A stretch of 64,000 nt of DNA from Taibaiella helva (lineage in GTDB: Bacteria > Bacteroidota > Bacteroidia > Chitinophagales > Chitinophagaceae): assembly GCF_003545695.1 (NCBI RefSeq), contig NZ_QUZZ01000008.1, positions 124,001 to 188,000 on the forward strand, written 5' to 3'. Positions within the stretch are counted from its first letter, which is position 1, and every line of letters begins with the position of its first letter. Positions 1 to 64,000 of the stretch are shown here, one piece after another. Both the position numbers and the translations under genes were made by a program. The notes beneath the pieces were generated by a model. That model was not told the DNA's origin and ran no database searches. It was given only the letters and a program-made list of their open reading frames with translations.

Positions 1-170
1 TTTCGGTTGGATATGTAAGAAGAAAACATTCCTGCTGCACTCCGGCTTATGCTTCCGGCGGCTTATACGGACAGTGTATAAAAAGACCTTAATTTTTACC
101 GTTTCCGGCTTCTTTCGTTTATTTGTAGCAGGGTTGCACTTACAGCCCGTTTACGTTTTAAAGTATATTC

Positions 171-1400
171 ATGCGCATACTGATTGAAAAGATAAAAGAG
201 CTGGTGCAAACCGAGCCCGGCGCTCATCGTAAAGCCAGGGTAGCGGGCAAAGACATGGCCAGCCTGCCTTCTGTAGAACAAGCCTGGCTGCTGATCGAAA
301 ACGGCCTTATTCACAGCTTCGGCAGCATGGATCAGATCCCTGACGACCTGCGGGCCGATGAAGTGATCAATGGCGAAGGAAGGATCGTATTGCCCGCCTG
401 GTGCGACTCCCATACCCACCTTGTTTTTGCAGCGCCGCGCGACCGGGAGTTTGTCGACCGCATCAAAGGACTGAGCTATGAAGAGATTGCCAGGAGAGGC
501 GGCGGCATACTCAATTCTGCGAAGAAGCTAAACGAAACTGACGAAGCTATCCTGTACGAACAATCGCTGCAGCGGCTCGAAGCGGTGATCGCGCAAGGCA
601 CCGGCGCCATAGAGATCAAAAGCGGCTACGGGCTTTGCCTGGAAGGGGAGCTGAAAATGCTGCGGGTGATCCGCCGCCTGAAAGAGCAGGCTGCAATACC
701 CATTAAGGCCAGCTTTCTTGCTGCTCATGCTTTCCCTCCCGAATTCAGGGAAGACCATGAAGGCTATCTCCGGCTCATTATCGACGAGATGCTGCCCAGG
801 GTTGCCGCAGAAGGTCTTGCCGATTATATGGACGTTTTCTGTGAAAAAGGATTCTTTTCTGTTGAAGAAACAGCACGCCTGCTGGAAGCCGGCTGGAAAT
901 ACGGGCTGAAGCCCAAAATACACGCCAACCAGCTGCATCGCTCGGGTGGGGTGCAGGTAGGGGTGCAGCACCGGGCCGTCAGTGTCGATCACCTGGAAAG
1001 TATGGGCGAAGAAGAGATCGAAGCCCTAAGGGGAAGCGACACCATTCCTACTTTATTGCCCGGGGCAGCCTTCTTTCTCAATATGCATTATCAGCCGGCC
1101 CGCATGCTGATCGACGCTGGTCTGCCTGTGGCCCTGGCCTCTGATTATAATCCCGGTTCCTGCCCTTCGGGCAATATGAACTTCCTGTTGTCACTGGCCT
1201 GTACGCAGCTGCGGATGACACCGGAAGAGGCGATCCATGCACAAACGATCAACGGTGCTGCCGCTATGGAGCTGGAGCCGGAAATGGGAACGATCGCCGT
1301 GGGCAAAAAGGCGAGGCTCATTCTTACCCGGCCCGTACCCTCGGTGGCTTACCTGCCGTATAGCTTCGGCGAAAACTGGATCGAAAGGGTGATCGTATAA
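171..1400 (+). CDS. hutI: Imidazolonepropionase
   Basis: Third enzyme of histidine degradation: hydrolyses 4-imidazolone-5-propionate to N-formimino-L-glutamate in the cytoplasm. The 409-residue length is normal for this amidohydrolase-superfamily member. Metal and active-site motifs are all visible: DSHTHL (His81, His83), AAHAFP (His186), IHANQLH (His251) and ASDYNPGSCPS (Asp325). The other hut genes are not in the window, so it is either at the edge of a cluster lying to the left or unlinked. The 170 bases before it hold no recognisable gene, and no convincing promoter was found there. A strong hairpin follows the gene. Confidence 0.95.
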   Translation: MRILIEKIKELVQTEPGAHRKARVAGKDMASLPSVEQAWLLIENGLIHSFGSMDQIPDDLRADEVINGEGRIVLPAWCDSHTHLVFAAPRDREFVDRIKGLSYEEIARRGGGILNSAKKLNETDEAILYEQSLQRLEAVIAQGTGAIEIKSGYGLCLEGELKMLRVIRRLKEQAAIPIKASFLAAHAFPPEFREDHEGYLRLIIDEMLPRVAAEGLADYMDVFCEKGFFSVEETARLLEAGWKYGLKPKIHANQLHRSGGVQVGVQHRAVSVDHLESMGEEEIEALRGSDTIPTLLPGAAFFLNMHYQPARMLIDAGLPVALASDYNPGSCPSGNMNFLLSLACTQLRMTPEEAIHAQTINGAAAMELEPEMGTIAVGKKARLILTRPVPSVAYLPYSFGENWIERVIV

Positions 1401-1549
1401 CCGTTCAACCGAAGGATAGTGGGGCAACCGCGAATCAGTTCCGGTAGATGTCCGTTCCTGGACAAGGGTATGTATTGGGTCGCGCTTCGCTCGGACAAGA
1501 TAAAAAGACAAGGGCGATTTGTAGTGCAATAACCGTAGCCCGGATCACA

Positions 1550-1588
1550 AAGACAAGAGGCCATTCCCTGCGGATGGCCTCTTGTCTT
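1550..1588. terminator. Bidirectional intrinsic terminator
   Basis: A perfect 15-bp stem (1550-1564 with 1574-1588) with a 9-base loop, lying between the convergent hutI and LolA-like genes. It ends in TT, followed by an AT-rich tract. Confidence 0.8.
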
Positions 1589-1627
1589 ATCTTATTATAA
1601 TCTGGTCCCGATGGAATCTTTATGGAC

Positions 1628-2272
1628 TTAGCGAAGGTCTACTACTTCCACACCAGGGTTCTTTTTTGCATCCCAGGTAAATTCGGTATCTGCTACTTTG
1701 GCATTGGGCGTTACGCCGGAAATGGAATAACCATAAGAACCGCCGTTCTTGTCGTACATGGTACCGCCGGTGATCATGGTAGAAGCTTTATCTACATACA
1801 GCACCACTTTTTTGAAAGCGCGTGCGCTTACCGGGGTCATTTCAATAACATCGACCTTCTTGCCGCCAACGGTCTTCTCGCCGCCATAAACACTTTTATA
1901 CTCGCTGTTATAAGAACCGGAGAACAGCTTGGCAGGAGAAATGCTCTGGGCATTGGGGTCATAGGAAGCTACCTGTACCTCTTTGTTGGCCTGCAGGTAA
2001 GTCCACACCGTTTTACCATCGCTGATGATCTGCTGTCCGGGCATGTTCACACGGTATTTGTTGCCTTTCATCAGGAAGGTGCCGCTTTTGGTACCTTTTG
2101 ACTTGCCTTTGGCATCATCCATATTCAGGGAAAAATTGGCTTTCAGGCTGCTCATGCCTTTGAATTTGGCGCTCACCTTGTCCAGTATGGCCTTTGCTTT
2201 GGCATCCTGTGCGCTTGTGGTAAAGGAGAGGAAGGTAGTCGCGGTCAACATTAAAGCAAGGAATTTTTTCAT
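1628..2272 (-). CDS. lolA: LolA-like outer-membrane lipoprotein carrier protein
   Basis: Periplasmic chaperone-type protein that in the LolA family carries lipoproteins from the inner to the outer membrane. The start is set at the ATG giving MKKFLALML, because a typical signal peptide (hydrophobic run ending SAQ) begins there; the longer open frame upstream adds 21 non-signal-like residues. The mature part has LolA/LolB-fold features: an amphipathic KAKAILDKVSAKFKGMSSL helix, then alternating strands with GTFLMKGNKYRVNMPG, DGKTVWTY and the late FKKVVLYVDK. Bacteroidota LolA-like proteins are usually annotated this way from fold similarity, and function is rarely tested. Single-gene unit ending at the shared terminator with hutI. 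Confidence 0.8.
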   Translation of the reverse strand: MKKFLALMLTATTFLSFTTSAQDAKAKAILDKVSAKFKGMSSLKANFSLNMDDAKGKSKGTKSGTFLMKGNKYRVNMPGQQIISDGKTVWTYLQANKEVQVASYDPNAQSISPAKLFSGSYNSEYKSVYGGEKTVGGKKVDVIEMTPVSARAFKKVVLYVDKASTMITGGTMYDKNGGSYGYSISGVTPNAKVADTEFTWDAKKNPGVEVVDLR

Positions 2273-2419
2273 ATTTGTTTGTTGTTTTAAGACAGTAACA
2301 TTAATTAGATCTGACGGTATTGTCAGGGGCTGCAAATTGCAGAATAAAGAACAAATACCGGGCCAAAAGTTTAAATAATTTCGACCTAATAACGTTTTAT
2401 TATGAAAAATAGTTGGCTT

Positions 2420-3049
2420 TCAATACCGGCGCACATATCGGCGGTCTTTGCTTGTAAAGCCCACAATGCCATAACCCGGCGCTAGGTATACTTTGCGAAT
2501 GACCCTGCCGGCGGTGTCGGCGATGCTGCGTGTCTGGATCAGCACTCGTTCATAGGTCCTGCCGCCAAGGGCTAAGTTATCGACAATACTGTCGCGGTCC
2601 ATCTGGGCATTGGCTGCTGTACCGGACATACTCAGTGTTGGAAAGAGCCGGAAACCGCCACCAAAGTCGCCGAGCTGGTACTTTAAGCTGCGGAACTGCT
2701 CCTTATCCTCTGTAAATTCGGAAGTGATCGAGAGGTAGTACTCGGTTACCCAGGTCGATTGATTATCTGAAGCCGCCAGGCTGATATTGGCGTCTGCCTC
2801 ACAATCCCGGGTATAGTAACCGATACCGTAATTGGCGGGTTCCTCTCTATAAGCTTCGCTGGCTTTATTATAGGTTACCGTAAAGCGGATAAGGGAATGG
2901 TCAGTCTCTTCTTCAAAAGCGATTGTGCTGCCTGTTTCCTGGGGAAGCCAGCTGCTGCGTGCCGCTTCATCGAAAGGAGGGCATTGAAGGGCCTTACTGC
3001 AGGCGCAGAGAAAAACGGGAGCGATCAAAAGGAGGATGTATTTTTTCAT
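2420..3049 (-). CDS. Putative lipoprotein, paralogue of the upstream gene
   Basis: Unrecognised family. The start is placed at MKKYILLL, which gives a lipoprotein signal with Cys at residue 16-17 (FLCAC). The mature protein of about 190 residues contains a C-terminal block (YERVLIQTR ... GIVGF) that matches the block in the neighbouring gene at 3078-3686 (YPRVLIQTR ... GLIGF), and both mature N-termini carry a C-P-x-[FY]-D motif. The two are therefore diverged tandem duplicates. Cys residues at the mature N-terminus (QCPPFD) and in the middle (RDCEAD) are shared in position with the neighbour. Probably an exported, surface- or periplasm-anchored protein; no function can be assigned. Confidence 0.7.
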   Translation of the reverse strand: MKKYILLLIAPVFLCACSKALQCPPFDEAARSSWLPQETGSTIAFEEETDHSLIRFTVTYNKASEAYREEPANYGIGYYTRDCEADANISLAASDNQSTWVTEYYLSITSEFTEDKEQFRSLKYQLGDFGGGFRLFPTLSMSGTAANAQMDRDSIVDNLALGGRTYERVLIQTRSIADTAGRVIRKVYLAPGYGIVGFTSKDRRYVRRY

Positions 3050-3077
3050 GGATATTGGATTGTATGGTTGATTGTGG

Positions 3078-3686
3078 TTACTCGCTCCAGTACACATCGC
3101 CGTTAGCCAGGGCAAAGCCGATAAGGCCCCCGGTATCCCAAAAGGTTTTTACAATGGCATCGCTGCTGCCGGTGGCTTTCCGTGTCTGGATCAGCACCCT
3201 TGGATAGACTTTCAGCCCGGTATTCATTTCCCGCAGCGTATCGGCATACCAGGTACCGTCTTCCGCGGTGTGCCCGGCTTGCAGGTCCGGCTGCAGAATG
3301 AAGGTGCCTGCCATATCGTTCAGCACATAGTGCATGCGGGTATTGCTGAAGGTTTTGCCCTGGTAATAGCGGACAAGGTTCAGTGTCAGGCTTACCGGCG
3401 GTGCACCGACTGTCATTGTTGTGGCGGCGTTAACTTCAGCTGTAGCCATGCAATCATGCTGACAGGAAAATGCCAATACTGTCTCGTCCTTGCCGTAAGA
3501 TTGGGAAAGATTTTTGTTACGTACTTCGATGGTAAGGGCTGTTCCTGTCTGTGCATTACGGAAACGAAAGCTTCCGCCCGTGGGCGCCGGGTCATGGTCA
3601 TAGCCGGGACACTGGTGGCGTTCGCATTCGCATGAGGCAAAAAGGCATAGCAATGCCACTGCCAATATGGAGATTTGTTTAGGCAT
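3078..3686 (-). CDS. Putative lipoprotein, paralogue of the downstream gene
   Basis: Unrecognised family. The start MPKQISILAVALLCLFASC gives a lipoprotein signal peptide with lipobox FASC; the longer frame reaching 3749 would run toward the fusA terminator and is not used. It shares with the downstream gene the CP-x-YD region after the signal, a central Cys pair region (SCQHDC) and the C-terminal VLIQTR/IGF block. The gap to the downstream paralogue is only 28 bases, so they are probably co-transcribed. It lies just downstream of the fusA terminator. Confidence 0.7.
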   Translation of the reverse strand: MPKQISILAVALLCLFASCECERHQCPGYDHDPAPTGGSFRFRNAQTGTALTIEVRNKNLSQSYGKDETVLAFSCQHDCMATAEVNAATTMTVGAPPVSLTLNLVRYYQGKTFSNTRMHYVLNDMAGTFILQPDLQAGHTAEDGTWYADTLREMNTGLKVYPRVLIQTRKATGSSDAIVKTFWDTGGLIGFALANGDVYWSE

Positions 3687-3752
3687 GGAGGAGGATTTGT
3701 ATGATAGACGGAGCACGCTTTTGATAGCTTGGGTGCAGCCCCGAAGCACAAA

Positions 3753-3781
3753 AAAAGCTCCCGGTATTACCGGGAGCTTTT
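3753..3781 (-). terminator. Intrinsic terminator of fusA
   Basis: A perfect 12-bp stem (3753-3764 with 3770-3781, loop TATTA). Read on the minus strand it is followed by a run of T, as expected after fusA. Confidence 0.85.
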
Positions 3782-3827
3782 ACGCATTGCAGGAGCATTA
3801 CCTGCATGCGCTGGAATAAGGATCGGA

Positions 3828-5978
3828 TTAGGCTTCGGCAGCTTTTTTGCCTTTAGCTTTAGTCACTACTTCTTCCTCGATATTCTTAGGCGCCTGTGCA
3901 TAGTGGCTGAACTCCATGGTAGAGGAGGCACGGCCGGAAGACAGGGAGCGCAGTTGGGTTACGTAACCGAACATTTCGCTCAGGGGCACTTTGGCCTTGA
4001 TCACCTGCAGGTTGTTACGGGTATCCATACCTTCCAGCATAGCGCGACGACGGTTAAGGTCACCGGTCACATCACCCATGTATTGATCGGGAGTCAGCAC
4101 TTCTACTTTCATGATCGGCTCCAGGATGATGGGCTTAGCCATACGGCCTGCTTCACGGAAGCCGGATTTGGCGCAAAGCTCAAAAGACATGGAGTCGGAG
4201 TCCACCTGGTGGAAAGAACCGTCGAAGATGCGCACGCGCATATTCTCAACCGGGAAGCCGGCCAGCACACCGCTGGTCATGCAGGACTCAAAGCCTTTCT
4301 GGATCGCAGGAACAAACTCCTTAGGGATAGATCCACCGAAGATGTCGTTTACGAACTGGAAGGTGCCTTTGCCTTCTTTCAGGAATTCTTCTTCAGCAGG
4401 TCCGATCTCGAACTGGATATCGGCGAATTTACCGCGGCCACCGGATTGTTTCTTGAACACTTCGCGGTGCGTTACCTGCATGGTGAACGCTTCTTTATAG
4501 GCAACCTGGGGAGCGCCCTGGTTTACTTCTACTTTGAATTCGCGCTTCATACGGTCAACGATGATCTCCAGGTGGAGCTCACCCATACCGCTCAGTACGG
4601 TCTGGCCGGTGTCTTCGTCGGTTTTTACGCGCAGCGTAGGATCTTCTTCCACCAGCTTGGCGATAGCCATACCCATTTTATCCACATCGGCCTGAGTTTT
4701 GGGCTCGATAGCGATAGAGATTACGGAATCCGGGATAAACATGTTTTCCAGAACGATGGGATTTTTCTCATCGCAAAGGGTATCGCCGGTCTTGATATCT
4801 TTAAAGCCTACTGCAGCTCCGATATCGCCGGCTTCGATGAAGTCGATCGGGTTTTGCTTGTTGGCGTGCATCTGCATGATACGGCTGATACGCTCGTTCT
4901 TGCCGGAACGCACGTTCAGTACATAAGAGCCGGCATCCAGGTGACCGGAGTACACGCGGAAGAACGCCAGGCGGCCAACGAAAGGATCGGTCATGATCTT
5001 GAAGGCCAGGGCAGCGAAAGGCTCTTTAGCATCAGGCTTACGTACCAGCTGCTTTTCGGCATCATCGGGATCGGTACCGTTGATTGCTTCGATATCCAGG
5101 GGAGAAGGCAGGTAGCGGATAACGCAGTCCAGCATCTTCTGTACACCTTTGTTCTTGTAAGAAGAACCGCACAGCATCGGGATGATGCTCAGGTCGATGG
5201 TTGCTTTACGTACCGCTTCGTGGATCTCGGCTTCGGAGATGGAATTGGGATCTTCGAAGAATTTCTCCATCAAAGTATCGTCATATTCTGCAACGGCTTC
5301 TACCAGCTCGGCGCGGTATTGATTGGCTTCGTCCAGCATATCGGCAGGCACTTCACCTTCGGTATAAGTCATGCCCTGGGTGGAGTCGTCCCAAACGATA
5401 GACTTCATAGTGATGAGATCAACCACACCTTTGAAGTTGTCTTCAGCGCCGATAGGCAGCTGCAGGGGAACGGCTTTGGCGCCCAGCATGTCGCGTACCT
5501 GCTGAACTACCATCAGGAAGTCGGCGCCGATACGGTCCATTTTGTTGACGAAACCGATACGGGGTACACGATAGCGGTTAGCCTGACGCCATACGGTCTC
5601 AGATTGGGGCTCAACGCCGTCAACTGCAGAGAACAGGGCAACCAGGCCGTCCAGCACGCGCATAGAACGCTCTACTTCCACGGTAAAGTCCACGTGGCCC
5701 GGAGTATCGATAATGTTGAATTTATATTTTTTAGAATCAGCAACGGGCTTGCCCTGTACGGTAGGGAAGTTCCAGAAGCAGGTAGTGGCGGCAGAGGTGA
5801 TCGTGATACCACGCTCTTGTTCCTGAGCCATCCAGTCCATTGTAGCCGCACCTTCGTGTACTTCACCGATCTTGTGGTTTACACCGGTATAATACAGAAT
5901 ACGTTCTGTGGTAGTGGTCTTACCCGCATCGATGTGCGCGGCGATACCGAAATTGCGCTGTAAGCGTAAATCTGCCAT
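3828..5978 (-). CDS. fusA: Translation elongation factor G
   Basis: GTPase that drives ribosomal translocation and, with RRF, ribosome recycling. At 716 residues it is full length. The GTPase domain shows G1 AHIDAGKT (residues 14-21), switch [10 protein letters not shown] (91-98) and NKMD (145-148); domains II-V follow, including the GGRGKFAD and [14 protein letters not shown] regions of domains IV and V. It ends with a short Lys/Ala-rich tail ([10 protein letters not shown]). It stands alone rather than in a str operon with rpsL/rpsG/tuf, so it may be one of two EF-G paralogues in the genome; the sequence does not decide this. A TACCTTTG element on the minus strand at 6020-6027 could be its -7 box. 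Confidence 0.97.
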
Positions 5979-6019
5979 GACAGTTTAGATTAAAAAACTT
6001 AAGATTAAATTTGAGGGTG

Positions 6020-6027
6020 CAAAGGTA
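6020..6027 (-). promoter_or_regulatory. fusA: Possible -7 promoter element for fusA
   Basis: Reads TACCTTTG on the minus strand, matching the Bacteroidota -7 consensus TAnnTTTG, 42 bases upstream of the fusA start. No clear -33 TTTG is seen at the right spacing. Confidence 0.4.
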
Positions 6028-6131
6028 AGTTTTTTATATGAATGTTTGAAATTGATTTTAAGCCTGCATAAATGATCTTTTTGCTAAATTTTTTCCATGT
6101 ATTGTTTTTGAAATTATTTGAGGGAAAAGCA

Positions 6132-6162
6132 TTGGGGCCGGCAATAAATTACGGTATTTTTG
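6132..6162 (+). promoter_or_regulatory. Bacteroidota-type promoter for the YARHG lipoprotein gene
   Basis: TTG (6132-6134), 20 bases, then TATTTTTG (6155-6162), which fits the phylum's TTTG-N19/20-TAnnTTTG pattern. Predicted transcription start is about 6169, leaving a 5' leader of only about 13 bases before the ATG at 6182. Confidence 0.65.
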
Positions 6163-6181
6163 AAGGCATAACCCTGCAAAT

Positions 6182-7141
6182 ATGATAAACAGAATTACTG
6201 GTCTGGCCTTGCCCTTGCTCTGCTTAGCGGCCTGTACTTCAGCGATCAGAAACGAGGACAAAGATCCTGCCACGGAAACAGCTGCCACAACGGCTCCGGC
6301 TGCCGAAACGCCGGCAAAGAGATTGGAACGCCCGGGCAATACCAGCCTGGTCGCCGGCAATGAGGCCGATCTGCCCGGTTACTGGGTGGGTATGTTCGAA
6401 CCTGACACCGATGCCGGGCATGTTTCGGCGGGGGAAGGCTTTCATTGGGACTATGCCAATAAGATCAATATCGTGATCGAGAAGGCGGACCATGGAGTGG
6501 TGACCGGCCACAGCGTGGTCGCCGGCAACGACCGTCCTTTCGAGGGAACGGTGGTGCTGAAGGAAGGCCGGTACATTTTTGCGCTGAAGGAGCCCGGCGA
6601 TGACAAATACGACGGTGTGTTCTCATTCTCTGTTGCGCAGGGCGATTCGGTGGTCTCCGGCACCTGGGAGGCTTATAAAAAAATAAGGATTCCGCGCCGG
6701 AAATTTGAGCTGACGAAAACCCTGTTCCGCTACAATCCGGAGCTAATGCCCGATTACCGCCGCTATGTCGACTGGAACAAGAAAGGCAAACGTATCGAAT
6801 ACGAGCTGGACGAAGACGTGACGGAATACGACTACAGCTACTTTACCACTACCGATGAGGTGAGCCGCTACAATGCATCCACCCGGCTGCTGACGGCAGC
6901 AGAAGTGAGCAATATGACCAAGGCCGACCTCTTTGTGCTGCGCAATACGATCTATGCCCGTCACGGCTATTCCTTCCGCAACCAGCAGCTGCGTGCTTAT
7001 TTCGATGTACAGCCCTGGTATGTGCCGGTAAGCAACGACGTGAAAAGCGAATTTACCGAAACTGAAAAAAAGAATATACAGCTGCTGCTCCGCTATGAAA
7101 AGAATGCCCGCGAATATTATGATGTTTTTGGCCGCGGCTAG
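6182..7141 (+). CDS. YARHG-domain lipoprotein
   Basis: Exported lipoprotein of 319 residues with lipobox LAAC (Cys18). The mature region begins with an Ala/Thr/Pro-rich linker. A C-terminal YARHG domain spans about residues 245-310 and contains the name-giving string IYARHGYSF followed by the conserved aromatic PWYVP. The domain is found in extracellular bacterial proteins; its function is not established and it is often guessed to act near the cell wall. The middle region (about 50-190) looks like a beta-rich domain I do not recognise. The gene overlaps the next one, a VanX-like dipeptidase, by 47 bases, which suggests translational coupling and a shared envelope role. Confidence 0.8.
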   Translation: MINRITGLALPLLCLAACTSAIRNEDKDPATETAATTAPAAETPAKRLERPGNTSLVAGNEADLPGYWVGMFEPDTDAGHVSAGEGFHWDYANKINIVIEKADHGVVTGHSVVAGNDRPFEGTVVLKEGRYIFALKEPGDDKYDGVFSFSVAQGDSVVSGTWEAYKKIRIPRRKFELTKTLFRYNPELMPDYRRYVDWNKKGKRIEYELDEDVTEYDYSYFTTTDEVSRYNASTRLLTAAEVSNMTKADLFVLRNTIYARHGYSFRNQQLRAYFDVQPWYVPVSNDVKSEFTETEKKNIQLLLRYEKNAREYYDVFGRG

Positions 7142-7793
7142 CATTTTCGCTGCTTGTATAGATCCGGACGTGCAAGAGGCTATCGTACAGAAGGCTTATG
7201 AAAAGGCGCTGTCGGGGTCGTCAGACGATAGTCTTGACATACCTGAGCGGCAGGAGGAATGGGTGGAGATCGATGCGGCAGCAGAAGGCTTCTTGCTCAG
7301 GATGGCTTATGCTGATACTGCCAATTTTACCCACCGCAAGATATACGATTGCGCCCGCTGCCTGCTGCGCCCTGAAGCTGCCTCGGCCTTAAGCGCTGCA
7401 GGAAAGCAGGCGAAGGCCGCAGGATTCAGGATCGTTATCTTCGATGCCTACCGGCCGCTGCCTTACCAGCAAAAAATGTATGATGTGGTGCTCGACAAGC
7501 GCTTTGTTGCCGACCCGGTAAAAGGATCGATGCACAACCGCGGGCTGGCCGTTGACGTAGGCCTGGCCGACAGCGCCGGGGTATTGCTGGATATGGGCGG
7601 GCACTTCGACGATTTTTCCCCACGCGCAGCTTACCATTTCGCGGCCCTCAGCATGCGGCAGCACAGCAACCGCGTATTGCTTCGGGCCTTTATGCAGAAG
7701 GCCGGATTTACCCCTTACGATGCCGAGTGGTGGCATTTCAACTATCGTAAAAAAGATTACCCTTTATCCAGCTATCTATGGCCCTGCCCCTGA
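7095..7793 (+). CDS. VanX/DdpX-family D-Ala-D-Ala dipeptidase, exported
   Basis: Zinc metallopeptidase of the M15D family, which splits D-alanyl-D-alanine. The zinc and catalytic set is complete: His147 and Asp154 in SMHNRGLAVD, Glu211 and His214 in EWWH, plus Arg120 in FDAYRPLP. The N-terminus MKRMPANIMMFLAAASIFAAC is a lipoprotein-type signal (Cys21), so the enzyme is probably anchored in the envelope and used in peptide scavenging or wall turnover rather than in vancomycin resistance; no vanH or vanA homologue is present. The start at 7095 overlaps the preceding gene by 47 bases; a later in-frame Met would lose the charged signal n-region. Overlaps the next gene by 16 bases. Confidence 0.88.
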   Translation: MKRMPANIMMFLAAASIFAACIDPDVQEAIVQKAYEKALSGSSDDSLDIPERQEEWVEIDAAAEGFLLRMAYADTANFTHRKIYDCARCLLRPEAASALSAAGKQAKAAGFRIVIFDAYRPLPYQQKMYDVVLDKRFVADPVKGSMHNRGLAVDVGLADSAGVLLDMGGHFDDFSPRAAYHFAALSMRQHSNRVLLRAFMQKAGFTPYDAEWWHFNYRKKDYPLSSYLWPCP

Positions 7794-8452
7794 CCGCATC
7801 TTCCCTGCGCTCCCGCCTGGTACGCCTTACCGGGTATGGGCTGCTCCTCTTTTTCGCCTGGCTCATGCTGCTTATCACCTGGCAATATGTGCCGGCACGG
7901 CCCGATGTGGCCTTCCTGAGGGTAAAACAGGAAGTAGCCGGCAGGTGGTATTACCAGCTGGCTTTCTTTACCCATGTCTACAGCAGCATCTTCGTATTGC
8001 TCGCCGGCATGCTGCAATGTTCGCCGGTGCTGCGTCGCCGTTCTCCATTGGTGCACCGCTGGAGCGGCCGGGTATATGCGGGGCTCATCCTTGGGCTGGC
8101 CGGACCTTCCGGCCTGGTGATGGGCTATTACGGCAATGGCGGATGGATCGCGCAAACGGCCTTTTGCCTGCTGGCCCTGTGCTGGCTGTGGTTTACCTTT
8201 ATGGGCTGGCGGGAAGCGGTGAGAGGACACATCGGTACCCACCGGCGCTGGATGTACCGTAGCTATGCGCTCACCTTGTCGGCAATCAGCCTCAGGCTCT
8301 GGAAATGGGCGCTGGTGCTGCTGTTTGCCCCTAAGCCAATGGAGGTGTACCGGCTGGTGGCCTGGCTGGGCTGGGTAGGGAACCTGCTGGTGGCGGAAGG
8401 AATTATTTATTATTACCTGTTCAGGAAAAAAGCTGCTCCCCCTGTTTCCTGA
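7778..8452 (+). CDS. DUF2306-type integral membrane protein
   Basis: A 224-residue protein with about six hydrophobic segments. Conserved-looking features of the DUF2306 family are visible: SPLVHRWSGRVYA near residue 90 and HIGTHRRWMYRSYALTLSAI near residue 150, with paired His residues inside membrane-flanking loops. The biochemical role of the family is unknown. It overlaps the dipeptidase gene by 16 bases and ends the three-gene overlapping unit. Confidence 0.75.
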   Translation: MALPLTASSLRSRLVRLTGYGLLLFFAWLMLLITWQYVPARPDVAFLRVKQEVAGRWYYQLAFFTHVYSSIFVLLAGMLQCSPVLRRRSPLVHRWSGRVYAGLILGLAGPSGLVMGYYGNGGWIAQTAFCLLALCWLWFTFMGWREAVRGHIGTHRRWMYRSYALTLSAISLRLWKWALVLLFAPKPMEVYRLVAWLGWVGNLLVAEGIIYYYLFRKKAAPPVS

Positions 8453-8531
8453 AGAAGAATGAAAGTACTTTTTGGGCTGATCAATGTTCATTTTCGTTAC
8501 CTTTACCCCCTCAAATTATTTTAGATCTGCT

Positions 8532-9356
8532 ATGGCTAACCAATTATTATCTGGTAAAAAGGGAATTATTTTCGGCGCGCTGGACGAGCGCTCTATCGCC
8601 TGGAAAGTAGCATTGCGTGCAGTGGAAGAAGGTGCAGAGATCGTGCTTTCCAACGCACCGGTGGCTTTGCGTATGGGTACCATCAAAGAACTCTCCGCCC
8701 TGTGTAACAATGCACCCGTGATCGGCGCGGATGCTACATCAGTTGCCGATCTTGAAAGTCTGTTCAACCAGGCTACCGAGCACTTCGGTGGTAAGATCGA
8801 CTTCGTGCTGCACTCTATTGGCATGTCGCCCAATATGCGCAAAGGCTTTGCCTATGACGGCACCAATTATGATAATTTCCTGAAGACCCTCGATATCTCT
8901 GCATTGTCTTTCCACAAAGTGATGCAAACCGCTAAAAAGCTGGACGCCCTTAATGAATGGGCTTCCGTGGTGGCGCTCAGCTATATCGCTGCACAGCGTA
9001 CTTTCCCCGGCTACAATGATATGGCAGATGCGAAAGCCCTGTTGGAAAGCGTTGCCCGCAGCTTTGGCTACTATTACGGCATGGAAAAGAAAGTAAGGGT
9101 GAACACCGTTTCGCAGTCGCCGGTACCCACTACCGCCGGTTCCGGCGTAACGGGCTTCGACGGCTTCTACCATTATGCCGAGAAGATGTCGCCCCTGGGC
9201 AATGCCAGCGCCGGCGATTGCGCCAACTATTGCATTACCCTGTTCAGCGATCTTACCCGTATGGTAACGATGCAGAACCTGTTCCACGATGGCGGTTTCT
9301 CCTTTACCGGAGTCAGCCACCAGATCATGGAAGAGATGGAAAAGGCGAAGGGCTAA
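8532..9356 (+). CDS. fabI: Enoyl-[acyl-carrier-protein] reductase (FabI type)
   Basis: Performs the last reduction of each fatty-acid elongation cycle, an NADH-dependent reduction of trans-2-enoyl-ACP. The start is placed at MANQLLSGK (274 residues); the open frame extends 16 residues upstream but those are not FabI-like. The SDR fold is clear: N-terminal GIIFGALDERSIAWK cofactor loop, HSIGMSP, and the FabI-specific active site with Tyr151 and the YX6K pair Tyr161/Lys168. Monocistronic, with its own terminator. Confidence 0.95.
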   Translation: MANQLLSGKKGIIFGALDERSIAWKVALRAVEEGAEIVLSNAPVALRMGTIKELSALCNNAPVIGADATSVADLESLFNQATEHFGGKIDFVLHSIGMSPNMRKGFAYDGTNYDNFLKTLDISALSFHKVMQTAKKLDALNEWASVVALSYIAAQRTFPGYNDMADAKALLESVARSFGYYYGMEKKVRVNTVSQSPVPTTAGSGVTGFDGFYHYAEKMSPLGNASAGDCANYCITLFSDLTRMVTMQNLFHDGGFSFTGVSHQIMEEMEKAKG

Positions 9357-9396
9357 AGGATGGCCCTGCGTCGGAGACACTAAGTTAAAAGGCAAG

Positions 9397-9426
9397 GGAA
9401 GGCTCCGTAAACGGAGGCTTCCTTTT
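9397..9426 (+). terminator. Intrinsic terminator after fabI
   Basis: An 11-bp stem with one G-G mismatch (9397-9407 with 9412-9422), a TAAA loop and a TTTT tail. Confidence 0.8.
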
Positions 9427-9462
9427 ATACAATATAAGTACTGTTATCCCGTTCTAAGGTTT

Positions 9463-10566
9463 ATGAGTAGATTTATACGGCTGGCTGCTGGTCTTGCTAT
9501 TACAGTTTCGTTCGGTTTCCAGGGCTATGCCCAGATCACGGGCGGACAGCATGCTTTCGAATACCTGCGGATGAGCAACAGCCCGCATGTATCGGCCCTG
9601 GGCGGTTATGTACCGGCCAGCCCGGATAAGGATGTTACTTTCACCCTGCAGAACCCTGCACTGCTGAATCCCGGCTATCACAACCAGCTGGCGCTGAACT
9701 ACAACCTTTATTATGCGGGGATTGGTATCGCCAACCTGCAATATGCCTATCACGTGGCGCCGCTGAATACCGACTTCGGTTTCGGTGTGCAATATTACAA
9801 TTACGGTTCCTTTCAGAATACAGATGTACAAGGCAACAACCTGGGTGATATCCGGGCCGCAGATTATTCAATCAACCTGTCGGCTTCGCGCCGGTACCTG
9901 GAGCGCTGGCGTTATGGCGCTACCCTCAAATGGGCACAATCAATCCTGGGCGACCGATCGGCTATGGCTGTGCTAGCCGATGTAGGCGTGGTGTATGAAG
10001 ATACGGCTAACCTCTGGACTATTGGTGTCGTAGCCAAGAATATGGGTGTGATGCTGAAAAAATACAATCCCGAAACCCAGTCGGAGCCCATGCCTTTCGA
10101 CCTGCAGATCGGGGTAAGCAAGCAACTGCGCAACCTGCCCTTACGCCTGTTCATTGTCGGTCATCACCTCTATGAATGGAATGTGCGCTACAATAACCCG
10201 GCCGATAAAGTAAACAACAGCCTGCTGCCGACAGCGGACGACACGGCAACCAATAAAAAGTATATTGCCGATAAGCTATTCCGGCACCTGAACTTTGGTG
10301 TCGAGCTGATCCTGGGTAAACGTATCACGGTTTCGGCGGCCTACAACCATATCCGCCGCAGCGAGCTGGGCGCGCAGGATGCCAAGGGTCTGGCGGGGTT
10401 CTCCTTTGGCGCAGGTGTTAACCTCAATAAGCTGCAGGTACATTACGCACGGTCCTATATGACATCGGCAGGCGCCTACAACGAGCTGGGACTAAGCTTT
10501 CAGCTGAATAAATTCTTTGCTATCGGCAAAAAGACCGAAGCCTGGGGTTGGGATAAAACGTATTGA
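9463..10566 (+). CDS. porQ: Type IX secretion system protein PorQ
   Basis: An outer-membrane beta-barrel of 367 residues. In the T9SS, PorQ works with PorU, PorV and PorZ in the attachment complex that processes and anchors cargo at the surface. The start MSRFIRLAAGLAITV gives a signal peptide ending at about YAQ; the open frame runs 58 residues further upstream through the fabI terminator, which rules that start out. PorQ-like features: GGQHAFEYLRMSNSPHVSALGG near the mature N-terminus, NPALLNP, and PorV/FadL-style strands ending HYARSYMTSAGAYNELGLSF. Several cargo proteins with C-terminal T9SS signals lie in the same window. Confidence 0.9.
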   Translation: MSRFIRLAAGLAITVSFGFQGYAQITGGQHAFEYLRMSNSPHVSALGGYVPASPDKDVTFTLQNPALLNPGYHNQLALNYNLYYAGIGIANLQYAYHVAPLNTDFGFGVQYYNYGSFQNTDVQGNNLGDIRAADYSINLSASRRYLERWRYGATLKWAQSILGDRSAMAVLADVGVVYEDTANLWTIGVVAKNMGVMLKKYNPETQSEPMPFDLQIGVSKQLRNLPLRLFIVGHHLYEWNVRYNNPADKVNNSLLPTADDTATNKKYIADKLFRHLNFGVELILGKRITVSAAYNHIRRSELGAQDAKGLAGFSFGAGVNLNKLQVHYARSYMTSAGAYNELGLSFQLNKFFAIGKKTEAWGWDKTY

Positions 10567-10586
10567 TCCGCTGGATCAGAAAAAGA

Positions 10587-10616
10587 ACAAAGGGCTGCCG
10601 GAAGGCAGCTCTTTGT
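10587..10616 (+). terminator. Intrinsic terminator after porQ
   Basis: A 13-bp stem with one G-T wobble (10587-10599 with 10604-10616), a GGAA loop and a T-rich tail. Confidence 0.8.
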
Positions 10617-10727
10617 TTGTGACATGGTCTTGTTGGTACTCCCTGGATCCGGGTATATTCCAGCTACATATCATCGGGCAACCAACGGGCCATCGCCGCA
10701 AGGATGTCTTTGTCGGAAATGGCTTCT

Positions 10728-12113
10728 ATGAAAAGTACTTCCATTCTTCTGCTCTCTCTGGTCCTTTCTTTATCTGCGGGTGCGCAGCAGTTCAGTGTTA
10801 TCGATTCGCTACCGATAGGGGCCTATGGTACCGCCGCATGGGGCGACTACGATGGTGACGGCCGCAAAGACCTGGTATATATTGCCCAAACCATGACCGA
10901 AGGTCAGCCCGATATTTTCCGTATCTATCACAATACTGCATCCGGGATGATCGGTGTTGCAGATATGGGCTTTTTATTCAATCCTGCTGCCCACTGGGCC
11001 GATCTGGACAATGATGGCAAAGACGACTTGCTCGTATCCGGGTTTGCGGCCGACACCTTCGCACCTGTTTTCAGGATATATAAAAGTAACGGCAACGGTA
11101 GCTTTCTGCTCGTGAACGATACCCTGAAGCGACTTGCAGAAGGGGGCATTGATGTCGCGGATTATAACGGAGACGGTTTAAAGGACATTGCCGCTTCCGG
11201 AACAGACACGGCTGGTGAACCCTACTCGCTGATCTGGCGCAATGAAGGCGGATTCCGCTTTTCAGATATCGGCGCCGGGCTTGCCGGTATTCGCGGCGGT
11301 GAATTGAAATGGCAGGATTATGATGGCGACGGCAAATCCGATCTGGCCATGAACGGAGTCAATTGGAATGCTTCAAGAACCTATATCTACCATAATGAAG
11401 GTAATGACAGCTTTCGCCTGGCCAGCCCTTATATGAAAGGTGGCTTTGGTACCGTCGATTGGCTCGACTATGATGCGGATACGCACCCCGACTTGTTGGT
11501 GACCGGTGTCGATAGTGCCGGCCAGCACAACTTTGTTGGGCTCTATCGCAACAATGGCGACGGTACGTTCAGTCAGGTCAACACCAACCTGCCGGCATTC
11601 GGGGAGCCCTCGGCGGTGGATATCGCCGATTTTGACCGGGATGGCAAGCCGGATATCTGTTTTGGTGGAGGCAACGACACTTTCTTTAGTTTCTCCGCCA
11701 TGGCCTTTGGGAATACAACACCTGCTTTTGACAGGATGGGAAGCTTCCGGCAGATGGATGTGACCAATTGTATTGTCGCCGCTGCCGATATCGATAATGA
11801 TGGTGACTCCGATCTCCTGTTCAGCAACTTCCTGCTACGAAACGACGGGCCTGCCAGTATCGGCAGTCATGAGTTGCCAGGCGTAGTCGTCTATCCCAAT
11901 CCTGTCCGGAAGCTTCTTCTGCTGCAGCACAGCGAGCCTGATGATGTAGCGCTGATCCTCTCCGATATAAGCGGAAAGGTCGTGTATCAGGGCAAGGCGC
12001 CTTCAGGTATCCATATGCTCGACATCAGCGGTTATGCTCCTGGTATATACCAGTTATTCATGCGCTCGGGCGAAAGACAATCGGTAAAGCGCCTGGTGTT
12101 CACCGGCCGCTGA
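10728..12113 (+). CDS. Secreted FG-GAP/VCBS-repeat protein with T9SS type A sorting domain
   Basis: A 461-residue exported protein. The start is at MKSTSILLL, the signal peptide, ending AGAQ. Seven Asp-rich calcium-binding-type repeats of the form [W/A]xDxDxDGxxDL are spaced along residues about 30-350 (for example WGDYDGDGRKDL, WADLDNDGKDDL, VADYNGDGLKDI, WQDYDGDGKSDL, IADFDRDGKPDI, AADIDNDGDSDL), as expected for a seven-bladed propeller. The last 80 residues (VVYPNPV ... LDISGYAPGIYQL ... KRLVF) form a T9SS type A sorting signal, so the protein is expected to be exported by the system PorQ belongs to. Ligand unknown. No terminator was seen between it and the convergent gene at 12142. Confidence 0.88.
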   Translation: MKSTSILLLSLVLSLSAGAQQFSVIDSLPIGAYGTAAWGDYDGDGRKDLVYIAQTMTEGQPDIFRIYHNTASGMIGVADMGFLFNPAAHWADLDNDGKDDLLVSGFAADTFAPVFRIYKSNGNGSFLLVNDTLKRLAEGGIDVADYNGDGLKDIAASGTDTAGEPYSLIWRNEGGFRFSDIGAGLAGIRGGELKWQDYDGDGKSDLAMNGVNWNASRTYIYHNEGNDSFRLASPYMKGGFGTVDWLDYDADTHPDLLVTGVDSAGQHNFVGLYRNNGDGTFSQVNTNLPAFGEPSAVDIADFDRDGKPDICFGGGNDTFFSFSAMAFGNTTPAFDRMGSFRQMDVTNCIVAAADIDNDGDSDLLFSNFLLRNDGPASIGSHELPGVVVYPNPVRKLLLLQHSEPDDVALILSDISGKVVYQGKAPSGIHMLDISGYAPGIYQLFMRSGERQSVKRLVFTGR

Positions 12114-12141
12114 TCTCTGTTCTGCGGTGGAGCGATATACG

Positions 12142-12678
12142 CTATTGCAGATCCGTTTTTTTCTGCGCTGTTGTCGCCTTCAGCACGCCGGCGTCCACGA
12201 TACGAGCCTTGATCACGAAGGTAATCACACCTTCGTCGGTAACCATATCGATCTCCTGGCTATAATCGCCGTAGCGATCTTTGGTGTCAAGTGTGGCAAG
12301 AATTTTGCCTGTTGCCAGGTCAAAGCTCCGGATGCCGCTTTTTTCCGGGATGAGGATAGAAGAAATCCTGAACCCGTTCATGAACAGATGATTGGCGGGA
12401 TAGGCTTTGGGGTCTCCTGTATTTACCCCGAACTGATAGAATTGTCCTTCTGCTATATCGCCAAGATCGGTGATCGTTCTGTGGATCGTTGACTTACTGC
12501 GGGGATTGAGGGTAGGATCGATATTGCGCTGTAGCCGGGCTTCTGCTATGGGGTCGTACAAAGGATCATAAACTAACCTGCGGTTTTGGGCCATGGGCCG
12601 CCCCTGTCGGTAATTTTGAGCACCTGCTTCCTGCCACAGTAGTGGCAGCATAAAGCATAGCAAGAATATCTTTTTCAT
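12142..12678 (-). CDS. Small exported protein, copy A of a tandem pair
   Basis: Unrecognised family of 178 residues. Signal peptide MKKIFLLCFMLPLLWQEAGAQ. The mature part shares with copy B (12805-13308) the blocks ITDLG[DE]IAEGQ, a SI.IPE[KS]SGI region, TLDTKDRYGDYSQ and the C-terminus ARIVDAGVLKA...QKKTDLQ. A single beta-rich domain is likely. Near-identical ends and matching non-coding flanks show a recent tandem duplication. No function can be assigned. Confidence 0.7.
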   Translation of the reverse strand: MKKIFLLCFMLPLLWQEAGAQNYRQGRPMAQNRRLVYDPLYDPIAEARLQRNIDPTLNPRSKSTIHRTITDLGDIAEGQFYQFGVNTGDPKAYPANHLFMNGFRISSILIPEKSGIRSFDLATGKILATLDTKDRYGDYSQEIDMVTDEGVITFVIKARIVDAGVLKATTAQKKTDLQ

Positions 12679-12804
12679 AGGATATTTTTTGAAAGAAAAA
12701 TGATGGGAAATGGATTTTAATGTTTAGCCCTGGCATACCCGAATGAATACTTTATCCAGCTGCTGTCTTTCGATCGCTGATCTCCGTACTGTAATGGCGA
12801 TATC

Positions 12805-13308
12805 TTATTGCAAATCCGTTTTTTTCTGAACCGTTGCAGCCTTCAGCACACCGGCGTCCACGATATGCGCGTTAACCACGAATACGAGATTGCCATAGGC
12901 GGTAGCGACAGAAAACTGCTGGCTATAGTCGCCGTAGCGGTCTTTAGTATCGAGGGTAACAATAAACTGGTTGTTAGCCGATAAAGACACACTGCTGATG
13001 CCGCTGCTTTCGGGAATTGAGATAGACGAGACATCGCTTTGACGTACATATAAATAATCCTGTGGGTAATAATGCCCTTTCGTCGGGCTGGCCTTAAACT
13101 GGTAAATCTGTCCTTCTGCGATTTCACCGAGATCGGTAATCGTCTGGTGCACAAGCGCATTATTCGTTCTTGCCGTCGCGTCAGTATTCCTGGACGCAAA
13201 CGCCCGTTCCATAATTTCAAACGGCTTGTCCGGAGGCCTGTGGTATTGGGCACCGGCCTCCTGCTGCAGGAAGGTCAGCAAAAGCGGTGAAAGCAATATT
13301 TTTTTCAT
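12805..13308 (-). CDS. Small exported protein, copy B of a tandem pair
   Basis: A 167-residue paralogue of the neighbouring gene. Signal peptide ends QEAGAQ; shared core ITDLGEIAEGQ, SIPESSGI, TLDTKDRYGDYSQ and C-terminus AHIVDAGVLKA...QKKTDLQ. The region just after the signal is the least conserved part. The spacing to copy A (126 bases) contains a duplicated 3' flank. The 267 bases upstream of it, up to glyA, hold only the glyA terminator. Confidence 0.7.
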   Translation of the reverse strand: MKKILLSPLLLTFLQQEAGAQYHRPPDKPFEIMERAFASRNTDATARTNNALVHQTITDLGEIAEGQIYQFKASPTKGHYYPQDYLYVRQSDVSSISIPESSGISSVSLSANNQFIVTLDTKDRYGDYSQQFSVATAYGNLVFVVNAHIVDAGVLKAATVQKKTDLQ

Positions 13309-13506
13309 AGGATAAATTTTTTATGGTAAGCTTAGCTAAAGATAGGACTTATTTTTATCTCCGGGGTTTAAAACGCAAAGGATTTTCTTTAAGGGATTGT
13401 CAAAACGCGCTACCTCGGCACGAAAAGGCTATCTACAATTAGTTGGAAGACCGACTGAAGCAGCCGTTGGCCTGGTCGCGATGACAAGCCTGAACCTGGT
13501 GGATAC

Positions 13507-13539
13507 AAAAGAGCTGCTCCGCACAGGAACAGCTCTTTT
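13507..13539 (-). terminator. Intrinsic terminator of glyA
   Basis: A 10-bp outer stem (13507-13516 with 13530-13539) plus a 3-bp inner helix. The outer arms are A- and T-rich, so it can act on either strand; glyA ends 36 bases away on the minus strand. Confidence 0.75.
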
Positions 13540-13575
13540 TATACAGGCCGCAAGCGGCATCTCTATTGCTTTTGC

Positions 13576-14856
13576 CTAGCCCATTTCGGGGTAGAGGCTG
13601 AAGCCGTTCATATATTCGTTCACCTCTCCCTTCACAGCGGCGATCACTTGTTCGTCGTCGGGCGACATCAGCACTTGATCCAGCCAGGATACCACCTGCA
13701 CCATATCCTGTTCTTTAAGGCCACGGGTGGTAATCGCCGGTACACCCACACGGATACCTGAAGTAACAAAGGGTGACTTATCGTCGAAAGGTACCATATT
13801 CTTATTGAGCGTGATATCGGCTTTCACCAGCGTATTTTCTGCTTTTTTACCGGAGATGTTCTTGTTGCGCAGGTCGATCAGCAACAGGTGGTTGTCGGTA
13901 CCGCCCGAGATGATGTCGTAACCTTTGGCCAGGAAAGCCTCCGCCATGGCTTGTGCATTGCTTTGCATCTGGCGGGCATAGGCTTTATATTCGTCCTGCA
14001 GTATCTCGAAGAAGGATACGGCTTTTGCAGCGATCACATGCTCCAGCGGGCCGCCTTGCAAGCCGGGGAATACCGACAGGTCCAGCAGCTGGCTCATCAT
14101 GCGGATCTCGCCTTTAGGACCAGTGATGCCCCATGGGTTTTCAAAATCCTTGCGCATCATAATGATGCCGCCACGGGGACCGCGCAGGGTCTTATGGGTA
14201 GTAGAGGTTACAAAGTGGCAATGGTCGAAGGGGTCGTTGAGCAATCCTGCAGCGATAAGGCCGGCAGGGTGAGCGATATCGGCCAGCACCAGTGCGCCGA
14301 TCTTATCGGCAACGGCGCGGATACGGGCATAGTCCCAATCGCGGCTGTAGGCCGAAGCGCCGCAAATGATCAGCTTGGGTTTTACTTCCAGGGCTTTTGC
14401 CTCCAAAGCGTCGTAATCGACAAGGCCATCTTCCTTGCGCACACCATAGTGATGTGCCTGGTACATCTTGCCGGAGAAGGTAACGGGCGAGCCGTGAGTA
14501 AGGTGTCCGCCCATGCTGAGGTCGAGGCCCAGCAATGCGTCTCCATGCTTCATTACAGCAAACTGTACGGCTGTATTGGCCTGGGCGCCGCTGTGTGGCT
14601 GTACATTTACATACGCAACGTTAAAGATCTGTTTGGCCCGGTCGATAGCCAGCTGCTCGCTCTTATCCACTACCTCGCAACCGCCGTAATATCGTTTGCC
14701 GGGATAGCCCTCGGCATACTTGTTGGTCATCACATTGCCCATGGCCTGCATTACCTGCAGGCTGGTCAGGTTTTCGGAGGCGATCAGCTCCAGGCCGCGG
14801 CGCTGGCGGTCCAGCTCTTCCCTGATGAGGCCGAATATTTCAGTATCTTTTTGCAT
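13576..14856 (-). CDS. glyA: Serine hydroxymethyltransferase
   Basis: PLP enzyme that interconverts serine and glycine while loading tetrahydrofolate with one-carbon units. At 426 residues it is full length. The PLP-lysine is Lys222 in [13 protein letters not shown], the cofactor-binding Asp193 and His196 lie in ADIAHPAG, and the N-terminal NYAEGYP-type substrate motif reads [15 protein letters not shown]. It is the third gene of a minus-strand unit yebC-thioesterase-glyA, only 26 bases from the thioesterase gene. Confidence 0.97.
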
Positions 14857-14882
14857 CGGTATGAATTGAAATTTTTAAGCAA

Positions 14883-15293
14883 TCAAAAGTAGGGTGCCAG
14901 TCTTTCGTAAAGCACCTCTGGCATCGGGATCTTTCTCCTGGTTTTCGGATCGAAAAAGACCAGGGTTACTACGCCTTCATTCAGCAGCTTGCCTGCCTCA
15001 TTGTACAGCTCCGAATGAAAGCTGATCTGTGGGTTTTCTTTATCAAGCACTTTCAGGCTGGTCTTTACCGTAACGAGATCATCGTACAATGCAGGGCGGA
15101 AGTACTTTGCATTCATTTCGATCACCGGCATCATCACCCCGGCTTCTTCCAGCTGGCGGTAAGTAAAGCCCAGCTGCCTGATGGCTTCGGCCCGGCCCTG
15201 TTCATAATAAAGTGCGTAGAAGCCGTAGTAGAGATAACCCATCTGGTCGGTCTCCCCATAGCGGACCCTTATCTGCGTAGTGGAAGTGTACAT
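14883..15293 (-). CDS. Acyl-CoA thioesterase, YbgC/FadM hot-dog family
   Basis: A 136-residue 4HBT-type hot-dog-fold thioesterase. The start MYTSTTQIRVRYGETDQMG is chosen because family members begin with this strand; the open frame continues 38 residues upstream into the end of yebC without family similarity. The catalytic Asp is the one in YGETDQMG, followed by YYGFYALYYEQGR. Family members hydrolyse short or aromatic acyl-CoA thioesters, or act beside the Tol-Pal system; the substrate here is unknown. It lies between yebC and glyA. Confidence 0.85.
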   Translation of the reverse strand: MYTSTTQIRVRYGETDQMGYLYYGFYALYYEQGRAEAIRQLGFTYRQLEEAGVMMPVIEMNAKYFRPALYDDLVTVKTSLKVLDKENPQISFHSELYNEAGKLLNEGVVTLVFFDPKTRRKIPMPEVLYERLAPYF

Positions 15294-15369
15294 GTGTCGG
15301 ACCCTGTATTTCTGCAGCGGGATACGACGTACGGGTACTGGCGCCTGTATCCTGCCTGCCGGTATGCTG

Positions 15370-16080
15370 TTATGCCATATTGTGGAACACGCGCTGCACG
15401 TCGTCATCCTGCTCTACACGCTCGATCAGCTTGAAGACCTCGTCGGCCTGCTCTTCGCTGACTTCAACGGTATTGAGGGGCAGCCATTCCAGTTCGGAAG
15501 AGATGGGCGTAATGCCTTTTTCTTCCAGGGCCTTCTGCATATTGCCGAAGTCGGCAAAGTCGCAGCGGATGATAAGATTGCTTTCGCTGTCCTCGCCCAG
15601 CTCATCGAGACCCGCGTCGATCAGTTCCAGCTCCAGCTCGTCGGTGCTGAGACCTTCGGGGTTCAGCTTGAATACACCGAGATGGCGGAAGGTAAAGGCT
15701 ACAGAACCGCTGTTGCCCAGGGTGCCGCCGCCTTTGTTGAAGTGTGAGCGTACATTGGCTACGGTACGGGTAGTGTTGTCTGTGGCAGTTTCTACCAATA
15801 TTGCTACGCCATGCGGCGCATAGCCTTCATATAATACTTCGTCGTAGTTGCTGGTATCTTTACCCAGGGCATTCTTGATCGCAGCTTCAACGCGGTCTTT
15901 GGGCATGTTGATGCTCTTGGCGTTCTGCATGCAGCGGCGCAGGGCAGGGTTGGTCGCCGGGTCAGGGCCGCCTTTCTTTACCGCGATCGCGATTTCTTTA
16001 CCGACCCTGGTAAAACCTTTTGCCATACGGTCGTAGCGGGCAAACATCTTGGACTTACGAACTTCGAATATACGTCCCAT
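15370..16080 (-). CDS. yebC: YebC/PmpR-family protein
   Basis: A 236-residue DUF28 protein starting [21 protein letters not shown], with the family strings [42 protein letters not shown] and [21 protein letters not shown]. Family members have been described as DNA-binding transcriptional regulators and, more recently, as translation factors that relieve stalling at polyproline-like stretches, so either role is possible. First gene of the minus-strand operon with the thioesterase and glyA. Confidence 0.93.
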
Positions 16081-16113
16081 AAATTTGGAAAGAATTGATT
16101 TAAAAACTGGTGG

Positions 16114-16143
16114 CGAAATTACTCAAAATTTACCGGGTTCAAA
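16114..16143 (-). promoter_or_regulatory. Probable promoter of the yebC operon
   Basis: On the minus strand: TTTG (16140-16143), 18 bases, then TAATTTCG (16114-16121), one mismatch to the Bacteroidota -7 consensus, 34 bases before the yebC start. Confidence 0.5.
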
Positions 16144-16193
16144 CAGTTTTGTTATAATGAAACCCGCCTGGAACAAGGTCCCCTTTTAAACCT

Positions 16194-16201
16194 TACATTT
16201 G
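16194..16201 (+). promoter_or_regulatory. -7 element before the biotinyl carrier gene
   Basis: TACATTTG matches TAnnTTTG and lies 21 bases before the ATG at 16222. No good -33 box is visible. Confidence 0.4.
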
Positions 16202-16221
16202 CAGGTAATTTGCAACATCTG

Positions 16222-16722
16222 ATGAATAAAATCAAGATCAACGATCATACAGAGCTTGAAGTGGCTGCAACGGACGAAGCCGTTACCGTAAATGAAAAGG
16301 TGATCGGCTGGAACATGAAAGAGTTGCCTAACGGCACTTTCAGCATCCTGGCCAATGGTAAAAGCTATCTTGCCGTGGTCGACCAGGTGGACCGTGCCAC
16401 CAAGCAGCTTAAGGTAAAGGTGAATGGCAACAGCTACGCTATGGCGGTAAAGGAGCCCATTGACCAGCTCCTGCAGAAAATGGGCCTGAATATAGGAAAT
16501 GCCCGTAAGGTGGAAGCGATCAAAGCACCTATGCCCGGCCTGGTGCTGAAGGTAATGGTGGAAGAAGGGCAACAGCTGAAAAAAGGTGATCCGGTGCTGA
16601 TACTGGAAGCCATGAAAATGGAGAATGTGTTCAAAGCCCCGGCCGATGCTACAGTAAAGGCGATCAAAGTAACCGAGCGCAAAGCGGTGGAAAAAGGCGA
16701 AGTGCTGATTGAGCTGGCCTGA
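16222..16722 (+). CDS. Biotin/lipoyl-attachment-domain (biotin carboxyl carrier) protein
   Basis: A 166-residue carrier. The C-terminal biotinyl domain (about residues 95-166) contains the biotinylation motif EAMKMEN with target Lys132, preceded by APMPGLV. The N-terminal half is beta-rich and typical of the carrier subunits of Bacteroidota propionyl-/acetyl-CoA carboxylase or of the decarboxylase gamma chain. The ATG at 16222 is chosen over a TTG four codons upstream. No carboxylase or carboxyltransferase gene is adjacent, so its partner enzyme must be encoded elsewhere. Confidence 0.88.
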
Positions 16723-16743
16723 TCCTGATAGAGAACGATTTTA

Positions 16744-17868
16744 ATGCGACTGTCCATGAAACATATCATCAGCCTTATATGCGGTATCGGGTTGCTGCTG
16801 CAAAGCGCTTATGCCGGTAATTATTCCTACATCTATATCGAGGGCGACAAGCAAACACCCTTCTATGTCAAGCTGGAAGGGCAGATGCAGCCACGGTTGG
16901 GCAAGAACTACTGTATCATCCCCAACCTGGCGGCAGGAGTAAGCTATGTCGAGATCCTCTTCCAGCAGAATGCCTACCCTCCGCAGAAATTTGCGATCAA
17001 CATACCGGAGTCGGGTAGCCGGGGCTTTGTGCTGCAAAAGGTAAACGACCGGCAGTTTGCGCTCTATGATATCCAGCAGAAAAATTATATCGTATCGGGT
17101 AATAAGCCTGAAGAAGACCATATCCCCGATCTGGCGCAACAGCAGGATGCGCTTGCACCAGTCGTAAGCAATACACCGGTAGCTGTTGCAAGTACTCCGG
17201 CTGCTACTACTACACCTGTGCCCAGCGCAGGGGATGAAGGTATACCGGCTTTCCGGCCCGAAAAGAAGAAGAGCAAAACCAAGCCTGTAAAGACAAGCGA
17301 GGAAGCGACGGTTACGCAGGAATCCAAAAAGGACGACCGGTTTCTCGATAATATAGAGCTGAACAGCGATGGTACGGCCGTGGCTGGCACTGCCACTGGT
17401 GCTGCCGTTGATCCGGTGCCGCCTATGCCCAAGCCGGCAAAGAATAAAAAGAAAACACCTAAGAAACCGAAGACAGAGGAGACCAACCTGGCCGCCATCA
17501 ACGAGGATACCGATTTCACCGATCATGCTGCTGCCAAAGAAGAGGCCGGTGATCCGGGGGTGCCCAACAGCGATTGCAAGACGGCGATGAGCAGCGATGA
17601 CTTCGAAGATTTCGCGCTGAAGATCCTTGATAAGACCGATGATGATGCCCGCATTAAAGTACTGTCCAGAAGCAAAGGGCGCCATTGCTTTACGACGGAG
17701 CAGGTGCGTATTATCGCAAACAACCTGGAAACGCAATCGGGTAGGCTGGATGTGGTGAAAATGCTATACCCGCAAACCAGCGACCAAGGCAATTATCCCA
17801 GGCTGGAGAGCCTGTTCAAGACCAGCTTTCTGAAAGAAAAATTTCGCCAGATCATTAATCCTAAATAA
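16744..17868 (+). CDS. DUF4476-domain exported protein
   Basis: A 374-residue protein with an N-terminal signal (MKHIISLICGIGLLLQSAYAG, from either Met1 or Met5). A beta-rich N-domain (about 25-120) is followed by a long low-complexity linker rich in Lys, Pro, Ala and Thr (about 140-270) and a C-terminal helical DUF4476 domain (about 275-374, MSSDDFEDFALKIL ... CFTTEQVRII). DUF4476 is widespread in Bacteroidota; its function is not known. It follows the biotinyl carrier gene by 21 bases, so co-transcription is likely even though the products look unrelated. Confidence 0.75.
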   Translation: MRLSMKHIISLICGIGLLLQSAYAGNYSYIYIEGDKQTPFYVKLEGQMQPRLGKNYCIIPNLAAGVSYVEILFQQNAYPPQKFAINIPESGSRGFVLQKVNDRQFALYDIQQKNYIVSGNKPEEDHIPDLAQQQDALAPVVSNTPVAVASTPAATTTPVPSAGDEGIPAFRPEKKKSKTKPVKTSEEATVTQESKKDDRFLDNIELNSDGTAVAGTATGAAVDPVPPMPKPAKNKKKTPKKPKTEETNLAAINEDTDFTDHAAAKEEAGDPGVPNSDCKTAMSSDDFEDFALKILDKTDDDARIKVLSRSKGRHCFTTEQVRIIANNLETQSGRLDVVKMLYPQTSDQGNYPRLESLFKTSFLKEKFRQIINPK

Positions 17869-17871
17869 TAG

Positions 17872-17908
17872 GAGAAGTTAAGTTTAATAAAACAGAGAAG
17901 TCAAGTTT
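17872..17908. repeat. Short direct repeat next to a terminator
   Basis: GAGAAGTTAAGTTT (17872-17885) and GAGAAGTCAAGTTT (17895-17908) differ by one base. The second copy forms part of the left arm of the following terminator. Confidence 0.6.
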
Positions 17909-17940
17909 TCATCAAAAAAACCTGACTTCTCTGTTTTATT
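17886..17940. terminator. Bidirectional terminator between convergent genes
   Basis: A perfect 18-bp stem (17886-17903 with 17923-17940) with a 19-base loop. The right arm includes the stop codon of the methyltransferase gene, so transcription of both genes is predicted to stop here. Confidence 0.8.
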
Positions 17941-18754
17941 GACGCTCGGCTACAAAATTGAGCCCGAAGAAAAAATATTCCCTTCGAAACCGGCTCCTGC
18001 GCTGTATTTCAGCTTCCCTACGCAACAATGCTTCCGGATCGGCATTGCGGTAACGGTGGGGCAGGTAATACCGCACATATTGTACCGATGCCGGATCTAT
18101 GTTGAAATGTGCTTTATCCATCAGCGCTGTCCATGCAGCCAGGCTGCGGATGTTCTCATTCCCGATCAGGATATCTTTTTGCAACTTCTCATCCCATTGC
18201 TTGATGATCCGTTTGTTGCCGCGGTATTTGTACAGCTTGATGTTCTGGATCACATTGCTGCCATTCTCTTCTATGGCGATCAGCTGTCCGCCGGGTTTCA
18301 ATGCCTTATGGAAAATGGCCAAGGCGTCGCCGATCGGTTCGAGGTGATGCAGCGTATCCTGCACGATCACCGTATCGTAGCTGCCTGCAGCAGGAGGGTT
18401 GTCGAAAAGGTTTTCATAAGAGCAGGTAAACAGGTTGGCGTTGCCAAACTGGTTCCAGTATGCATATCGTCCCGCTACCGTTTCAAAATAAAATTCCAGG
18501 GTAGTGCCATGTGTGCTGATGCCATTCATCGCGAGGAAGAGTGCGGTTGTACCATAGCCCGAACCACAGTCCCATACCTTTTTTGAGGGATCATTGATGC
18601 GGGCGGCAATGTACCGCAGGCGTTCCAGGAAATAGTTTTTGCGAAAATGAAAGGACGAGGCTTTGCCGAGAAATTTGTAATAACGATGCATTTCTTCGCG
18701 CTGCTCCAGCTCTTTAAGGAATAGCTCAAAAAAATGTTCGGGGGTCATCTGCAT
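17936..18754 (-). CDS. Class I SAM-dependent methyltransferase
   Basis: A 272-residue protein with a seven-strand methyltransferase core: motif I VWDCGSGYGTT (about 60-70), then TLEFYFE, VIVQDTLHHLEP (motif IV-like, near residue 130) and LKPGGQLIAIEE (post-motif). The N-terminal helical region before motif I is about 55 residues. The substrate cannot be deduced; in layout it resembles small-molecule or lipid methyltransferases rather than rRNA enzymes. Convergent with the DUF4476 gene. Confidence 0.8.
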   Translation of the reverse strand: MQMTPEHFFELFLKELEQREEMHRYYKFLGKASSFHFRKNYFLERLRYIAARINDPSKKVWDCGSGYGTTALFLAMNGISTHGTTLEFYFETVAGRYAYWNQFGNANLFTCSYENLFDNPPAAGSYDTVIVQDTLHHLEPIGDALAIFHKALKPGGQLIAIEENGSNVIQNIKLYKYRGNKRIIKQWDEKLQKDILIGNENIRSLAAWTALMDKAHFNIDPASVQYVRYYLPHRYRNADPEALLRREAEIQRRSRFRREYFFFGLNFVAERQ

Positions 18755-18826
18755 GGTTTGCTACTGATTTCTGCAAATCTAAGGAACAACGGTAACTAAA
18801 CCTTAAAAAAGCAGGCGATCACAATA

Positions 18827-19228
18827 CTAGCGGGTGTGGATCATCAGGGGCAGGGTATAGACACAGCGCACCGGCCGGCCCCGAAGCTTTGCCGGCTGCC
18901 ACCGGGGCATTTTCTGGAACAGGGCTGTCACAGCAGTATCCAACGCGGGATGCATTGACCGGGTTACCTTTACCGTACGGGGATAGCCTTGATTATCGAT
19001 CTCAAAATACAAGATCATCCTGCCGGCCGTTTCTCCAACGGCTTCGGGGATACGCAGGTTTTGCCAAAGAAATTGCAATGAGGCTGATGTTCCTCCGGGA
19101 TACACTGGTAAAGTTTCCACCTGTCCGCAGGAGAATAGGGTGTCTGCTGTCGGCAAACGATGTTCCTGCTGCACAGAAGCGGCAGGGTAAAAGCAGGACA
19201 GCCAGAAGAAGGAAAACAATAGGCGCAT
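18827..19228 (-). CDS. Small exported TonB C-terminal-domain protein
   Basis: A 133-residue protein whose start MRLLFSFFWLSCFY gives a signal peptide; the upstream extension of the frame runs through the secA terminator and is rejected. The mature part matches the TonB C-terminal fold: VYPGGTSASLQFLWQNLRIPE, GRMILYFEIDNQG, then a KV-TRSMHP-LD-TAV helix and RWQPAKLRGRPV. It lacks the membrane anchor and proline-rich spacer of a true TonB, so it is a free-standing domain, common in Bacteroidota; its role is unknown. Confidence 0.75.
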   Translation of the reverse strand: MRLLFSFFWLSCFYPAASVQQEHRLPTADTLFSCGQVETLPVYPGGTSASLQFLWQNLRIPEAVGETAGRMILYFEIDNQGYPRTVKVTRSMHPALDTAVTALFQKMPRWQPAKLRGRPVRCVYTLPLMIHTR

Positions 19229-19277
19229 GATCCGGGGGCTTTGACAGAAGACGGCTGCCGTCGCTGATTCCACAAAA

Positions 19278-19305
19278 ACAGGCAACACGGAAAGGTGCTG
19301 CCTGT
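19278..19305 (-). terminator. Intrinsic terminator of secA
   Basis: An 11-bp stem with one G-T wobble (19278-19288 with 19295-19305). On the minus strand it is followed by TTTT. It lies 23 bases after the secA stop. Confidence 0.8.
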
Positions 19306-19327
19306 TGTATGGAGTAGCTTATCGTTC

Positions 19328-22300
19328 TTATAAATGCTTGCCGTGACAGGCTTTGTACTTTTTGCCGCTGCCGCAGGGGCAAGGATCGTTGCGGCCGATC
19401 TTAGGCTCTACCTGTACGGGCTGGCGTTTTACCGCGGGCGGTGCGCCGGGCTCCTGGTAGTAATCGTTCTCATCGGCGGCATAGTCTTCGCCTGCCGCTT
19501 CGATCTGCGCTTTGTTGTCGTGCAGCTGGCTCATGTCGGTACGCTGCGGCGGCATCTGCGCTGCCTGGGGTGGCGCTTCCTGCATGGGAATACCGGCGCG
19601 CCACAGGAACGAAATAATATGCTGGTTGATCTCGAGCAAAGCTTTCTTGAACAGCTCGAAGGCCTCGAACTTATAGATCAGCAGCGGATCTTTCTGCTCG
19701 TAGGAAGCCATACGTACCGATTGACGCAGGTCGTCCATAGCCCTCAGATGGTCTTTCCAGGTCTCATCGATCATGGCCAGGGTAATATTCCTTTCGAGGG
19801 TATCCACTACCGGTCGGGCTTTCAGGTCTACAGCCTCACGCAGGTTGATGTACAGCTGCATGCCGCGTACGCCATCGGTAAAGGGGATCACGATATTTTC
19901 CACGCGGTCGCCCTGCTGCTCCAGTATCTGTGCAAATTGGGGATGGATGTGCTCACAAAGGCTTTCCATCTTGCGCTGGTAGAAATCTTTAGCCTGATGG
20001 TACAGCTTGTCCCCAAGCAGGTCGATGCTTTTGAGGTCCTCGTCGCTGAATTCCGGCTCGATGGCGAGCTGGCGAACCACTTCGATCCTGAAGTTCTCCG
20101 GATCGTTGCCAAACTCGGCAGCCAGGTTGGCGCACACGTCAATGAGCGCATTATCGAGATCGATTGCAAGGCGTTCTCCGAACAAGGCATGACGACGGCG
20201 CTTGTAGATCACATCGCGTTGAGTGTTCATCACATCGTCGTACTCAAGCAGGTTCTTACGGATGCCGAAGTTGTTCTCCTCTACTTTTTTCTGAGCTCTC
20301 TCGATAGATCGGGTAATCATGCTGTGCTGCAGCACCTCGCCTTCTTTATGTCCCATACGGTCCATCATGGCGGCAATACGTTCGGAACCGAACAGGCGCA
20401 TCAGGTCGTCTTCCAGCGATACAAAGAACTGGGAAGTACCGGGATCGCCCTGCCGGCCGGAGCGGCCACGCAGCTGGCGGTCCACACGACGGCTTTCGTG
20501 CCGCTCGGTACCGATGATGGCCAGGCCGCCGGATTCTTTTACGCCGGCGCCGAGCTTGATGTCCGTACCACGGCCCGCCATGTTGGTGGCGATCGTTACG
20601 GCGCCGCTAAGGCCTGCTTCCGCTACTACCTGGGCTTCACGGGAGTGCTGCTTCGCATTCAGTACATTGTGCGGGATCTTTTTCTGCTGCAGCATACGGC
20701 TCAGCAGCTCCGAAACTTCTACCGAGGTGGTACCCACGAGCACCGGGCGGCCTACGCCACGCAGGGCCTCGATCTCATCGATAACCGCTTTGTATTTTTC
20801 ACGCTTGGTCTTGTAGACCAGGTCTTGCCTGTCGTTACGGGAGATGGGCAGATTGGTGGGGATAGACACCACGTCCAGCTTATAGATCTGCCAGAACTCG
20901 CCGGCTTCTGTTTCGGCCGTACCGGTCATACCACACAGCTTGTGGTACATGCGGAAATAGTTCTGCAGGGTAATGGTAGCAAAGGTTTGCGTCGCCGCTT
21001 CTACGGTTACATTTTCTTTCGCTTCGATTGCCTGGTGCAGACCGTCGCTGTAGCGGCGGCCTTCCATAATACGGCCGGTCTGCTCGTCGACAATCTTTAC
21101 TTTCTCGTCGATCACGACGTACTCTACATCTTTTTCAAAAAGGGTATAGGCTTTCAGCAATTGCTGTACAGAGTGGATACGGTCGGCCTTGGCTGCATAT
21201 TCCTGCAATACGGCATCTTTACGCGCGGCCTGTTCCTCTGCCGGGAGACCCATCCTTTCTATCTCAGCCAGCTCGGAACCGATATCGGGGAGGATAAAGA
21301 AGCTGGCATCTTCACCGGTGCCGGTGATCAGCGCAATGCCTTTCTCTGTAAGGTCTACGCTGTTTTGCTTTTCATCGATATAAAAAAACAGCTCTTCATT
21401 CACCTTAGGCATATTGCGTTGCTGCTCGCCTATAAAGTGATTCTCCGCTTTCTGCAGGATCTGTTTGTTACCCTCTTCACTCAGGTATTTAATGATCGCC
21501 GTATTCTTGGGCAGGCCGCGATAGGCGCGGTAGAGGTGCAGGCCGCCGTTGTCTTTGTCGGTTTTGCCCTCGGCGATCAGCTTCTTCGCCTCGGTCAGCG
21601 ATTGGTTCACGATCCGGCGCTGGGCCTCTACCAGCTTTTCAATACGGGGCTTCAGGATGTGGAACTGCTGCTCATCGCCTTTGGGTACCGGGCCGGAGAT
21701 GATCAGCGGAGTACGCGCATCATCGATCAGTACGCTGTCCACCTCATCGACCATGGCGAAGTGGTGTTTGCGCTGCACCATCTCCTCAGGGCTGTGCACC
21801 ATATTGTCGCGCAGGTAGTCGAAGCCGAATTCATTATTGGTTCCGTAAGTAATATCGGCCAGGTAAGCGTTGCGGCGTTGCGGAGAATTGGGCTGGTGCT
21901 TGTCGATGCAATCGACAGTAAGGCCCAGCCATTCGAAGATAGGGCCGTTCCATTCCTGGTCACGACGGGCCAGGTAATCGTTCACGGTCACGACGTGTAC
22001 CCCGCGTCCGGCGAGGGCATTCAGGTAAGCAGGCAGGGTAGATACCAGCGTTTTGCCTTCACCTGTGGCCATCTCGGCAATTTTGCCCTGGTGCAATACC
22101 GAGCCGCCGATCAGCTGTACGTCGTAGTGCAGCATGTTCCAGTTCACCTCTACTCCGGCGGCAGACCAGGAATTATTGTAGATCGCCTGGTCGCCCTCGA
22201 TACGCAGATAGTTACGTGAAGCGGCCAGCTCACGGTCTTGTGGAGTGGCGGTAGAAACGACCTCTTTATTTTCTTTGAAGCGGCGGGCGGTCTCCTTGAT

Positions 22301-22645
22301 CACCGCAAAGCCTTCGGGCAGCAGTTTTTCAAGAATCTCTTCCAACTGCTCGTTACGCTTCTTGTCCAGCTTGTCTACTTCGTCGTAGATGGCTTCGCGC
22401 TGATGCAGGTCGAGTTTGGCATCGGTATCGGCCTCTGCCTTCTTCGCCGCGATCTGCGCATCGATATCGGTAAGGTATTCGGCGATACGCTGACGGAATT
22501 CTATGGTTTTGTGACGGAGCTCGTCATTGGAAAGCGATTGGTAGCTTTCAAAATGACCATTGATCTCTTTGACCAGGGGCATGATCTTTTTTACGTCTTT
22601 TTCAGACTTGCTGCCCCCGAATATTTTAGATATGAAACCTAACAT
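19328..22645 (-). CDS. secA: Preprotein translocase ATPase SecA
   Basis: Motor ATPase that pushes unfolded preproteins through SecYEG. The start at [11 protein letters not shown] gives 1,105 residues; 16 further upstream codons are not SecA-like. Walker A ATGEGKTL is at residues 193-200 and the DEAD-type Walker B is [10 protein letters not shown]; helicase motifs [20 protein letters not shown] and [13 protein letters not shown] follow. A low-complexity linker precedes the C-terminal zinc-binding SEC-C motif [14 protein letters not shown]. Compared with the roughly 900-residue E. coli protein it has insertions in the nucleotide-binding and preprotein-binding regions, which is usual in this phylum. 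secG lies 28 kb away in the same window. Confidence 0.97.
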
Positions 22646-22717
22646 TGCTTGAATTTTAAGGATGGAAAATAGATATGGAATAAGCAATTGCAACGGGTCT
22701 TACCCCGTATTCCATTT

Positions 22718-23188
22718 CTATTCCAGGAGGATGCGGCTTTTACGTTCGATATCGGTACGTTGATCGAACACAAAATCGGTGAACCGGGCCTGACCGCTGC
22801 GGGTATCCAGGCTGACCGCTGTTCTGCCATATTCCTGGTCTTTACTGTCAAAAATCCTGGCGGAAACAGGCCCCTTGTAGTCCTTATCGAAAATGAGGTA
22901 TACACTGACCACATTCTCGTGACCGTTGCTATCAGTAGTGATCTTGAACTTACCTCCTTTGACCCCTTTGCTCTGCAGCACTTTGGCGAGCTCCACAGTA
23001 CAGTCAAAAGTCTGGCTCACGCCCTCGGCCACGCCTTCAAAAAATTCGGAGGAGCCTTTGCCGACAACCGTTCCGGCATAGTTGACCGATTGTTTTGCTT
23101 TCTCTTTCGCCCGGTTACAGGAGCTCACGGTCGCTATTGTTGTGATAGCGACGATAAACGTGAAATAAGAGATCCTCCTTACGATCAT
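22718..23188 (-). CDS. Putative lipoprotein of unknown function
   Basis: Not a family I recognise. A 156-residue protein with the start chosen at MIVRRISYFTF, which gives a lipoprotein signal with lipobox VSSC (Cys24); the open frame continues 76 codons upstream but without signal-like or family-like character. A Gly-rich helical stretch (GTVVGKGSSEFFEGVAEGV) is followed by a beta-rich half. It is 73 bases upstream of secA on the same strand. A minus-strand TACCTTTG at 23275-23282 could be a -7 box with a long leader. Confidence 0.6.
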   Translation of the reverse strand: MIVRRISYFTFIVAITTIATVSSCNRAKEKAKQSVNYAGTVVGKGSSEFFEGVAEGVSQTFDCTVELAKVLQSKGVKGGKFKITTDSNGHENVVSVYLIFDKDYKGPVSARIFDSKDQEYGRTAVSLDTRSGQARFTDFVFDQRTDIERKSRILLE

Positions 23189-23606
23189 CGGTTTATAAAA
23201 GATTGACCTTGTATGAAAAGCAAATTTCGTGCAAAAAATCCCCCGCCTGCCATATCGGCATAGCAAAAGGGCTACAAAGGTAAACAATTTCCCCAAAACC
23301 GTCTGGGAAACGCTCTGGCCGGTAAGGGATGAAATAACGGATTCCCATGATAGAATACCCGGAAATAAGGCGTGAACTGGCTTGGCGTGCCCCGATTCAT
23401 TAAACCGGACATACATTTGCGAAAATAACGGCTTTTAAACCTGGGATTTTTCAATGATCTATAGTTCGATTTAAAACTATTTTGCTTCTGCCGGTTAAGC
23501 GAGGAATGAGCTCAACTTGATATAAAAAGTTTCAGTCCTAATAGTATATTAGCATCACGGTTTTACTATATTTGTGAAAACATTTTAACAAAAAAACAAA
23601 GAAGTT
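23189..23606. other. Divergent intergenic region, 418 bases
   Basis: AT-rich, non-coding as far as I can tell. It contains a minus-strand TACCTTTG (23275-23282) and a plus-strand TATATTTG (23567-23574), both matching the -7 promoter consensus and pointing outward toward the two flanking genes. No RNA gene or stable hairpin was recognised. Confidence 0.5.
23567..23574 (+). promoter_or_regulatory. -7 promoter element for the first T9SS cargo gene
   Basis: TATATTTG, 32 bases before the ATG at 23607. The -33 region is not a good match. Confidence 0.5.
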
Positions 23607-24503
23607 ATGAAAAAAATCTTGACAAGCGTAGCATTAGTAGCAATTGGCGCCAGTGCCAATGCGCAAGGGCGGGAAATAGATCTGAAACCCTTTGCCATTA
23701 TGATTCAAAATCAGGTGCTTTTACCTGGTAAACCCATCTCAAACACCGGGGTGATCAATAACCTTCCAGCTCCAGCTGACAGTATACAGGGAGCGATTAT
23801 TTATGGTATCGATTCTGCCGGTGGCGTGCTATTACCAGAAGATACTTTCATATTCTTTGGGCCTTGGGTAGCTATGGGTACGGATGGTACTATGGGCTTT
23901 TACAAGGGATTCCGGTCAAATGGAGATGAAGTTGACGCCACTGATGGCTATGCCGTTATCTCTTTTTTGGGAAATGATTGGGTAGCCACTACTGACTCTA
24001 TCAAAACGTTATTGAATGTTCAATATTTCGAAGAGCATGGTGTGGGTAATCCTTTCGAAGACATGTTATACCGCCGTTCCGAGCTGGTTGCGGGGCAGAC
24101 ATATGGCTGGTATACCCATATGCGGCCTTACCCGAGTTGGGATGAAGCTTCTTATACTGATCCGGACCGGACTAACAACTGGTCGTATACGCCGGTTATC
24201 TGGCAGGGCGGTGTCGGCATCAAAGAATTATTGTCCAATACCCGCTATACGGCATTGGACGTATATCCCAATCCTACGGTTGATCAGCTGAACTTCAAGC
24301 TCGAATTTGCCAAAGCCAATAAATCGACTGTGGTACGTGTCCTGGACATTTCCGGCCGCGCGCTGAGTTCAAAAGCAATGGGCGCTTCTGCTACAGGTAC
24401 ACAGCAGTTCTCCTACAATGTGGCACAATTGCCTGCTGGCAGCTATTCCCTGCAGGTGATCACAGACCATGCGATCTATGTTTCAAAGTTTGTAAAGAAA
24501 TAA
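23607..24503 (+). CDS. T9SS type A sorting-domain protein, paralogue 1
   Basis: A 298-residue secreted protein. Signal peptide MKKILTSVALVAIGASANAQ; an A-rich purine stretch (AAAGAAG) precedes the ATG. The N-terminal domain of about 200 residues is not a family I know. The C-terminal 80 residues are a T9SS type A signal: DVYPNPTVDQLNFKLE, VVRVLDISGRAL, LPAGSYSLQV and a terminal Lys-rich VSKFVKK. The next gene has the same length and plan, with matching motifs GREIDL/GPIDL, SIKTLLN/SIKALCN and ELVAGQTYGW/DLVAGQEYGF, so the two are tandem paralogues. Confidence 0.8.
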   Translation: MKKILTSVALVAIGASANAQGREIDLKPFAIMIQNQVLLPGKPISNTGVINNLPAPADSIQGAIIYGIDSAGGVLLPEDTFIFFGPWVAMGTDGTMGFYKGFRSNGDEVDATDGYAVISFLGNDWVATTDSIKTLLNVQYFEEHGVGNPFEDMLYRRSELVAGQTYGWYTHMRPYPSWDEASYTDPDRTNNWSYTPVIWQGGVGIKELLSNTRYTALDVYPNPTVDQLNFKLEFAKANKSTVVRVLDISGRALSSKAMGASATGTQQFSYNVAQLPAGSYSLQVITDHAIYVSKFVKK

Positions 24504-24658
24504 AGCATTAATTTTTTGAAAGAATGGGGGCTGCCGAATGAAAAGGCAGCCTCTGTTGTTTTTTGACATCCGGGTATAGGGCGCTCTTTTAAAACGCTGC
24601 ATTTCCTAAGTGAAGAACAGTAAAAACAATTTTTTTCGCTTCTTGTATTTAAAGGCCA

Positions 24659-24666
24659 TAAATTTG
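24659..24666 (+). promoter_or_regulatory. -7 promoter element for the second T9SS cargo gene
   Basis: TAAATTTG, 34 bases before the ATG at 24701. No clear -33 box. Confidence 0.5.
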
Positions 24667-24700
24667 GGTAAAATAATTTTTAACCATAACCACACGAATT

Positions 24701-25597
24701 ATGAAACGTATTCTGACATCTATTGCTTTTTTGAGCAGCTTCTCGTTAGCCAGCCAGGCCCAATCATCGACAGGCCCGATCGATCTGCAGGCGCTGATCG
24801 CTCTTCCAGCTGCCAACAGTACTTTAAACGGTTTTGGTACCTTGGATACCAACAATATTCTGTGCGGTATTCGCTGTAACACAAACGACTCCATTACCAA
24901 TACCCAAAGCATTATCTTCTATTCCTCTTTCAATAATTTCCCTACTCCCACTACGGTAAACGCCAGTGGGTTCAGCTTTACCGACGATCAGTTGTTTGAA
25001 GACTCAGCCATCATCTTTATATTCCCTAATGCAAACGAGCTTGGCGCGGGGCATGTCAGCCCGTTCAAACTTGGTGCGGATTCCATCAAAGCTTTGTGTA
25101 ACTGGGCAGATTGGGAAAACGACATATTTACCACGATTAACCGCGCCGATCTTGTGGCCGGGCAGGAATACGGTTTTTTCTTTAAAGTGCTTGGGATACA
25201 AGACGAAGAATCCGGTACAGATGAATACCGTGAAGATCCTGTACAGGGTGGCGGTGCTCACAATGGCAACAACCGTACTGCGGTAAAAGTAAAGTGGAAT
25301 CCTAATGCAACCGGCATTGGCGAAATGTTGGTTAAAAAAGATAAAGTCAATATCAGCGTTTATCCAAACCCTGCCAGCGACCAGATTCACTTCACCTTTA
25401 ACTTCCCCAAGAACTCCCACGCTACTGCTGTAGTAAGAGATATTACCGGGAAAATGGTGTTTTCCAATAACTATGGCCGGACAATGGCTGGAAAGCAGGA
25501 GTTTTCAATGAATACTGCTCGCCTGAGCAAAGGTGTTTATATTCTGCAGTTCGACACGGACGACCAGGTAGCGGTGGCTAAGTTTACCGTGAAATAA
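24701..25597 (+). CDS. T9SS type A sorting-domain protein, paralogue 2
   Basis: A 298-residue secreted protein with signal peptide MKRILTSIAFLSSFSLASQAQ. Same architecture and length as the preceding gene: unknown N-terminal domain containing DSIKALCNW and ADLVAGQEYGF, then a T9SS type A domain (SVYPNPASDQIHFTF, VVRDITGKMVF, LSKGVYILQF, AKFTVK). The substrate or partner is unknown. It ends at a very strong shared terminator. Confidence 0.8.
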   Translation: MKRILTSIAFLSSFSLASQAQSSTGPIDLQALIALPAANSTLNGFGTLDTNNILCGIRCNTNDSITNTQSIIFYSSFNNFPTPTTVNASGFSFTDDQLFEDSAIIFIFPNANELGAGHVSPFKLGADSIKALCNWADWENDIFTTINRADLVAGQEYGFFFKVLGIQDEESGTDEYREDPVQGGGAHNGNNRTAVKVKWNPNATGIGEMLVKKDKVNISVYPNPASDQIHFTFNFPKNSHATAVVRDITGKMVFSNNYGRTMAGKQEFSMNTARLSKGVYILQFDTDDQVAVAKFTVK

Positions 25598-25611
25598 GAT
25601 AAGTTTGATTC

Positions 25612-25659
25612 TTATAAAAGAGAGTGCCCCGAATTTTTTCGGGGCACTCTCTTTTATAA
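25612..25659. terminator. Strong bidirectional terminator
   Basis: A perfect 22-bp inverted repeat (25612-25633 with 25638-25659, loop TTTT) with a GC-rich core and A/T-rich feet, between convergent T9SS cargo genes. It is one of the longest perfect stems in the window. Confidence 0.9.
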
Positions 25660-25674
25660 CAGTAGCGGAGGGGA

Positions 25675-27750
25675 TTATTGCTTTACGAATTTGAAGACGG
25701 CCTGTTCCTCGTTGGCGATAAGTTTCAGCAGGTAAACGCCGGCTTTCAATTGTGTAAGACCGATGGTCACATGACCGGAACGATCTTTAAGCGTAAAGAT
25801 CCTGATGTTGCGACCGGTAATATCCATGATCTCTGCTTTGTCGAAAGGCAAAGCGCTGCTGTAGCCGATGTTCAGCTGACCAGAAGCCGGGTTGGGGTAC
25901 AGTTGGATATGTTTTGCAAATGCAGGCTGCACGATACCGTTCAGGTTTACGTTCTGGCACATTGAGGTATCGCTGCAGCCATTAAGTGTTACTACTACTT
26001 TATAGTCGCCGGAAGCGGTGGGGCTGAAGCTTTTTCCATTGGCGCCGCTGATCTCGGTATTGTTGCTGCAGTCAAGCCACTGGTAAGTTGCACCGTTCGC
26101 GTTCGCAGTAAGAGTACCACTGGTCTGTGCAACGGTAACATCGATCGATACGGCAGAAAGCTCAAGAGATACGACAGAATCGCAGTCGCCGCCCAGGCTG
26201 ATCTGCTGAACATAGCTTCCTGGTGCACTTAGGGTTTGTGTACCGAACTGGTACGTGGCCCCGGGACACAGCGCTGCTGTCGTAGCCGTGTAATTTTCAG
26301 GGCATGTGTTATATTTTACCAGGAAGCCGGATTGGCTGCTGGTAACAGGCGGCTGCAGCTCACCCAGTGGTGTGAACGGATCGAAGTCGTAGCCTTCGTG
26401 GAGGAAGCCCATGAAATAAACCTCATTATTATAGGCTTTCAGCTTACTCCAGCCCATATGATCGTAATCGGCAACAGAAGTGATGCTCTTATATTGCAGC
26501 AGGTTGGCAGCCGTATCATACAAGGTAATAAAACGCCCGTTGGTATCTACCGTGTTGTTGACAATATCCAGGGGACCATTGGAGATAAAGGGCATTACGG
26601 TACCGATGCCGGTATGGCACACCAGCCGGTTGCCGGCATCGATGGCCAGGACCGTAACGCGGCCGGGCCCCGAATTGCCAACCTCTTTAGCCCACATAAG
26701 GCTTCCGTTATTATTATACTTGGCCAGGAAACCGTTGCCGCCGTTGATGGAGGTCGGTGCGCCATTGATCACAGCGGTTCCGGCTCCGGGATCGAAGTCG
26801 ATAAAGCCGCTCATAGGTATAGCGCCGTCAATGTAAACCTTGCCGGCCTGGTCCAGGTGAATGCCGTCGATATGTGCAATGATCGGTGATCCGGCGTTGG
26901 TCGTTGCAAGCGAGTCGAACCAGATGGTATTGCCGGGATTATCGACCTTGGCCAGGAAAATGTTGGAAGTATTGGTAACAGAAATGTGCTGGGTGCCGGC
27001 AATGTAAGTAGCCTGCAAAGAAGGGTCGATCTGAAGGCTACTTACATGTGCATCGCCGATAGCGGAGCCGCCGATCAGGTTGTAGCTGTTATCATATTTC
27101 AGTACGAAGCCGGCGCCTGTTCCCATATCATACACATTGGTAAAATCGCCGTTCAGGTCGAGATCGACATAACCCGAAAAGCTGCCGCAGAGATAGATAT
27201 TACCCAGGTTATCGACATCAAGCGTATTGCTGCCTTCCATCACCATACTGCCGGGAAATGAAGAAGCATTTTCAACCGTCTGGAATTGCTTTGCTGAAAC
27301 AAAAGAACCGTCGGCGGCAGAATAGCTCACCAGCACCAGGTCGTTGCCGTAAGCGGTAAGCAGGACAGTGCCGGCGCCGGGATCCAGGTCAATACTGTTA
27401 CCGCCGTAATTGCCGGCCATCAGGAGGTTCCCACCGGGCGTTACTTTGATCTTGTTATAAACGAGATCCAGCTGCTTTGCCCATATAAAATGGCCGTCAG
27501 CATCATACTTGGCATAAAAGCCGATACCCTGGACGGCGTTCAGGATGTGTGTTCCGGGGCCCGGGTCGAGATCGACAGTACCGTTGGTCTCAAAAATACC
27601 CCCGATAATATACTTATTGCCCGCATTATCAACATCAAGATCGTTGACCGTTACGGAGCTGCCGTTGAACAGGTCGCCCCATTTGTACTGCTGTGCTTTA
27701 ACCGTCAGGGTCGCCAGGGCAGCCATGGATAGGAATAGGATTTTTTTCAT
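25675..27750 (-). CDS. Large T9SS-exported protein with propeller-like repeats
   Basis: A 691-residue protein with signal peptide MKKILFLSMAALATLTVKA. The N-terminal 470 residues hold repeats of the form DLDPGxGT...NGxGFxxKYDxxGxxxWAKxx, each with a DxDxxGNxYxxG segment; this pattern is typical of SBBP/beta-propeller-like secreted proteins of the phylum. A Cys-containing Ig/PKD-like region follows (about 485-610), then a T9SS type A signal (QLYPNPASGQLNIGY, KAEIMDITGRNI, LKAGVYLLKL, FKFVKQ). Probably a surface or secreted protein; no enzymatic motif is visible. Confidence 0.85.
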   Translation of the reverse strand: MKKILFLSMAALATLTVKAQQYKWGDLFNGSSVTVNDLDVDNAGNKYIIGGIFETNGTVDLDPGPGTHILNAVQGIGFYAKYDADGHFIWAKQLDLVYNKIKVTPGGNLLMAGNYGGNSIDLDPGAGTVLLTAYGNDLVLVSYSAADGSFVSAKQFQTVENASSFPGSMVMEGSNTLDVDNLGNIYLCGSFSGYVDLDLNGDFTNVYDMGTGAGFVLKYDNSYNLIGGSAIGDAHVSSLQIDPSLQATYIAGTQHISVTNTSNIFLAKVDNPGNTIWFDSLATTNAGSPIIAHIDGIHLDQAGKVYIDGAIPMSGFIDFDPGAGTAVINGAPTSINGGNGFLAKYNNNGSLMWAKEVGNSGPGRVTVLAIDAGNRLVCHTGIGTVMPFISNGPLDIVNNTVDTNGRFITLYDTAANLLQYKSITSVADYDHMGWSKLKAYNNEVYFMGFLHEGYDFDPFTPLGELQPPVTSSQSGFLVKYNTCPENYTATTAALCPGATYQFGTQTLSAPGSYVQQISLGGDCDSVVSLELSAVSIDVTVAQTSGTLTANANGATYQWLDCSNNTEISGANGKSFSPTASGDYKVVVTLNGCSDTSMCQNVNLNGIVQPAFAKHIQLYPNPASGQLNIGYSSALPFDKAEIMDITGRNIRIFTLKDRSGHVTIGLTQLKAGVYLLKLIANEEQAVFKFVKQ

Positions 27751-27880
27751 AGAATAGTTGATTTTTCTTTAACAATTTGCTTTTGGGCGCGCAAAGTTCT
27801 TAAAAAGATAATAAATACCGCGACTTTCCTTTTTAGCGGTAAGAAAAAGTTTATAAAAGGTATTTAACCGGATAAACGAC

Positions 27881-28942
27881 TCAGCGCAGCTTTACCCGGG
27901 GATCAATGCGGGTATAGAGAAGGTCGGTGAGGAGGTTGACGATAATGAAAATGGTGGCTGTGACCAGGATGGCGCCCATCACTACCGGGAAATCGAATTT
28001 GTCAAGCGAATCGACGGTAAGCTTGCCGATGCCCTTCCAGCTGAAAATAAATTCCACAAAGAAAGAGCCTGCCAGTAGCTCAGCCAGCCAGCCCGAGATC
28101 GCGGTCACTACAGGATTCAGCGCATTGGGCAATGCATGCCGCCAGATCACCTGCCGCTTTTTCAGCCCTTTGGCATAGGCGGTACGGATATAGTCCTGCG
28201 ACAGTACATCGAGCAGGGAGCTGCGGGTCAGCTGGGCAATAATCGCCAGCGGACGTATGCCCAGGGTAAGAGCAGGCAGCACAAGGTTTTTCAATGAAAG
28301 AAATCTTCCGCCGAAGGTATTGTAATCCCAGAGGCTGCCCACCATATTGAGACCGGTAATATTGCTGAGCAGGTAACCGAAGACATACGCCATGATCAGC
28401 CCCGCAAAAAAAGAGGGTGCGGATATACCAGCAACACTGGCCAGTATGGCCGAGGTGTCCATCCAGGTATTTTTTTTTAGTGCAGCCAGTACGCCCAGCG
28501 CGATACCGGTCACCGTGGCGAAAAGGATGGCGCTGAAGGCCAGGATCACCGTGCCGGGCAATGCATCGGCCAGCACTTCCCATACCAGGCGTTTGCTTTG
28601 GTACGACCGTCCCAGGTAGGGATTCTTAAGCACCAGCGCATGCCTTTGACCCAGCGGGAGCACAGCATAAGGTTTGTATTTGGAGGCGAGGTCTGTGCTG
28701 TTGTAATAAAGGCCCGCAGGCGAAAGGTCGTTGAGGTAAAGGATATACCGTTTCCATACCGGCTTGTCGAGGTTCAGCTCTTTGCGCACATGCTCAACCG
28801 AAGCCAGGTCGCTACGCTGACCCAAGGTAAGCCGCGCAGGATCGTCGGGCAGCACATTGAACAGCAGGAACACCAGGCTGATGACGCCCCAGAGAACGGC
28901 AAGGCCATACAGAAGCTTACGTATGAAATAGCTTAAGGTCAA
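27881..28942 (-). CDS. ABC transporter permease, DppB/OppB type
   Basis: A 353-residue inner-membrane permease of the peptide/nickel ABC importer class. An N-terminal membrane helix (YGLAVLWGVISLVFLLF) is followed by the periplasmic DPARLTLGQRSD region, five further membrane segments and the EAA loop (AKGLKKRQVIWRHALPNALNP) that contacts the ATPase. The expected partner genes (second permease, ATPases, binding protein) are absent on both sides, so this subunit is encoded apart from the rest of its transporter. Confidence 0.88.
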   Translation of the reverse strand: MTLSYFIRKLLYGLAVLWGVISLVFLLFNVLPDDPARLTLGQRSDLASVEHVRKELNLDKPVWKRYILYLNDLSPAGLYYNSTDLASKYKPYAVLPLGQRHALVLKNPYLGRSYQSKRLVWEVLADALPGTVILAFSAILFATVTGIALGVLAALKKNTWMDTSAILASVAGISAPSFFAGLIMAYVFGYLLSNITGLNMVGSLWDYNTFGGRFLSLKNLVLPALTLGIRPLAIIAQLTRSSLLDVLSQDYIRTAYAKGLKKRQVIWRHALPNALNPVVTAISGWLAELLAGSFFVEFIFSWKGIGKLTVDSLDKFDFPVVMGAILVTATIFIIVNLLTDLLYTRIDPRVKLR

Positions 28943-29267
28943 ATGCTAACAATTAATAAGGGAACTCAGCAGGCAGCAAGATAGGAAAATTGTACTTATC
29001 ATTTCCTGTTACAGGCAGAGCGATCCGGTATACCAAGGCTTTTTATTCTTATACCTTCATGCCTTTATCTATAGTATAAATGACTGTCGTTCCTTTTGCA
29101 TACAGGCTTTGCAGCAGATCATTTTCGGCTGCGCTCGTATGTTTTGTCGCCTGCTGGTGTTCAGGCTTATACTTTGGAATAATTTTTGCTGCAACATTTT
29201 GAAATTTTTTAAAGGAACTTGCTTTTATAATCTAAAAAAAGGCACTACCTTACTCTCCCTTTCTCAT
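28943..29267. other. Divergent intergenic region, 325 bases
   Basis: AT-rich DNA between the divergently oriented permease and alanine dehydrogenase genes. An open frame continues through the right half into the dehydrogenase but lacks family similarity. No convincing promoter pair, RNA gene or hairpin was recognised. Confidence 0.45.
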
Positions 29268-30479
29268 ATGGTTACGAAACCTCATATTTCGCCTTCTTTT
29301 TCCTATATTCCACTGGAAGAAACGCTGGAAATCATTCCGCGCAGGCAACGTTTATTTATCGGCATTCCTAAAGAGACTTCCTTCCAGGAAAACAGGGTCC
29401 CGCTTACACCCGAAGCGGTCTCGATCCTTGTGCAGAATGGACATGAAGTGGTGGTGGAGCATAATGCGGGCGAGCATTCCTTTTACTTCGATACGGATTT
29501 CAGTGAAGTGGGCGCACGTATTGTTTACGATAAAGCTGAGGTGTATAAGGCGCAGATGATTATCAAATCGGCGCCCATCTCCGAAGACGAGATCGCTTTG
29601 CTGCAGCCCAATCATGTGGTGATTTCGCCCATACACCTGCCCTTTCTTAAAGCGAGCATGGTGGAAGCGCTCATGAAGAAAAAGATCATCGGTATTGCCT
29701 TCGATTCGATCAAGGACGATTCGGGCATTTATCCGATTGTGCGTTCGATGAGCGAGATCGCCGGCAGTTCGGCTATTTTAACCGCTGCCAAATACCTGGG
29801 CAATGTGCACAACGGCAAGGGGATTCTGCTGGGTGGTATTTCCGGTGTGCCGCCGGCCCGCGTTGTGATCATCGGCGCAGGTGTGGTAGGAGAGTTTGCC
29901 TCCCGTACGGCGCTGGGTCTCGGTGCTTCTGTCAAAGTATTCGACAATTCCATATACCGGCTGATGCGCCTCCAGAACAATATCGGGCGACGGCTGTTCA
30001 CCTCCGTTATCGATCCCAGGGAGCTGGGCAACGAGCTTAAAAATGCAGATGTGGCAGTAGGCGCGCTGAAACCCGTAAACGGCGTTACGCCCGTAGTGGT
30101 AACGGAGGAAATGGTGAGCCATATGAAATCGGGTTCCATTGTGGTTGACGTGAGCATAGACCGAGGCGGCTGCTTTGAAACGTCCCGGGCTACCTCTCAC
30201 GAGCATCCCACCTTCAAAAAATACGACGTGATCCATTATTGCGTCCCCAATATCGCATCGGGCGTATCCCGTACCGCTTCCAGGGCTATCAGCAATGTGC
30301 TGATGCCTATCGTGCTCGAATGCGCGGATATGGGCGGTGTGGAGCACCTGCTGCAAGCCAAAGCCGGCATCCGTAACGGTGTATACCTGTACCGGGGCTG
30401 TGTGACCAATGCTCCGATCGCACGGCGTTTTGACATTAAGTATACCGACCTGAACCTTTTAATGGCTAATCCTATATAG
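29268..30479 (+). CDS. ald: Alanine dehydrogenase
   Basis: NAD-dependent oxidative deamination of L-alanine to pyruvate. The start MVTKPHIS is used (403 residues); about 30 N-terminal residues precede the family's usual beginning (IGIPKETSFQENRVPLTPEAV), which is normal for Bacteroidota members. The Rossmann motif VVIIGAGVVGEFASRTALGLGA lies near residue 200; the C-terminal VDVSIDRGGCFETSR and YCVPNIASGVSRTAS motifs are typical. Transhydrogenase alpha subunits share this fold, but no beta-subunit gene follows, which favours alanine dehydrogenase. Confidence 0.88.
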   Translation: MVTKPHISPSFSYIPLEETLEIIPRRQRLFIGIPKETSFQENRVPLTPEAVSILVQNGHEVVVEHNAGEHSFYFDTDFSEVGARIVYDKAEVYKAQMIIKSAPISEDEIALLQPNHVVISPIHLPFLKASMVEALMKKKIIGIAFDSIKDDSGIYPIVRSMSEIAGSSAILTAAKYLGNVHNGKGILLGGISGVPPARVVIIGAGVVGEFASRTALGLGASVKVFDNSIYRLMRLQNNIGRRLFTSVIDPRELGNELKNADVAVGALKPVNGVTPVVVTEEMVSHMKSGSIVVDVSIDRGGCFETSRATSHEHPTFKKYDVIHYCVPNIASGVSRTASRAISNVLMPIVLECADMGGVEHLLQAKAGIRNGVYLYRGCVTNAPIARRFDIKYTDLNLLMANPI

Positions 30480-30545
30480 CCTGCCACAGCACTGCTCTGC
30501 GGCGAATACCGATAAACCTTAAGCGCTATCACGAAAACCAAGCAA

Positions 30546-30902
30546 ATGCCCAATAACAGAACGAACAAGACCATAGCCGGCTACCACCTTTTAATGATCC
30601 TTGCTGCTGCCGATTTTCGCTTTAAAGCATCAGAAGACATGGTCATTCGGGATTATCTCGAACAGGAGTTTCCCTTTCATGTCAACCTCGACCGGGAAAT
30701 GGAAAAAATCAGCAGCCTCACACCCGAAGAATGGGAAGGGCATTTCCTGAAGTATATGGATGATTTCTACGACGACGCTACGCCGGAAGAAAGGAACAAT
30801 CTGCTGCAATTCGCCCTGGACCTGACCAAAGCCGATGGGGTGATCACCACCGAGGAAAATCATTACCTTCAGTTACTGTTCGACACCTGGCACAGCGAAT
30901 AA
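30546..30902 (+). CDS. TerB-like helical protein
   Basis: A 118-residue acidic, all-helical soluble protein. The pattern of two EF-hand-like helical halves with acidic motifs (ILAAADFRF near residue 20 and LTKADGVITTEEN near residue 95) resembles the TerB-like superfamily. Tellurite resistance should not be inferred from the fold alone. It sits 66 bases after alanine dehydrogenase and may be co-transcribed with it. Confidence 0.6.
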   Translation: MPNNRTNKTIAGYHLLMILAAADFRFKASEDMVIRDYLEQEFPFHVNLDREMEKISSLTPEEWEGHFLKYMDDFYDDATPEERNNLLQFALDLTKADGVITTEENHYLQLLFDTWHSE

Positions 30903-30919
30903 GCCTGCGCCGGGAACAG

Positions 30920-31552
30920 CTATTCAGTTGATGGGAATTCGCTGTTCTCTACAGGTATGGTGCCCCGCTGGTTCTTAATCTTCACATAGCTGAGGTCCTG
31001 CGTGGCCTCCAGGCCTGATCCATATGATATCTGGTCGTCTTTGGTAATGCGTACGAATTTGTCGGTATAGAAACGCTCCAGCTTTTTGTTCCAGATAAGC
31101 TCTTCCGTCTGCAGCTTTTCACCTTTACGGTTCCGGACTACCACGCTGTCGCGGGCGATCACATTCTCATCCTGGGTATAGTAGCGGGCAGTGCGGGCGG
31201 TAATGGTGCTTTCGATCTGCAGCGTAGTATCGTACATATCCATCTTTACGCCCTTCAGAAAATCGACGTAAGGTGGTTTGGCATTCTCATTACCCACGAA
31301 TTCCTTAGTGTAAAGCCTGGCTTTTACCCTTCCTTCTTCGCTGTACACAAAAACAACCTCGGAGGCCCGGTCATTATCCAGGTCCTTCAGGGGGGAATTG
31401 CCCGGAAGCTTGCTGAGATCATTTTCGCAGGAAGCCAGGAGCAGCAGAGCGCCCGCTATGGCAAAGGACAAAAGCAATGGAGCTGCTCCGCGCTTGCGGA
31501 CAGCTCCATTGCGAAAAAAAGATAAATATCCGGAACAAAAGTGCTTCATCAT
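30920..31552 (-). CDS. lptC: LPS export protein LptC
   Basis: A 210-residue protein with a long N-terminal basic region and a hydrophobic stretch ending LLASC, suggesting a lipid anchor. The LptC-type beta-jellyroll follows (EVVFVYSEEGRVKARLYT, QIESTITARTARYY, ARDSVVVRN, LQTEELIWNKKLERFYTDKFVRI). LptC receives lipopolysaccharide from the LptBFG extractor. It is the third gene of coaX-porin-lptC, 20 bases after the porin gene. The only in-frame ATGs are at the very start; a strong hairpin lies inside the signal-coding region (see the separate entry). Confidence 0.85.
   Translation of the reverse strand: MMKHFCSGYLSFFRNGAVRKRGAAPLLLSFAIAGALLLLASCENDLSKLPGNSPLKDLDNDRASEVVFVYSEEGRVKARLYTKEFVGNENAKPPYVDFLKGVKMDMYDTTLQIESTITARTARYYTQDENVIARDSVVVRNRKGEKLQTEELIWNKKLERFYTDKFVRITKDDQISYGSGLEATQDLSYVKIKNQRGTIPVENSEFPSTE
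31474..31512 (-). terminator. Terminator-like hairpin inside the start of lptC
   Basis: 12-bp outer helix (31474-31485 with 31501-31512), one bulged base and a 5-bp inner helix, loop GCTT. On the minus strand it is followed by TTTTG, the layout of an intrinsic terminator, but it falls inside codons of about residues 14-26 of LptC. Whether it terminates, attenuates or is only structural is unknown. Confidence 0.5.
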
Positions 31553-31572
31553 ATCAGCAGACCGGCTGCAGA

Positions 31573-32883
31573 TTAATCGTATTTACGTTTCTGGAACCAG
31601 ATATCGTTGAGCGCAATACCCAGGGTAAAGCGTATATAGAATTCCCTGGCCAGGCCATTCTGTATGGTGCCGCGTTTACCGATATCCAGTGCTGTGTTGA
31701 TGCGGCCAAACTGCGTGAAGCTGCGTTTCAGCGGGAAAGATGCGCCCACGGTACCACCGATGAAATCGACATTGGTACCGTTCAGCTCGATATAATCTTT
31801 ACCATAGTAAGCGCCGGCACGGTAGGTGGTTTGCGCAAAGAATTTTCTTGAGGTAGGGTCGGGCGTTACTTCGCCGCCTATGGCCGCCCGCCAGGCATTC
31901 TTGCCTACGCCGGTACGGTCGCCGAAATTGCTGAACTTGCTCCAGTCGGTGTACACAAAGTCGGCGCCCAGATCCCAGTTGAACAATTTGCCGTAATGTA
32001 TACCGAAGGCATATTCGGCAGGCAATTCGATCTTACCGTCCACGCCGGTGCGCTTGGTTTGCGACAGGGTATCCACTACTGTACCGTCGGAGGTATAACG
32101 ATAACCCAGGTCATAAATATCCTGCGACCCGTTCAGCTTTTGCGATAAGGTAATGGCAGCGCCGATATTGATGTATTGGTCTTTCTTTACCTTGGCTTTA
32201 TAAAGAATGCCGCCTTTCCAGTACAGGCCGCCCACATTATTGTAACGGGTGAAGGCCGAGTTGCGTACCGATGTCGTGTCCAGGTTCTCCAGCGAGCTGA
32301 TGTAGGAAGCATCGCCAAAAACGTAACCGCCATTGAAGCCTATGCTGAAACCTTTGTATTGGCCCGAAAGGCCCAGGTAAGCATACTGAAGGCCGCCGGA
32401 GCCGACATACTGGCGGGCCGCCTTGCCGATACCGGCGATATTGGTTGTATCCGTAGCCCTGTAATAAGTATTGGCCATAGGCGCAATACCTGCGGCCATA
32501 CCGGCGTATTTGCCGAGAGGGATACCCAGGGTTACATAAGATATAGTGGCCGTACCCGATGAGGTGCTCACATCATTCATAAAGATGCTGCGGGAGCGGG
32601 CCTCCAGGGCAAATTCCAGCGTGGTCACCTTCAAAAAGCTGTAAGTAGCGGGGTTGAACGAATTTACAGAATAAATGTCGTTGTAGGCCGTGGCAGTTCC
32701 ACCCATGCCCCTGAGAATAGCATTACGGGGGTTGCCAAGGTCGCCTATTCCATAGCGGGAATAGGGTGAGTTCTCTTTGGTGGACTTAGGTCCCGAGGCA
32801 TCGTTCAATTGAGCAGTCGCCCGGGAACCGGTTGCTAAAAGAGCGGTCAGTAATAAAAATTGCGTCTTTAGTTTAGCGCACAT
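31573..32883 (-). CDS. Outer-membrane beta-barrel protein (FadL/OmpP1-like)
   Basis: A 436-residue outer-membrane protein with signal peptide ending SRATAQ. The mature start NSPYSRYGIGDLGNPRNAILRGMGGTATA with SVNSFNPATYSFL is the hallmark of the FadL/PorV-like barrels of Bacteroidota; alternating amphipathic strands follow, ending in FTLGIALNDIWFQKRKYD. The transported substrate is not known. It overlaps the end of coaX by 11 bases and precedes lptC by 20 bases, a gene order consistent with a shared envelope-related operon. Confidence 0.8.
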   Translation of the reverse strand: MCAKLKTQFLLLTALLATGSRATAQLNDASGPKSTKENSPYSRYGIGDLGNPRNAILRGMGGTATAYNDIYSVNSFNPATYSFLKVTTLEFALEARSRSIFMNDVSTSSGTATISYVTLGIPLGKYAGMAAGIAPMANTYYRATDTTNIAGIGKAARQYVGSGGLQYAYLGLSGQYKGFSIGFNGGYVFGDASYISSLENLDTTSVRNSAFTRYNNVGGLYWKGGILYKAKVKKDQYINIGAAITLSQKLNGSQDIYDLGYRYTSDGTVVDTLSQTKRTGVDGKIELPAEYAFGIHYGKLFNWDLGADFVYTDWSKFSNFGDRTGVGKNAWRAAIGGEVTPDPTSRKFFAQTTYRAGAYYGKDYIELNGTNVDFIGGTVGASFPLKRSFTQFGRINTALDIGKRGTIQNGLAREFYIRFTLGIALNDIWFQKRKYD

Positions 32884-33598
32884 TATATCGTAAAATTGTA
32901 TTAAGTCCCTTCAAAAGAAGTTGAGAATCTGCAAATATCCGATTTTTTAGCTTGCCGGCAAAAATCGGGGCATTGCCACCCGTTAAAACGATATTCAGAC
33001 CGGGATATTGCTCCCCGTAGAAATTTATCATGCCATCCAGCTCAGCTATGATCCCCAGGACTACACCGCTGCGGATGCTGGTTTCCGTATCATAGCCCAG
33101 CAGCACCACCTCGCCCTGCGCCTCGACCAGTGGCAATTTGTCGGTGTAAGCATTCAGGGCCCGGAAACGCATTTCCATACCAGGGGTAATATTACCGCCC
33201 CTGAAGGTTTTATTTTTATGGATAAAATTATAGGTAATGGCCGTGCCCACGCTGATCACCAGGTTATTGGCATCGGGATACTCGCTGTTGGCGCCTATGG
33301 CCAGGGCAAGGCGGTCGGCGCCGAGTGTATCGGGGCTATGATAAGCATTCATGACCGGCAGGGGTGTTTGGGCGTTCAGCACCAGGAGCCGCGTCTTTTC
33401 CTGCAGCAGCACCTTTAGCTCGGGCGGATGATGGGCTACCGAAGAGAGAATAGCAGACTGTGGCTGCTGGCTGTCTGCAATGTCTATAAGGCCGGTAAGC
33501 GCCTCTTCTTCGGAAAAGTTATAGTCCTTTACCAGCTTGTTCTCCTGGAAAAGTGCAGCTTTGACGCGGGTGTTGCCCCAATCGATACATAGTTGCAT
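32873..33598 (-). CDS. coaX: Type III pantothenate kinase
   Basis: First step of coenzyme A synthesis, phosphorylating pantothenate. The ATG at 33598 gives 241 residues, normal for CoaX. Motifs of the ASKHA fold are visible: CIDWGNTRVKAALF (phosphate loop, residues 4-17), TLGADRLALAIGA, VISVGTAITYNFI and GGNITPGMEMRFRAL. Type III enzymes require a monovalent cation and are not inhibited by CoA. First gene of the coaX-porin-lptC unit. Confidence 0.93.
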   Translation of the reverse strand: MQLCIDWGNTRVKAALFQENKLVKDYNFSEEEALTGLIDIADSQQPQSAILSSVAHHPPELKVLLQEKTRLLVLNAQTPLPVMNAYHSPDTLGADRLALAIGANSEYPDANNLVISVGTAITYNFIHKNKTFRGGNITPGMEMRFRALNAYTDKLPLVEAQGEVVLLGYDTETSIRSGVVLGIIAELDGMINFYGEQYPGLNIVLTGGNAPIFAGKLKNRIFADSQLLLKGLNTILRYNVR

Positions 33599-33661
33599 AA
33601 GCAAGTGATTTGGATGAATAAAAGGTATTGAAAAATTGGTTCTGGCTTTCAGGTATGCCGC

Positions 33662-34267
33662 TCAGTTCAGGTTGATCCTGGACTTCAGGATGTCCAGGTC
33701 GTCAACTTCGGGCATAATGGAATTGAAATACCGGCGCAGGTATTCCATGCGCTGCACTTCGTTAAAAATACTGAGCAGATCGTATTCCTGCTCACGTGTA
33801 AGGCCCAGCTTGTGCGCAATATCGTACGAAGACCACTGCTGCTCTTCTTCAGGCATCCTGTTCTCTATGTTCAGCAGGGTGTATAGCCGCTTTACCTCAT
33901 CATGGATCAGCCGCGACAGCTTGGGATGCACCTTCATCTTATCGTTTTCGGGATAGCTGACAATAGCGCCCGAGTAGGGTTTTTCCGGCAGACTTTTGAC
34001 TACTTCCAGTATGCGGAAGACCTGCTGCCCTTTGATACGCACTTCCAGCGCGCCGTTATCGTATTCTTTTACGATCGCAAGTATTTCCATAAGGGTCCCG
34101 TATTCTCTTATCTTTTCGTCGTGCAGGAGCGGGATGCCGAATTGCTTTTGCTCTTTATAGCAGTCGCGGATCAGCTGGATATATTTGAATTCGGAAAGGT
34201 GTAAGGTAAAAGTTTCGTCTGGGTACACTACTGCATCCAGGGGCACTATAGGAATGAAATTCGTCAT
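33662..34267 (-). CDS. Lon-type substrate-binding-domain protein (LON_substr_bdg)
   Basis: A 201-residue protein consisting only of the N-terminal substrate-recognition domain of Lon protease: FIPIVPLDAVVYPDETFTLHL, then GTLMEILAIVKEYDNGALEVRIKGQQVFRI and the C-terminal helical bundle. There is no AAA+ or protease domain. The ATG at 34267 is used; the longer frame would run back over the trp promoter and leader. Its role in Bacteroidota is unknown. Divergent from the trp operon. Confidence 0.85.
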   Translation of the reverse strand: MTNFIPIVPLDAVVYPDETFTLHLSEFKYIQLIRDCYKEQKQFGIPLLHDEKIREYGTLMEILAIVKEYDNGALEVRIKGQQVFRILEVVKSLPEKPYSGAIVSYPENDKMKVHPKLSRLIHDEVKRLYTLLNIENRMPEEEQQWSSYDIAHKLGLTREQEYDLLSIFNEVQRMEYLRRYFNSIMPEVDDLDILKSRINLN

Positions 34268-34339
34268 TATCAGGTCAGGAACCGCTTGGGTGTTATGAAT
34301 CAAAACAGGAAGGCAATATAACACAATTTTGAAAAAAAA

Positions 34340-34370
34340 TTTGGACAAATGAAAGCTATTCCTATCTTTG
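34340..34370 (+). promoter_or_regulatory. Consensus promoter of the trp operon
   Basis: TTTG (34340-34343), exactly 19 bases, then TATCTTTG (34363-34370): a perfect match to the Bacteroidota housekeeping promoter TTTG-N19-TAnnTTTG. Predicted transcription start about 34377, some 40 bases before the leader ORF. Confidence 0.85.
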
Positions 34371-34416
34371 CCACCATTGCGGGAATACCAGTCGTGCTCC
34401 CGGCTATGCAAAAACA

Positions 34417-34497
34417 ATGGCTTCTTTACACGCAACTGCAAATCAATATTGGTGGCTTTCACGATGGCAACACGTGAACAGCACTGATATGCGCTAG
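34417..34497 (+). CDS. trpL: trp operon leader peptide
   Basis: A 26-codon ORF starting ATG at 34417 and ending TAG at 34497. The peptide has Trp at positions 12, 13 and 17 (QYWWLSRWQH), three Trp in 26 residues in front of a terminator and trpE. Known logic of ribosome-mediated attenuation applies: when Trp-tRNA is scarce the ribosome stalls at the Trp pair, leaving 34474-34483 free to form the antiterminator; when Trp-tRNA is plentiful the ribosome runs to the stop codon, covers that arm and the terminator forms. An overlapping frame from 34406 has a single Trp and is less likely. No strong Shine-Dalgarno is present, as is common in this phylum. Confidence 0.82.
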   Translation: MASLHATANQYWWLSRWQHVNSTDMR

Positions 34498-34534
34498 TTG
34501 TATCAGAATATTCCCTGACCGGTCTGCTGTTCGC
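34474..34534 (+). promoter_or_regulatory. Antiterminator helix of the trp attenuator
   Basis: GTGAACAGCA (34474-34483) can pair with TGCTGTTCGC (34525-34534), ten pairs including one G-U. The right arm uses bases 34525-34534 that belong to the terminator stem and loop, so the two structures exclude each other. A 6-bp side helix (34484-34489 with 34501-34506) fits inside the loop. Confidence 0.7.
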
Positions 34535-34548
34535 AGACCGGTTTTTTT
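34518..34548 (+). terminator. trp attenuator terminator
   Basis: A perfect 10-bp GC-rich stem (34518-34527 with 34533-34542), loop TGTTC, followed by an uninterrupted T run (34542-34548). It lies 21 bases after the leader stop codon and 35 bases before trpE. Confidence 0.9.
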
Positions 34549-34582
34549 ATTCCCCTTTTTCAAAAAAAAATCTTATTGGATT

Positions 34583-35980
34583 ATGGTGTACCATTTTAAG
34601 GTACGGTCGCGTGCGCTGCCTGCCGATACCTTGACCCCCGTAAGCGTCTATCTGAAGCTGAGAGACCTGTTCCCCGACGCCCTATTGCTCGAAAGCGTCG
34701 ACTATAACGGCAATGAGAACAGCTATTCTTATATCTGCTGCGCACCGGTAGCCGGGATCATTGTCCGGCCCGAGGGAGCGGAAAGCTGTTTACCTGATGG
34801 GACAAAGCAAGTGAGCACAGCCTTAAATGAAGCTCTGACGGCCTTTCCGCAGCAATTCTCTTTTGAGCCGGCAGCTAAGGATTATTGCCGGGGCCGATTG
34901 TTCGGGCATATCAACTATGACGCTGTCGGTCTTTTCGAAGATATTGTTTTTCGGGAACGGGATGAAGCAGCGCCTGAATTGCTGGCCAGGCTGCATGTGT
35001 ATCGTTACATGATCGTATTCGATCATTTTCATCATACCGTTTACCTTACCGCGCATTTCACGGAGAACGAAGATGAACCCTCCTTTGCGGCCATGGAAGC
35101 GGCTTTACGACGGCCGGCGCCGGCAGGTTTCCGTTTCCGGATCTCCGGCCCTGAAGAAGCAGAAGAGACCGGTGAGGCATATAAAGAAAAAGTGGCCCAG
35201 GCCATAGAACATTGCCGGCGCGGCGATATTTTCCAGGTAGTCTTATCACGCACCTTCTCGCAGGCGTTTACCGGCGACGACTTCAACGTGTACCGTGCTT
35301 TGCGCATGGTCAATCCTTCTCCCTATCTCTTTTATTTCGATTACGGCGACTACCGTTTGTTCGGCTCCTCTCCCGAAACCCAGCTCCGGGTAAAGGACGG
35401 CGTCACCATGGTGTATCCGATCGCCGGTACCTCCCGCCGTACCGGCGATGAGACTGAAGACGAAGAGCTGATCGCCGCGCTGATGGCCGATCCCAAGGAG
35501 CAGGCCGAGCATACTATGCTCGTTGACCTAGCCCGGAACGATTTGAGCAAAAGTCATGATGAAGTTGCCGTGGAATCTTATAAAAAGGTGCAGCGCTTTG
35601 CCCATGTCGTTCATATTGTCAGCGAAGTGAGGGGCGACCGGCCGCTGCACAGTAACGCTATCCGGATGCTCGCCGATACTTTTCCAGCGGGGACCTTATC
35701 GGGTGCACCCAAGCACCGGGCCATGCAGCTGATCGATCAATACGAGCACAGCCGCCGCGGCTACTACGGAGGCGCTATCGGTTTCCTGGAACCCGGCGGG
35801 CAGCTGAACCAGGCGATCATGATCCGCACCTTCATGAGCCGGAACAATCAGCTGCATTACCGGGCCGGAGCCGGTATCGTAGTGTCTTCCGTTCCGGAGA
35901 ACGAATTGCAGGAGATAGCGCATAAGCTGAGAGGATTGCGCACAGCTATCCGGGCTGCGGAAAATATCGGCATGGCATAA
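34583..35980 (+). CDS. trpE: Anthranilate synthase component I
   Basis: Converts chorismate to anthranilate using ammonia from TrpG. At 465 residues it is full length. The N-terminal LLES motif (LLLESVDYNGNENSYSY) is the tryptophan feedback-binding site. The chorismate-binding domain includes GDIFQVVLSR, PSPYLFYF, GSSPE, YPIAGTSRR, ARNDLSK, GAPKHRAM and GGAIGFLEP, with C-terminal RAGAGIV. First structural gene after the attenuator, so both feedback inhibition and attenuation are expected. Confidence 0.96.
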   Translation: MVYHFKVRSRALPADTLTPVSVYLKLRDLFPDALLLESVDYNGNENSYSYICCAPVAGIIVRPEGAESCLPDGTKQVSTALNEALTAFPQQFSFEPAAKDYCRGRLFGHINYDAVGLFEDIVFRERDEAAPELLARLHVYRYMIVFDHFHHTVYLTAHFTENEDEPSFAAMEAALRRPAPAGFRFRISGPEEAEETGEAYKEKVAQAIEHCRRGDIFQVVLSRTFSQAFTGDDFNVYRALRMVNPSPYLFYFDYGDYRLFGSSPETQLRVKDGVTMVYPIAGTSRRTGDETEDEELIAALMADPKEQAEHTMLVDLARNDLSKSHDEVAVESYKKVQRFAHVVHIVSEVRGDRPLHSNAIRMLADTFPAGTLSGAPKHRAMQLIDQYEHSRRGYYGGAIGFLEPGGQLNQAIMIRTFMSRNNQLHYRAGAGIVVSSVPENELQEIAHKLRGLRTAIRAAENIGMA

Positions 35981-36018
35981 ACAAAATCCTATTGATCATT
36001 TCCCTAAAAGCAAAAGAC

Positions 36019-36621
36019 ATGAAAATACTGATCCTGGATAATTACGACAGCTTTACGCATAACCTGGCGCTGATCGTAGCAGACCTCAGCGGTACTCGTC
36101 CCGATGTAAGAAGGAACGACACTATTACAATCGAAGAGGTGGCCGCTTACGATAAAATCCTCCTTTCTCCCGGACCCGGTCTACCCGCTGAAGCCGGTAT
36201 CCTGTGCGCGCTGATCGAACGCTATGCCCCATCAAAAAGCATACTGGGCATATGCCTGGGGCACCAGGCTATAGGCCAGGTCTTTGGCGCCACGCTGCAG
36301 CAGCTGGATATGGTTTATCATGGTGTAGCTACGCGGGTGGAGCGGCTGCAGCAGGACGATCTCTTTGAAGGCCTACCGCCCCAGTTTGAAGCCGGCCGGT
36401 ATCATTCCTGGGTAGTGGCGAGGGAAGCCTTACCTGCCTGCCTGGAGGTGCTTGCAGCTGATGCCGGGGGGCAGATCATGGCGCTGCGGCACCGGAGCTA
36501 TGATGTGAAAGGCTTGCAGTTCCATCCTGAAAGCATTATGACACCGGCAGGCCGGCAGCTGATACACAACTGGCTACAACCCTATGCTCCGGTCACTTCA
36601 TCTTCCATTAAAAACAATTAA
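36019..36621 (+). CDS. trpG: Anthranilate synthase component II (glutamine amidotransferase)
   Basis: Class I amidotransferase of 200 residues that releases ammonia from glutamine for TrpE. The start is at MKILILDNYDSFTHNL; the frame extends nine codons upstream without similarity. The catalytic triad is visible: Cys79 in LGICLGHQA and the His/Glu pair in LQFHPES; the PGPG loop is at 51-54. It may also serve 4-amino-4-deoxychorismate synthesis, as in some bacteria with one TrpG. 38 bases after trpE. Confidence 0.95.
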   Translation: MKILILDNYDSFTHNLALIVADLSGTRPDVRRNDTITIEEVAAYDKILLSPGPGLPAEAGILCALIERYAPSKSILGICLGHQAIGQVFGATLQQLDMVYHGVATRVERLQQDDLFEGLPPQFEAGRYHSWVVAREALPACLEVLAADAGGQIMALRHRSYDVKGLQFHPESIMTPAGRQLIHNWLQPYAPVTSSSIKNN

Positions 36622-36625
36622 GCTC

Positions 36626-37660
36626 ATGAATACCTTATCCCCGCCCGATGGCGCCTTGCCTTACCTGATGAAAAAGGTGCTGGATCGCCTGAGTAGCTAT
36701 GAAACCCTTTCTTATACCGAAGCCAGGGAAGTGCTGCTGGGCATTACCGGCGGCATGGTCAACGAAAGCCAGATGACAGCTTTTATCGCTGCCTTTATGA
36801 TGCGTCCGCTCACACCCGATGAGCTTTCCGGCTTCAGGGATGCGCTGCTGGAACAGGTGGTGCAGCCCGGTTTGCCTGCTACCGATGCGATAGACATTGT
36901 CGGTACCGGCGGCGACGGCAAGCATACCTTCAATATCTCCACCCTGACTTCCTTTGTGGTAGCAGCCTGTGGCTATCGTGTGATCAAGCATGGCAATTAC
37001 GGCGCCACTTCGGTTAGCGGCTCTTCCAATGTGATGGAATACCTGGGTTATCGTTTTACCGCAGATGAATCGGTGCTCCGGCGTCAGCTGGATGCCTGCG
37101 GTATCTGCTTCCTGCATGCGCCGCTTTTCCACCCGGCTATGCGGCGTGTGGCCACGATACGGAAAAACCTCGGGCTCCGCACGTTCTTCAACCTCCTGGG
37201 GCCGCTCACTAATCCCGCACAGCCGGCGCATCTGCTGCTGGGCGTCAATACCCTGGAAGCGGCGCGTATGTTCCATTACCTGCTCCAGGAAAGCCCGGTG
37301 CAATACAAAGTCATTCATAGCCTGGATGGTTATGATGAGCTGTCGCTCACCGGCCCTGCAAGGATATTCACACCGCTGACACAGGAAGTGGTCACGCCCG
37401 AAACGCTTGGCTTCCCGCAGCTCGACGCCGGTGCCCTGGCCGGGGGAAAAGAGATCAGAACGGCAGCTGCGATCTTTATGAATGTGCTCCGGGGAGAGGC
37501 TACAACAGCCCAGGAGCAGGTGGTGATCGCCAATACGGCCATGGCTATCCGTACGCTCCATCCCACGATTTCTTTCGCCGATGCTGTGGCGGCAGCTACA
37601 GAAGCGCTGTGCTCGGGAAAAGCACTGGACACTTTTAACCGGACCCTCCAAATTCAATAA
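36626..37660 (+). CDS. trpD: Anthranilate phosphoribosyltransferase
   Basis: Joins anthranilate to PRPP. 344 residues from the ATG at 36626, four bases after trpG. The PRPP-binding GTGGD motif is at residues 93-97, followed by KHTFNIST and KHGNYGATSVSGSSNVMEYLG. The fold is the nucleoside-phosphorylase class II type, with an N-terminal helical domain. Not fused to TrpG. Confidence 0.95.
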   Translation: MNTLSPPDGALPYLMKKVLDRLSSYETLSYTEAREVLLGITGGMVNESQMTAFIAAFMMRPLTPDELSGFRDALLEQVVQPGLPATDAIDIVGTGGDGKHTFNISTLTSFVVAACGYRVIKHGNYGATSVSGSSNVMEYLGYRFTADESVLRRQLDACGICFLHAPLFHPAMRRVATIRKNLGLRTFFNLLGPLTNPAQPAHLLLGVNTLEAARMFHYLLQESPVQYKVIHSLDGYDELSLTGPARIFTPLTQEVVTPETLGFPQLDAGALAGGKEIRTAAAIFMNVLRGEATTAQEQVVIANTAMAIRTLHPTISFADAVAAATEALCSGKALDTFNRTLQIQ

Positions 37661-37663
37661 GCG

Positions 37664-38449
37664 ATGAACAATATACTGGAAACAATAGCAGAACATAAAA
37701 AGCGGGAAGTGGCCGGCCGCAAGAGAGCCCTGCCCCTTGCCAGGCTGGAAGCTATCGCCCTGGAACAACAGGCAGTGCTGCCCCTGGATGCCTTCATCAG
37801 GGATAAGCGGAAGACCGGCATCATTGCTGAGTTCAAACGGCGCTCTCCGGTAAAAGGCCTGCTGAACGATACCGCCGCCGTTGCCGAGGTAACCGCCGGC
37901 TATGCGCAGCATGGCGCCAGCGCGCTGTCGGTGCTTACCGATCAGGATTTTTTCGGCGGCGGCAGTTACGACTTCAGCCAGGCGCGGAGCAATGACATCC
38001 CCCTTCTGCGCAAGGACTTTATCATCGATGAATACCAGGTGATCGAGGCCAGGGCTATGGGCGCCGATGCGATACTCCTTATTGCCGCGATACTGACACC
38101 CAGGCAGGTGCAGCGCTTGTCGCAGCTTGCAGTATCGCTACAGCTGCAGGTAGTGCTGGAGGTGCATAGCCGGGACGAGCTGGAGCATTACTGCCCTGAA
38201 GTGACTGTAATAGGTGTAAATAACCGTGACCTGAGGACGTTTACGGTCGATCTGGAGCACGCCGCAAACCTTTGCTCCTATCTGCCTGAAGCAGCAGTAA
38301 AGATCTCTGAAAGCGGTATCAGGAGCGCATCGGACCTGAAGGTGCTGCGCCAGGCAGGATACGAAGGCTTTCTGATCGGTAGCTTATTTATGAAAGAAGC
38401 AGCGCCGGCAGCGGCTTTCGCCCGCTTCGTACAATCCCTTGAGCCATGA
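37664..38449 (+). CDS. trpC: Indole-3-glycerol-phosphate synthase
   Basis: Closes the indole ring by decarboxylation of CdRP. A 261-residue TIM barrel with the family motif EFKRRSPVKG (Glu56, Lys58, Ser61), LRKDFIIDEYQ, GADAILLIAA, LEVHSRDEL, GVNNRDLRTF and ISESGI. Three bases after trpD and overlapping trpF by four bases. Not fused to TrpF, unlike E. coli. Confidence 0.95.
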   Translation: MNNILETIAEHKKREVAGRKRALPLARLEAIALEQQAVLPLDAFIRDKRKTGIIAEFKRRSPVKGLLNDTAAVAEVTAGYAQHGASALSVLTDQDFFGGGSYDFSQARSNDIPLLRKDFIIDEYQVIEARAMGADAILLIAAILTPRQVQRLSQLAVSLQLQVVLEVHSRDELEHYCPEVTVIGVNNRDLRTFTVDLEHAANLCSYLPEAAVKISESGIRSASDLKVLRQAGYEGFLIGSLFMKEAAPAAAFARFVQSLEP

Positions 38450-39072
38450 AGATCAAAGTTTGCGGACTGACCGGAACCTATAATATGGAAGCCGTTGCAG
38501 GCTTGGGTGTCAATCGCTGCGGCCTCATCTTCTATCCCTCCTCTCAGCGGTACGCAGGCCGGAATGCGGCATTGCAGGCTCGCTGCGCCGCTGCTCCTTT
38601 CCCTGGGCTGACAGGCGTCTTCGTCAACCAGGATGAAACATATATCCGGGAAATAACGGCAGCATTCCGGTTGAGCTTTATACAGCTGCATGGCACTGAA
38701 CAGCCTGCGTTTTGTGCCCGTATCAATGCCATACGTCCCGTGATCAAGGCTTTTGCGATGCATGAGCAATTTAACTTTGATCGCTTAAAGCGGTATCAGC
38801 ACAGCTGCAACGCCTTTCTCTTTGATACGCCCGGTAGCAGCCATGGTGGCACGGGGCGCACGTTCAACTGGAGCCTGCTACAGGATAAGGATATTCCCTT
38901 GCCCTTCTGGCTTGCCGGTGGTATCGGCCCCGGCGATGTTGCCAAAGTAAAGGCATTCCACCACCCGGCTTTTACAGGTATCGATCTCAACAGCCGCTTT
39001 GAAAGCAGCGCCGGTGTTAAAGATATCACCTTGCTCAAAGCATTTATTAACGATTTACGCAAAAGCATATGA
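38446..39072 (+). CDS. trpF: Phosphoribosylanthranilate isomerase
   Basis: Amadori isomerisation of PRA to CdRP. A 208-residue TIM barrel starting MKIKVCGLT, where Cys6 is the expected general base. [15 protein letters not shown] and [10 protein letters not shown] are present. The general acid position, normally Asp in a GGxGxxFDW motif, is Asn141 here (GGTGRTFNW; the codon is AAC). This is unusual; activity may rely on another group or be reduced. The C-terminal [15 protein letters not shown] replaces the more common DVSSGVE...GxKD. Overlaps trpC and trpB by four bases each. Confidence 0.9.
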
Positions 39073-40271
39073 CCTACGCAATTGATAAAAATGGCTACTA
39101 TGGCTATTATGGAGGCGCTTATATTCCCGAGATCCTGCGGGCTAATATCGTTGCCCTGAAGCAGCAGTTCCTGGCCCTGCGCGACGACCAGGCATTTAAT
39201 GCCGCCTTCTTCGGCCTGCTTAAAGACTATGTAGGCCGGCCCTCTCCGCTATATTATGCTTCCCGGCTATCGGAGCGCTATGGTGCAAAGATCTACCTGA
39301 AACGCGAGGACCTGAACCATACCGGCTCGCATAAGATCAACAATACCATTGGCCAGGTATTGCTGGCACAGCGTATGGGTAAGCGGCATATACTGGCCGA
39401 GACCGGGGCGGGGCAGCATGGCGTGGCTACCGCTACCGTTGCGGCCCTGATGGATATGCAATGCACCGTGTTTATGGGGGAAACGGATATGGCAAGACAG
39501 CAGCCTAATGTGGAGAAGATGCGTCTGCTGGGCGCTACGGTAGTGCCGGTGACCAGCGGCAGCAAAACCCTGAAAGATGCTGCCAATGAAGCCATACGCT
39601 ATTGGATCCATCATCCGGTTGATGCCCATTATGTTATCGGTTCCGTTATTGGCCCCGATCCATATCCTGCTATGGTAGCGCATTTCCAGAGCGTGATCAG
39701 CGGTGAGATCCGGAGGCAGCTGATGGAGCAGGAAGGTACCCCCTTCCCACATGCCGTGATTGCCTGCGTGGGAGGAGGTAGCAATGCTGCCGGCGCCTTC
39801 CATCATTTTCTCAATGATAAGGAGGTACAGTTGATCGGCGTCGAAGCCGCAGGCAAGGGCGTAGATAGCGGGTATACCGCCGCTACCATTGCCACAGGCA
39901 GCACCGGCGTGATCCATGGCAGCAAGACTCTACTGATGCAGGACAGCGACGGCCAGATCCGGGAACCCTATAGTATCTCAGCCGGATTGGATTACCCCGG
40001 TATAGGCCCCTTACATGCTTACCTGCATGAGACCGGTCGCGCCACCTTCATGCAGGTAACCGATGAAGAAGCCCTGCAGGCGGTCTTCCTGCTGATGCAT
40101 CTTGAGGGTATCATACCTGCTATCGAATCGGCGCATGCCCTGGCGGCGCTGGAAAAGCTATCTTTCACCCATGCCGGCCCCGTGGTGCTCTGCCTTTCCG
40201 GAAGAGGAGACAAGGACATGGATACTTATATCCGTGAGGCGCCGGCCGCACTTAAAACGCATTTGCCATGA
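39069..40271 (+). CDS. trpB: Tryptophan synthase beta chain
   Basis: Condenses indole with serine. A 400-residue PLP enzyme of the TrpB1 type: the Schiff-base lysine is Lys89 in HTGSHKINN, the phosphate-binding loop GGGSNAAG is near residue 235, and AETGAGQHG and GLDYPGIGP are present. Overlaps trpF and trpA by four bases each, which supports translational coupling with its partner subunit TrpA. Confidence 0.96.
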
Positions 40272-41041
40272 ACCGTATCAGGTCTTTATTTGAACAAAAG
40301 GAAAAGGATATTCTTTCCTTTTATTGTACTGCGGGCTATCCCCGCCTGGAAGATACCCTGCCTGTATTGAAAGCGTTGCAGGCCGCCGGCGCCAATATGA
40401 TCGAGATCGGTATACCCTTTTCCGATCCCCTGGCCGATGGCCCTGTGATCCAGGAGAGCAGCGCTGTTGCGCTAGCCAACGGTATGAACCTGGCCGAGCT
40501 CTTCCGGCAGCTGAAGGATGTGCGCAAGGAGATCGGTATTCCACTGATCCTGATGGGCTACCTGAATCCTTTGCTGCAATATGGCGTATCCCGCTTCTGC
40601 AGGGACGCCGCCGCCTGCGGCATCGATGGCCTCATCATTCCCGACCTGCCCCTGGAAGAGTACAGGAGAGAATGGCAGCATAACACGGAGGCATACGGGC
40701 TGGACATGATCTTCCTGGTAACACCCTTTACGTCGCAGGAGCGGTTGCGGGAGATCGACGATTGTAGCACCGGATTTATTTATATGGTGACCGCAGCCGG
40801 AACAACCGGCGGCAGCATCGGCTCCGATCCGGAAACCCACCGGTACTTTTCCTTCATCCGGGATCAGCAGCTGAAGCATCCTGTAATGGCCGGCTTCGGT
40901 ATCCGCGACAAAACCGGTTTTGAACAGGTCTGCGCTTTTGCGCAGGGCGCGATCGTCGGAAGCGGGCTTATCAGGGTGCTGCAGGAGTATCCGGCTAAAG
41001 GCGAGCCGGTGATCCGGGAATTTGTACAATCCTTTCTTTAA
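40268..41041 (+). CDS. trpA: Tryptophan synthase alpha chain
   Basis: Cleaves indole-3-glycerol phosphate to indole, which is channelled to TrpB. A 257-residue TIM barrel with catalytic Glu46 and Asp57 in [16 protein letters not shown], followed by [18 protein letters not shown] and GFGIRDK. Last trp gene; 127 bases separate it from the DAHP synthase gene. Confidence 0.96.
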
Positions 41042-41111
41042 AAACTATTGACGTTACTTGACACAGATCAAGACCGGCAGGCCGCTGCAGCATAAGCTGC
41101 GCAAAAGGCTT

Positions 41112-41119
41112 TATCTTTG
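41112..41119 (+). promoter_or_regulatory. Possible internal promoter (-7 element) before the DAHP synthase gene
   Basis: TATCTTTG matches TAnnTTTG and lies 49 bases before the ATG at 41169, in the only sizeable gap of the trp-aro run. No clear -33 box. No terminator is seen after trpA, so read-through is also possible. Confidence 0.45.
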
Positions 41120-41168
41120 AATGGTCTTGATGTGAACAGTAACGCTCACAACGATTGATCTATCGACA

Positions 41169-42260
41169 ATGGAAACGCTTCCGGAAGAAAAACAGGAAAT
41201 GAAGGCCCTGCTGCAACGGCGTCCGCTGGTGATTGCCGGGCCTTGCAGCGCAGAAACAGAGGAACAGGTAATGGAGACGGCGCTGCGTCTTAAAGCAACA
41301 GGAAAAGTGCACGCCCTTCGGGCCGGCATATGGAAGCCCCGTACCCGCCCCGGCAACTTTGAAGGTGTGGGAGTGCAGGGACTGCCCTGGCTGCAAAAGG
41401 CGGCGGCAGCTACCGGTCTGCCTTTCGGTGTAGAAGTGGCAACCGCCCGGCAATTAGAAGACGCGTTGCGTCATGAAGCCGACTTTGTATGGATCGGCGC
41501 CCGTACGACAGCAAACCCTTTCAGTGTACAGGAAGTCGCCGATGCGCTTAAAGGATTGGCTTTGCCCGTGCTCATCAAAAACCCGGTAAACCCGGATATG
41601 GAGCTGTGGACCGGCGCCCTGGAAAGGGTGATGAAAGCAGGTATCACGCAGGTTGCGCTTATCCACCGCGGCTTCTCTGCTTATGGTCAGACCGACTTCA
41701 GGAATGCACCCATGTGGCAGCTCGCGATCGAAATGAAGCGGCGCTTTCCCGCCTTGCCTTTTCTCATCGACCCTTCGCATATTTGCGGCAACCGCCACCT
41801 GTTGCAGGAAGTGATGCAGAACGCTATCGATCTCGATTATGACGGCCTTATTATTGAAAGCCATCGTGATCCCGACCAGGCCTGGAGCGATGCCAGCCAG
41901 CAGATCACGCCGGAGCGGCTGACACAAATGCTGGACGGCATCGTATGGCGTAAGGAAGAAGTGCTTTCCGAAGAGCAGCACCTGCACCTGCAAAAGCTGC
42001 GCAGCCAGATCGACCGCCTGGACGACGAGCTGCTGCGCCTGCTGCACGACCGGATGAAAATCTCGGAGCAGATAGGGGAGTATAAAAAAGAGCATAACAT
42101 TACGATCCTGCAGACCGAGCGCTGGAACCAGATCCTGGAACGGGTTTGCCGGAACGGCGAAAGGGCGGGGCTGAGCAAGGAATTTATTACCCAGTACTAT
42201 GATGCCATTCATATGGAAAGCATCAAGCACCAGGACGCCATCATGAATGCTCATGAATAG
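41169..42260 (+). CDS. Bifunctional DAHP synthase / chorismate mutase
   Basis: The N-terminal part (about residues 1-260) is a 3-deoxy-7-phosphoheptulonate synthase of the KDPG-like class (VIAGPCSAE, AGIWKPRTRPGNFEGVG, FGVEVA, IGARTTANPF, LIKNPVNPD, FLIDPSHICG). The C-terminal part (about 275-355) is an AroQ-type chorismate mutase (LRSQIDRLDDELLRLL, RMKISEQIGEYKK, ERWNQILERV). One protein thus catalyses the first shikimate step and the first step toward Phe/Tyr; in such fusions the mutase domain is thought to sense chorismate or prephenate. Symbol usage varies (aroF, aroG, aroA-pheA), so none is given. Overlaps the next gene by 14 bases. Confidence 0.92.
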   Translation: METLPEEKQEMKALLQRRPLVIAGPCSAETEEQVMETALRLKATGKVHALRAGIWKPRTRPGNFEGVGVQGLPWLQKAAAATGLPFGVEVATARQLEDALRHEADFVWIGARTTANPFSVQEVADALKGLALPVLIKNPVNPDMELWTGALERVMKAGITQVALIHRGFSAYGQTDFRNAPMWQLAIEMKRRFPALPFLIDPSHICGNRHLLQEVMQNAIDLDYDGLIIESHRDPDQAWSDASQQITPERLTQMLDGIVWRKEEVLSEEQHLHLQKLRSQIDRLDDELLRLLHDRMKISEQIGEYKKEHNITILQTERWNQILERVCRNGERAGLSKEFITQYYDAIHMESIKHQDAIMNAHE

Positions 42261-42834
42261 CCCTGGTCTCAAGCCCATACAACGCAGATGGCTTTACACA
42301 AAGCCGCTGTTCCTCAGCTCCGTTTTTGTTGCCGTTACCACAGTCGTGGCCGTATGGCTGCTGGGCTTGGGCAGTCACCGTACATTATTCGTCAACTCCC
42401 TGTTGTCGGTTTCTGTACTTTCCTTCTTCTTCCTCCTGTTCCTGGTCTCGGGGCTTTATCGCGGGGTCAAGCTGAAAGATGATATGGGTCGGGTAATTGA
42501 CCGGTTCAAGCTGGTAGACTGGGTTCCTGACATTGATGTCGGTGATGGCTGCAGTCCCGATGGAGAAGGCATCCTGGTTTGGCTGGTAGCAGGCATCGCG
42601 GCCGCAGTATTGATATGGATACTGGGCAATGTGCTTTGGATGCTGATTCTTGTCTTTGCGGCGATGCTTTATTGGATTTATTTCCGGGCTTTGCGGCTTG
42701 TCTTCCGAAGGGGGCCAGTATGCCGCGGCAATTTCTGGCGCAGCGTGCTATTCGGTTTGTTCTACACAATGCTGTACAATTGCTGGATCTATGGCATCAT
42801 TCTTACCGGGCATTACCTGGTCAATCACTTATAA
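42247..42834 (+). CDS. Hypothetical integral membrane protein
   Basis: Unrecognised 195-residue protein with four to five hydrophobic segments (about 20-45, 52-70, 108-140 as a double segment, 160-190) and an acidic soluble loop at 75-105 (VPDIDVGDGCSPDGEG). No motif suggests an enzyme. It overlaps the end of the DAHP synthase/chorismate mutase gene by 14 bases and precedes aroB by 91 bases, so it is probably translated from the aromatic operon message. Confidence 0.65.
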   Translation: MLMNSPGLKPIQRRWLYTKPLFLSSVFVAVTTVVAVWLLGLGSHRTLFVNSLLSVSVLSFFFLLFLVSGLYRGVKLKDDMGRVIDRFKLVDWVPDIDVGDGCSPDGEGILVWLVAGIAAAVLIWILGNVLWMLILVFAAMLYWIYFRALRLVFRRGPVCRGNFWRSVLFGLFYTMLYNCWIYGIILTGHYLVNHL

Positions 42835-42925
42835 GACGAAATGATTTTTCGGCAAAGCCGGCTGCTACGGTCGCTGCTTATTTTTTTATCCGGATATTTG
42901 TATAATCCTTCCCAAACCCGAAAAA

Positions 42926-43942
42926 ATGTTACAGGAAACTATAGCCTACACTTCTGCCAGCACGGCCTTTTACTTTGACGCTTCGCTGGACAGGCTGAAA
43001 GCGCTGGCGCCAACGAACAACAGCTTTATTCTTACCGACGAGAACCTGATGCTGCATTGCCAGCAGGTATTTAAGCCCTGGCAGGCCATTACCATACCTG
43101 CCGGGGAGCGTTCCAAAAGTCTAGACACGCTGGACGATGTGATCCGGCAGCTGATTGCGCTGGATGCCGGTCGCGATGCGACCCTTATCGGCGTCGGCGG
43201 CGGTGTGGTTACCGATATTGCAGGCTTCGTGGCCGGCATCTATAAAAGAGGCATTCGCTGCGGCTTCGTTCCGACCTCGGTGCTGGGTATGATTGATGCC
43301 GCTATCGGGGGGAAGAACGGCCTCGATATCGGGGAATACAAGAACATGATGGGCCTCGTACGGCAACCGGAATTTATTCTTTACGATTATACTTTGCTGG
43401 ATACCCTGCCCGAAGAAGAATGGATCGGCGGATTTGCCGAAGTGATCAAGCATGCGGCGATCAAAGATGCCGGGATGTTTGCCCTGCTGGAGCAGCATAC
43501 CCTGGCCGATTTCCGGAAAGACAAAGCGCTGCTGGCCGATCTCATCCATAGAAATGCGTTGCTCAAAGCGAACGTAGTAAGGGAGGATGAATGGGAGAAC
43601 GGCGACCGCAAGCTGCTGAACTTCGGTCATACCCTGGGACATGCGATAGAGAACAACTACGAGTTGTCCCATGGGCAGGCGATCAGCATCGGTATGGCTT
43701 TTGCCGCAAAAATATCGGAAGCCTGCACCGGCTTTAAGGAGACAGAGCGGCTGACCACGCTTCTTGAAAGATACCAGCTGCCGGTGCAGTTCGCCTTCGA
43801 CAGCCGGCAGGCGCTGCATTACATGATGGCCGATAAGAAGAAGGCGGGAGAGAAGATCAGTTATGTGCTGCTTGATGCCATCGGATCGGCTGTAGTACAA
43901 CCTTTATCCATTGACGAGATCAGAACTTATTTGAATTCATAA
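42926..43942 (+). CDS. aroB: 3-Dehydroquinate synthase
   Basis: Second shikimate-pathway enzyme: DAHP to 3-dehydroquinate, NAD- and metal-dependent. 338 residues, with NAD-binding GGGVVTDIAGFVAGIYKRG, the substrate loop PTSVLGMIDAAIGGKNG, and metal ligands in GGFAEVIKHAAIKD (Glu) and LNFGHTLGHAIE (two His). The stop codon directly abuts the aroA ATG. Confidence 0.96.
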   Translation: MLQETIAYTSASTAFYFDASLDRLKALAPTNNSFILTDENLMLHCQQVFKPWQAITIPAGERSKSLDTLDDVIRQLIALDAGRDATLIGVGGGVVTDIAGFVAGIYKRGIRCGFVPTSVLGMIDAAIGGKNGLDIGEYKNMMGLVRQPEFILYDYTLLDTLPEEEWIGGFAEVIKHAAIKDAGMFALLEQHTLADFRKDKALLADLIHRNALLKANVVREDEWENGDRKLLNFGHTLGHAIENNYELSHGQAISIGMAFAAKISEACTGFKETERLTTLLERYQLPVQFAFDSRQALHYMMADKKKAGEKISYVLLDAIGSAVVQPLSIDEIRTYLNS

Positions 43943-45229
43943 ATGCAGGTACTTGTTCATCCTTCCCCGGTTAAAGGGATACTTACCGCGCCGGCATCCA
44001 AAAGCGTGATGCAGCGTGCCTGTGCGGCAGCCTTGCTCCGTGGCGGGCAAACCACGATCTGCAACTATGGCCGTTCCGATGATGACCAGGCTGCTTTACG
44101 CATCATACAGGCCCTCGGGGCTATCGTGACTTACCTCGACGGGCAAAAGCTACGCATCGATGCTCCGGCGAAGCTTCCTGCAGGCGCTGTGCTGGATTGC
44201 GGGGAGAGTGGGCTTTCCCTGCGTATGTTCAGCGCTATCGCCGCGATGGCAGACGGCACAACGGAGCTTACCGGGAGTGGTAGCCTGCGCACGAGGCCGG
44301 TGGCTTTTCTGAAAACGGTGCTGACCGGCTTGGGTGTTGACGTAGCGCTCACCGGAGATGCTTTACCCATCCGCATTACAGGCCCTTTGCAGCCGGTAGA
44401 TATTACCATCGACGGCTCGCTGACCTCTCAAATTCTTACCGGCCTGCTGATGGCCTTCTCTGCCTCGGAACATGAGGGCGCCACCATAACGGTCGACCAG
44501 CTGAAAAGCAAGCCCTATATCGAACTTACCCTGAAAGTGATGTCGGATTTCGGTATGCAGTTGCCGGTACAGGACGGCTATGAACGCTTTCATTTCCCCG
44601 CAGCGGCGCCGCTTCCGGCGCCGGCGCCCTTATCCTATACGGTAGAAGGCGACTGGAGCAACGGGGCTTTTCTTCTGGTTGCCGGTGCCCTAGCCGGCAA
44701 TATTGTCGTAAAAGGGCTTGATGTTTTTTCGGAGCAGGCAGATAAGAAGGTGCTGGAAGCGCTCCAGGACTGCGGCTGCCGGCTGTCGATACAAGCCGAC
44801 CAGATCGAGGTAACGCGGCAGGCCCTGAATGCTTTTCATTTTGATGCTACAGAATGCCCCGACCTCTTCCCGCCGCTCGTAGCACTGGCAGCCTGCTGCA
44901 AGGGAACTACCGTGCTGGAAGGTGTGCACCGCCTGGAGCACAAAGAAAGTAACCGGGCGCTCAGCCTGCAGCAGGAAGGACAGAAGCTGGGCATCATAAT
45001 CACCTTACAAGACGATAAAATGCTGATTGCAGGCGGACAGCCCATGGTGTCGGCTACCGTACAATCGCACCACGATCACCGCATCGCTATGGCCTTTGCC
45101 GTGGCTGCTTTAAGGGCGGAAGGCCCGGTTACCATACAGGATGCCGAAGCCGTGGAAAAATCTTATCCGGCCTTCTGGGAAGATCTTTCCCTGATCACGG
45201 AACAACCTGTTGCCTGTTTACCCGCTTAA
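43943..45229 (+). CDS. aroA: 3-Phosphoshikimate 1-carboxyvinyltransferase (EPSP synthase)
   Basis: Sixth shikimate-pathway enzyme, adding an enolpyruvyl group from PEP. 428 residues in two inverse alpha/beta domains. The N-terminal ASKSVMQRACAAALL and GESGLSLRMFSAIAA depart from the common SKSxSNRxLL and GNAGTxxRF strings, a divergent form often seen in Bacteroidota; glyphosate sensitivity should not be predicted by eye. The catalytic region DWSNGAFLL and the C-terminal HHDHRIAMAFA are present. Immediately follows aroB. Confidence 0.92.
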   Translation: MQVLVHPSPVKGILTAPASKSVMQRACAAALLRGGQTTICNYGRSDDDQAALRIIQALGAIVTYLDGQKLRIDAPAKLPAGAVLDCGESGLSLRMFSAIAAMADGTTELTGSGSLRTRPVAFLKTVLTGLGVDVALTGDALPIRITGPLQPVDITIDGSLTSQILTGLLMAFSASEHEGATITVDQLKSKPYIELTLKVMSDFGMQLPVQDGYERFHFPAAAPLPAPAPLSYTVEGDWSNGAFLLVAGALAGNIVVKGLDVFSEQADKKVLEALQDCGCRLSIQADQIEVTRQALNAFHFDATECPDLFPPLVALAACCKGTTVLEGVHRLEHKESNRALSLQQEGQKLGIIITLQDDKMLIAGGQPMVSATVQSHHDHRIAMAFAVAALRAEGPVTIQDAEAVEKSYPAFWEDLSLITEQPVACLPA

Positions 45230-45238
45230 AAAAATGGT

Positions 45239-46228
45239 ATGAATTCATTCGGAAGACTTTTCAGGGTTACCTTGTTCGGTGAATCGCATGGCCCGGGCGT
45301 GGGTGTCAGCATCGACGGCGTATTGCCGGGGATCGCCTTAACGGAAGCCGATTTTCTGCCCGACCTGGAACGCCGTAAGGGCGGTCTGCAAAAGGGGACG
45401 ACACCGCGTAAGGAGGATGACTATCCGTTGCTGAAGAGCGGCGTATTCAACGGACATACTACCGGTGCGCCATTGACCGTTTTTTTTGAGAACAACAACG
45501 TCCGCAGCGCAGACTATGAAAAGCAGCGCGCCATACCGCGTCCCGGTCATGCCGACTGGGTAGCGCATTATAAATACGGCGGCTTTGAAGATTATCGCGG
45601 CAGCGGGCATTTCAGCGCAAGGCTCACGGTCGGTATTGTTGCGGCAGGCGTGGTCGCCAAAAAAATATTGCAGGGCATTACCATTAATGCCTTGCTTACA
45701 GAAGTAGGCGGCGAGGCCGATATTGAGAAAGGTCTTCAGAAAGCGATCGATGCCAAAGACAGTGTGGGCGGATTGATCAGCTGCCGGGTAGAGGGTTTGC
45801 CGGCAGGCCTCGGAGAGCCTTTCTGGGACAGCGTGGAGTCGTTGATCGCCCATGCTATGTTTGCCATTCCCGCGGTAAAAGGCGTAGAATTCGGCGCGGG
45901 GTTCCGCGCAGCGGTAATGATGGGCAGCGAGCACAATGATGCCCTTGAGGATAACAGCGGTAAAACCAGGACCAACCATGCCGGGGGTATTGTCGGCGGT
46001 ATTGCCAACGGCAACCCGCTTGTATTCCGCATTGCCATAAAGCCGACTGCCTCTACGCCGAAAATGCAGCAATCGCTGAATTGGGAAACCGGTGCGCAGG
46101 AGGCCTTCTCTGTCAAAGGCCGGCATGATCTCTGCGTTGCCTTAAGGGCGCCCGTGATCGTCGAAGCCATGACAGCGCTGGTGCTGGCCGATCTGCTGCT
46201 CATCAGCCGGTCGCTCTGCCCTGTGTAG
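45239..46228 (+). CDS. aroC: Chorismate synthase
   Basis: Last step to chorismate, requiring reduced FMN. 329 residues, slightly short for the family. The active-site His17 lies in LFGESHGPGVG; RPGHADWVAHYKYGG, DYRGSGHFSARLT, GGIVGGIANG and the C-terminal KGRHDLCVALRAPVIVEAMTALVLAD are all recognisable. Nine bases after aroA. An imperfect GC-rich hairpin with a T-rich end (46232-46257) may terminate the operon but is weak. Confidence 0.94.
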   Translation: MNSFGRLFRVTLFGESHGPGVGVSIDGVLPGIALTEADFLPDLERRKGGLQKGTTPRKEDDYPLLKSGVFNGHTTGAPLTVFFENNNVRSADYEKQRAIPRPGHADWVAHYKYGGFEDYRGSGHFSARLTVGIVAAGVVAKKILQGITINALLTEVGGEADIEKGLQKAIDAKDSVGGLISCRVEGLPAGLGEPFWDSVESLIAHAMFAIPAVKGVEFGAGFRAAVMMGSEHNDALEDNSGKTRTNHAGGIVGGIANGNPLVFRIAIKPTASTPKMQQSLNWETGAQEAFSVKGRHDLCVALRAPVIVEAMTALVLADLLLISRSLCPV

Positions 46229-46272
46229 TATAAGGCTTCCGGCCGGCCGGGCCTTTATTGAAGAATTAGCCT

Positions 46273-46280
46273 TAATTTTG
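46273..46280 (+). promoter_or_regulatory. -7 promoter element very close to the lptE start
   Basis: TAATTTTG, seven bases between its end and the ATG at 46288. If used, the message would begin at or just before the start codon (nearly leaderless). No -33 box at the usual spacing. Confidence 0.4.
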
Positions 46281-46287
46281 CGTCCTT

Positions 46288-46806
46288 ATGAAGCATTTCC
46301 GTTTGTGGTTGCTGTGTTGCGCCGGCATTTGCATGTTGCCTTGGCTCAGTGGCTGTTATAGCCTCAGCGGCGCCAGCATCAGCGGCAAGACAATCAACCT
46401 GCGAACCCTGGAGAACCGGGCGCTCAATGTAGCGCCTACGCTCAGTACAACGCTGACGGACAAGCTCAGGAACCGTATCCTTTCGCAGACGGGCCTGGCA
46501 TCCGTCAACACAGAAAATGCAGATTACGATCTTAAAGGGACGATCACCGGCTACTCGGTAGGGCTTTCCGGTACACAGACCACCGGTAACGGCGTGCCAC
46601 AGGCCGCCCAGAACCGATTGACCATAACGGTCGAGGTCGACTTCAAGAACCGGCTCGATGAGAAAGCCAGCTTCAAGCAGTCTTTCAGCCGCTTTTTCGA
46701 CTTTGACGCGCGGCAGCAGCTACAGTCGGTAGAAAGTGCGGCGATCGAAGATATCGGCAACCAGATCGCTGACGATATTTTCAATAAGGCGTTTGTGAAC
46801 TGGTGA
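46288..46806 (+). CDS. lptE: LPS assembly lipoprotein LptE
   Basis: A 172-residue outer-membrane lipoprotein with lipobox LSGC (Cys23). Bacteroidota LptE features follow: CYSLSGASISGKTINLRTLENRALNVAP, LTDKLRNRI, and a C-terminal helix SVESAAIEDIGNQIADDIFNKAFVNW. In the Lpt pathway it plugs the LptD barrel. It begins a unit with the next hypothetical gene and secG. Confidence 0.9.
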   Translation: MKHFRLWLLCCAGICMLPWLSGCYSLSGASISGKTINLRTLENRALNVAPTLSTTLTDKLRNRILSQTGLASVNTENADYDLKGTITGYSVGLSGTQTTGNGVPQAAQNRLTITVEVDFKNRLDEKASFKQSFSRFFDFDARQQLQSVESAAIEDIGNQIADDIFNKAFVNW

Positions 46807-46842
46807 TCCGGTGGTGGCAAAACAAGTAAAAAGAAAAGTATA

Positions 46843-47652
46843 TTGATCACTACAGAAAGAATATCGGCATGGCTCGGGGAGCCGCATCAGCTGCAGGAAG
46901 TGGCGTCCAAAGCGCTGGTGCAGCTGGTTAAGGAGTATCCCTACTTTGCCCCGGCCCATTACCTTAAATGGATGGGTACCTTGCAGGTGCCGGGGGATTT
47001 AGCTGCGCTGCAGCAGTTGCACCCGGTGAACCCTGTGCTGCTGGCCGGTTTGCTGAAGGAAACTACGGCTTATCCTTTGCCGGAAGCAGGGCCCGTACAG
47101 CTGCCGGCAGAAGCAGAACCGCCTGCTGAGGGCACTACAGCAGCGAAGGCTGGTGATGAGTTCTTGATGCAGCCGGTATCTGCCGAAGATTATTTTTTAC
47201 AGCAGGGTATCCATGTATCCGGCGACCTGCCGGAGCTGAAAGAGGTATTGACGCCCCTGGAATCCCCTGCCTCCGAAAACGAAGAAGAAAAAGAAAAATC
47301 ATTAATGGTAGTTATGAGTTTTGCTGAATGGTTGAAACATATCAGCTCCAAAAATCAGAAAGCAAAAGAAGAGGAAGCCGAACAGAAGGCGCTGAAGACG
47401 ATGTGGCAGCAGCAAAAGCTGGCGGCAGCCATCGAAGAAGAGAATGAGGAGATACCCGAGCAGGTATTCGAGATGGCGGTGAACTCTATTTCCCGGAAAG
47501 AAGAGCTGATAAGCGAATCGCTGGCAGAAGTTTATGTGAAGCAGGGTAAGAAAGGAAAGGCGATTGAAATGTACCAGAAATTAAGTTTGCAGAATCCTGA
47601 AAAAAATGCTTATTTTGCTGCCAAAATTGAAAATTTACAAAAAGATATATAA
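46843..47652 (+). CDS. Conserved hypothetical protein with a TTG start
   Basis: A 269-residue soluble protein, not a named family to me. N-terminal helices (SAWLGEPHQLQEVASKALVQLVKEYPYFAPAHYL) and C-terminal helices (ETYVKQGK-like SLAEVYVKQGKKGKAIEMYQKLSLQNPEKNAYFAAKIENL) look TPR-like; between them is a Glu/Ala-rich linker. The frame is closed upstream by the lptE stop codon, and the only plausible start between is TTG at 46843, preceded by an A-rich stretch (AAAAAGAAAAGTA). Three bases separate it from secG, suggesting a link to envelope biogenesis. Confidence 0.7.
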   Translation: MITTERISAWLGEPHQLQEVASKALVQLVKEYPYFAPAHYLKWMGTLQVPGDLAALQQLHPVNPVLLAGLLKETTAYPLPEAGPVQLPAEAEPPAEGTTAAKAGDEFLMQPVSAEDYFLQQGIHVSGDLPELKEVLTPLESPASENEEEKEKSLMVVMSFAEWLKHISSKNQKAKEEEAEQKALKTMWQQQKLAAAIEEENEEIPEQVFEMAVNSISRKEELISESLAEVYVKQGKKGKAIEMYQKLSLQNPEKNAYFAAKIENLQKDI

Positions 47653-47655
47653 ACA

Positions 47656-47976
47656 ATGACGAGTTTATTAATTATCGTGATCATCCTGGCCTGTGTGGTG
47701 CTCGGCTTTTTTGTACTGGTTCAGAAACCCAAGGGCGGCGGTCTTTCCGGCACATTCGGCAGCCTCGGAACGCAGGTGATGGGTGTGAAGCAATCGGGAG
47801 ATGTGATGGAAAAAGGTACCTGGTATACCATGACGATCATTGCCGTGCTGTGCATCGCTACCGTATTCTCTCTCGATATCATCAGCCCCGCTAAGGCTGC
47901 GAAGGAGCAGCAGAAGACCCAACAGCAGCAACAGGGCCAGCAGCAAGGCGAAGGTCAGCAAGCCCCTGCCAAATAA
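47656..47976 (+). CDS. secG: Preprotein translocase subunit SecG
   Basis: A 106-residue protein with two membrane helices (residues 4-24 and about 58-76) separated by the conserved loop QKPKGGGLSGTFG, and a Gln-rich tail (QQQQQGQQQGEGQQ) typical of Bacteroidota SecG. It assists SecYE during SecA-driven export. Confidence 0.92.
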   Translation: MTSLLIIVIILACVVLGFFVLVQKPKGGGLSGTFGSLGTQVMGVKQSGDVMEKGTWYTMTIIAVLCIATVFSLDIISPAKAAKEQQKTQQQQQGQQQGEGQQAPAK

Positions 47977-48001
47977 GCTACAGACATTATATTTCAGGAC
48001 G

Positions 48002-48028
48002 AAACCCGCTTGTTCCAGGCGGGTTTTT
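48002..48028 (+). terminator. Intrinsic terminator after secG
   Basis: An 8-bp stem (48002-48009 with 48019-48026), extended by a wobble pair, followed by TT. Confidence 0.7.
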
Positions 48029-48123
48029 CCGTTCCCGCGTTAAACGACCCCCGGGTTCAGGCGTCTAATGTCGTCTATAGTTATAGCTGCAATTCCAAAA
48101 AAAATTGCGTAAACAAAAAACAT

Positions 48124-48576
48124 ATGAAATTGATCTTATCGGTATTGGCTGCGCTGGTCCTGATCTCTTTTGCCGCAAAGGCGCAATCGACTCCCAGCCC
48201 GGTTCATTGGCAGTTCTCCGTGAAAAAAATAGAAAACGACCTTTACCGTTTCGAAGCCAAAGCAACGCTCGATAATGGCTATCATATCTGGGCGCAGGAC
48301 CCCGGTGGCGACGGCTCCCTCATCCCCACAAGCTTCACGGCCGAAGCCGTGCAGGGCGGCTGGGTAGGCGACTGGAAGGAAAATGCGCAGCCGAAGACAC
48401 AGAAATTAGATTTTATTGACGGCGCTATTCGCTGGCATGAAAAAAGCATTGTTTTTTTCCGTGATTTCAAAGGAAAACATGGCGACAAGATCAAAGGTGC
48501 GGTACAGTATCAGACCTGCAACGATAAAATGTGCCTGCCGCCTGCGATAGAGAATTTTGTGGTACCGGTAAATTAA
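48124..48576 (+). CDS. Exported DsbD-alpha-like domain protein
   Basis: A 150-residue periplasmic protein; start MKLILSVLAALVLISFAAKAQ is the signal peptide (the upstream extension of the frame crosses the secG terminator). The mature part resembles the N-terminal immunoglobulin-like domain of DsbD: GYHIWAQDP, AVQYQTCNDKMCLPP with the Cys-x4-Cys pair that exchanges disulfides. The transmembrane and thioredoxin parts of DsbD are missing, so it is a stand-alone alpha domain. The gene is a single-gene unit with its own terminator. Confidence 0.8.
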   Translation: MKLILSVLAALVLISFAAKAQSTPSPVHWQFSVKKIENDLYRFEAKATLDNGYHIWAQDPGGDGSLIPTSFTAEAVQGGWVGDWKENAQPKTQKLDFIDGAIRWHEKSIVFFRDFKGKHGDKIKGAVQYQTCNDKMCLPPAIENFVVPVN

Positions 48577-48605
48577 TGCCGAAACAGAAAACAGCACAAT
48601 GCAGG

Positions 48606-48632
48606 AACGGTCAGCAATTGCTGGCCGTTTTT
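48606..48632 (+). terminator. Intrinsic terminator after the DsbD-alpha-like gene
   Basis: Inverted repeat AACGGTCAGCAA/TTGCTGGCCGTT with one wobble pair, followed by TTTT. Confidence 0.75.
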
Positions 48633-48669
48633 GTTAGTTGGAAATGAAGATTTGAAACCCGGAATTTCA

Positions 48670-49227
48670 CTAAGGCCTTTCCGTCCCTAATCTCCTCCTG
48701 GTCATTTCCCACAGGACAATACCCACCGCTACAGATATATTCAGGGAGTGCTTGGTACCCCATTGCGGAATTTCGATTCCTCCGTCGCAAAGGGCAAGCG
48801 CGGTATCGCTGACGCCGTCGACCTCATTGCCGAAGACCAGTGCTATTTTCTCTCCGGGACCGAAAGCGATATCCTGCAGCGGCATGCTGTTGTGCACCTG
48901 TTCCACGGCCCATATGCGGTACCCTTCGGCTTTCAGGCGGCCAAGCGCAGCCGAAACATCCTCCTCGAAAGTCCAGGGTACCGTTTCCGTAGCACCCAGA
49001 GCCGTTTTATGAATGTCGCGGTGCGGCGGGCGCGGCGTATAACCGCAAAGGACAATGCTTTGTACATGAAAGGCATCGCTGCTGCGAAAGACCGAACCTA
49101 CATTATGCATGCTGCGCACGTCGTCGAGCACGACCTGCACCGGGAAGCGGGAGCTGAAGGGTAAGGCCCCCGCTTCGGCCCGGTTCAGCTCCTCCATGCT
49201 CTTTTTTACAAAAGCCGGTAATTCCAT
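48670..49227 (-). CDS. TrmH/SpoU-family RNA 2'-O-methyltransferase
   Basis: A 185-residue SPOUT methyltransferase from the ATG at 49227 (an in-frame start at 49263 adds 12 residues). The three family motifs are visible: VLDDVRSMHNVGSVFRSSDAF (motif 1), IALVFGNEVDGVSD (motif 2) and IEIPQWGTKHSLNISVAVGIVLWE (motif 3, trefoil knot). The target may be tRNA Gm18 or an rRNA ribose; this cannot be told from the sequence. Divergent from clpS. Confidence 0.88.
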   Translation of the reverse strand: MELPAFVKKSMEELNRAEAGALPFSSRFPVQVVLDDVRSMHNVGSVFRSSDAFHVQSIVLCGYTPRPPHRDIHKTALGATETVPWTFEEDVSAALGRLKAEGYRIWAVEQVHNSMPLQDIAFGPGEKIALVFGNEVDGVSDTALALCDGGIEIPQWGTKHSLNISVAVGIVLWEMTRRRLGTERP

Positions 49228-49248
49228 AGGCTGCAAAGAAAAGAAATG

Positions 49249-49280
49249 TTGTCCGGTAAACATATTGTTTCCTAATTTTG
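49249..49280 (+). promoter_or_regulatory. Probable promoter of clpS
   Basis: TTG (49249-49251), 21 bases, then TAATTTTG (49273-49280), about 52 bases before the ATG at 49332. The -7 box is a full match; the spacer is slightly long. Confidence 0.5.
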
Positions 49281-49331
49281 TAGCAGTAAAACCGCAAAAG
49301 GCAATTTACAACCACGTAAAAGACTGCTATT

Positions 49332-49634
49332 ATGGAACCGTATCAAAAAACAATGTCGGAATTCAATCCCTGGAAACAGGAAGAATTCGATACCGATGTG
49401 TTGGATGCGCAATTACATCACCTCATCCTTTGGAATGATGAGGTGAACACTTTCGACTGGGTGATCGAATCGTTGATGGATATCTGTTCCCATACGCAGG
49501 AACAAGCGGAGCAGTGTGCGCTGCTTATCCATTACCAGGGGAAATATGCGGTAAAACGGGGTGACTTCGAAACCCTGAGACCCATGTGCGAAGCCATGAT
49601 CGACCGGGGGATCAACTCTACTATAGATAATTGA
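49332..49634 (+). CDS. clpS: ATP-dependent Clp protease adaptor ClpS
   Basis: A 100-residue adaptor that delivers N-degron substrates to ClpAP or ClpCP. The core matches ClpS: LILWNDEVNTFDWVIESLMDICSHTQEQAEQCALLIHYQGKYAVKRGDFETLRPMCEAM, where NDxxNTF replaces the common NDDxTPM/NDxxHTF and an acidic substrate-pocket pattern is retained. The first 25 residues are a poorly conserved tail. Single gene with promoter and strong terminator. Confidence 0.9.
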   Translation: MEPYQKTMSEFNPWKQEEFDTDVLDAQLHHLILWNDEVNTFDWVIESLMDICSHTQEQAEQCALLIHYQGKYAVKRGDFETLRPMCEAMIDRGINSTIDN

Positions 49635-49665
49635 AAAAAGACGCGGCAGCCACCGCGTCTTTTTT
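49634..49665. terminator. Bidirectional terminator between clpS and the symporter gene
   Basis: A perfect 13-bp stem (49634-49646 with 49653-49665); GC core flanked by six A and six T, so it can stop both convergent transcripts. Confidence 0.88.
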
Positions 49666-49689
49666 AATGCTTCTCTTTTTCTTTCCTGC

Positions 49690-51258
49690 TCAGGCAACTG
49701 CTGCCCGGGAACGGACCAGCGTCTCCTGTGTACGCCGGGACGCGGCGAGCAGCAGCAAAAAGGTAATGCCCGCATTGACGATCAGCAGCTCCACGCCGAT
49801 CTTGTACTGCCCGAAAATGCCTTCCGACAGCCGCTGCAGACCCAGCCTGCTTTCTTCAGACAAGCCGATCTTGGGGGCGTACCATTGGTAGTTATTGATC
49901 ACATCGATCACCAGCGTAAGGAAAAGCGCAACCAGGCAAACGATCAGCGGCGATTGCTGCGCCACCTTCCTGCGGGTTAGAATGCCGAAGGCGAAAAGGC
50001 CCAGCAGCGGCCCGTAGGTGAAGCCGGCGAGCTTGAGCAGGATATCGATCAGCGATCCGTTGTCCACTTCCCTGAAGAAAAACACACAGACCAGGAAAAT
50101 CAGTGCAAAGACATTGTGCACGATGAGGCGGGTGCGGGTCTGCTTCTTTTCAGCCGCTTCGGTATTGCCGGGCTGCCCCTTCTTTTGCATGCCGAGTATA
50201 TCGATGCAGAAGGAAGAGGTAAGCGCGGTAAGCGCCCCGTCGGCGCTGGGAAACAAGGCGGAGATCAGGCCGATCACGAAGCAAACTGTGATAAAAAAAG
50301 GTAATTGGCTTTGCAGCGCTATGGCCGGGAAAAGATTGTCTCCTTTTTCCGCAATGCCGTTAGCCGATGCATACAAGGCCAGCACGCCGCCGAGGAAGAG
50401 GAAGATGAATACGACCAGCATCTGCAGTGTACCCATCACCACCATATTCTTCTGTGAATCTTTCAGGTTGGAAACGCTGATGTTCTTCTGCATCATTTCC
50501 TGGTCGAGTCCCGTCATGGCAATGGTTATAAAAGCACCGCCAAGGATCTGTTTCAGGAAGAAATTGCCGGGTAGGGGATCGGTAGTAAAGATCCTGGTCA
50601 TGCCCTGGCCCGATACTGCCGTCCAGGCCTGGCCCAGGGACAGGTCGAGCTTGCCGGCCAGGTAAAACAGGCTCACAACAAGCGCCAGCAGCATAAAGGT
50701 CGTTTGCAGCGTATCGGTCCATACGATCGTTTTCACGCCGCCTTTGAAGGTGTACAGCAGGATCAGCCCCAGGATCACGACCGCTGTCACTTCAAAAGAA
50801 ATACCCAGGTCCTTGAGCACGAAAAGCTCCAGCACCTTGATCACCAGGTACAGCCGCAGCGTGGCGCCCAGTGTGCGCGAAAGAATGAAAAAGAAAGCGC
50901 CGGTCTTGTGCGCATTCACGCCCAGCCGTCTTTCCAGGTAAGTATAGATAGAGGTCAGCTGCATCTTATAGTACACCGGTAACAATACATAAGCCACAAT
51001 AAAATAACCCAGCCAATAGCCGATCACCACCTGGAAATAGCCGAAGCCACCGGAGCCAACTGTTCCGGGAACGCTGATAAAGGTCATGCCCGAAAGTGAG
51101 GTGCCGATCATACCGAAGGCTACCAGCCACCATTTGCTGTTACGGTTACCGACAAAAAAAGATTCATTATTGCTGCCCCGGGCGGTATAAAAAGCCACAC
51201 CCAGCAACAGCAGGAAGTAAGCGAGAATAATGGCAAGCAGGATCTGCTGATGATTCAT
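49690..51258 (-). CDS. Sodium:solute symporter
   Basis: A 522-residue SSS-family transporter with about 13 membrane helices. Family marks: NRNSKWWLVAFGMIGTSLSGMTFISVPG in the first helices, YTFKGGVKTIVWTDTLQT, GLDQEMMQKNI and the late GPLLGLFAFGIL. Similar proteins move sugars, sialic acid, proline or other solutes with sodium; the substrate is not evident. A monocistronic gene downstream of a terminator. Confidence 0.9.
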   Translation of the reverse strand: MNHQQILLAIILAYFLLLLGVAFYTARGSNNESFFVGNRNSKWWLVAFGMIGTSLSGMTFISVPGTVGSGGFGYFQVVIGYWLGYFIVAYVLLPVYYKMQLTSIYTYLERRLGVNAHKTGAFFFILSRTLGATLRLYLVIKVLELFVLKDLGISFEVTAVVILGLILLYTFKGGVKTIVWTDTLQTTFMLLALVVSLFYLAGKLDLSLGQAWTAVSGQGMTRIFTTDPLPGNFFLKQILGGAFITIAMTGLDQEMMQKNISVSNLKDSQKNMVVMGTLQMLVVFIFLFLGGVLALYASANGIAEKGDNLFPAIALQSQLPFFITVCFVIGLISALFPSADGALTALTSSFCIDILGMQKKGQPGNTEAAEKKQTRTRLIVHNVFALIFLVCVFFFREVDNGSLIDILLKLAGFTYGPLLGLFAFGILTRRKVAQQSPLIVCLVALFLTLVIDVINNYQWYAPKIGLSEESRLGLQRLSEGIFGQYKIGVELLIVNAGITFLLLLAASRRTQETLVRSRAAVA

Positions 51259-51328
51259 TCCTTGATAAATTTATACTTGACAGGAGCAAATGTAATGGAA
51301 ACGGGCGATAATGAACCCGGTCGAAAAA

Positions 51329-51352
51329 AGCCCGCAGCGGGGGCTGCGGGCT
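51329..51352 (-). terminator. Intrinsic terminator of the outer-membrane protein gene
   Basis: A perfect 10-bp GC-rich stem (51329-51338 with 51343-51352). On the minus strand it runs into TTTTT. Confidence 0.85.
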
Positions 51353-51371
51353 CTGCCGTAATGAAATAAGC

Positions 51372-52061
51372 TTAAAATCCTATAGTAAAGCCAACCCTGA
51401 AGTCGACGCGGTTGGCATAGGGACTGATGGAGTATTTGTCACCGTACTGATCGGTACGGGTATTGCCGGGCAGGTTCTGCAGCACATCATAAAAAGCCAT
51501 GATGAAGATGGAAGAGTATTCTGCTATCGGTTGGCGATAGCCCGCGCCCAGAAGCAGGCAGGGAACGGTTACCCTTTCTTTTACCGGTTTGCGCCAGCCG
51601 TCACGGTCGGGGACAAAGCCGCGATCGAGGTTGTAGAAGCTCAGGTTGTTGACCTCAAACTCGGCTTGCACCATGATGTTGGGAATAATGATGTATTTGC
51701 CCCATACGCTGCCGCTGTAGATCGATTGGGACAAAGGGAAATACTTGGTCTCAAAAGTGTTGATGTTGTCGGAGAGGAAAGCATCCTTCTGGCGGTAATA
51801 ATTATAGCCCAGGGTAATACCCGCGGCGAAGTTATCGGTGATCCGGTAGCCTACGGAAGGAGCGACATAGATATTGGTAATGGAGCCGAAAGTGAGCCCC
51901 AGTCCGCCGCCGAAGACCATACGGTTGATATCGAACCCTTTCTTTTTCTGATTCTCCTTGTACCTTGCCTGGCCGGACTTACCGCTGCTGTTGTATATCT
52001 CCTGGGCCTGCGTCGTGACAAAACCGGTGCACAGCAAGGCCAGTAATATGATCCTTTTCAT
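51372..52061 (-). CDS. Outer-membrane beta-barrel protein
   Basis: A 229-residue protein starting MKRIILLALLCTGFVTTQAQ (signal peptide). A basic linker (KENQKKKGFD) is followed by alternating strands (GGGLGLTFGSITNIYVAPSVGYRI, FAAGITLGYNY, WGKYIIIP, VDFRVGFTIGF), ending with the terminal Phe typical of barrels inserted by the BAM complex. Function unknown; common among Bacteroidota porin-like small barrels. Confidence 0.78.
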   Translation of the reverse strand: MKRIILLALLCTGFVTTQAQEIYNSSGKSGQARYKENQKKKGFDINRMVFGGGLGLTFGSITNIYVAPSVGYRITDNFAAGITLGYNYYRQKDAFLSDNINTFETKYFPLSQSIYSGSVWGKYIIIPNIMVQAEFEVNNLSFYNLDRGFVPDRDGWRKPVKERVTVPCLLLGAGYRQPIAEYSSIFIMAFYDVLQNLPGNTRTDQYGDKYSISPYANRVDFRVGFTIGF

Positions 52062-52111
52062 AAAGTATTTTGAATGTATTCCGTACAAAGGTACAGCAAT
52101 TCAGTATTCGG

Positions 52112-53530
52112 CTACACTACTTTTCCCGGGTTCATGATGCCTGTAGGGTCGAACAGGGTCTTGATCTGCCGCATAATACCCATTTGCGCTTCGTTGAACA
52201 CGATATCCATATATGGCCGCTGTACCAGGCCTATGCCATGCTCGCCCGACAAGGTGCCCTTTACCGAATGCACATAGGTAAAGATCTCCCTTATGGCATC
52301 AGGCAAACCGTCGTGCCAGAAGGCATCGGAAAGCGTGCCTTTTACAATATTTACATGCAGGTTGCCATCCCCGGCATGTCCATAGCAAACGGAGGAAAAG
52401 CCGTATTTATTGCCTGTTTCCTTCACTACTTTCAGCAGCTCGGGCAGGCAGGCCCTGGGTACTACGGTATCTTCTTCTTTGTAGATAGAGCCGCTCTTCA
52501 CTGCCTCGCCCACGACCCGGCGCAGACGCCATAGCGCCGCTTTCTGGCTGCTGTCTTCGGCCAGGAGCAGCTCACCGGTGTCGAAGCTTTCCATCAGTGT
52601 GGCGATGCCTTCCATTTCCCGGAACAGAACATCTTTGTCTTTGCCATCTACCTCTACTAGCAAGTGTGCCTGTACCGCGTCGGGAATGGCGATTGTATTG
52701 TCGTTCAGGTAACGCTGCGCGCAGGTAAGCGCATCCCGCTCCATAAATTCAAGCGCCGAAGGAGTATAGCCCGCCAGCATGATCCGGTTCACGGCCCTGG
52801 CAGCATCGCCAGCATCATGGAAAGGGATCAGCAGCAGCAGGTTTTCGGTGGGGTAGGGCAGCAGCTTCAGTACGATCCGTGTCACTATCGCCAGGGTGCC
52901 TTCGCTGCCGACGATCAGCTGTGTGAGGTTGTATCCTGTGGCATTCTTCAGCGTATTGGCACCGGTCCACATCGTTTCACCATTGGGCAACACGATCTCG
53001 AGGTTCAGCACATAATCTTTTGCCGTACCGTACTTTACCGCCCTGGGGCCGCCGCTGTTCTCGGCGATATTGCCGCCGATAAAGCAGGAGCCCCGGCTGG
53101 CCGGGTCGACCGGGTAAAAAAGGCCTTTCCCGATCACGGCATTTTGCAGCTCCTCGGTGATCACACCCGGCTCGGTGATCACCAGGAAGTTTTCCGTATC
53201 GATCTGCATGATCCGGTTCATCCGGCGCATATCCAGGCATACCCCGCCATGAACAGGCAGCGCGCCGCCGCTGAGGCCGGTTCCTGCTCCCCTTGGCGTA
53301 ACAGCAATATGCTGCTCGTGGCAATAAGCCATGATGCGGCTGACTTCTTCCGTAGTCTCGGGCTGCAGCACGACCTCGGGAGGAAAATAAAGGTCTTCGG
53401 TCTCGTCGGAAGCACAACGGTCGATATGCTCCCGGTCGGTCAGCACGCGAGCCGGCGATAATATTTTATGGAAAAAGTCCAGGTCGGACGTCTCTGTTTT
53501 TTTGAAAGGTATGTGTGGGCGGGCGTTCAT
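52112..53530 (-). CDS. FAD-binding 2-hydroxyacid dehydrogenase (GlcD/D-lactate dehydrogenase type)
   Basis: A 472-residue flavoprotein oxidising a 2-hydroxy acid such as D-lactate or glycolate. The FAD PP-loop PRGAGTGLSGGALP, GGNIAENSGGPRAVKYG and GSEGTLAIVTRIVLKLLP form the VAO/PCMH-type FAD domain (about 50-230); the C-terminal FAD-oxidase domain has YGHAGDGNLHVNI and GEHGIG with the metal-binding His. The ATG at 53530 is used; the longer frame overlaps the divergent gene. No glcE/glcF gene is adjacent, so D-lactate dehydrogenase is the more likely role. Confidence 0.88.
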   Translation of the reverse strand: MNARPHIPFKKTETSDLDFFHKILSPARVLTDREHIDRCASDETEDLYFPPEVVLQPETTEEVSRIMAYCHEQHIAVTPRGAGTGLSGGALPVHGGVCLDMRRMNRIMQIDTENFLVITEPGVITEELQNAVIGKGLFYPVDPASRGSCFIGGNIAENSGGPRAVKYGTAKDYVLNLEIVLPNGETMWTGANTLKNATGYNLTQLIVGSEGTLAIVTRIVLKLLPYPTENLLLLIPFHDAGDAARAVNRIMLAGYTPSALEFMERDALTCAQRYLNDNTIAIPDAVQAHLLVEVDGKDKDVLFREMEGIATLMESFDTGELLLAEDSSQKAALWRLRRVVGEAVKSGSIYKEEDTVVPRACLPELLKVVKETGNKYGFSSVCYGHAGDGNLHVNIVKGTLSDAFWHDGLPDAIREIFTYVHSVKGTLSGEHGIGLVQRPYMDIVFNEAQMGIMRQIKTLFDPTGIMNPGKVV

Positions 53531-53553
53531 AATATAAAGAAACCGGAAATGAT

Positions 53554-54150
53554 ATGCTGCAAAAATCAACTTTTTCCCAGGCATTCAAAAGAATAATTTT
53601 CCCCGGCGGCCTCGTCCTGGCCTGCCTGCTGGCATTATCCTGCGGCGCTGCCGGCGCCGATGAAAAGCCAACGGTACAGCAGCTGAAGCGGCAGGCGCTC
53701 CGTGGCCGCCAGCCTGCGCTACGGGTTGCCGTCGATAGCCTGGTGGTCTGTAAAAGCAAGCGGGAAATGACCGCTTTCCGTCATGGCATCAGGGTAAAGA
53801 CCTATATCATTTCCCTGGGCACCGCTCCCGAAGGGAAGAAACGCATGCGCAACGACAACAGGACGCCCGAAGGACTGTACACTATTAATGGGAAAAATGC
53901 TGCCAGCAGCTATCACCGCAACCTCGGCATTTCCTATCCCAATGCAGCCGATCGCCGGTATGCGCGGGCGCAAGGTCTCGATACCGGGGGCGATATCAAG
54001 ATCCACGGCCTTCCTAACCAGCCCCGTTACAGCACAGAAGACTACCTGTACCACGACTGGACCTGGGGCTGCATTGCGGTTGCCAACGAAGAGGTCGAAG
54101 AGCTCTATCGTTACGTTGCCGTCGGAACACCCATCCTTATCCTTCCCTGA
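53554..54150 (+). CDS. YkuD-type L,D-transpeptidase family protein
   Basis: A 198-residue envelope protein. A hydrophobic N-terminal segment (PGGLVLACLLALSCG) acts as signal or anchor. The YkuD catalytic motif is present: His151 in DIKIHG and the nucleophile Cys173 in DWTWGCIAV, with GTAPEGKKRMRNDNRTPEG upstream. The short DWTWGC(I)AV form is typical of the ErfK/YafK-like group, some of which cut rather than form peptidoglycan crosslinks. Only 23 bases separate its start from the divergent FAD-dehydrogenase start, so the two share a very compact promoter region. Confidence 0.85.
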   Translation: MLQKSTFSQAFKRIIFPGGLVLACLLALSCGAAGADEKPTVQQLKRQALRGRQPALRVAVDSLVVCKSKREMTAFRHGIRVKTYIISLGTAPEGKKRMRNDNRTPEGLYTINGKNAASSYHRNLGISYPNAADRRYARAQGLDTGGDIKIHGLPNQPRYSTEDYLYHDWTWGCIAVANEEVEELYRYVAVGTPILILP

Positions 54151-54303
54151 CTTTTATCTTTGCCGGCCCATACGGAGGCCTGGTTCATATAGCAGCTACC
54201 GGTAAAACACCGCCGGACCTGCTTTTTGCAGGCCTGAAGCCTGCTGGAAAATGGTAATGTTTATTTTTTGCCCTTTTTTATCATTTCCTTTGCGCGCATC
54301 CCT

Positions 54304-54311
54304 TATCTTTG
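54304..54311 (+). promoter_or_regulatory. -7 promoter element of ppa
   Basis: TATCTTTG, a full match to TAnnTTTG, 28 bases before the ATG at 54340. The -33 region is T-rich without a clear TTTG at the usual spacing. Confidence 0.5.
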
Positions 54312-54339
54312 CAGCCTCAAAAAAATCCCGTACGAATCT

Positions 54340-54921
54340 ATGATGGATTCATTGACTCAGAATACCCTCTCTATGCAATTTAATCCCTGGCATACAGTTA
54401 GTTATGGTGATATTTCCGGCGACCTGGTCAACGGTATCATCGAAATACCGAAAGGTTCCCGTGCCAAATATGAGCTGAATAAAGAAACCGGCCTGCTGAT
54501 GCTGGACCGTGTGCTGTACTCTTCCGTATATTATCCTGCGAACTACGGCTTCATTCCCCAGACCTATTGCGACGACGGCGATCCGCTGGATATCCTGATC
54601 CTTTCCCAGATCGAGATCCAGCCGCTGTGCATGGTTCCTGCCAAGATCATCGGCGTGATGCGGATGCTTGACCAGGGCGAAGCCGACGATAAGCTGATCG
54701 CCGTATGTGCCAATGATATGAGCGTAGCCCACATCAACGATATCGGTGAGTTGCCCGCCCATTTCCTGGCCGAAGTACGCCAGTTCTTCGAAGAGTACAA
54801 GGTGCTGGAGAAAAAGGTGGTGAAGATCGAGGAGTTTCAGGGCGCCAAGCTGGCGAAAAAGATCTTCCAGCATGCCGTAAACGATTACAACGAAAAAATA
54901 AGGCCAACACTGGATCTGTAA
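54340..54921 (+). CDS. ppa: Inorganic pyrophosphatase (family I)
   Basis: Hydrolyses pyrophosphate to drive biosynthetic reactions. 193 residues from MMDSLTQ; the frame is open 24 codons upstream, through the promoter. Family I signature [37 protein letters not shown] and the metal site [11 protein letters not shown] are all present. Followed by a strong terminator. Confidence 0.94.
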
Positions 54922-54972
54922 GGTTGCGGAGCACCGCTCCTGCCACGCTTTTCCGGTAATCATTCAACATAC

Positions 54973-55008
54973 ACAAGCATACGGCTGGTCCGTATGCTTG
55001 TTCGTTTT
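54973..55008 (+). terminator. Intrinsic terminator after ppa
   Basis: A perfect 12-bp stem (54973-54984 with 54990-55001), loop CTGGT, followed by TCGTTTTT. Confidence 0.85.
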
Positions 55009-55018
55009 TGATGAATAG

Positions 55019-55417
55019 CTAAGGCGCCTGGCTGAGGAAGCGGACGCCGGTGCGGCTATCGGTGCGAAGCACGCTTTGCTGGTGAAAACGGCGCAGGTAG
55101 CGTTGTGCAATGCTGTCGATATTGCGGCTGCGCTGCTTAGTCCGCTTTCCCAGGAAGGTGACGACCCTGGTGGGTTCCGTAATGGTGATGCCGGTCTTCG
55201 TGTCCTTCCAGCGGCCCCGGGCTTCCCACTCGGTATACCCCTCGGGGAAGTAGCCGCTGATCACACTGTCGCTGAAGGCTTTCCATTCCTGGTCGCTTAC
55301 CTGCCCGCCGCCGGGTATATCCCTGCCGAAGTAGAGATCGCTGCGCTGGTAGCTGGCGCAGGAAGCAATACCGATGATGCTGCAAAGCAGCCAGGTCTTT
55401 ATGAAATGCTTTTTCAT
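55019..55417 (-). CDS. DUF3574-family lipoprotein
   Basis: A 132-residue lipoprotein: start MKKHFIKTWLLCSIIGIASC gives lipobox IASC (Cys20). The mature part matches the DUF3574 pattern: DLYFGRDIPGGGQVSDQEWKAFSDSVISGYFPEGYTEWEARGRWKDT followed by EPTRVV. The family is annotated as of unknown function. Convergent with ppa, divergent from polA. Confidence 0.78.
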   Translation of the reverse strand: MKKHFIKTWLLCSIIGIASCASYQRSDLYFGRDIPGGGQVSDQEWKAFSDSVISGYFPEGYTEWEARGRWKDTKTGITITEPTRVVTFLGKRTKQRSRNIDSIAQRYLRRFHQQSVLRTDSRTGVRFLSQAP

Positions 55418-55509
55418 TTGTTTTGAATGTGCTTGGTGTGGCCGCAAAGCTAAAGTTTAATCCGGACTGGTTCCACATGCCATCGTCGGTCCCGCGTTCC
55501 TTTTCTTCG

Positions 55510-55517
55510 TATTTTTG
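55510..55517 (+). promoter_or_regulatory. -7 promoter element of polA
   Basis: TATTTTTG, a full match to TAnnTTTG, 27 bases before the polA ATG. No clear -33 box. Confidence 0.45.
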
Positions 55518-55544
55518 CAAGCCTTTTCAAAAAGACAACGATAT

Positions 55545-58370
55545 ATGTCCGACAACCCTAAAAAGCTTTTTCTCCTGGACGCCATGGCGCTGGTGTACCG
55601 GGCCTACTATGCGCTGATCCGCAGCCCGCGGCTCACCAGCAAAGGCCGCAATACCAATGCCCAGTTCGGGTTTACCAATACCTTGTTCGACCTGATCCAG
55701 AAAGAGCGGCCTACGCATATGGCGGTGGTATGGGATACCCATGCGCCTACTGAACGGCATACCGATTTTACCGACTATAAAGCCAATCGGCAGGAAGCGC
55801 CCGAAGACCTGATGGATGCGCTCCCTGACATCAAGCGGATCATAAAAGGGTTTAATATTCCCAGCCTTGAGCTCGATGGCTACGAAGCCGACGATATTGT
55901 AGGCACCCTTGCCCTGGAGGGCGCAGAAAAAGGCTATACCGTTTATATGGTGACGCCGGATAAGGACTATGGCCAGGTGGTGCGGGAGAATGTCTTTATT
56001 TATAAGCCGGGTTATAAGGGCGGTACTTTCGAAATATTGGGAGAAAAAGAGGTGTGTGAAAAGTGGGGCATTAACCATGTCAGCCAGGTGATTGATATCC
56101 TGGGATTGATGGGTGATGCCGTCGACAATATTCCCGGTATCGCCGGTATCGGCGAAAAGACAGCCGCCAAGCTGCTGGCCGAATACAGCACCCTGGAAAA
56201 TGTACTGGATAATGCCGACAAGATCAAGGGTGCGCTGGGCGAGAAGATCCGTAACGGCAGGGAAAGCGCTATCATCTCCAAAAAGCTGGCGACCATTATT
56301 ACCAATGTGCCGATAGAATTCCACGAAGAAGATTTCCGGTTAAAAGAGTGGAATGAACCGGAGCTGATGGAAGTTTTCAACGAGCTGGAATTCCGTACGC
56401 TTGGAAAGCGGATCTTCGGAGATGCCCGTCCGCAGGGCGATCCGGCCATTGCCAGCGGACAGAAGGATCTGTTCGGCAATGATGTTACCATTCTGCCCTC
56501 TACGCAATCAGAGGCGGGACAAGGCGATCTGTTTGCCAGCCTGGAAGGTTTCGGGACCATACAGAATACACCGCACAATTATATCCTGGTCGACACACCG
56601 GAGGCATTGCAGCAATTCCTGGCGGCAGCGCAGCCGCAAAAGGAAATATGCTTCGATACGGAAACGACCGGTACCGACGCTATGCGCGCCGAACTGGTAG
56701 GGCTCAGCTTCAGCTGGAAAAAGGGAGAAGGTTATTATATTCCCTGCAGTGCCGATGAGCAGGAGGCAAAGGCCCTGCTGGAGCAGCTGCGGCCGCTGCT
56801 GGACCGGGAGGACGTGCTTTGGATAGGACAGAACGTGAAGTATGATCTGCTGATGCTGAAGAACTATGGCTTCGGGCTGAAGAGCGCGCACTTCGATACT
56901 ATGCTGGCCCATTACAGCCTTGAGCCGGAAGGCAAGCGGGGCATGGATTTACTGAGTATGAAATACCTGCAGTACCAGCCGGTAAGCATTGAAACCCTGA
57001 TTGGAAAAAAAGGCAAAGGGCAAGGTAATATGCGCGATGTGGAACTGCCGCTGATCAAGGAATACGCTGCGGAAGACGCCGATATTACCTGGCAATTGAA
57101 AGAAGTGTTCGCACCGATGCTACAGCAATCGGGCGTATCCGATTTGTTTGAGAAAGTGGAGAATCCCCTGGTGCCGGTATTGGCCGATATGGAGTTTGAA
57201 GGTGTGGGCATAGATGTGGGCTTCCTGGAAGAATATTCGAAAGAGCTGGGCCGCGAGATCAGGGAAGCGGAAGAGAAAGTGTACCGCCTGGCAGGTGTGG
57301 AATTCAACCTGGCTTCGCCCAAACAATTGGGCGAAGTGCTGTTTGAGAAAATGAAGCTGGACGAGAAGGCGAAGAAGACCAAAACAGGGCAGTATGCTAC
57401 GGGTGAAGATGTGCTGCAGAAGCTGCGCGCGCGCCATGAGATCGTCGACAGCATCCTGGTATTCCGGGAATACAGCAAGCTGAAATCGACCTATGCCGAT
57501 TCCCTGCCACTGATGGTCAATCCGAAGACAGGACGCATACATACTTCGTTCAATCAGTCGGTGGTGGTAACCGGCCGCCTGAGCAGCAATAATCCCAACC
57601 TTCAGAATATTCCGATCCGTACCGACAGGGGGCGGGAAATCCGTAAAGCCTTTATCTCCTGCGATGAGCAGCATGTGCTGCTCTCGGCTGACTATTCGCA
57701 GATCGAGCTGCGTGTAGTGGCGGCTATCAGCGGCGATGAAGGAATGATCCGGGCTTTCCGTGAGAATAAAGATATTCACCGGGCCACTGCTGCCAAGGTC
57801 TACGGCGTAACGGAAGAAGAAGTAACTTTTGAGCAAAGGCGGAATGCCAAGGCCGTTAATTTCGGCATCATTTACGGCCAGTCGGCTTTCGGCCTGGCCG
57901 ATAACCTGGGCATCAGCCGCACGGAGGCGAAAGAGATTATTGAAAATTATTTTAAAGAATATCCTGCTATCAAGCAATACATGGATAATTCCATTGCCTT
58001 TGCCAAGCAGCATGGTTATGTGAAAACACTAATGGGGCGCAGGATACGGCTGGCCGATATCAATTCTTCCAACCAGACCGTGCGGGGCTTTGCTGAAAGA
58101 GTGGCGATCAATGCGCCGATACAGGGCTCTGCCGCCGATATGATCAAGCTGGCGATGATCAAAATCGACAAGGCGATCAAAGCTGCAGGCGTAAAAGCCC
58201 GCATGATCCTGCAGGTACATGACGAACTGGTATTCGACGTACCTTTGCAGGAGGTAGAGCAGGTGAAGACCATCGTGCTGGACAATATGCAATCGGCCCT
58301 GGCCCTGCCCAATGATGTGCCGGTAGTGGCAGAATCGGGCACCGGCCGCAACTGGCTGGATGCGCACTAA
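55545..58370 (+). CDS. polA: DNA polymerase I
   Basis: Repair and Okazaki-fragment polymerase of 941 residues. Three domains in order: 5'-3' exonuclease (about 5-290; LLDAMALVYRAYYAL, TPDKDYGQ, GDAVDNIPGIAGIGEKTA), 3'-5' exonuclease (about 345-530) with the intact ExoI motif FDTETTG (Asp371, Glu373), so proofreading is probably active, and family A polymerase (about 550-941) with motif A ADYSQIELR (Asp716), motif B RRNAKAVNFGIIYG and motif C VHDELVFD (Asp893). The start MSDNPKKLFLLDAM is chosen because the ten upstream codons lie in the promoter. Confidence 0.97.
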   Translation: MSDNPKKLFLLDAMALVYRAYYALIRSPRLTSKGRNTNAQFGFTNTLFDLIQKERPTHMAVVWDTHAPTERHTDFTDYKANRQEAPEDLMDALPDIKRIIKGFNIPSLELDGYEADDIVGTLALEGAEKGYTVYMVTPDKDYGQVVRENVFIYKPGYKGGTFEILGEKEVCEKWGINHVSQVIDILGLMGDAVDNIPGIAGIGEKTAAKLLAEYSTLENVLDNADKIKGALGEKIRNGRESAIISKKLATIITNVPIEFHEEDFRLKEWNEPELMEVFNELEFRTLGKRIFGDARPQGDPAIASGQKDLFGNDVTILPSTQSEAGQGDLFASLEGFGTIQNTPHNYILVDTPEALQQFLAAAQPQKEICFDTETTGTDAMRAELVGLSFSWKKGEGYYIPCSADEQEAKALLEQLRPLLDREDVLWIGQNVKYDLLMLKNYGFGLKSAHFDTMLAHYSLEPEGKRGMDLLSMKYLQYQPVSIETLIGKKGKGQGNMRDVELPLIKEYAAEDADITWQLKEVFAPMLQQSGVSDLFEKVENPLVPVLADMEFEGVGIDVGFLEEYSKELGREIREAEEKVYRLAGVEFNLASPKQLGEVLFEKMKLDEKAKKTKTGQYATGEDVLQKLRARHEIVDSILVFREYSKLKSTYADSLPLMVNPKTGRIHTSFNQSVVVTGRLSSNNPNLQNIPIRTDRGREIRKAFISCDEQHVLLSADYSQIELRVVAAISGDEGMIRAFRENKDIHRATAAKVYGVTEEEVTFEQRRNAKAVNFGIIYGQSAFGLADNLGISRTEAKEIIENYFKEYPAIKQYMDNSIAFAKQHGYVKTLMGRRIRLADINSSNQTVRGFAERVAINAPIQGSAADMIKLAMIKIDKAIKAAGVKARMILQVHDELVFDVPLQEVEQVKTIVLDNMQSALALPNDVPVVAESGTGRNWLDAH

Positions 58371-58403
58371 GCCAGCTTTAAAAAAAGAACTAAATAAGTA
58401 GCG

Positions 58404-58562
58404 ATGCGAACAGAGAGCAGGAAAAAGGAACTGCCGGCGATGGAAACAGAGGAGATGGAGCAGCAACCTTTCCTGATGTGTGCCCGGCTTTGCGAGTTCA
58501 AAAAATGCTGTAAGAAATACAAGGAGGGCAAACGATGTAAGAAATGCCCCAAAAAGCATTAA
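58404..58562 (+). CDS. Small Cys-rich basic protein (52 residues)
   Basis: Short ORF 33 bases after polA. The C-terminal half holds six Cys (26, 30, 35, 36, 45, 48) amid many Lys: CARLCEFKKCCKKYKEGKRC then KKCPKKH. The C-x3-C and C-x2-C spacings suggest a zinc-binding or other metal site; the Glu-rich N-terminal half looks unstructured. A second in-frame Met at codon 13 could be the true start. Co-transcription with polA is likely because no terminator lies between and a strong one follows. Function unknown. Confidence 0.6.
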   Translation: MRTESRKKELPAMETEEMEQQPFLMCARLCEFKKCCKKYKEGKRCKKCPKKH

Positions 58563-58569
58563 GCTAAAC

Positions 58570-58612
58570 AAAAAAAGGAAGTCAAGTTCTAAAAACTTGA
58601 CTTCCTTTTTTT
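58570..58612. terminator. Strong bidirectional terminator
   Basis: A perfect 19-bp inverted repeat (58570-58588 with 58594-58612, loop CTAAA), bounded by A and T runs, between the polA unit and the convergent collagen-like gene. Its arm shares GAAGTCAAGTT with the terminator at 17886-17940. Confidence 0.88.
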
Positions 58613-58621
58613 CGTTCATAC

Positions 58622-60913
58622 TTATTTCCGCTTCATCGCAGGCATCCGGGACAGGTTTTCCTTTTTCAAGTTCACCGGCGCCTTATTGATCTTCAGCGCA
58701 GGATCCTTTTTCAATTCAACCGGGTTCAGGTATTTGCCTTTGTTCATCGCTTCTTTTTCTACTTCGGGCTTCACCCTGTGGGCATCAGCATAAGCATCGT
58801 GGCGGATACCGGTCACCTGCCAGCTTACTTCTGTATTGGGTTCGCTGGTGCGGATCTGGAACTTATTGCCGGATACTTTTTTGCTGATGATCGCCTGGGC
58901 AAAAGTACCGCCGATTACGGTCAGCTGGTAACGGAAATCTTTGTTCAGCGCCTCGAAGTAATCGGGCAGGGTTACGGTCACATAGCCGCTGGCATCGGTA
59001 GTTGCATTGCCGTTGTATACGTTCATCATATCGGGACTCTCCACGAAAGAGTGGTACAGGTATTTGTTCGCCGGATCGAGCGGGTGATCGATCTTGAAAG
59101 TACCCATAGCCTTGCTCAGGCTACCGGTTACCTGCACATCGCCGTCGAAGTAGCCGGCATAACCGACACCAAAACTGCTGGTCGCACCGCTGGCGCCGTA
59201 AACGCCGAAGTTGGCATCGCCCCCCTGTGCAAAACCCAGCAGACCATATTTGGCACCGCCAAATACAGGGTTGCTTTCATCGAAGACAGAGGCTACACCG
59301 TAAACAGCTATGCCGGTATCGGAGCTGAATGAAGAAGCATGTACGCCGAACACCTGGCCGATACCATCGCTGGCCTCACCCTGTGCCCTGACGCCGACAT
59401 TTCCGCCATAGCCCAGTATACCGGTTCCTTGTGTGAGAACGTTATTAGCGGGAGTCGACTGACCCCATATGCCAAAGCCCAGGCCAGTACTATCGATGCT
59501 TCTGATTGCCCCGATGGGGTAGAGGCCTGCACTATTGAAGGTAGCTACCAGGGGAACCGTGTCGGTGGAGATAATGTGTAATCTTGCTCCTGGAGCAGTA
59601 GTGCCTAAGCCCAGCTTGCCATCAGTCTCATACAGTTTGGAATTACCTACAGCTGTAGCGCTGGTGAACTTCGGTATATAATTGAGCGTGCCATTTACGC
59701 TGCCACCACCGCCGGAAGGAAGGGTAACGTTGTTGCCATTGGATATAGTAAGAATATTGCCGCTGATGCTGAGGGTCTGTGCATCGGGACCCGCGGGGCC
59801 TTGAGGACCCGCAGGACCGGCAGGCCCTTGGGGGCCAGCTGCGCCGGGAGCACCTGTAGCGCCAATTGGACCTATTGGCCCCTGAGGACCGGCTGCACCG
59901 GTAGCACCGGTGATACCTATAGGGCCGGCAGGACCCTGAGCGCCGGTTGCACCGGCAGGACCGGCAGGACCAACAGGGCCAGCTACACCTTGTGCACCTG
60001 CCGGACCGACAGGTCCGATAGCACCCGTTGCACCGGTAGGGCCGACAGGACCAACAGGGCCGGCTACACCTTGCGCACCTGCCGGACCGACAGGTCCGAT
60101 AGCGCCCGTTGCACCAGTAGCACCTGCCGGGCCTGCAGGACCCTGGGGACCGGCAGGGCCTTGCGGACCAACGGGACCTCCGGCAGGGCCGGCCGGACCA
60201 ACAGGACCCTGGGGACCCACCGGGCCGACGGGACCTGTCAAACCTTGCGGACCAGCAGGTCCGACAGGACCTATAGCGCCCGTTGCACCCACAGGACCGG
60301 CCGGACCTGCAGGCCCCTGGGCTCCGGTAGCACCTGTAGCGCCGGCAGGTCCTACGGGACCAATAGCACCAGCGGGACCAGCCGCTCCCACAGGACCGGT
60401 AGCACCTGTAGCGCCGGTAGCGCCGGGTGCGCCGTCAACACCGTTGGTGCCATCAGCACCTGCAGGGCCGGCAGGACCAACAGGTCCCTGGGGGCCGGTA
60501 GCGCCCGATTGCGCGTACAAGGCATAAGGAACGCTAAGCAATTGTGCAGCGCCCAGGTCGGTATAGCTGGTACCTCCAGCAGGATCGATCTCTACTTTGA
60601 CATATTTATTGCCCAGGCTCCAGTCGATGGCCGCCATATCGCCGGAAGCTACGGTGCCACCGCCTATGGCTACGTTATAAAGCCCGTAGGTGTTGGTGCT
60701 TACAGCATGTGTTTCGCTATACTCAACGGTGCCGGTCGCAGAGCCATCCAGGATAGAGATACGCAGCCCGATAGCCTGGCCGGAAAGCGGCTCGCCGCTG
60801 TTATTGCGGGCGATACCCTGGTAATTGAATTTGCCTGGCGCTTGGGCCATAGCGCCCCGGCCGGTGAGCAGGGATAAGGCCAGAAGCGGAATGAGAATAC
60901 GGAGTTTTTTCAT
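58622..60913 (-). CDS. Secreted collagen-like GXY-repeat protein
   Basis: A 763-residue protein with signal peptide ending AMAQ. Residues about 25-136 form the N-terminal domain often placed before such repeats in Bacteroidota ([12 protein letters not shown] ... [10 protein letters not shown]). Residues 137-377 are 80 Gly-X-Y triplets, rich in GPA, GPV, GAT and GPQ, with a single one-residue break (an extra Gly after triplet 36). The remainder is an Ala/Gly-rich beta region resembling surface-fibre or tail-tip domains ([13 protein letters not shown], then [23 protein letters not shown]), and a basic C-terminus. No T9SS type A signal is visible. It may form a trimeric surface fibre. Confidence 0.85.
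59783..60505 (-). repeat. GXY triplet-coding repeat tract
   Basis: 80 Gly-X-Y codon triplets plus one extra Gly codon. Within it, 59961-60039 and 60042-60120 are nearly identical copies offset by 81 bases (nine triplets), indicating recent in-frame duplication. Confidence 0.85.
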
Positions 60914-61010
60914 TTGGATAGATTAAAAAAAGGTTGAATTGCTAAGGTTAAACGCAAGCCAATACCTTCTGCGGCAAAGCAAAAGTGTAGAGGATATGGC
61001 TGGACGATAA

Positions 61011-61520
61011 TTAATGGATTTTCTGAATCTTATAGGCGGTGCGGTAAAGCTTTCCTTTCTGGCCGAAGCTTACTTCAAGCGAATAAGTGCCGGAAGCCAG
61101 GCTTTTCAGGCTTATGGATTGCTTTTCTTTACCCGTGCTCAGCGAACATTCTTTGTGCTCCATGCACCGGCCCAGTACATCGTACAGTGCATAGGAAAGC
61201 ACGCCGCCTGTAGTGAAGCGAGGTTGCAGGAAGACAATTTCTTCTGTAGGATTGGGATAAACATCGAGGGTGCCGGCGAAAAATTGCCGCCCATCGATAC
61301 CTACGGTTTTTTTAACGGGCTGCAGCGCTCCGGGCGTGATGATAATGCCGGGGCCGCTAAGGGTCGGAGGCAACAGGTCGCCGATGGCGTACTCATGTGT
61401 ATTGCCGGCAATTACCGTGCTGCCGCCGGTCGCATTTACCGTGCTGGGGCCAATACTTTGCGCCCGCGCGGTAATGGTTCCCAGGCACAGGGAACACATA
61501 ACCATAATGGTTTTTTTCAT
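61011..61520 (-). CDS. Small T9SS type A sorting-domain protein
   Basis: A 169-residue exported protein. Signal peptide MKKTIMVMCSLCLGTITARAQ, a short region of about 60 residues (STVNATGGSTVIAGNTHEYAIGDL) and a T9SS type A domain (LDVYPNPTEEIVFLQP, YALYDVLGRCM, LASGTYSLEVSF, YKIQKIH). There is little room for a catalytic domain, so it may be an adhesin-like or structural product; such proteins often accompany fibre genes like its collagen-like neighbour. 97 bases upstream of that gene on the same strand. Confidence 0.8.
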   Translation of the reverse strand: MKKTIMVMCSLCLGTITARAQSIGPSTVNATGGSTVIAGNTHEYAIGDLLPPTLSGPGIIITPGALQPVKKTVGIDGRQFFAGTLDVYPNPTEEIVFLQPRFTTGGVLSYALYDVLGRCMEHKECSLSTGKEKQSISLKSLASGTYSLEVSFGQKGKLYRTAYKIQKIH

Positions 61521-61748
61521 GGGATGAGTGATTTAAGCTAAAGACAGCAGTATTGCGACAACTGTCTTAACAATATGTAAAATTAACTATACTTTTAACT
61601 TTGCCAAGCTGCCGACCCTTATCCTGCAATATTTTTTAATTCTTCTTTTATTACACGCGTAAAATCTGCATCTCAGGTGTGCTGGATTGTCTGCACGAAA
61701 AACTGCATTGCCAAGTAAAATTTTACCTTGATCTTTGCGTTATCTTAT

Positions 61749-62312
61749 ATGATGTCAACGAAAGTAAAAGGAACGCTGCTGTTGCTGCTGATGGGAATGG
61801 CAGCCGTATTGTATGCCTGCTCGAAATATAAGGACCCGCCTCCGGCCGTGCCTAATGACGAGCTGAAAAACCGCAAATACTGCAACGATCCCCTGGCGGT
61901 CAACTTCAATTGGGGCTTTCCCGGCACTCCCGATAGCACGATCTGCATTTATCCGGTCGATTCGTTCCTGGGCTCCTGGGCGCTTACCGATACGGCATTT
62001 TTACCGGACGGAACCATTAAGTCGACACAGACCAGAAACCTGGTTTTCACGGCAACGGAAGACACTTTGAAAACGCATCTTTCAGCCACCGGCTGGTGCG
62101 GGAATACCTTCCCCTTTTTCGCTACCGCCAACAAATACCGGAGAGCGGTCATCGATACCTTGCTGGAAGGCTCGCCAGGCCAGCATATTTGCAACAATAC
62201 GGATACGCTGAGCGGAAGCCTGCTTCTTGGAAATGACACGATGCATATCGATTTTGCCATTACTGATGCGGAAGGCACGCTTTATCACAAAGGGACGGCT
62301 ATAAGGCAATAA
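61749..62312 (+). CDS. Putative lipoprotein
   Basis: Unrecognised 187-residue protein. Start at one of the paired ATGs 61749/61752, giving MSTKVKGTLLLLLMGMAAVLYAC with lipobox LYAC; a TTG upstream is open but overlaps a GATCTTTG promoter-like box. The mature part contains Cys residues in YCNDPLAVNFNWGFPGTPDSTICIYP and GWCGNTFPF, and a GSWALTDTAF...SGSLLLGNDTMHIDF pattern like lipocalin-type lipoproteins. The 228 bases before it are AT-rich with no gene. 36 bases before ribE. Confidence 0.65.
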   Translation: MMSTKVKGTLLLLLMGMAAVLYACSKYKDPPPAVPNDELKNRKYCNDPLAVNFNWGFPGTPDSTICIYPVDSFLGSWALTDTAFLPDGTIKSTQTRNLVFTATEDTLKTHLSATGWCGNTFPFFATANKYRRAVIDTLLEGSPGQHICNNTDTLSGSLLLGNDTMHIDFAITDAEGTLYHKGTAIRQ

Positions 62313-62348
62313 GTCCCGATTTTTAATCTTTAATTTTAGCTGCTCCTG

Positions 62349-62936
62349 ATGTTTACAGGAATTATAGAAGCCAAGGGTAATATAACCCGGGTAGTCAAAG
62401 AAGGGACCAATATCCATTTTACCGTAGCCAGTTCTATCAGCAAAGAGCTAAAGGTGGACCAGTCGGTCGCGCATGATGGCGTATGTCTTACGGTAACGGC
62501 CTGCGATGAGCATACGCATACGGTAACGGCTGTGGAGGAAACGCTGAAGAAAACCAATCTTGCAGCATGGCAGGAAGGCCGCATCATTAACCTGGAGCGG
62601 GCCATGAAGCTGGGCGATCGCCTCGACGGCCATATAGTTCAGGGGCATGTGGATACCCGCGGAACCTGCCTCAGCAGGGAAACGCTGGAAGGCAGCCATT
62701 TGTTCCGCTTTGAATTTCCCGAAGCCTTTGCTGCCCTGGTCATCGAAAAAGGATCCATCTGCATCAACGGGGTCAGCCTCACCGCTTTTGAAGTAGGGCG
62801 CAACACCTTTTCGGTAACGATCATTCCCTACACCCTGGAACAGACGACTTTCAGCGACCTGCAGGCGGGCGATGCCCTCAACCTGGAATTCGATATCCTG
62901 GGTAAATATATGCTGCGCATGAAAGCAGTAGCCTAG
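62349..62936 (+). CDS. ribE: Riboflavin synthase, alpha subunit
   Basis: Dismutates two lumazine molecules to riboflavin. 195 residues in two similar barrels: MFTGIIEAKG at the start, SVAHDGVCLTV in the first barrel, GHIVQGHVDTRG at the junction and SICINGVSLT in the second. Complete and of normal length. No FMN riboswitch is visible upstream. Confidence 0.96.
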   Translation: MFTGIIEAKGNITRVVKEGTNIHFTVASSISKELKVDQSVAHDGVCLTVTACDEHTHTVTAVEETLKKTNLAAWQEGRIINLERAMKLGDRLDGHIVQGHVDTRGTCLSRETLEGSHLFRFEFPEAFAALVIEKGSICINGVSLTAFEVGRNTFSVTIIPYTLEQTTFSDLQAGDALNLEFDILGKYMLRMKAVA

Positions 62937-62971
62937 CGTCTTTTTTTATCTGATCTTATCTGTCACGCCGC

Positions 62972-63448
62972 ATGATTGCTTTGTCCTTTCCCCCTCATGA
63001 ATTCCGGTTCCGGCAGCAGGAAGGGAAGCGTTATGTGTTCGACTTCATCCGGAAAAAATATGTGGTGCTTACCCCGGAAGAATGGGTACGGCAGCATCTG
63101 CTGGTATATTTCTGCGAAGTGATGGCCTATCCCAAAGGCCTTATTTCTGTCGAGAAGGAGATCAAGGTCAACCAGCTGAAGAAGCGCTATGATATTGTCG
63201 TCTACGACTATGAGCATCGTCCCTGGATGCTGATCGAATGCAAAGAGCCGGCTGTCCCGGTAAGCGAGCATACGCTGCAGCAATTGCTCCGCTACCACAG
63301 CAGTCTTCAATGTCCTTACTGGATGTTATCCAACGGTACACAGCATTTTTGTGCTACTGTGAGAGAACAGCAAGTCAGCTGGCTGGACCAGCTACCCGCC
63401 CACGATGGCCGTGTATTCCTTTCCCCGGAGAATGCCCAGGGCTCTTAA
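62972..63448 (+). CDS. HsdR N-terminal-type (PD-(D/E)xK) domain protein
   Basis: A 158-residue soluble protein made only of the type I restriction enzyme HsdR N-terminal domain fold. The nuclease-like core reads KKRYDIVVYDYEHRPWMLIECKEP, with the Asp and the ECK of a PD-(D/E)xK site separated by about 15 residues. No helicase domain or hsdM/hsdS gene is nearby, so it is probably not a working restriction system; a housekeeping nuclease-fold protein is one possibility. Its last 57 bases overlap, on the opposite strand, the end of the following protease gene. Confidence 0.8.
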   Translation: MIALSFPPHEFRFRQQEGKRYVFDFIRKKYVVLTPEEWVRQHLLVYFCEVMAYPKGLISVEKEIKVNQLKKRYDIVVYDYEHRPWMLIECKEPAVPVSEHTLQQLLRYHSSLQCPYWMLSNGTQHFCATVREQQVSWLDQLPAHDGRVFLSPENAQGS

Positions 63449-64000
63449 GATGACATTGTCCGTCTTATTGATCTGCTGGTAGTAGCCATTGCTGCGGAAG
63501 AGCATCCTGGCTATGATCGCTCTCGCCCGCTGCCTGATGAAGTCGAGCGCCTTGTTATCATTCCATACCTTGGCTACCTGTGCGGCATGTTCCTTGCCCA
63601 GGTTGGTTTTCAGCGCAGTCATCAGCTGGGGCGTAATGGTAAAGGAAGCATCGAACTGGCTGAAAGAGGTGTAGACGCTCATTTCTTTGCTGTTCCGGGA
63701 ATAGTATTCGTACACCGTGTTGCTCAGTGCCGGAGAGGACAGCAGCTCGTAAAGCTCGGCAGCCAACGGACTACTCTCGTAAGGGGTGATGATGTCCGGC
63801 TTGATGCCACCGCCGCCATAGACAATACGGTGCTTCTCTTCGGTAAAATAACGAATGGTATCTGCCGGTCCCAGGGTATCGGGGCCGTTAAGCGAGCCAT
63901 TGTGGAAGCGGTTCTCAAAATCCTCTTCATAAACCTCCCGGCCTTTGTCGTAAGGTCTTTGAATACTGCGCCCCGAAGGGGTGTAATACCTTGCTACAGT
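63392..64000 (-). CDS. S41 family C-terminal-processing peptidase (partial, 3' part)
   Basis: Only the last 202 codons are in the window; the gene continues past the right edge. The visible frame begins TVARYYTPSGRSIQRPYDKG, the strand-turn typical of CTP/Tsp proteases just after the catalytic Ser-Lys region, then YGGGGIKPD, which is characteristic of Bacteroidota S41 members. The remaining 120 residues are an alpha-helical C-terminal domain (VWNDNKALDFIRQRARAIIARMLFRSNGYYQQIN). The catalytic residues themselves lie outside the window. The 3' end overlaps the convergent HsdR-N-type gene by 57 bases. Confidence 0.88.
   Translation of the reverse strand, partial: TVARYYTPSGRSIQRPYDKGREVYEEDFENRFHNGSLNGPDTLGPADTIRYFTEEKHRIVYGGGGIKPDIITPYESSPLAAELYELLSSPALSNTVYEYYSRNSKEMSVYTSFSQFDASFTITPQLMTALKTNLGKEHAAQVAKVWNDNKALDFIRQRARAIIARMLFRSNGYYQQINKTDNVILRALGILRGKEYTAIVGG

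Follow-up and report, generated by a model that had tools for sequence, protein, structure and literature searches.

The tryptophan operon of Taibaiella helva, trpEGDCFBA, is very probably preceded by a ribosome-mediated, Trp-sensing transcription attenuator. The parts of this device were read from the sequence of a 64-kb stretch of the genome (64,000 nucleotides, hereafter the window), their conservation was assessed by comparison with relatives, and the switch was modelled by RNA folding; from these we infer a transcript, translation of its leader, termination and a response to tryptophan. A first-pass annotation of the window had already interpreted the region as an attenuator, and this interpretation is supported both by the conservation in relatives and by the modelled ribosome positions.

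Under the proposed mechanism, RNA polymerase would start at a promoter composed of TTTG and TATCTTTG, and a ribosome would initiate on a short leader ORF that lacks a Shine-Dalgarno (SD) motif. If charged tRNA-Trp runs short, the ribosome would wait at Trp12-Trp13 and open a protector hairpin, leaving positions 34474-34483 free to pair with 34525-34534 once these are made; the terminator would then come too late, and trpEGDCFBA would be transcribed. When Trp is plentiful, the ribosome would reach the stop codon and cover 34474-34483, such that the terminator would form and transcription would end before trpE. With no ribosome on the leader, the protector hairpin would hold the same segment and the terminator would form as well.

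Results

The leader and the genes behind it

We confirmed that a Trp leader, a terminator and an antiterminator stand before the trp operon (Table 1), and on re-reading the sequence, all the features previously annotated upstream of trpE were found in their places. The two promoter elements, 19 bases apart, were assigned following what we take to be the Bacteroidota-type promoter consensus. The leader ORF opens with ATG 34417, encodes MASLHATANQYWWLSRWQHVNSTDMR and closes with TAG 34495-34497, so that the claim of a 26-codon leader with Trp at codons 12, 13 and 17 is borne out. The protector hairpin overlaps the left antiterminator arm, GTGAACAGCA, which makes all 10 of 10 pairs, one of them G-U, with the right arm, TGCTGTTCGC. 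Thus, the 10-pair antiterminator that had been said to use terminator bases does so, with the refinement that these bases come mainly from the loop and the top of the terminator: the right arm consists of three bases of the terminator 5′ arm, the 5-base loop and two bases of the 3′ arm. The 7-T tail attributed to the terminator is present at 34542-34548, but the stem has 11 pairs (34517-34527 with 34533-34543, the outermost pair being G-U, loop TGTTC) rather than the 10 claimed. A competing out-of-frame ORF (34406-34476, MQKQWLLYTQLQINIGGFHDGNT, starting at ATG 34406) overlaps the leader, and its 3′ end falls within the left antiterminator arm; three relatives (L001, L083 and L084, introduced below) lack an ATG-initiated equivalent in this frame.

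Table 1. Features of the trp leader region and the following genes, in window coordinates
Feature	Position	Strand	Evidence
Predicted −33 element TTTG	34340..34343	+	Sequence; 19-base spacing likewise in T. koreensis (L001)
Predicted −7 element TATCTTTG	34363..34370	+	Sequence; TAnnTTTG counts in other leaders
Leader peptide ORF, 26 codons	34417..34497	+	Sequence; frame common to L001, L083, L084
Trp12-Trp13, predicted sensing codons	34450..34455	+	TGGTGG invariant in four-sequence alignment
Protector (1:2) hairpin TTCACG/CGTGAA	34458..34478	+	Folding; six pairs identical in four species
Trp17, in protector hairpin loop	34465..34467	+	Invariant in four-sequence alignment; modelled stall P 0.30
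Antiterminator left arm GTGAACAGCA	34474..34483	+	Folding; 97.5% of cells paired, four species
Small hairpin CTGATA/TATCAG round stop codon, inside antiterminator	34484..34506	+	Folding; pairing in 83% of cells, with a single double change
Intrinsic terminator, 11-pair stem, 5-base loop, T7	34517..34548	+	Folding; compensatory changes
Antiterminator right arm TGCTGTTCGC = terminator stem top and loop	34525..34534	+	Folding, pairing conservation
trpE	34583..35980	+	PF04715, PF00425
trpG, trpD, trpC, trpF, trpB, trpA	36016..41041	+	Profile matches
DAHP synthase fused to chorismate mutase, downstream	41169..42260	+	Profile matches

The gene order behind the leader is trpEGDCFBA, and the divergent neighbour gene encodes a LON-substrate-binding-domain protein. 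The DAHP synthase-chorismate mutase gene is possibly co-transcribed with the trp genes. Elsewhere in the same genome, a His-rich leader (HHHHFH; MSFTQLHHHHFHTGPQPGGNDLV) followed by a terminator hairpin lies upstream of hisG (L203, contig C21, 1189-1260, reversed locus). A search for a possible branched-chain leader ended with the dihydroxyacid dehydratase gene not being found, and no Thr/Ile-rich leader was detected at homoserine dehydrogenase loci by the rule applied.

Conservation in close relatives

We aligned four sequences, namely the window, T. koreensis of the same genus (L001; the closest TrpE relative among the matches listed, 80% identity), a third species of the genus (L083, genome G174; 58%) and a species of another genus (L084, genome G125; 49%). 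The first-pass annotation had proposed the Trp codons and the antiterminator pairing of close relatives as checks on its reading. In all three relatives, the leader frame, the WW pair and Trp17 are retained, and the antiterminator pairing is not lost in any of them. The peptide NQYWW(L/H)SRWQHVNS(T/A)DM is common to the window, L001 and L083, and WWLSRWQRVNS is common with L084. At the nucleotide level, the 25 bases TTCACG...AACAGC are the same in L001 and L083, with two positions changed in L084.

Covarying stems, the other sign that had been suggested, are apparent in the terminator and not in the antiterminator or the protector hairpin. In the terminator stem, both partners changed in 4 of the 9 inner pairs counted, with pairing intact in every cell of the four species, while the loop TGTTC remained constant as the stem was rebuilt, which is as expected if the loop must pair with the leader. 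For the protector, stop-codon hairpin and terminator taken together (21 pairs), five measures were compared with 500 shuffles; the observed value was never attained on four of them and was attained by 3 shuffles on the fifth. The antiterminator is paired in 97.5% of cells in register compared to 24-56% when slid; no double compensatory change was found among the four relatives and accordingly no covariation support. Because its columns hardly vary, the shuffling control, in which 251 of 500 shuffles scored as high, does not separate it from chance. The protector hairpin is invariant and therefore gives no covariation evidence.

A 15-base pattern, AATCARTATTGGTGG, is present in 25 of 294 family genomes. 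In-frame products were read on the + strand for 12 of 20 loci, and a leader-like product was seen only at L131 and L132, both of the genus, with L116 as a doubtful further case. The match in G101, a genome of the same genus, was rejected as a leader given that it sits in another frame of a longer gene. G101 yielded just a distant TrpE-like match (E 4.5e-39), and trpE is seemingly absent from it, in contrast to the three further genomes of its genus.

The modelled switch

Folding was modelled on RNA from 34377 (an assumed start) to 34534, with a ribosome footprint reaching 18 bases upstream and 12 bases downstream of the A-site codon's first base, a size that was likewise assumed. The probability of the antiterminator was 0.97 with the ribosome on Trp12 and 0.98 on Trp13, compared to 0.01 with no ribosome, 0.03 with the ribosome on the start codon and 0.00 on the stop codon. 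In the folding model, these values uphold both halves of the annotated logic, that is, that a ribosome halted at the Trp pair frees the left arm and that one at the stop codon (34495-34497) covers it. On Trp17, the probability was 0.30; a ribosome there would cover part of the left arm, and the model suggests that Trp17 is a poor stalling place. Under the generic measure of antiterminator pairing used for the wider set of loci below, the E. coli trp leader gave 0.23 against 0.00004, and that of T. koreensis, a near-copy of the window's leader, gave 0.65 against 0.02.

The outcome depends on how much of the RNA is available. With the ribosome on Trp12 or Trp13, the antiterminator probability is still 0.97-0.98 at RNA end 34538 and drops to 0.01-0.04 when two more bases, up to 34540, are released. 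With the RNA extended to 34548, every ribosome state favours the terminator (for Trp13, −43.4 versus −34.3 kcal/mol, a difference of about 9). Because the terminator is more stable beyond approximately 34540, the decision must fall while RNA polymerase covers its 3′ arm. RNA polymerase hides roughly 14 bases of transcript, so that an early decision in the model is plausible, but the kinetic timing is its weakest step.

Spread over the family and the class

A TrpE match was detected in 190 of 195 family genomes and in 181 of 198 genomes of a wider sample. We examined 110 trpE loci, consisting of the best 80 of 270 confirmed TrpE matches and the best 30 family matches, a choice that favours strong TrpE relatives. 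The rule applied was an ORF with two Trp codons within five codons, followed by a terminator, upstream of trpE. A Trp leader with a terminator was found at 103 of the 110 loci, or at 99 of 106 when identical copies were removed. For the latter set, the antisense control gave 0/106 and the shuffled control 1/318, and the same rule applied to other residues was satisfied at 18 loci for Met, 11 for Cys, 39 for Tyr and 11 for His.

The misses among the 106 are L069, L080, L088, L089, L094, L108 and L110. A Trp-rich ORF is present in L080, L088, L089, L094 and L108, the terminator being absent by the rule; in L108, a hairpin and a T run are visible by eye. L110, whose contig ends about 230 bases upstream, has MQIIHTYNTWWWHGNSCRIAV and a terminator-like hairpin, and L069 has a single Trp codon in a short ORF.

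In the class of the window, which we take to be the Bacteroidia of GTDB, a strong TrpE match was present in 45 of 49 genomes sampled; three of these were already counted (L081 and L091 with a terminator, L088 without one by the rule), leaving 42. A Trp leader and terminator precede trpE at 41 of the 42 (antisense 1/42, shuffled 0/126). Among loci of other classes, hand-picked to cover many families, the count was 14 of 25 (antisense 0, shuffled 1/75). These frequencies suggest that the trp attenuator leader looks close to class-wide and that the T. helva leader is ordinary for its class. The finding had been called notable for Bacteroidota; this holds for the class, but not as a rarity of this genome, given that 41 of 42 class loci are alike.

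Pairing between the leader and the terminator is less uniform. The complementarity of a leader to its own terminator beats shuffles (at most 5 of 100) in 45 of 82 distinct loci, with a median z of −1.85, and the mean duplex energy is −18.8 for own and −14.4 for swapped pairs; in only 30 of the 82 does a terminator pair better with its own segment than with at least 90% of those from other species. In the folding model applied to 118 distinct loci (of 158), the mean antiterminator pairing was 0.28 in the stall state compared to 0.09 at the stop codon, 0.09 with no ribosome and 0.12 with a shuffled leader; the stall value exceeded that of the shuffled leader in 81 of 118 loci (Wilcoxon p 1e-9). 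A rise of at least 0.3 over the stop state was modelled in only 36 of the 118 loci, with 1 reversed. Thus, the parts are widespread, yet the simple model yields no switch in most loci.

These data bear on two other explanations, each of which we consider very unlikely. Under one, the terminator is constitutive or serves a non-ribosomal sensor (a T-box, a TRAP-like protein or a riboswitch), with the Trp-rich ORF being there by accident. Intergenic terminators are widespread, and at full length the terminator was more stable than the antiterminator whichever ribosome state was modelled; both points count for this explanation. However, the preference for Trp is specific, with 99 of 106 trpE loci compared to 1 of 318 shuffles and 11 to 39 of 106 loci for the four other residues, and no known sensor was found: no T-box or other Rfam family matched near the window's trpE or in six relatives, and TrpR and TRAP are without a match in the genome. 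As to the individual candidates, the T-box search gave no Rfam match at E ≤1 in window positions 33000-36000, TRAP (TrpBP, PF02081) gave no match in the genome in a search that detected the B. subtilis control, and no match to the TrpR repressor family was obtained. An Rfam match to Hrs13 near trpE (18.5 bits against a gathering score of 52) was taken as chance.

Under the other explanation, which we hold to be just as improbable, control is translational, either because a ribosome stalled in the leader makes the trpE start more or less accessible or because the leader aids reinitiation at trpE. Leader ORFs have indeed been proposed as reinitiation aids, and leader-to-gene distances in Bacteroidetes peak at 11-14 bp (PMC4833913). 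In T. helva, however, 85 bases separate the leader stop from trpE, with the strong terminator and T7 in between, and the leader is retained together with a terminator in the 99 of 106 distinct loci. Accordingly, we favour ribosome-mediated attenuation of transcription for the window.

Start signals and variant layouts

The 158 leaders with terminators were restricted to those with an ATG start, taken as the ATG nearest the Trp codons, and near-copies were removed, leaving 129. Three Trp codons are found in 95 of these leaders, two in 23 and four in 11. The 90 bases before the leader ATG contain TAnnTTTG in 57 of 129 cases, compared to 5 of 129 for the 90 bases after it. An SD-like motif (AGGA, GGAG or GAGG at −18 to −4) was found in none of the 129; Bacteroidota generally begin translation without SD pairing, unlike E. 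coli. In 24 of the 57 leaders, the −7 box TAnnTTTG ends at most 12 bases from the ATG. Given the distance between the motif and the transcription start in promoters of this type, these 24 ORFs are predicted to be nearly leaderless.

Two Trp leader-terminator units in series were found in 4 of 177 upstream stretches, 31-406 bases before trpE: in Prolixibacter denitrificans (L004), Maribellus maritimus (L005) and two Marivirga (L067 and L068). L151, in which the first unit is a 34-codon ORF about 325 bases away, was left out of this count. A strict TAnnTTTG precedes the first unit in L005, L067 and L068; between the units of these loci it was absent, and L004 showed none.

A variant layout within the family was examined in 26 related leaders with a WWWHTNS peptide (alignment A2), hand-picked by peptide type. 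In their consensus structure, the Trp codons pair with the segment just 3′ of the stop codon in 91% of cells. Because the codons are fixed, 9 of the 12 pairs of this protector change on a single side, and when slid by three columns it is still 69-77% paired because of the TGG repeats. Pairing of the terminator 5′ arm with GGGGC, the codons that precede the stop, is possible in 85.6% of cells compared to 28-61% when slid. The controls fall short of decisive: the observed pairing percentage was reached by 19 of 500 shuffles for the antiterminator and by 146 of 500 for the protector. In this type, TGGTGGTGGCAT, comprising the Trp codons and the codon after them, is able to pair with the segment directly 3′ of the stop codon, which might account for the frequent retention of the His that follows WWW.

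We also observed that GCTGTTCA recurs at the terminator loop of L084, L003 and L161, which belong to distant lineages. Segments complementary to it (TGAATAGC, GATGGAC and GATGAACA) lie near the end of the leader ORF.

Controls against chance

The leader ORF and terminator (34417-34560) fold with −47.7 kcal/mol (z −5.0), and none of 200 shuffles was equally stable. A scan of both strands of the window for a codon run followed by a terminator, covering ten kinds of regulatory codons, returned 2 matches, of which the trp leader is the single one that precedes a cognate operon. The codon-run scan also pointed to a 36-codon ORF at 51490 on the minus strand; three Cys residues lie early in the peptide, and a 12-pair terminator comes after the ORF. 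When the leader segment was shuffled 2000 times, a helix of at least 10 pairs with the terminator arose in 31 cases and a duplex as strong as the antiterminator in 169. By itself, the antiterminator helix would be only moderately unlikely, and its weight rests on its conservation. These counts are what can be said for the notion that a short ORF with three Trp codons and accidental complementarity came to stand before an ordinary terminator by chance, a notion that merits hardly any credence because the arrangement is conserved at 58% and 49% TrpE identity and recurs over the class.

Discussion

Three features by which ribosome-mediated attenuators are recognised have a counterpart in the window. 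Codons for the amino acid made by the operon are clustered in a short, predicted upstream ORF. An intrinsic terminator, predicted from sequence, folding and covariation, lies between this ORF and the first gene. The third feature, a mutually exclusive antiterminator freed by a stalled ribosome and covered by a ribosome at the stop codon, appears in the folding model only.

Taken together, the comparisons lead us to think it somewhat probable that an SD-independent trp attenuator is ancient and near-universal in Bacteroidia. Under this view, the logic would have been kept while peptide ends, antiterminators and terminators were rebuilt in each lineage, and the attenuator would often be almost leaderless and would have been doubled in at least two lineages.

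If so, transcription and translation would need to be coupled at the first codons of the trp operon, and, to our knowledge, coupling has hardly been examined in Bacteroidota. Because ribosome-mediated attenuation works only if the ribosome closely trails RNA polymerase, the parts described here would constitute a natural reporter of coupling in the phylum. The leader sequences are also a ready set for a covariance model, which would be useful because no Rfam family reached the window or six relatives. Furthermore, the tandem units of Marivirga and of Prolixibacter and Maribellus could show the effect of serial attenuators on the range of control.

As regards known systems, serial leaders have a parallel in Salmonella mgtCBR, the two leader ORFs of which reportedly read different signals. 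By contrast, the two units of the four tandem relatives are both Trp-rich, and the window has only one. The likeness lies in the two short ORFs within one leader (PMC3641672).

Within the phylum, the window resembles other Bacteroidota Trp leaders in the succession of clustered Trp codons, a terminator and trpE, and the Taibaiella-type peptide grades into the common Bacteroidota type via L084 (NKYWWLSRWQRVNS). The pairings are arranged differently: in WWWHTNS leaders, the antiterminator arm lies in the loop of the Trp-codon pairing, whereas in the window the antiterminator arm shares bases with the protector arm. Comparative work by Lopatovskaya and others from 2010 may cover Bacteroidetes. 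No description of a trp leader attenuator in Bacteroidota was found among the literature matches listed, a set mostly without subscription journals and preprints. A 2010 study stated that, until then, Proteobacteria and Actinobacteria were the only groups with demonstrated leader-peptide systems, and added Firmicutes to them (PMC2965389). Small ORFs reminiscent of leader peptides were described in B. thetaiotaomicron (PMC7366714). The transcriptome of Flavobacterium psychrophilum, a member of the same phylum, provided strong clues for leader-peptide attenuation before amino-acid biosynthesis operons, a likeness to the window, although the main text of that paper contains neither 'trp' nor 'tryptophan' (PMC9723704).

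A close parallel is the trp attenuator of E. coli, trpL. Both leaders have a Trp codon pair in a short ORF and protector, antiterminator and terminator hairpins, the stall and stop positions fit the same logic, and the model switches both, with T. koreensis standing in for the window. Unlike trpL, the window's leader is without an SD-like motif, has a predicted Bacteroidota-type promoter and belongs to a genome in which TrpR is without a match, and its antiterminator mainly uses the loop and the stem top of the terminator. The Rfam model of the E. coli-type leader (RF00513, Trp_leader), which matched the trpL control with 93.1 bits, found no counterpart in window positions 33000-36000 (E up to 1) or in the six relatives (at the gathering score). 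Judged by its sequence, the leader of T. helva follows the known, E. coli-like attenuator logic and stands outside the Trp_leader family of Rfam.
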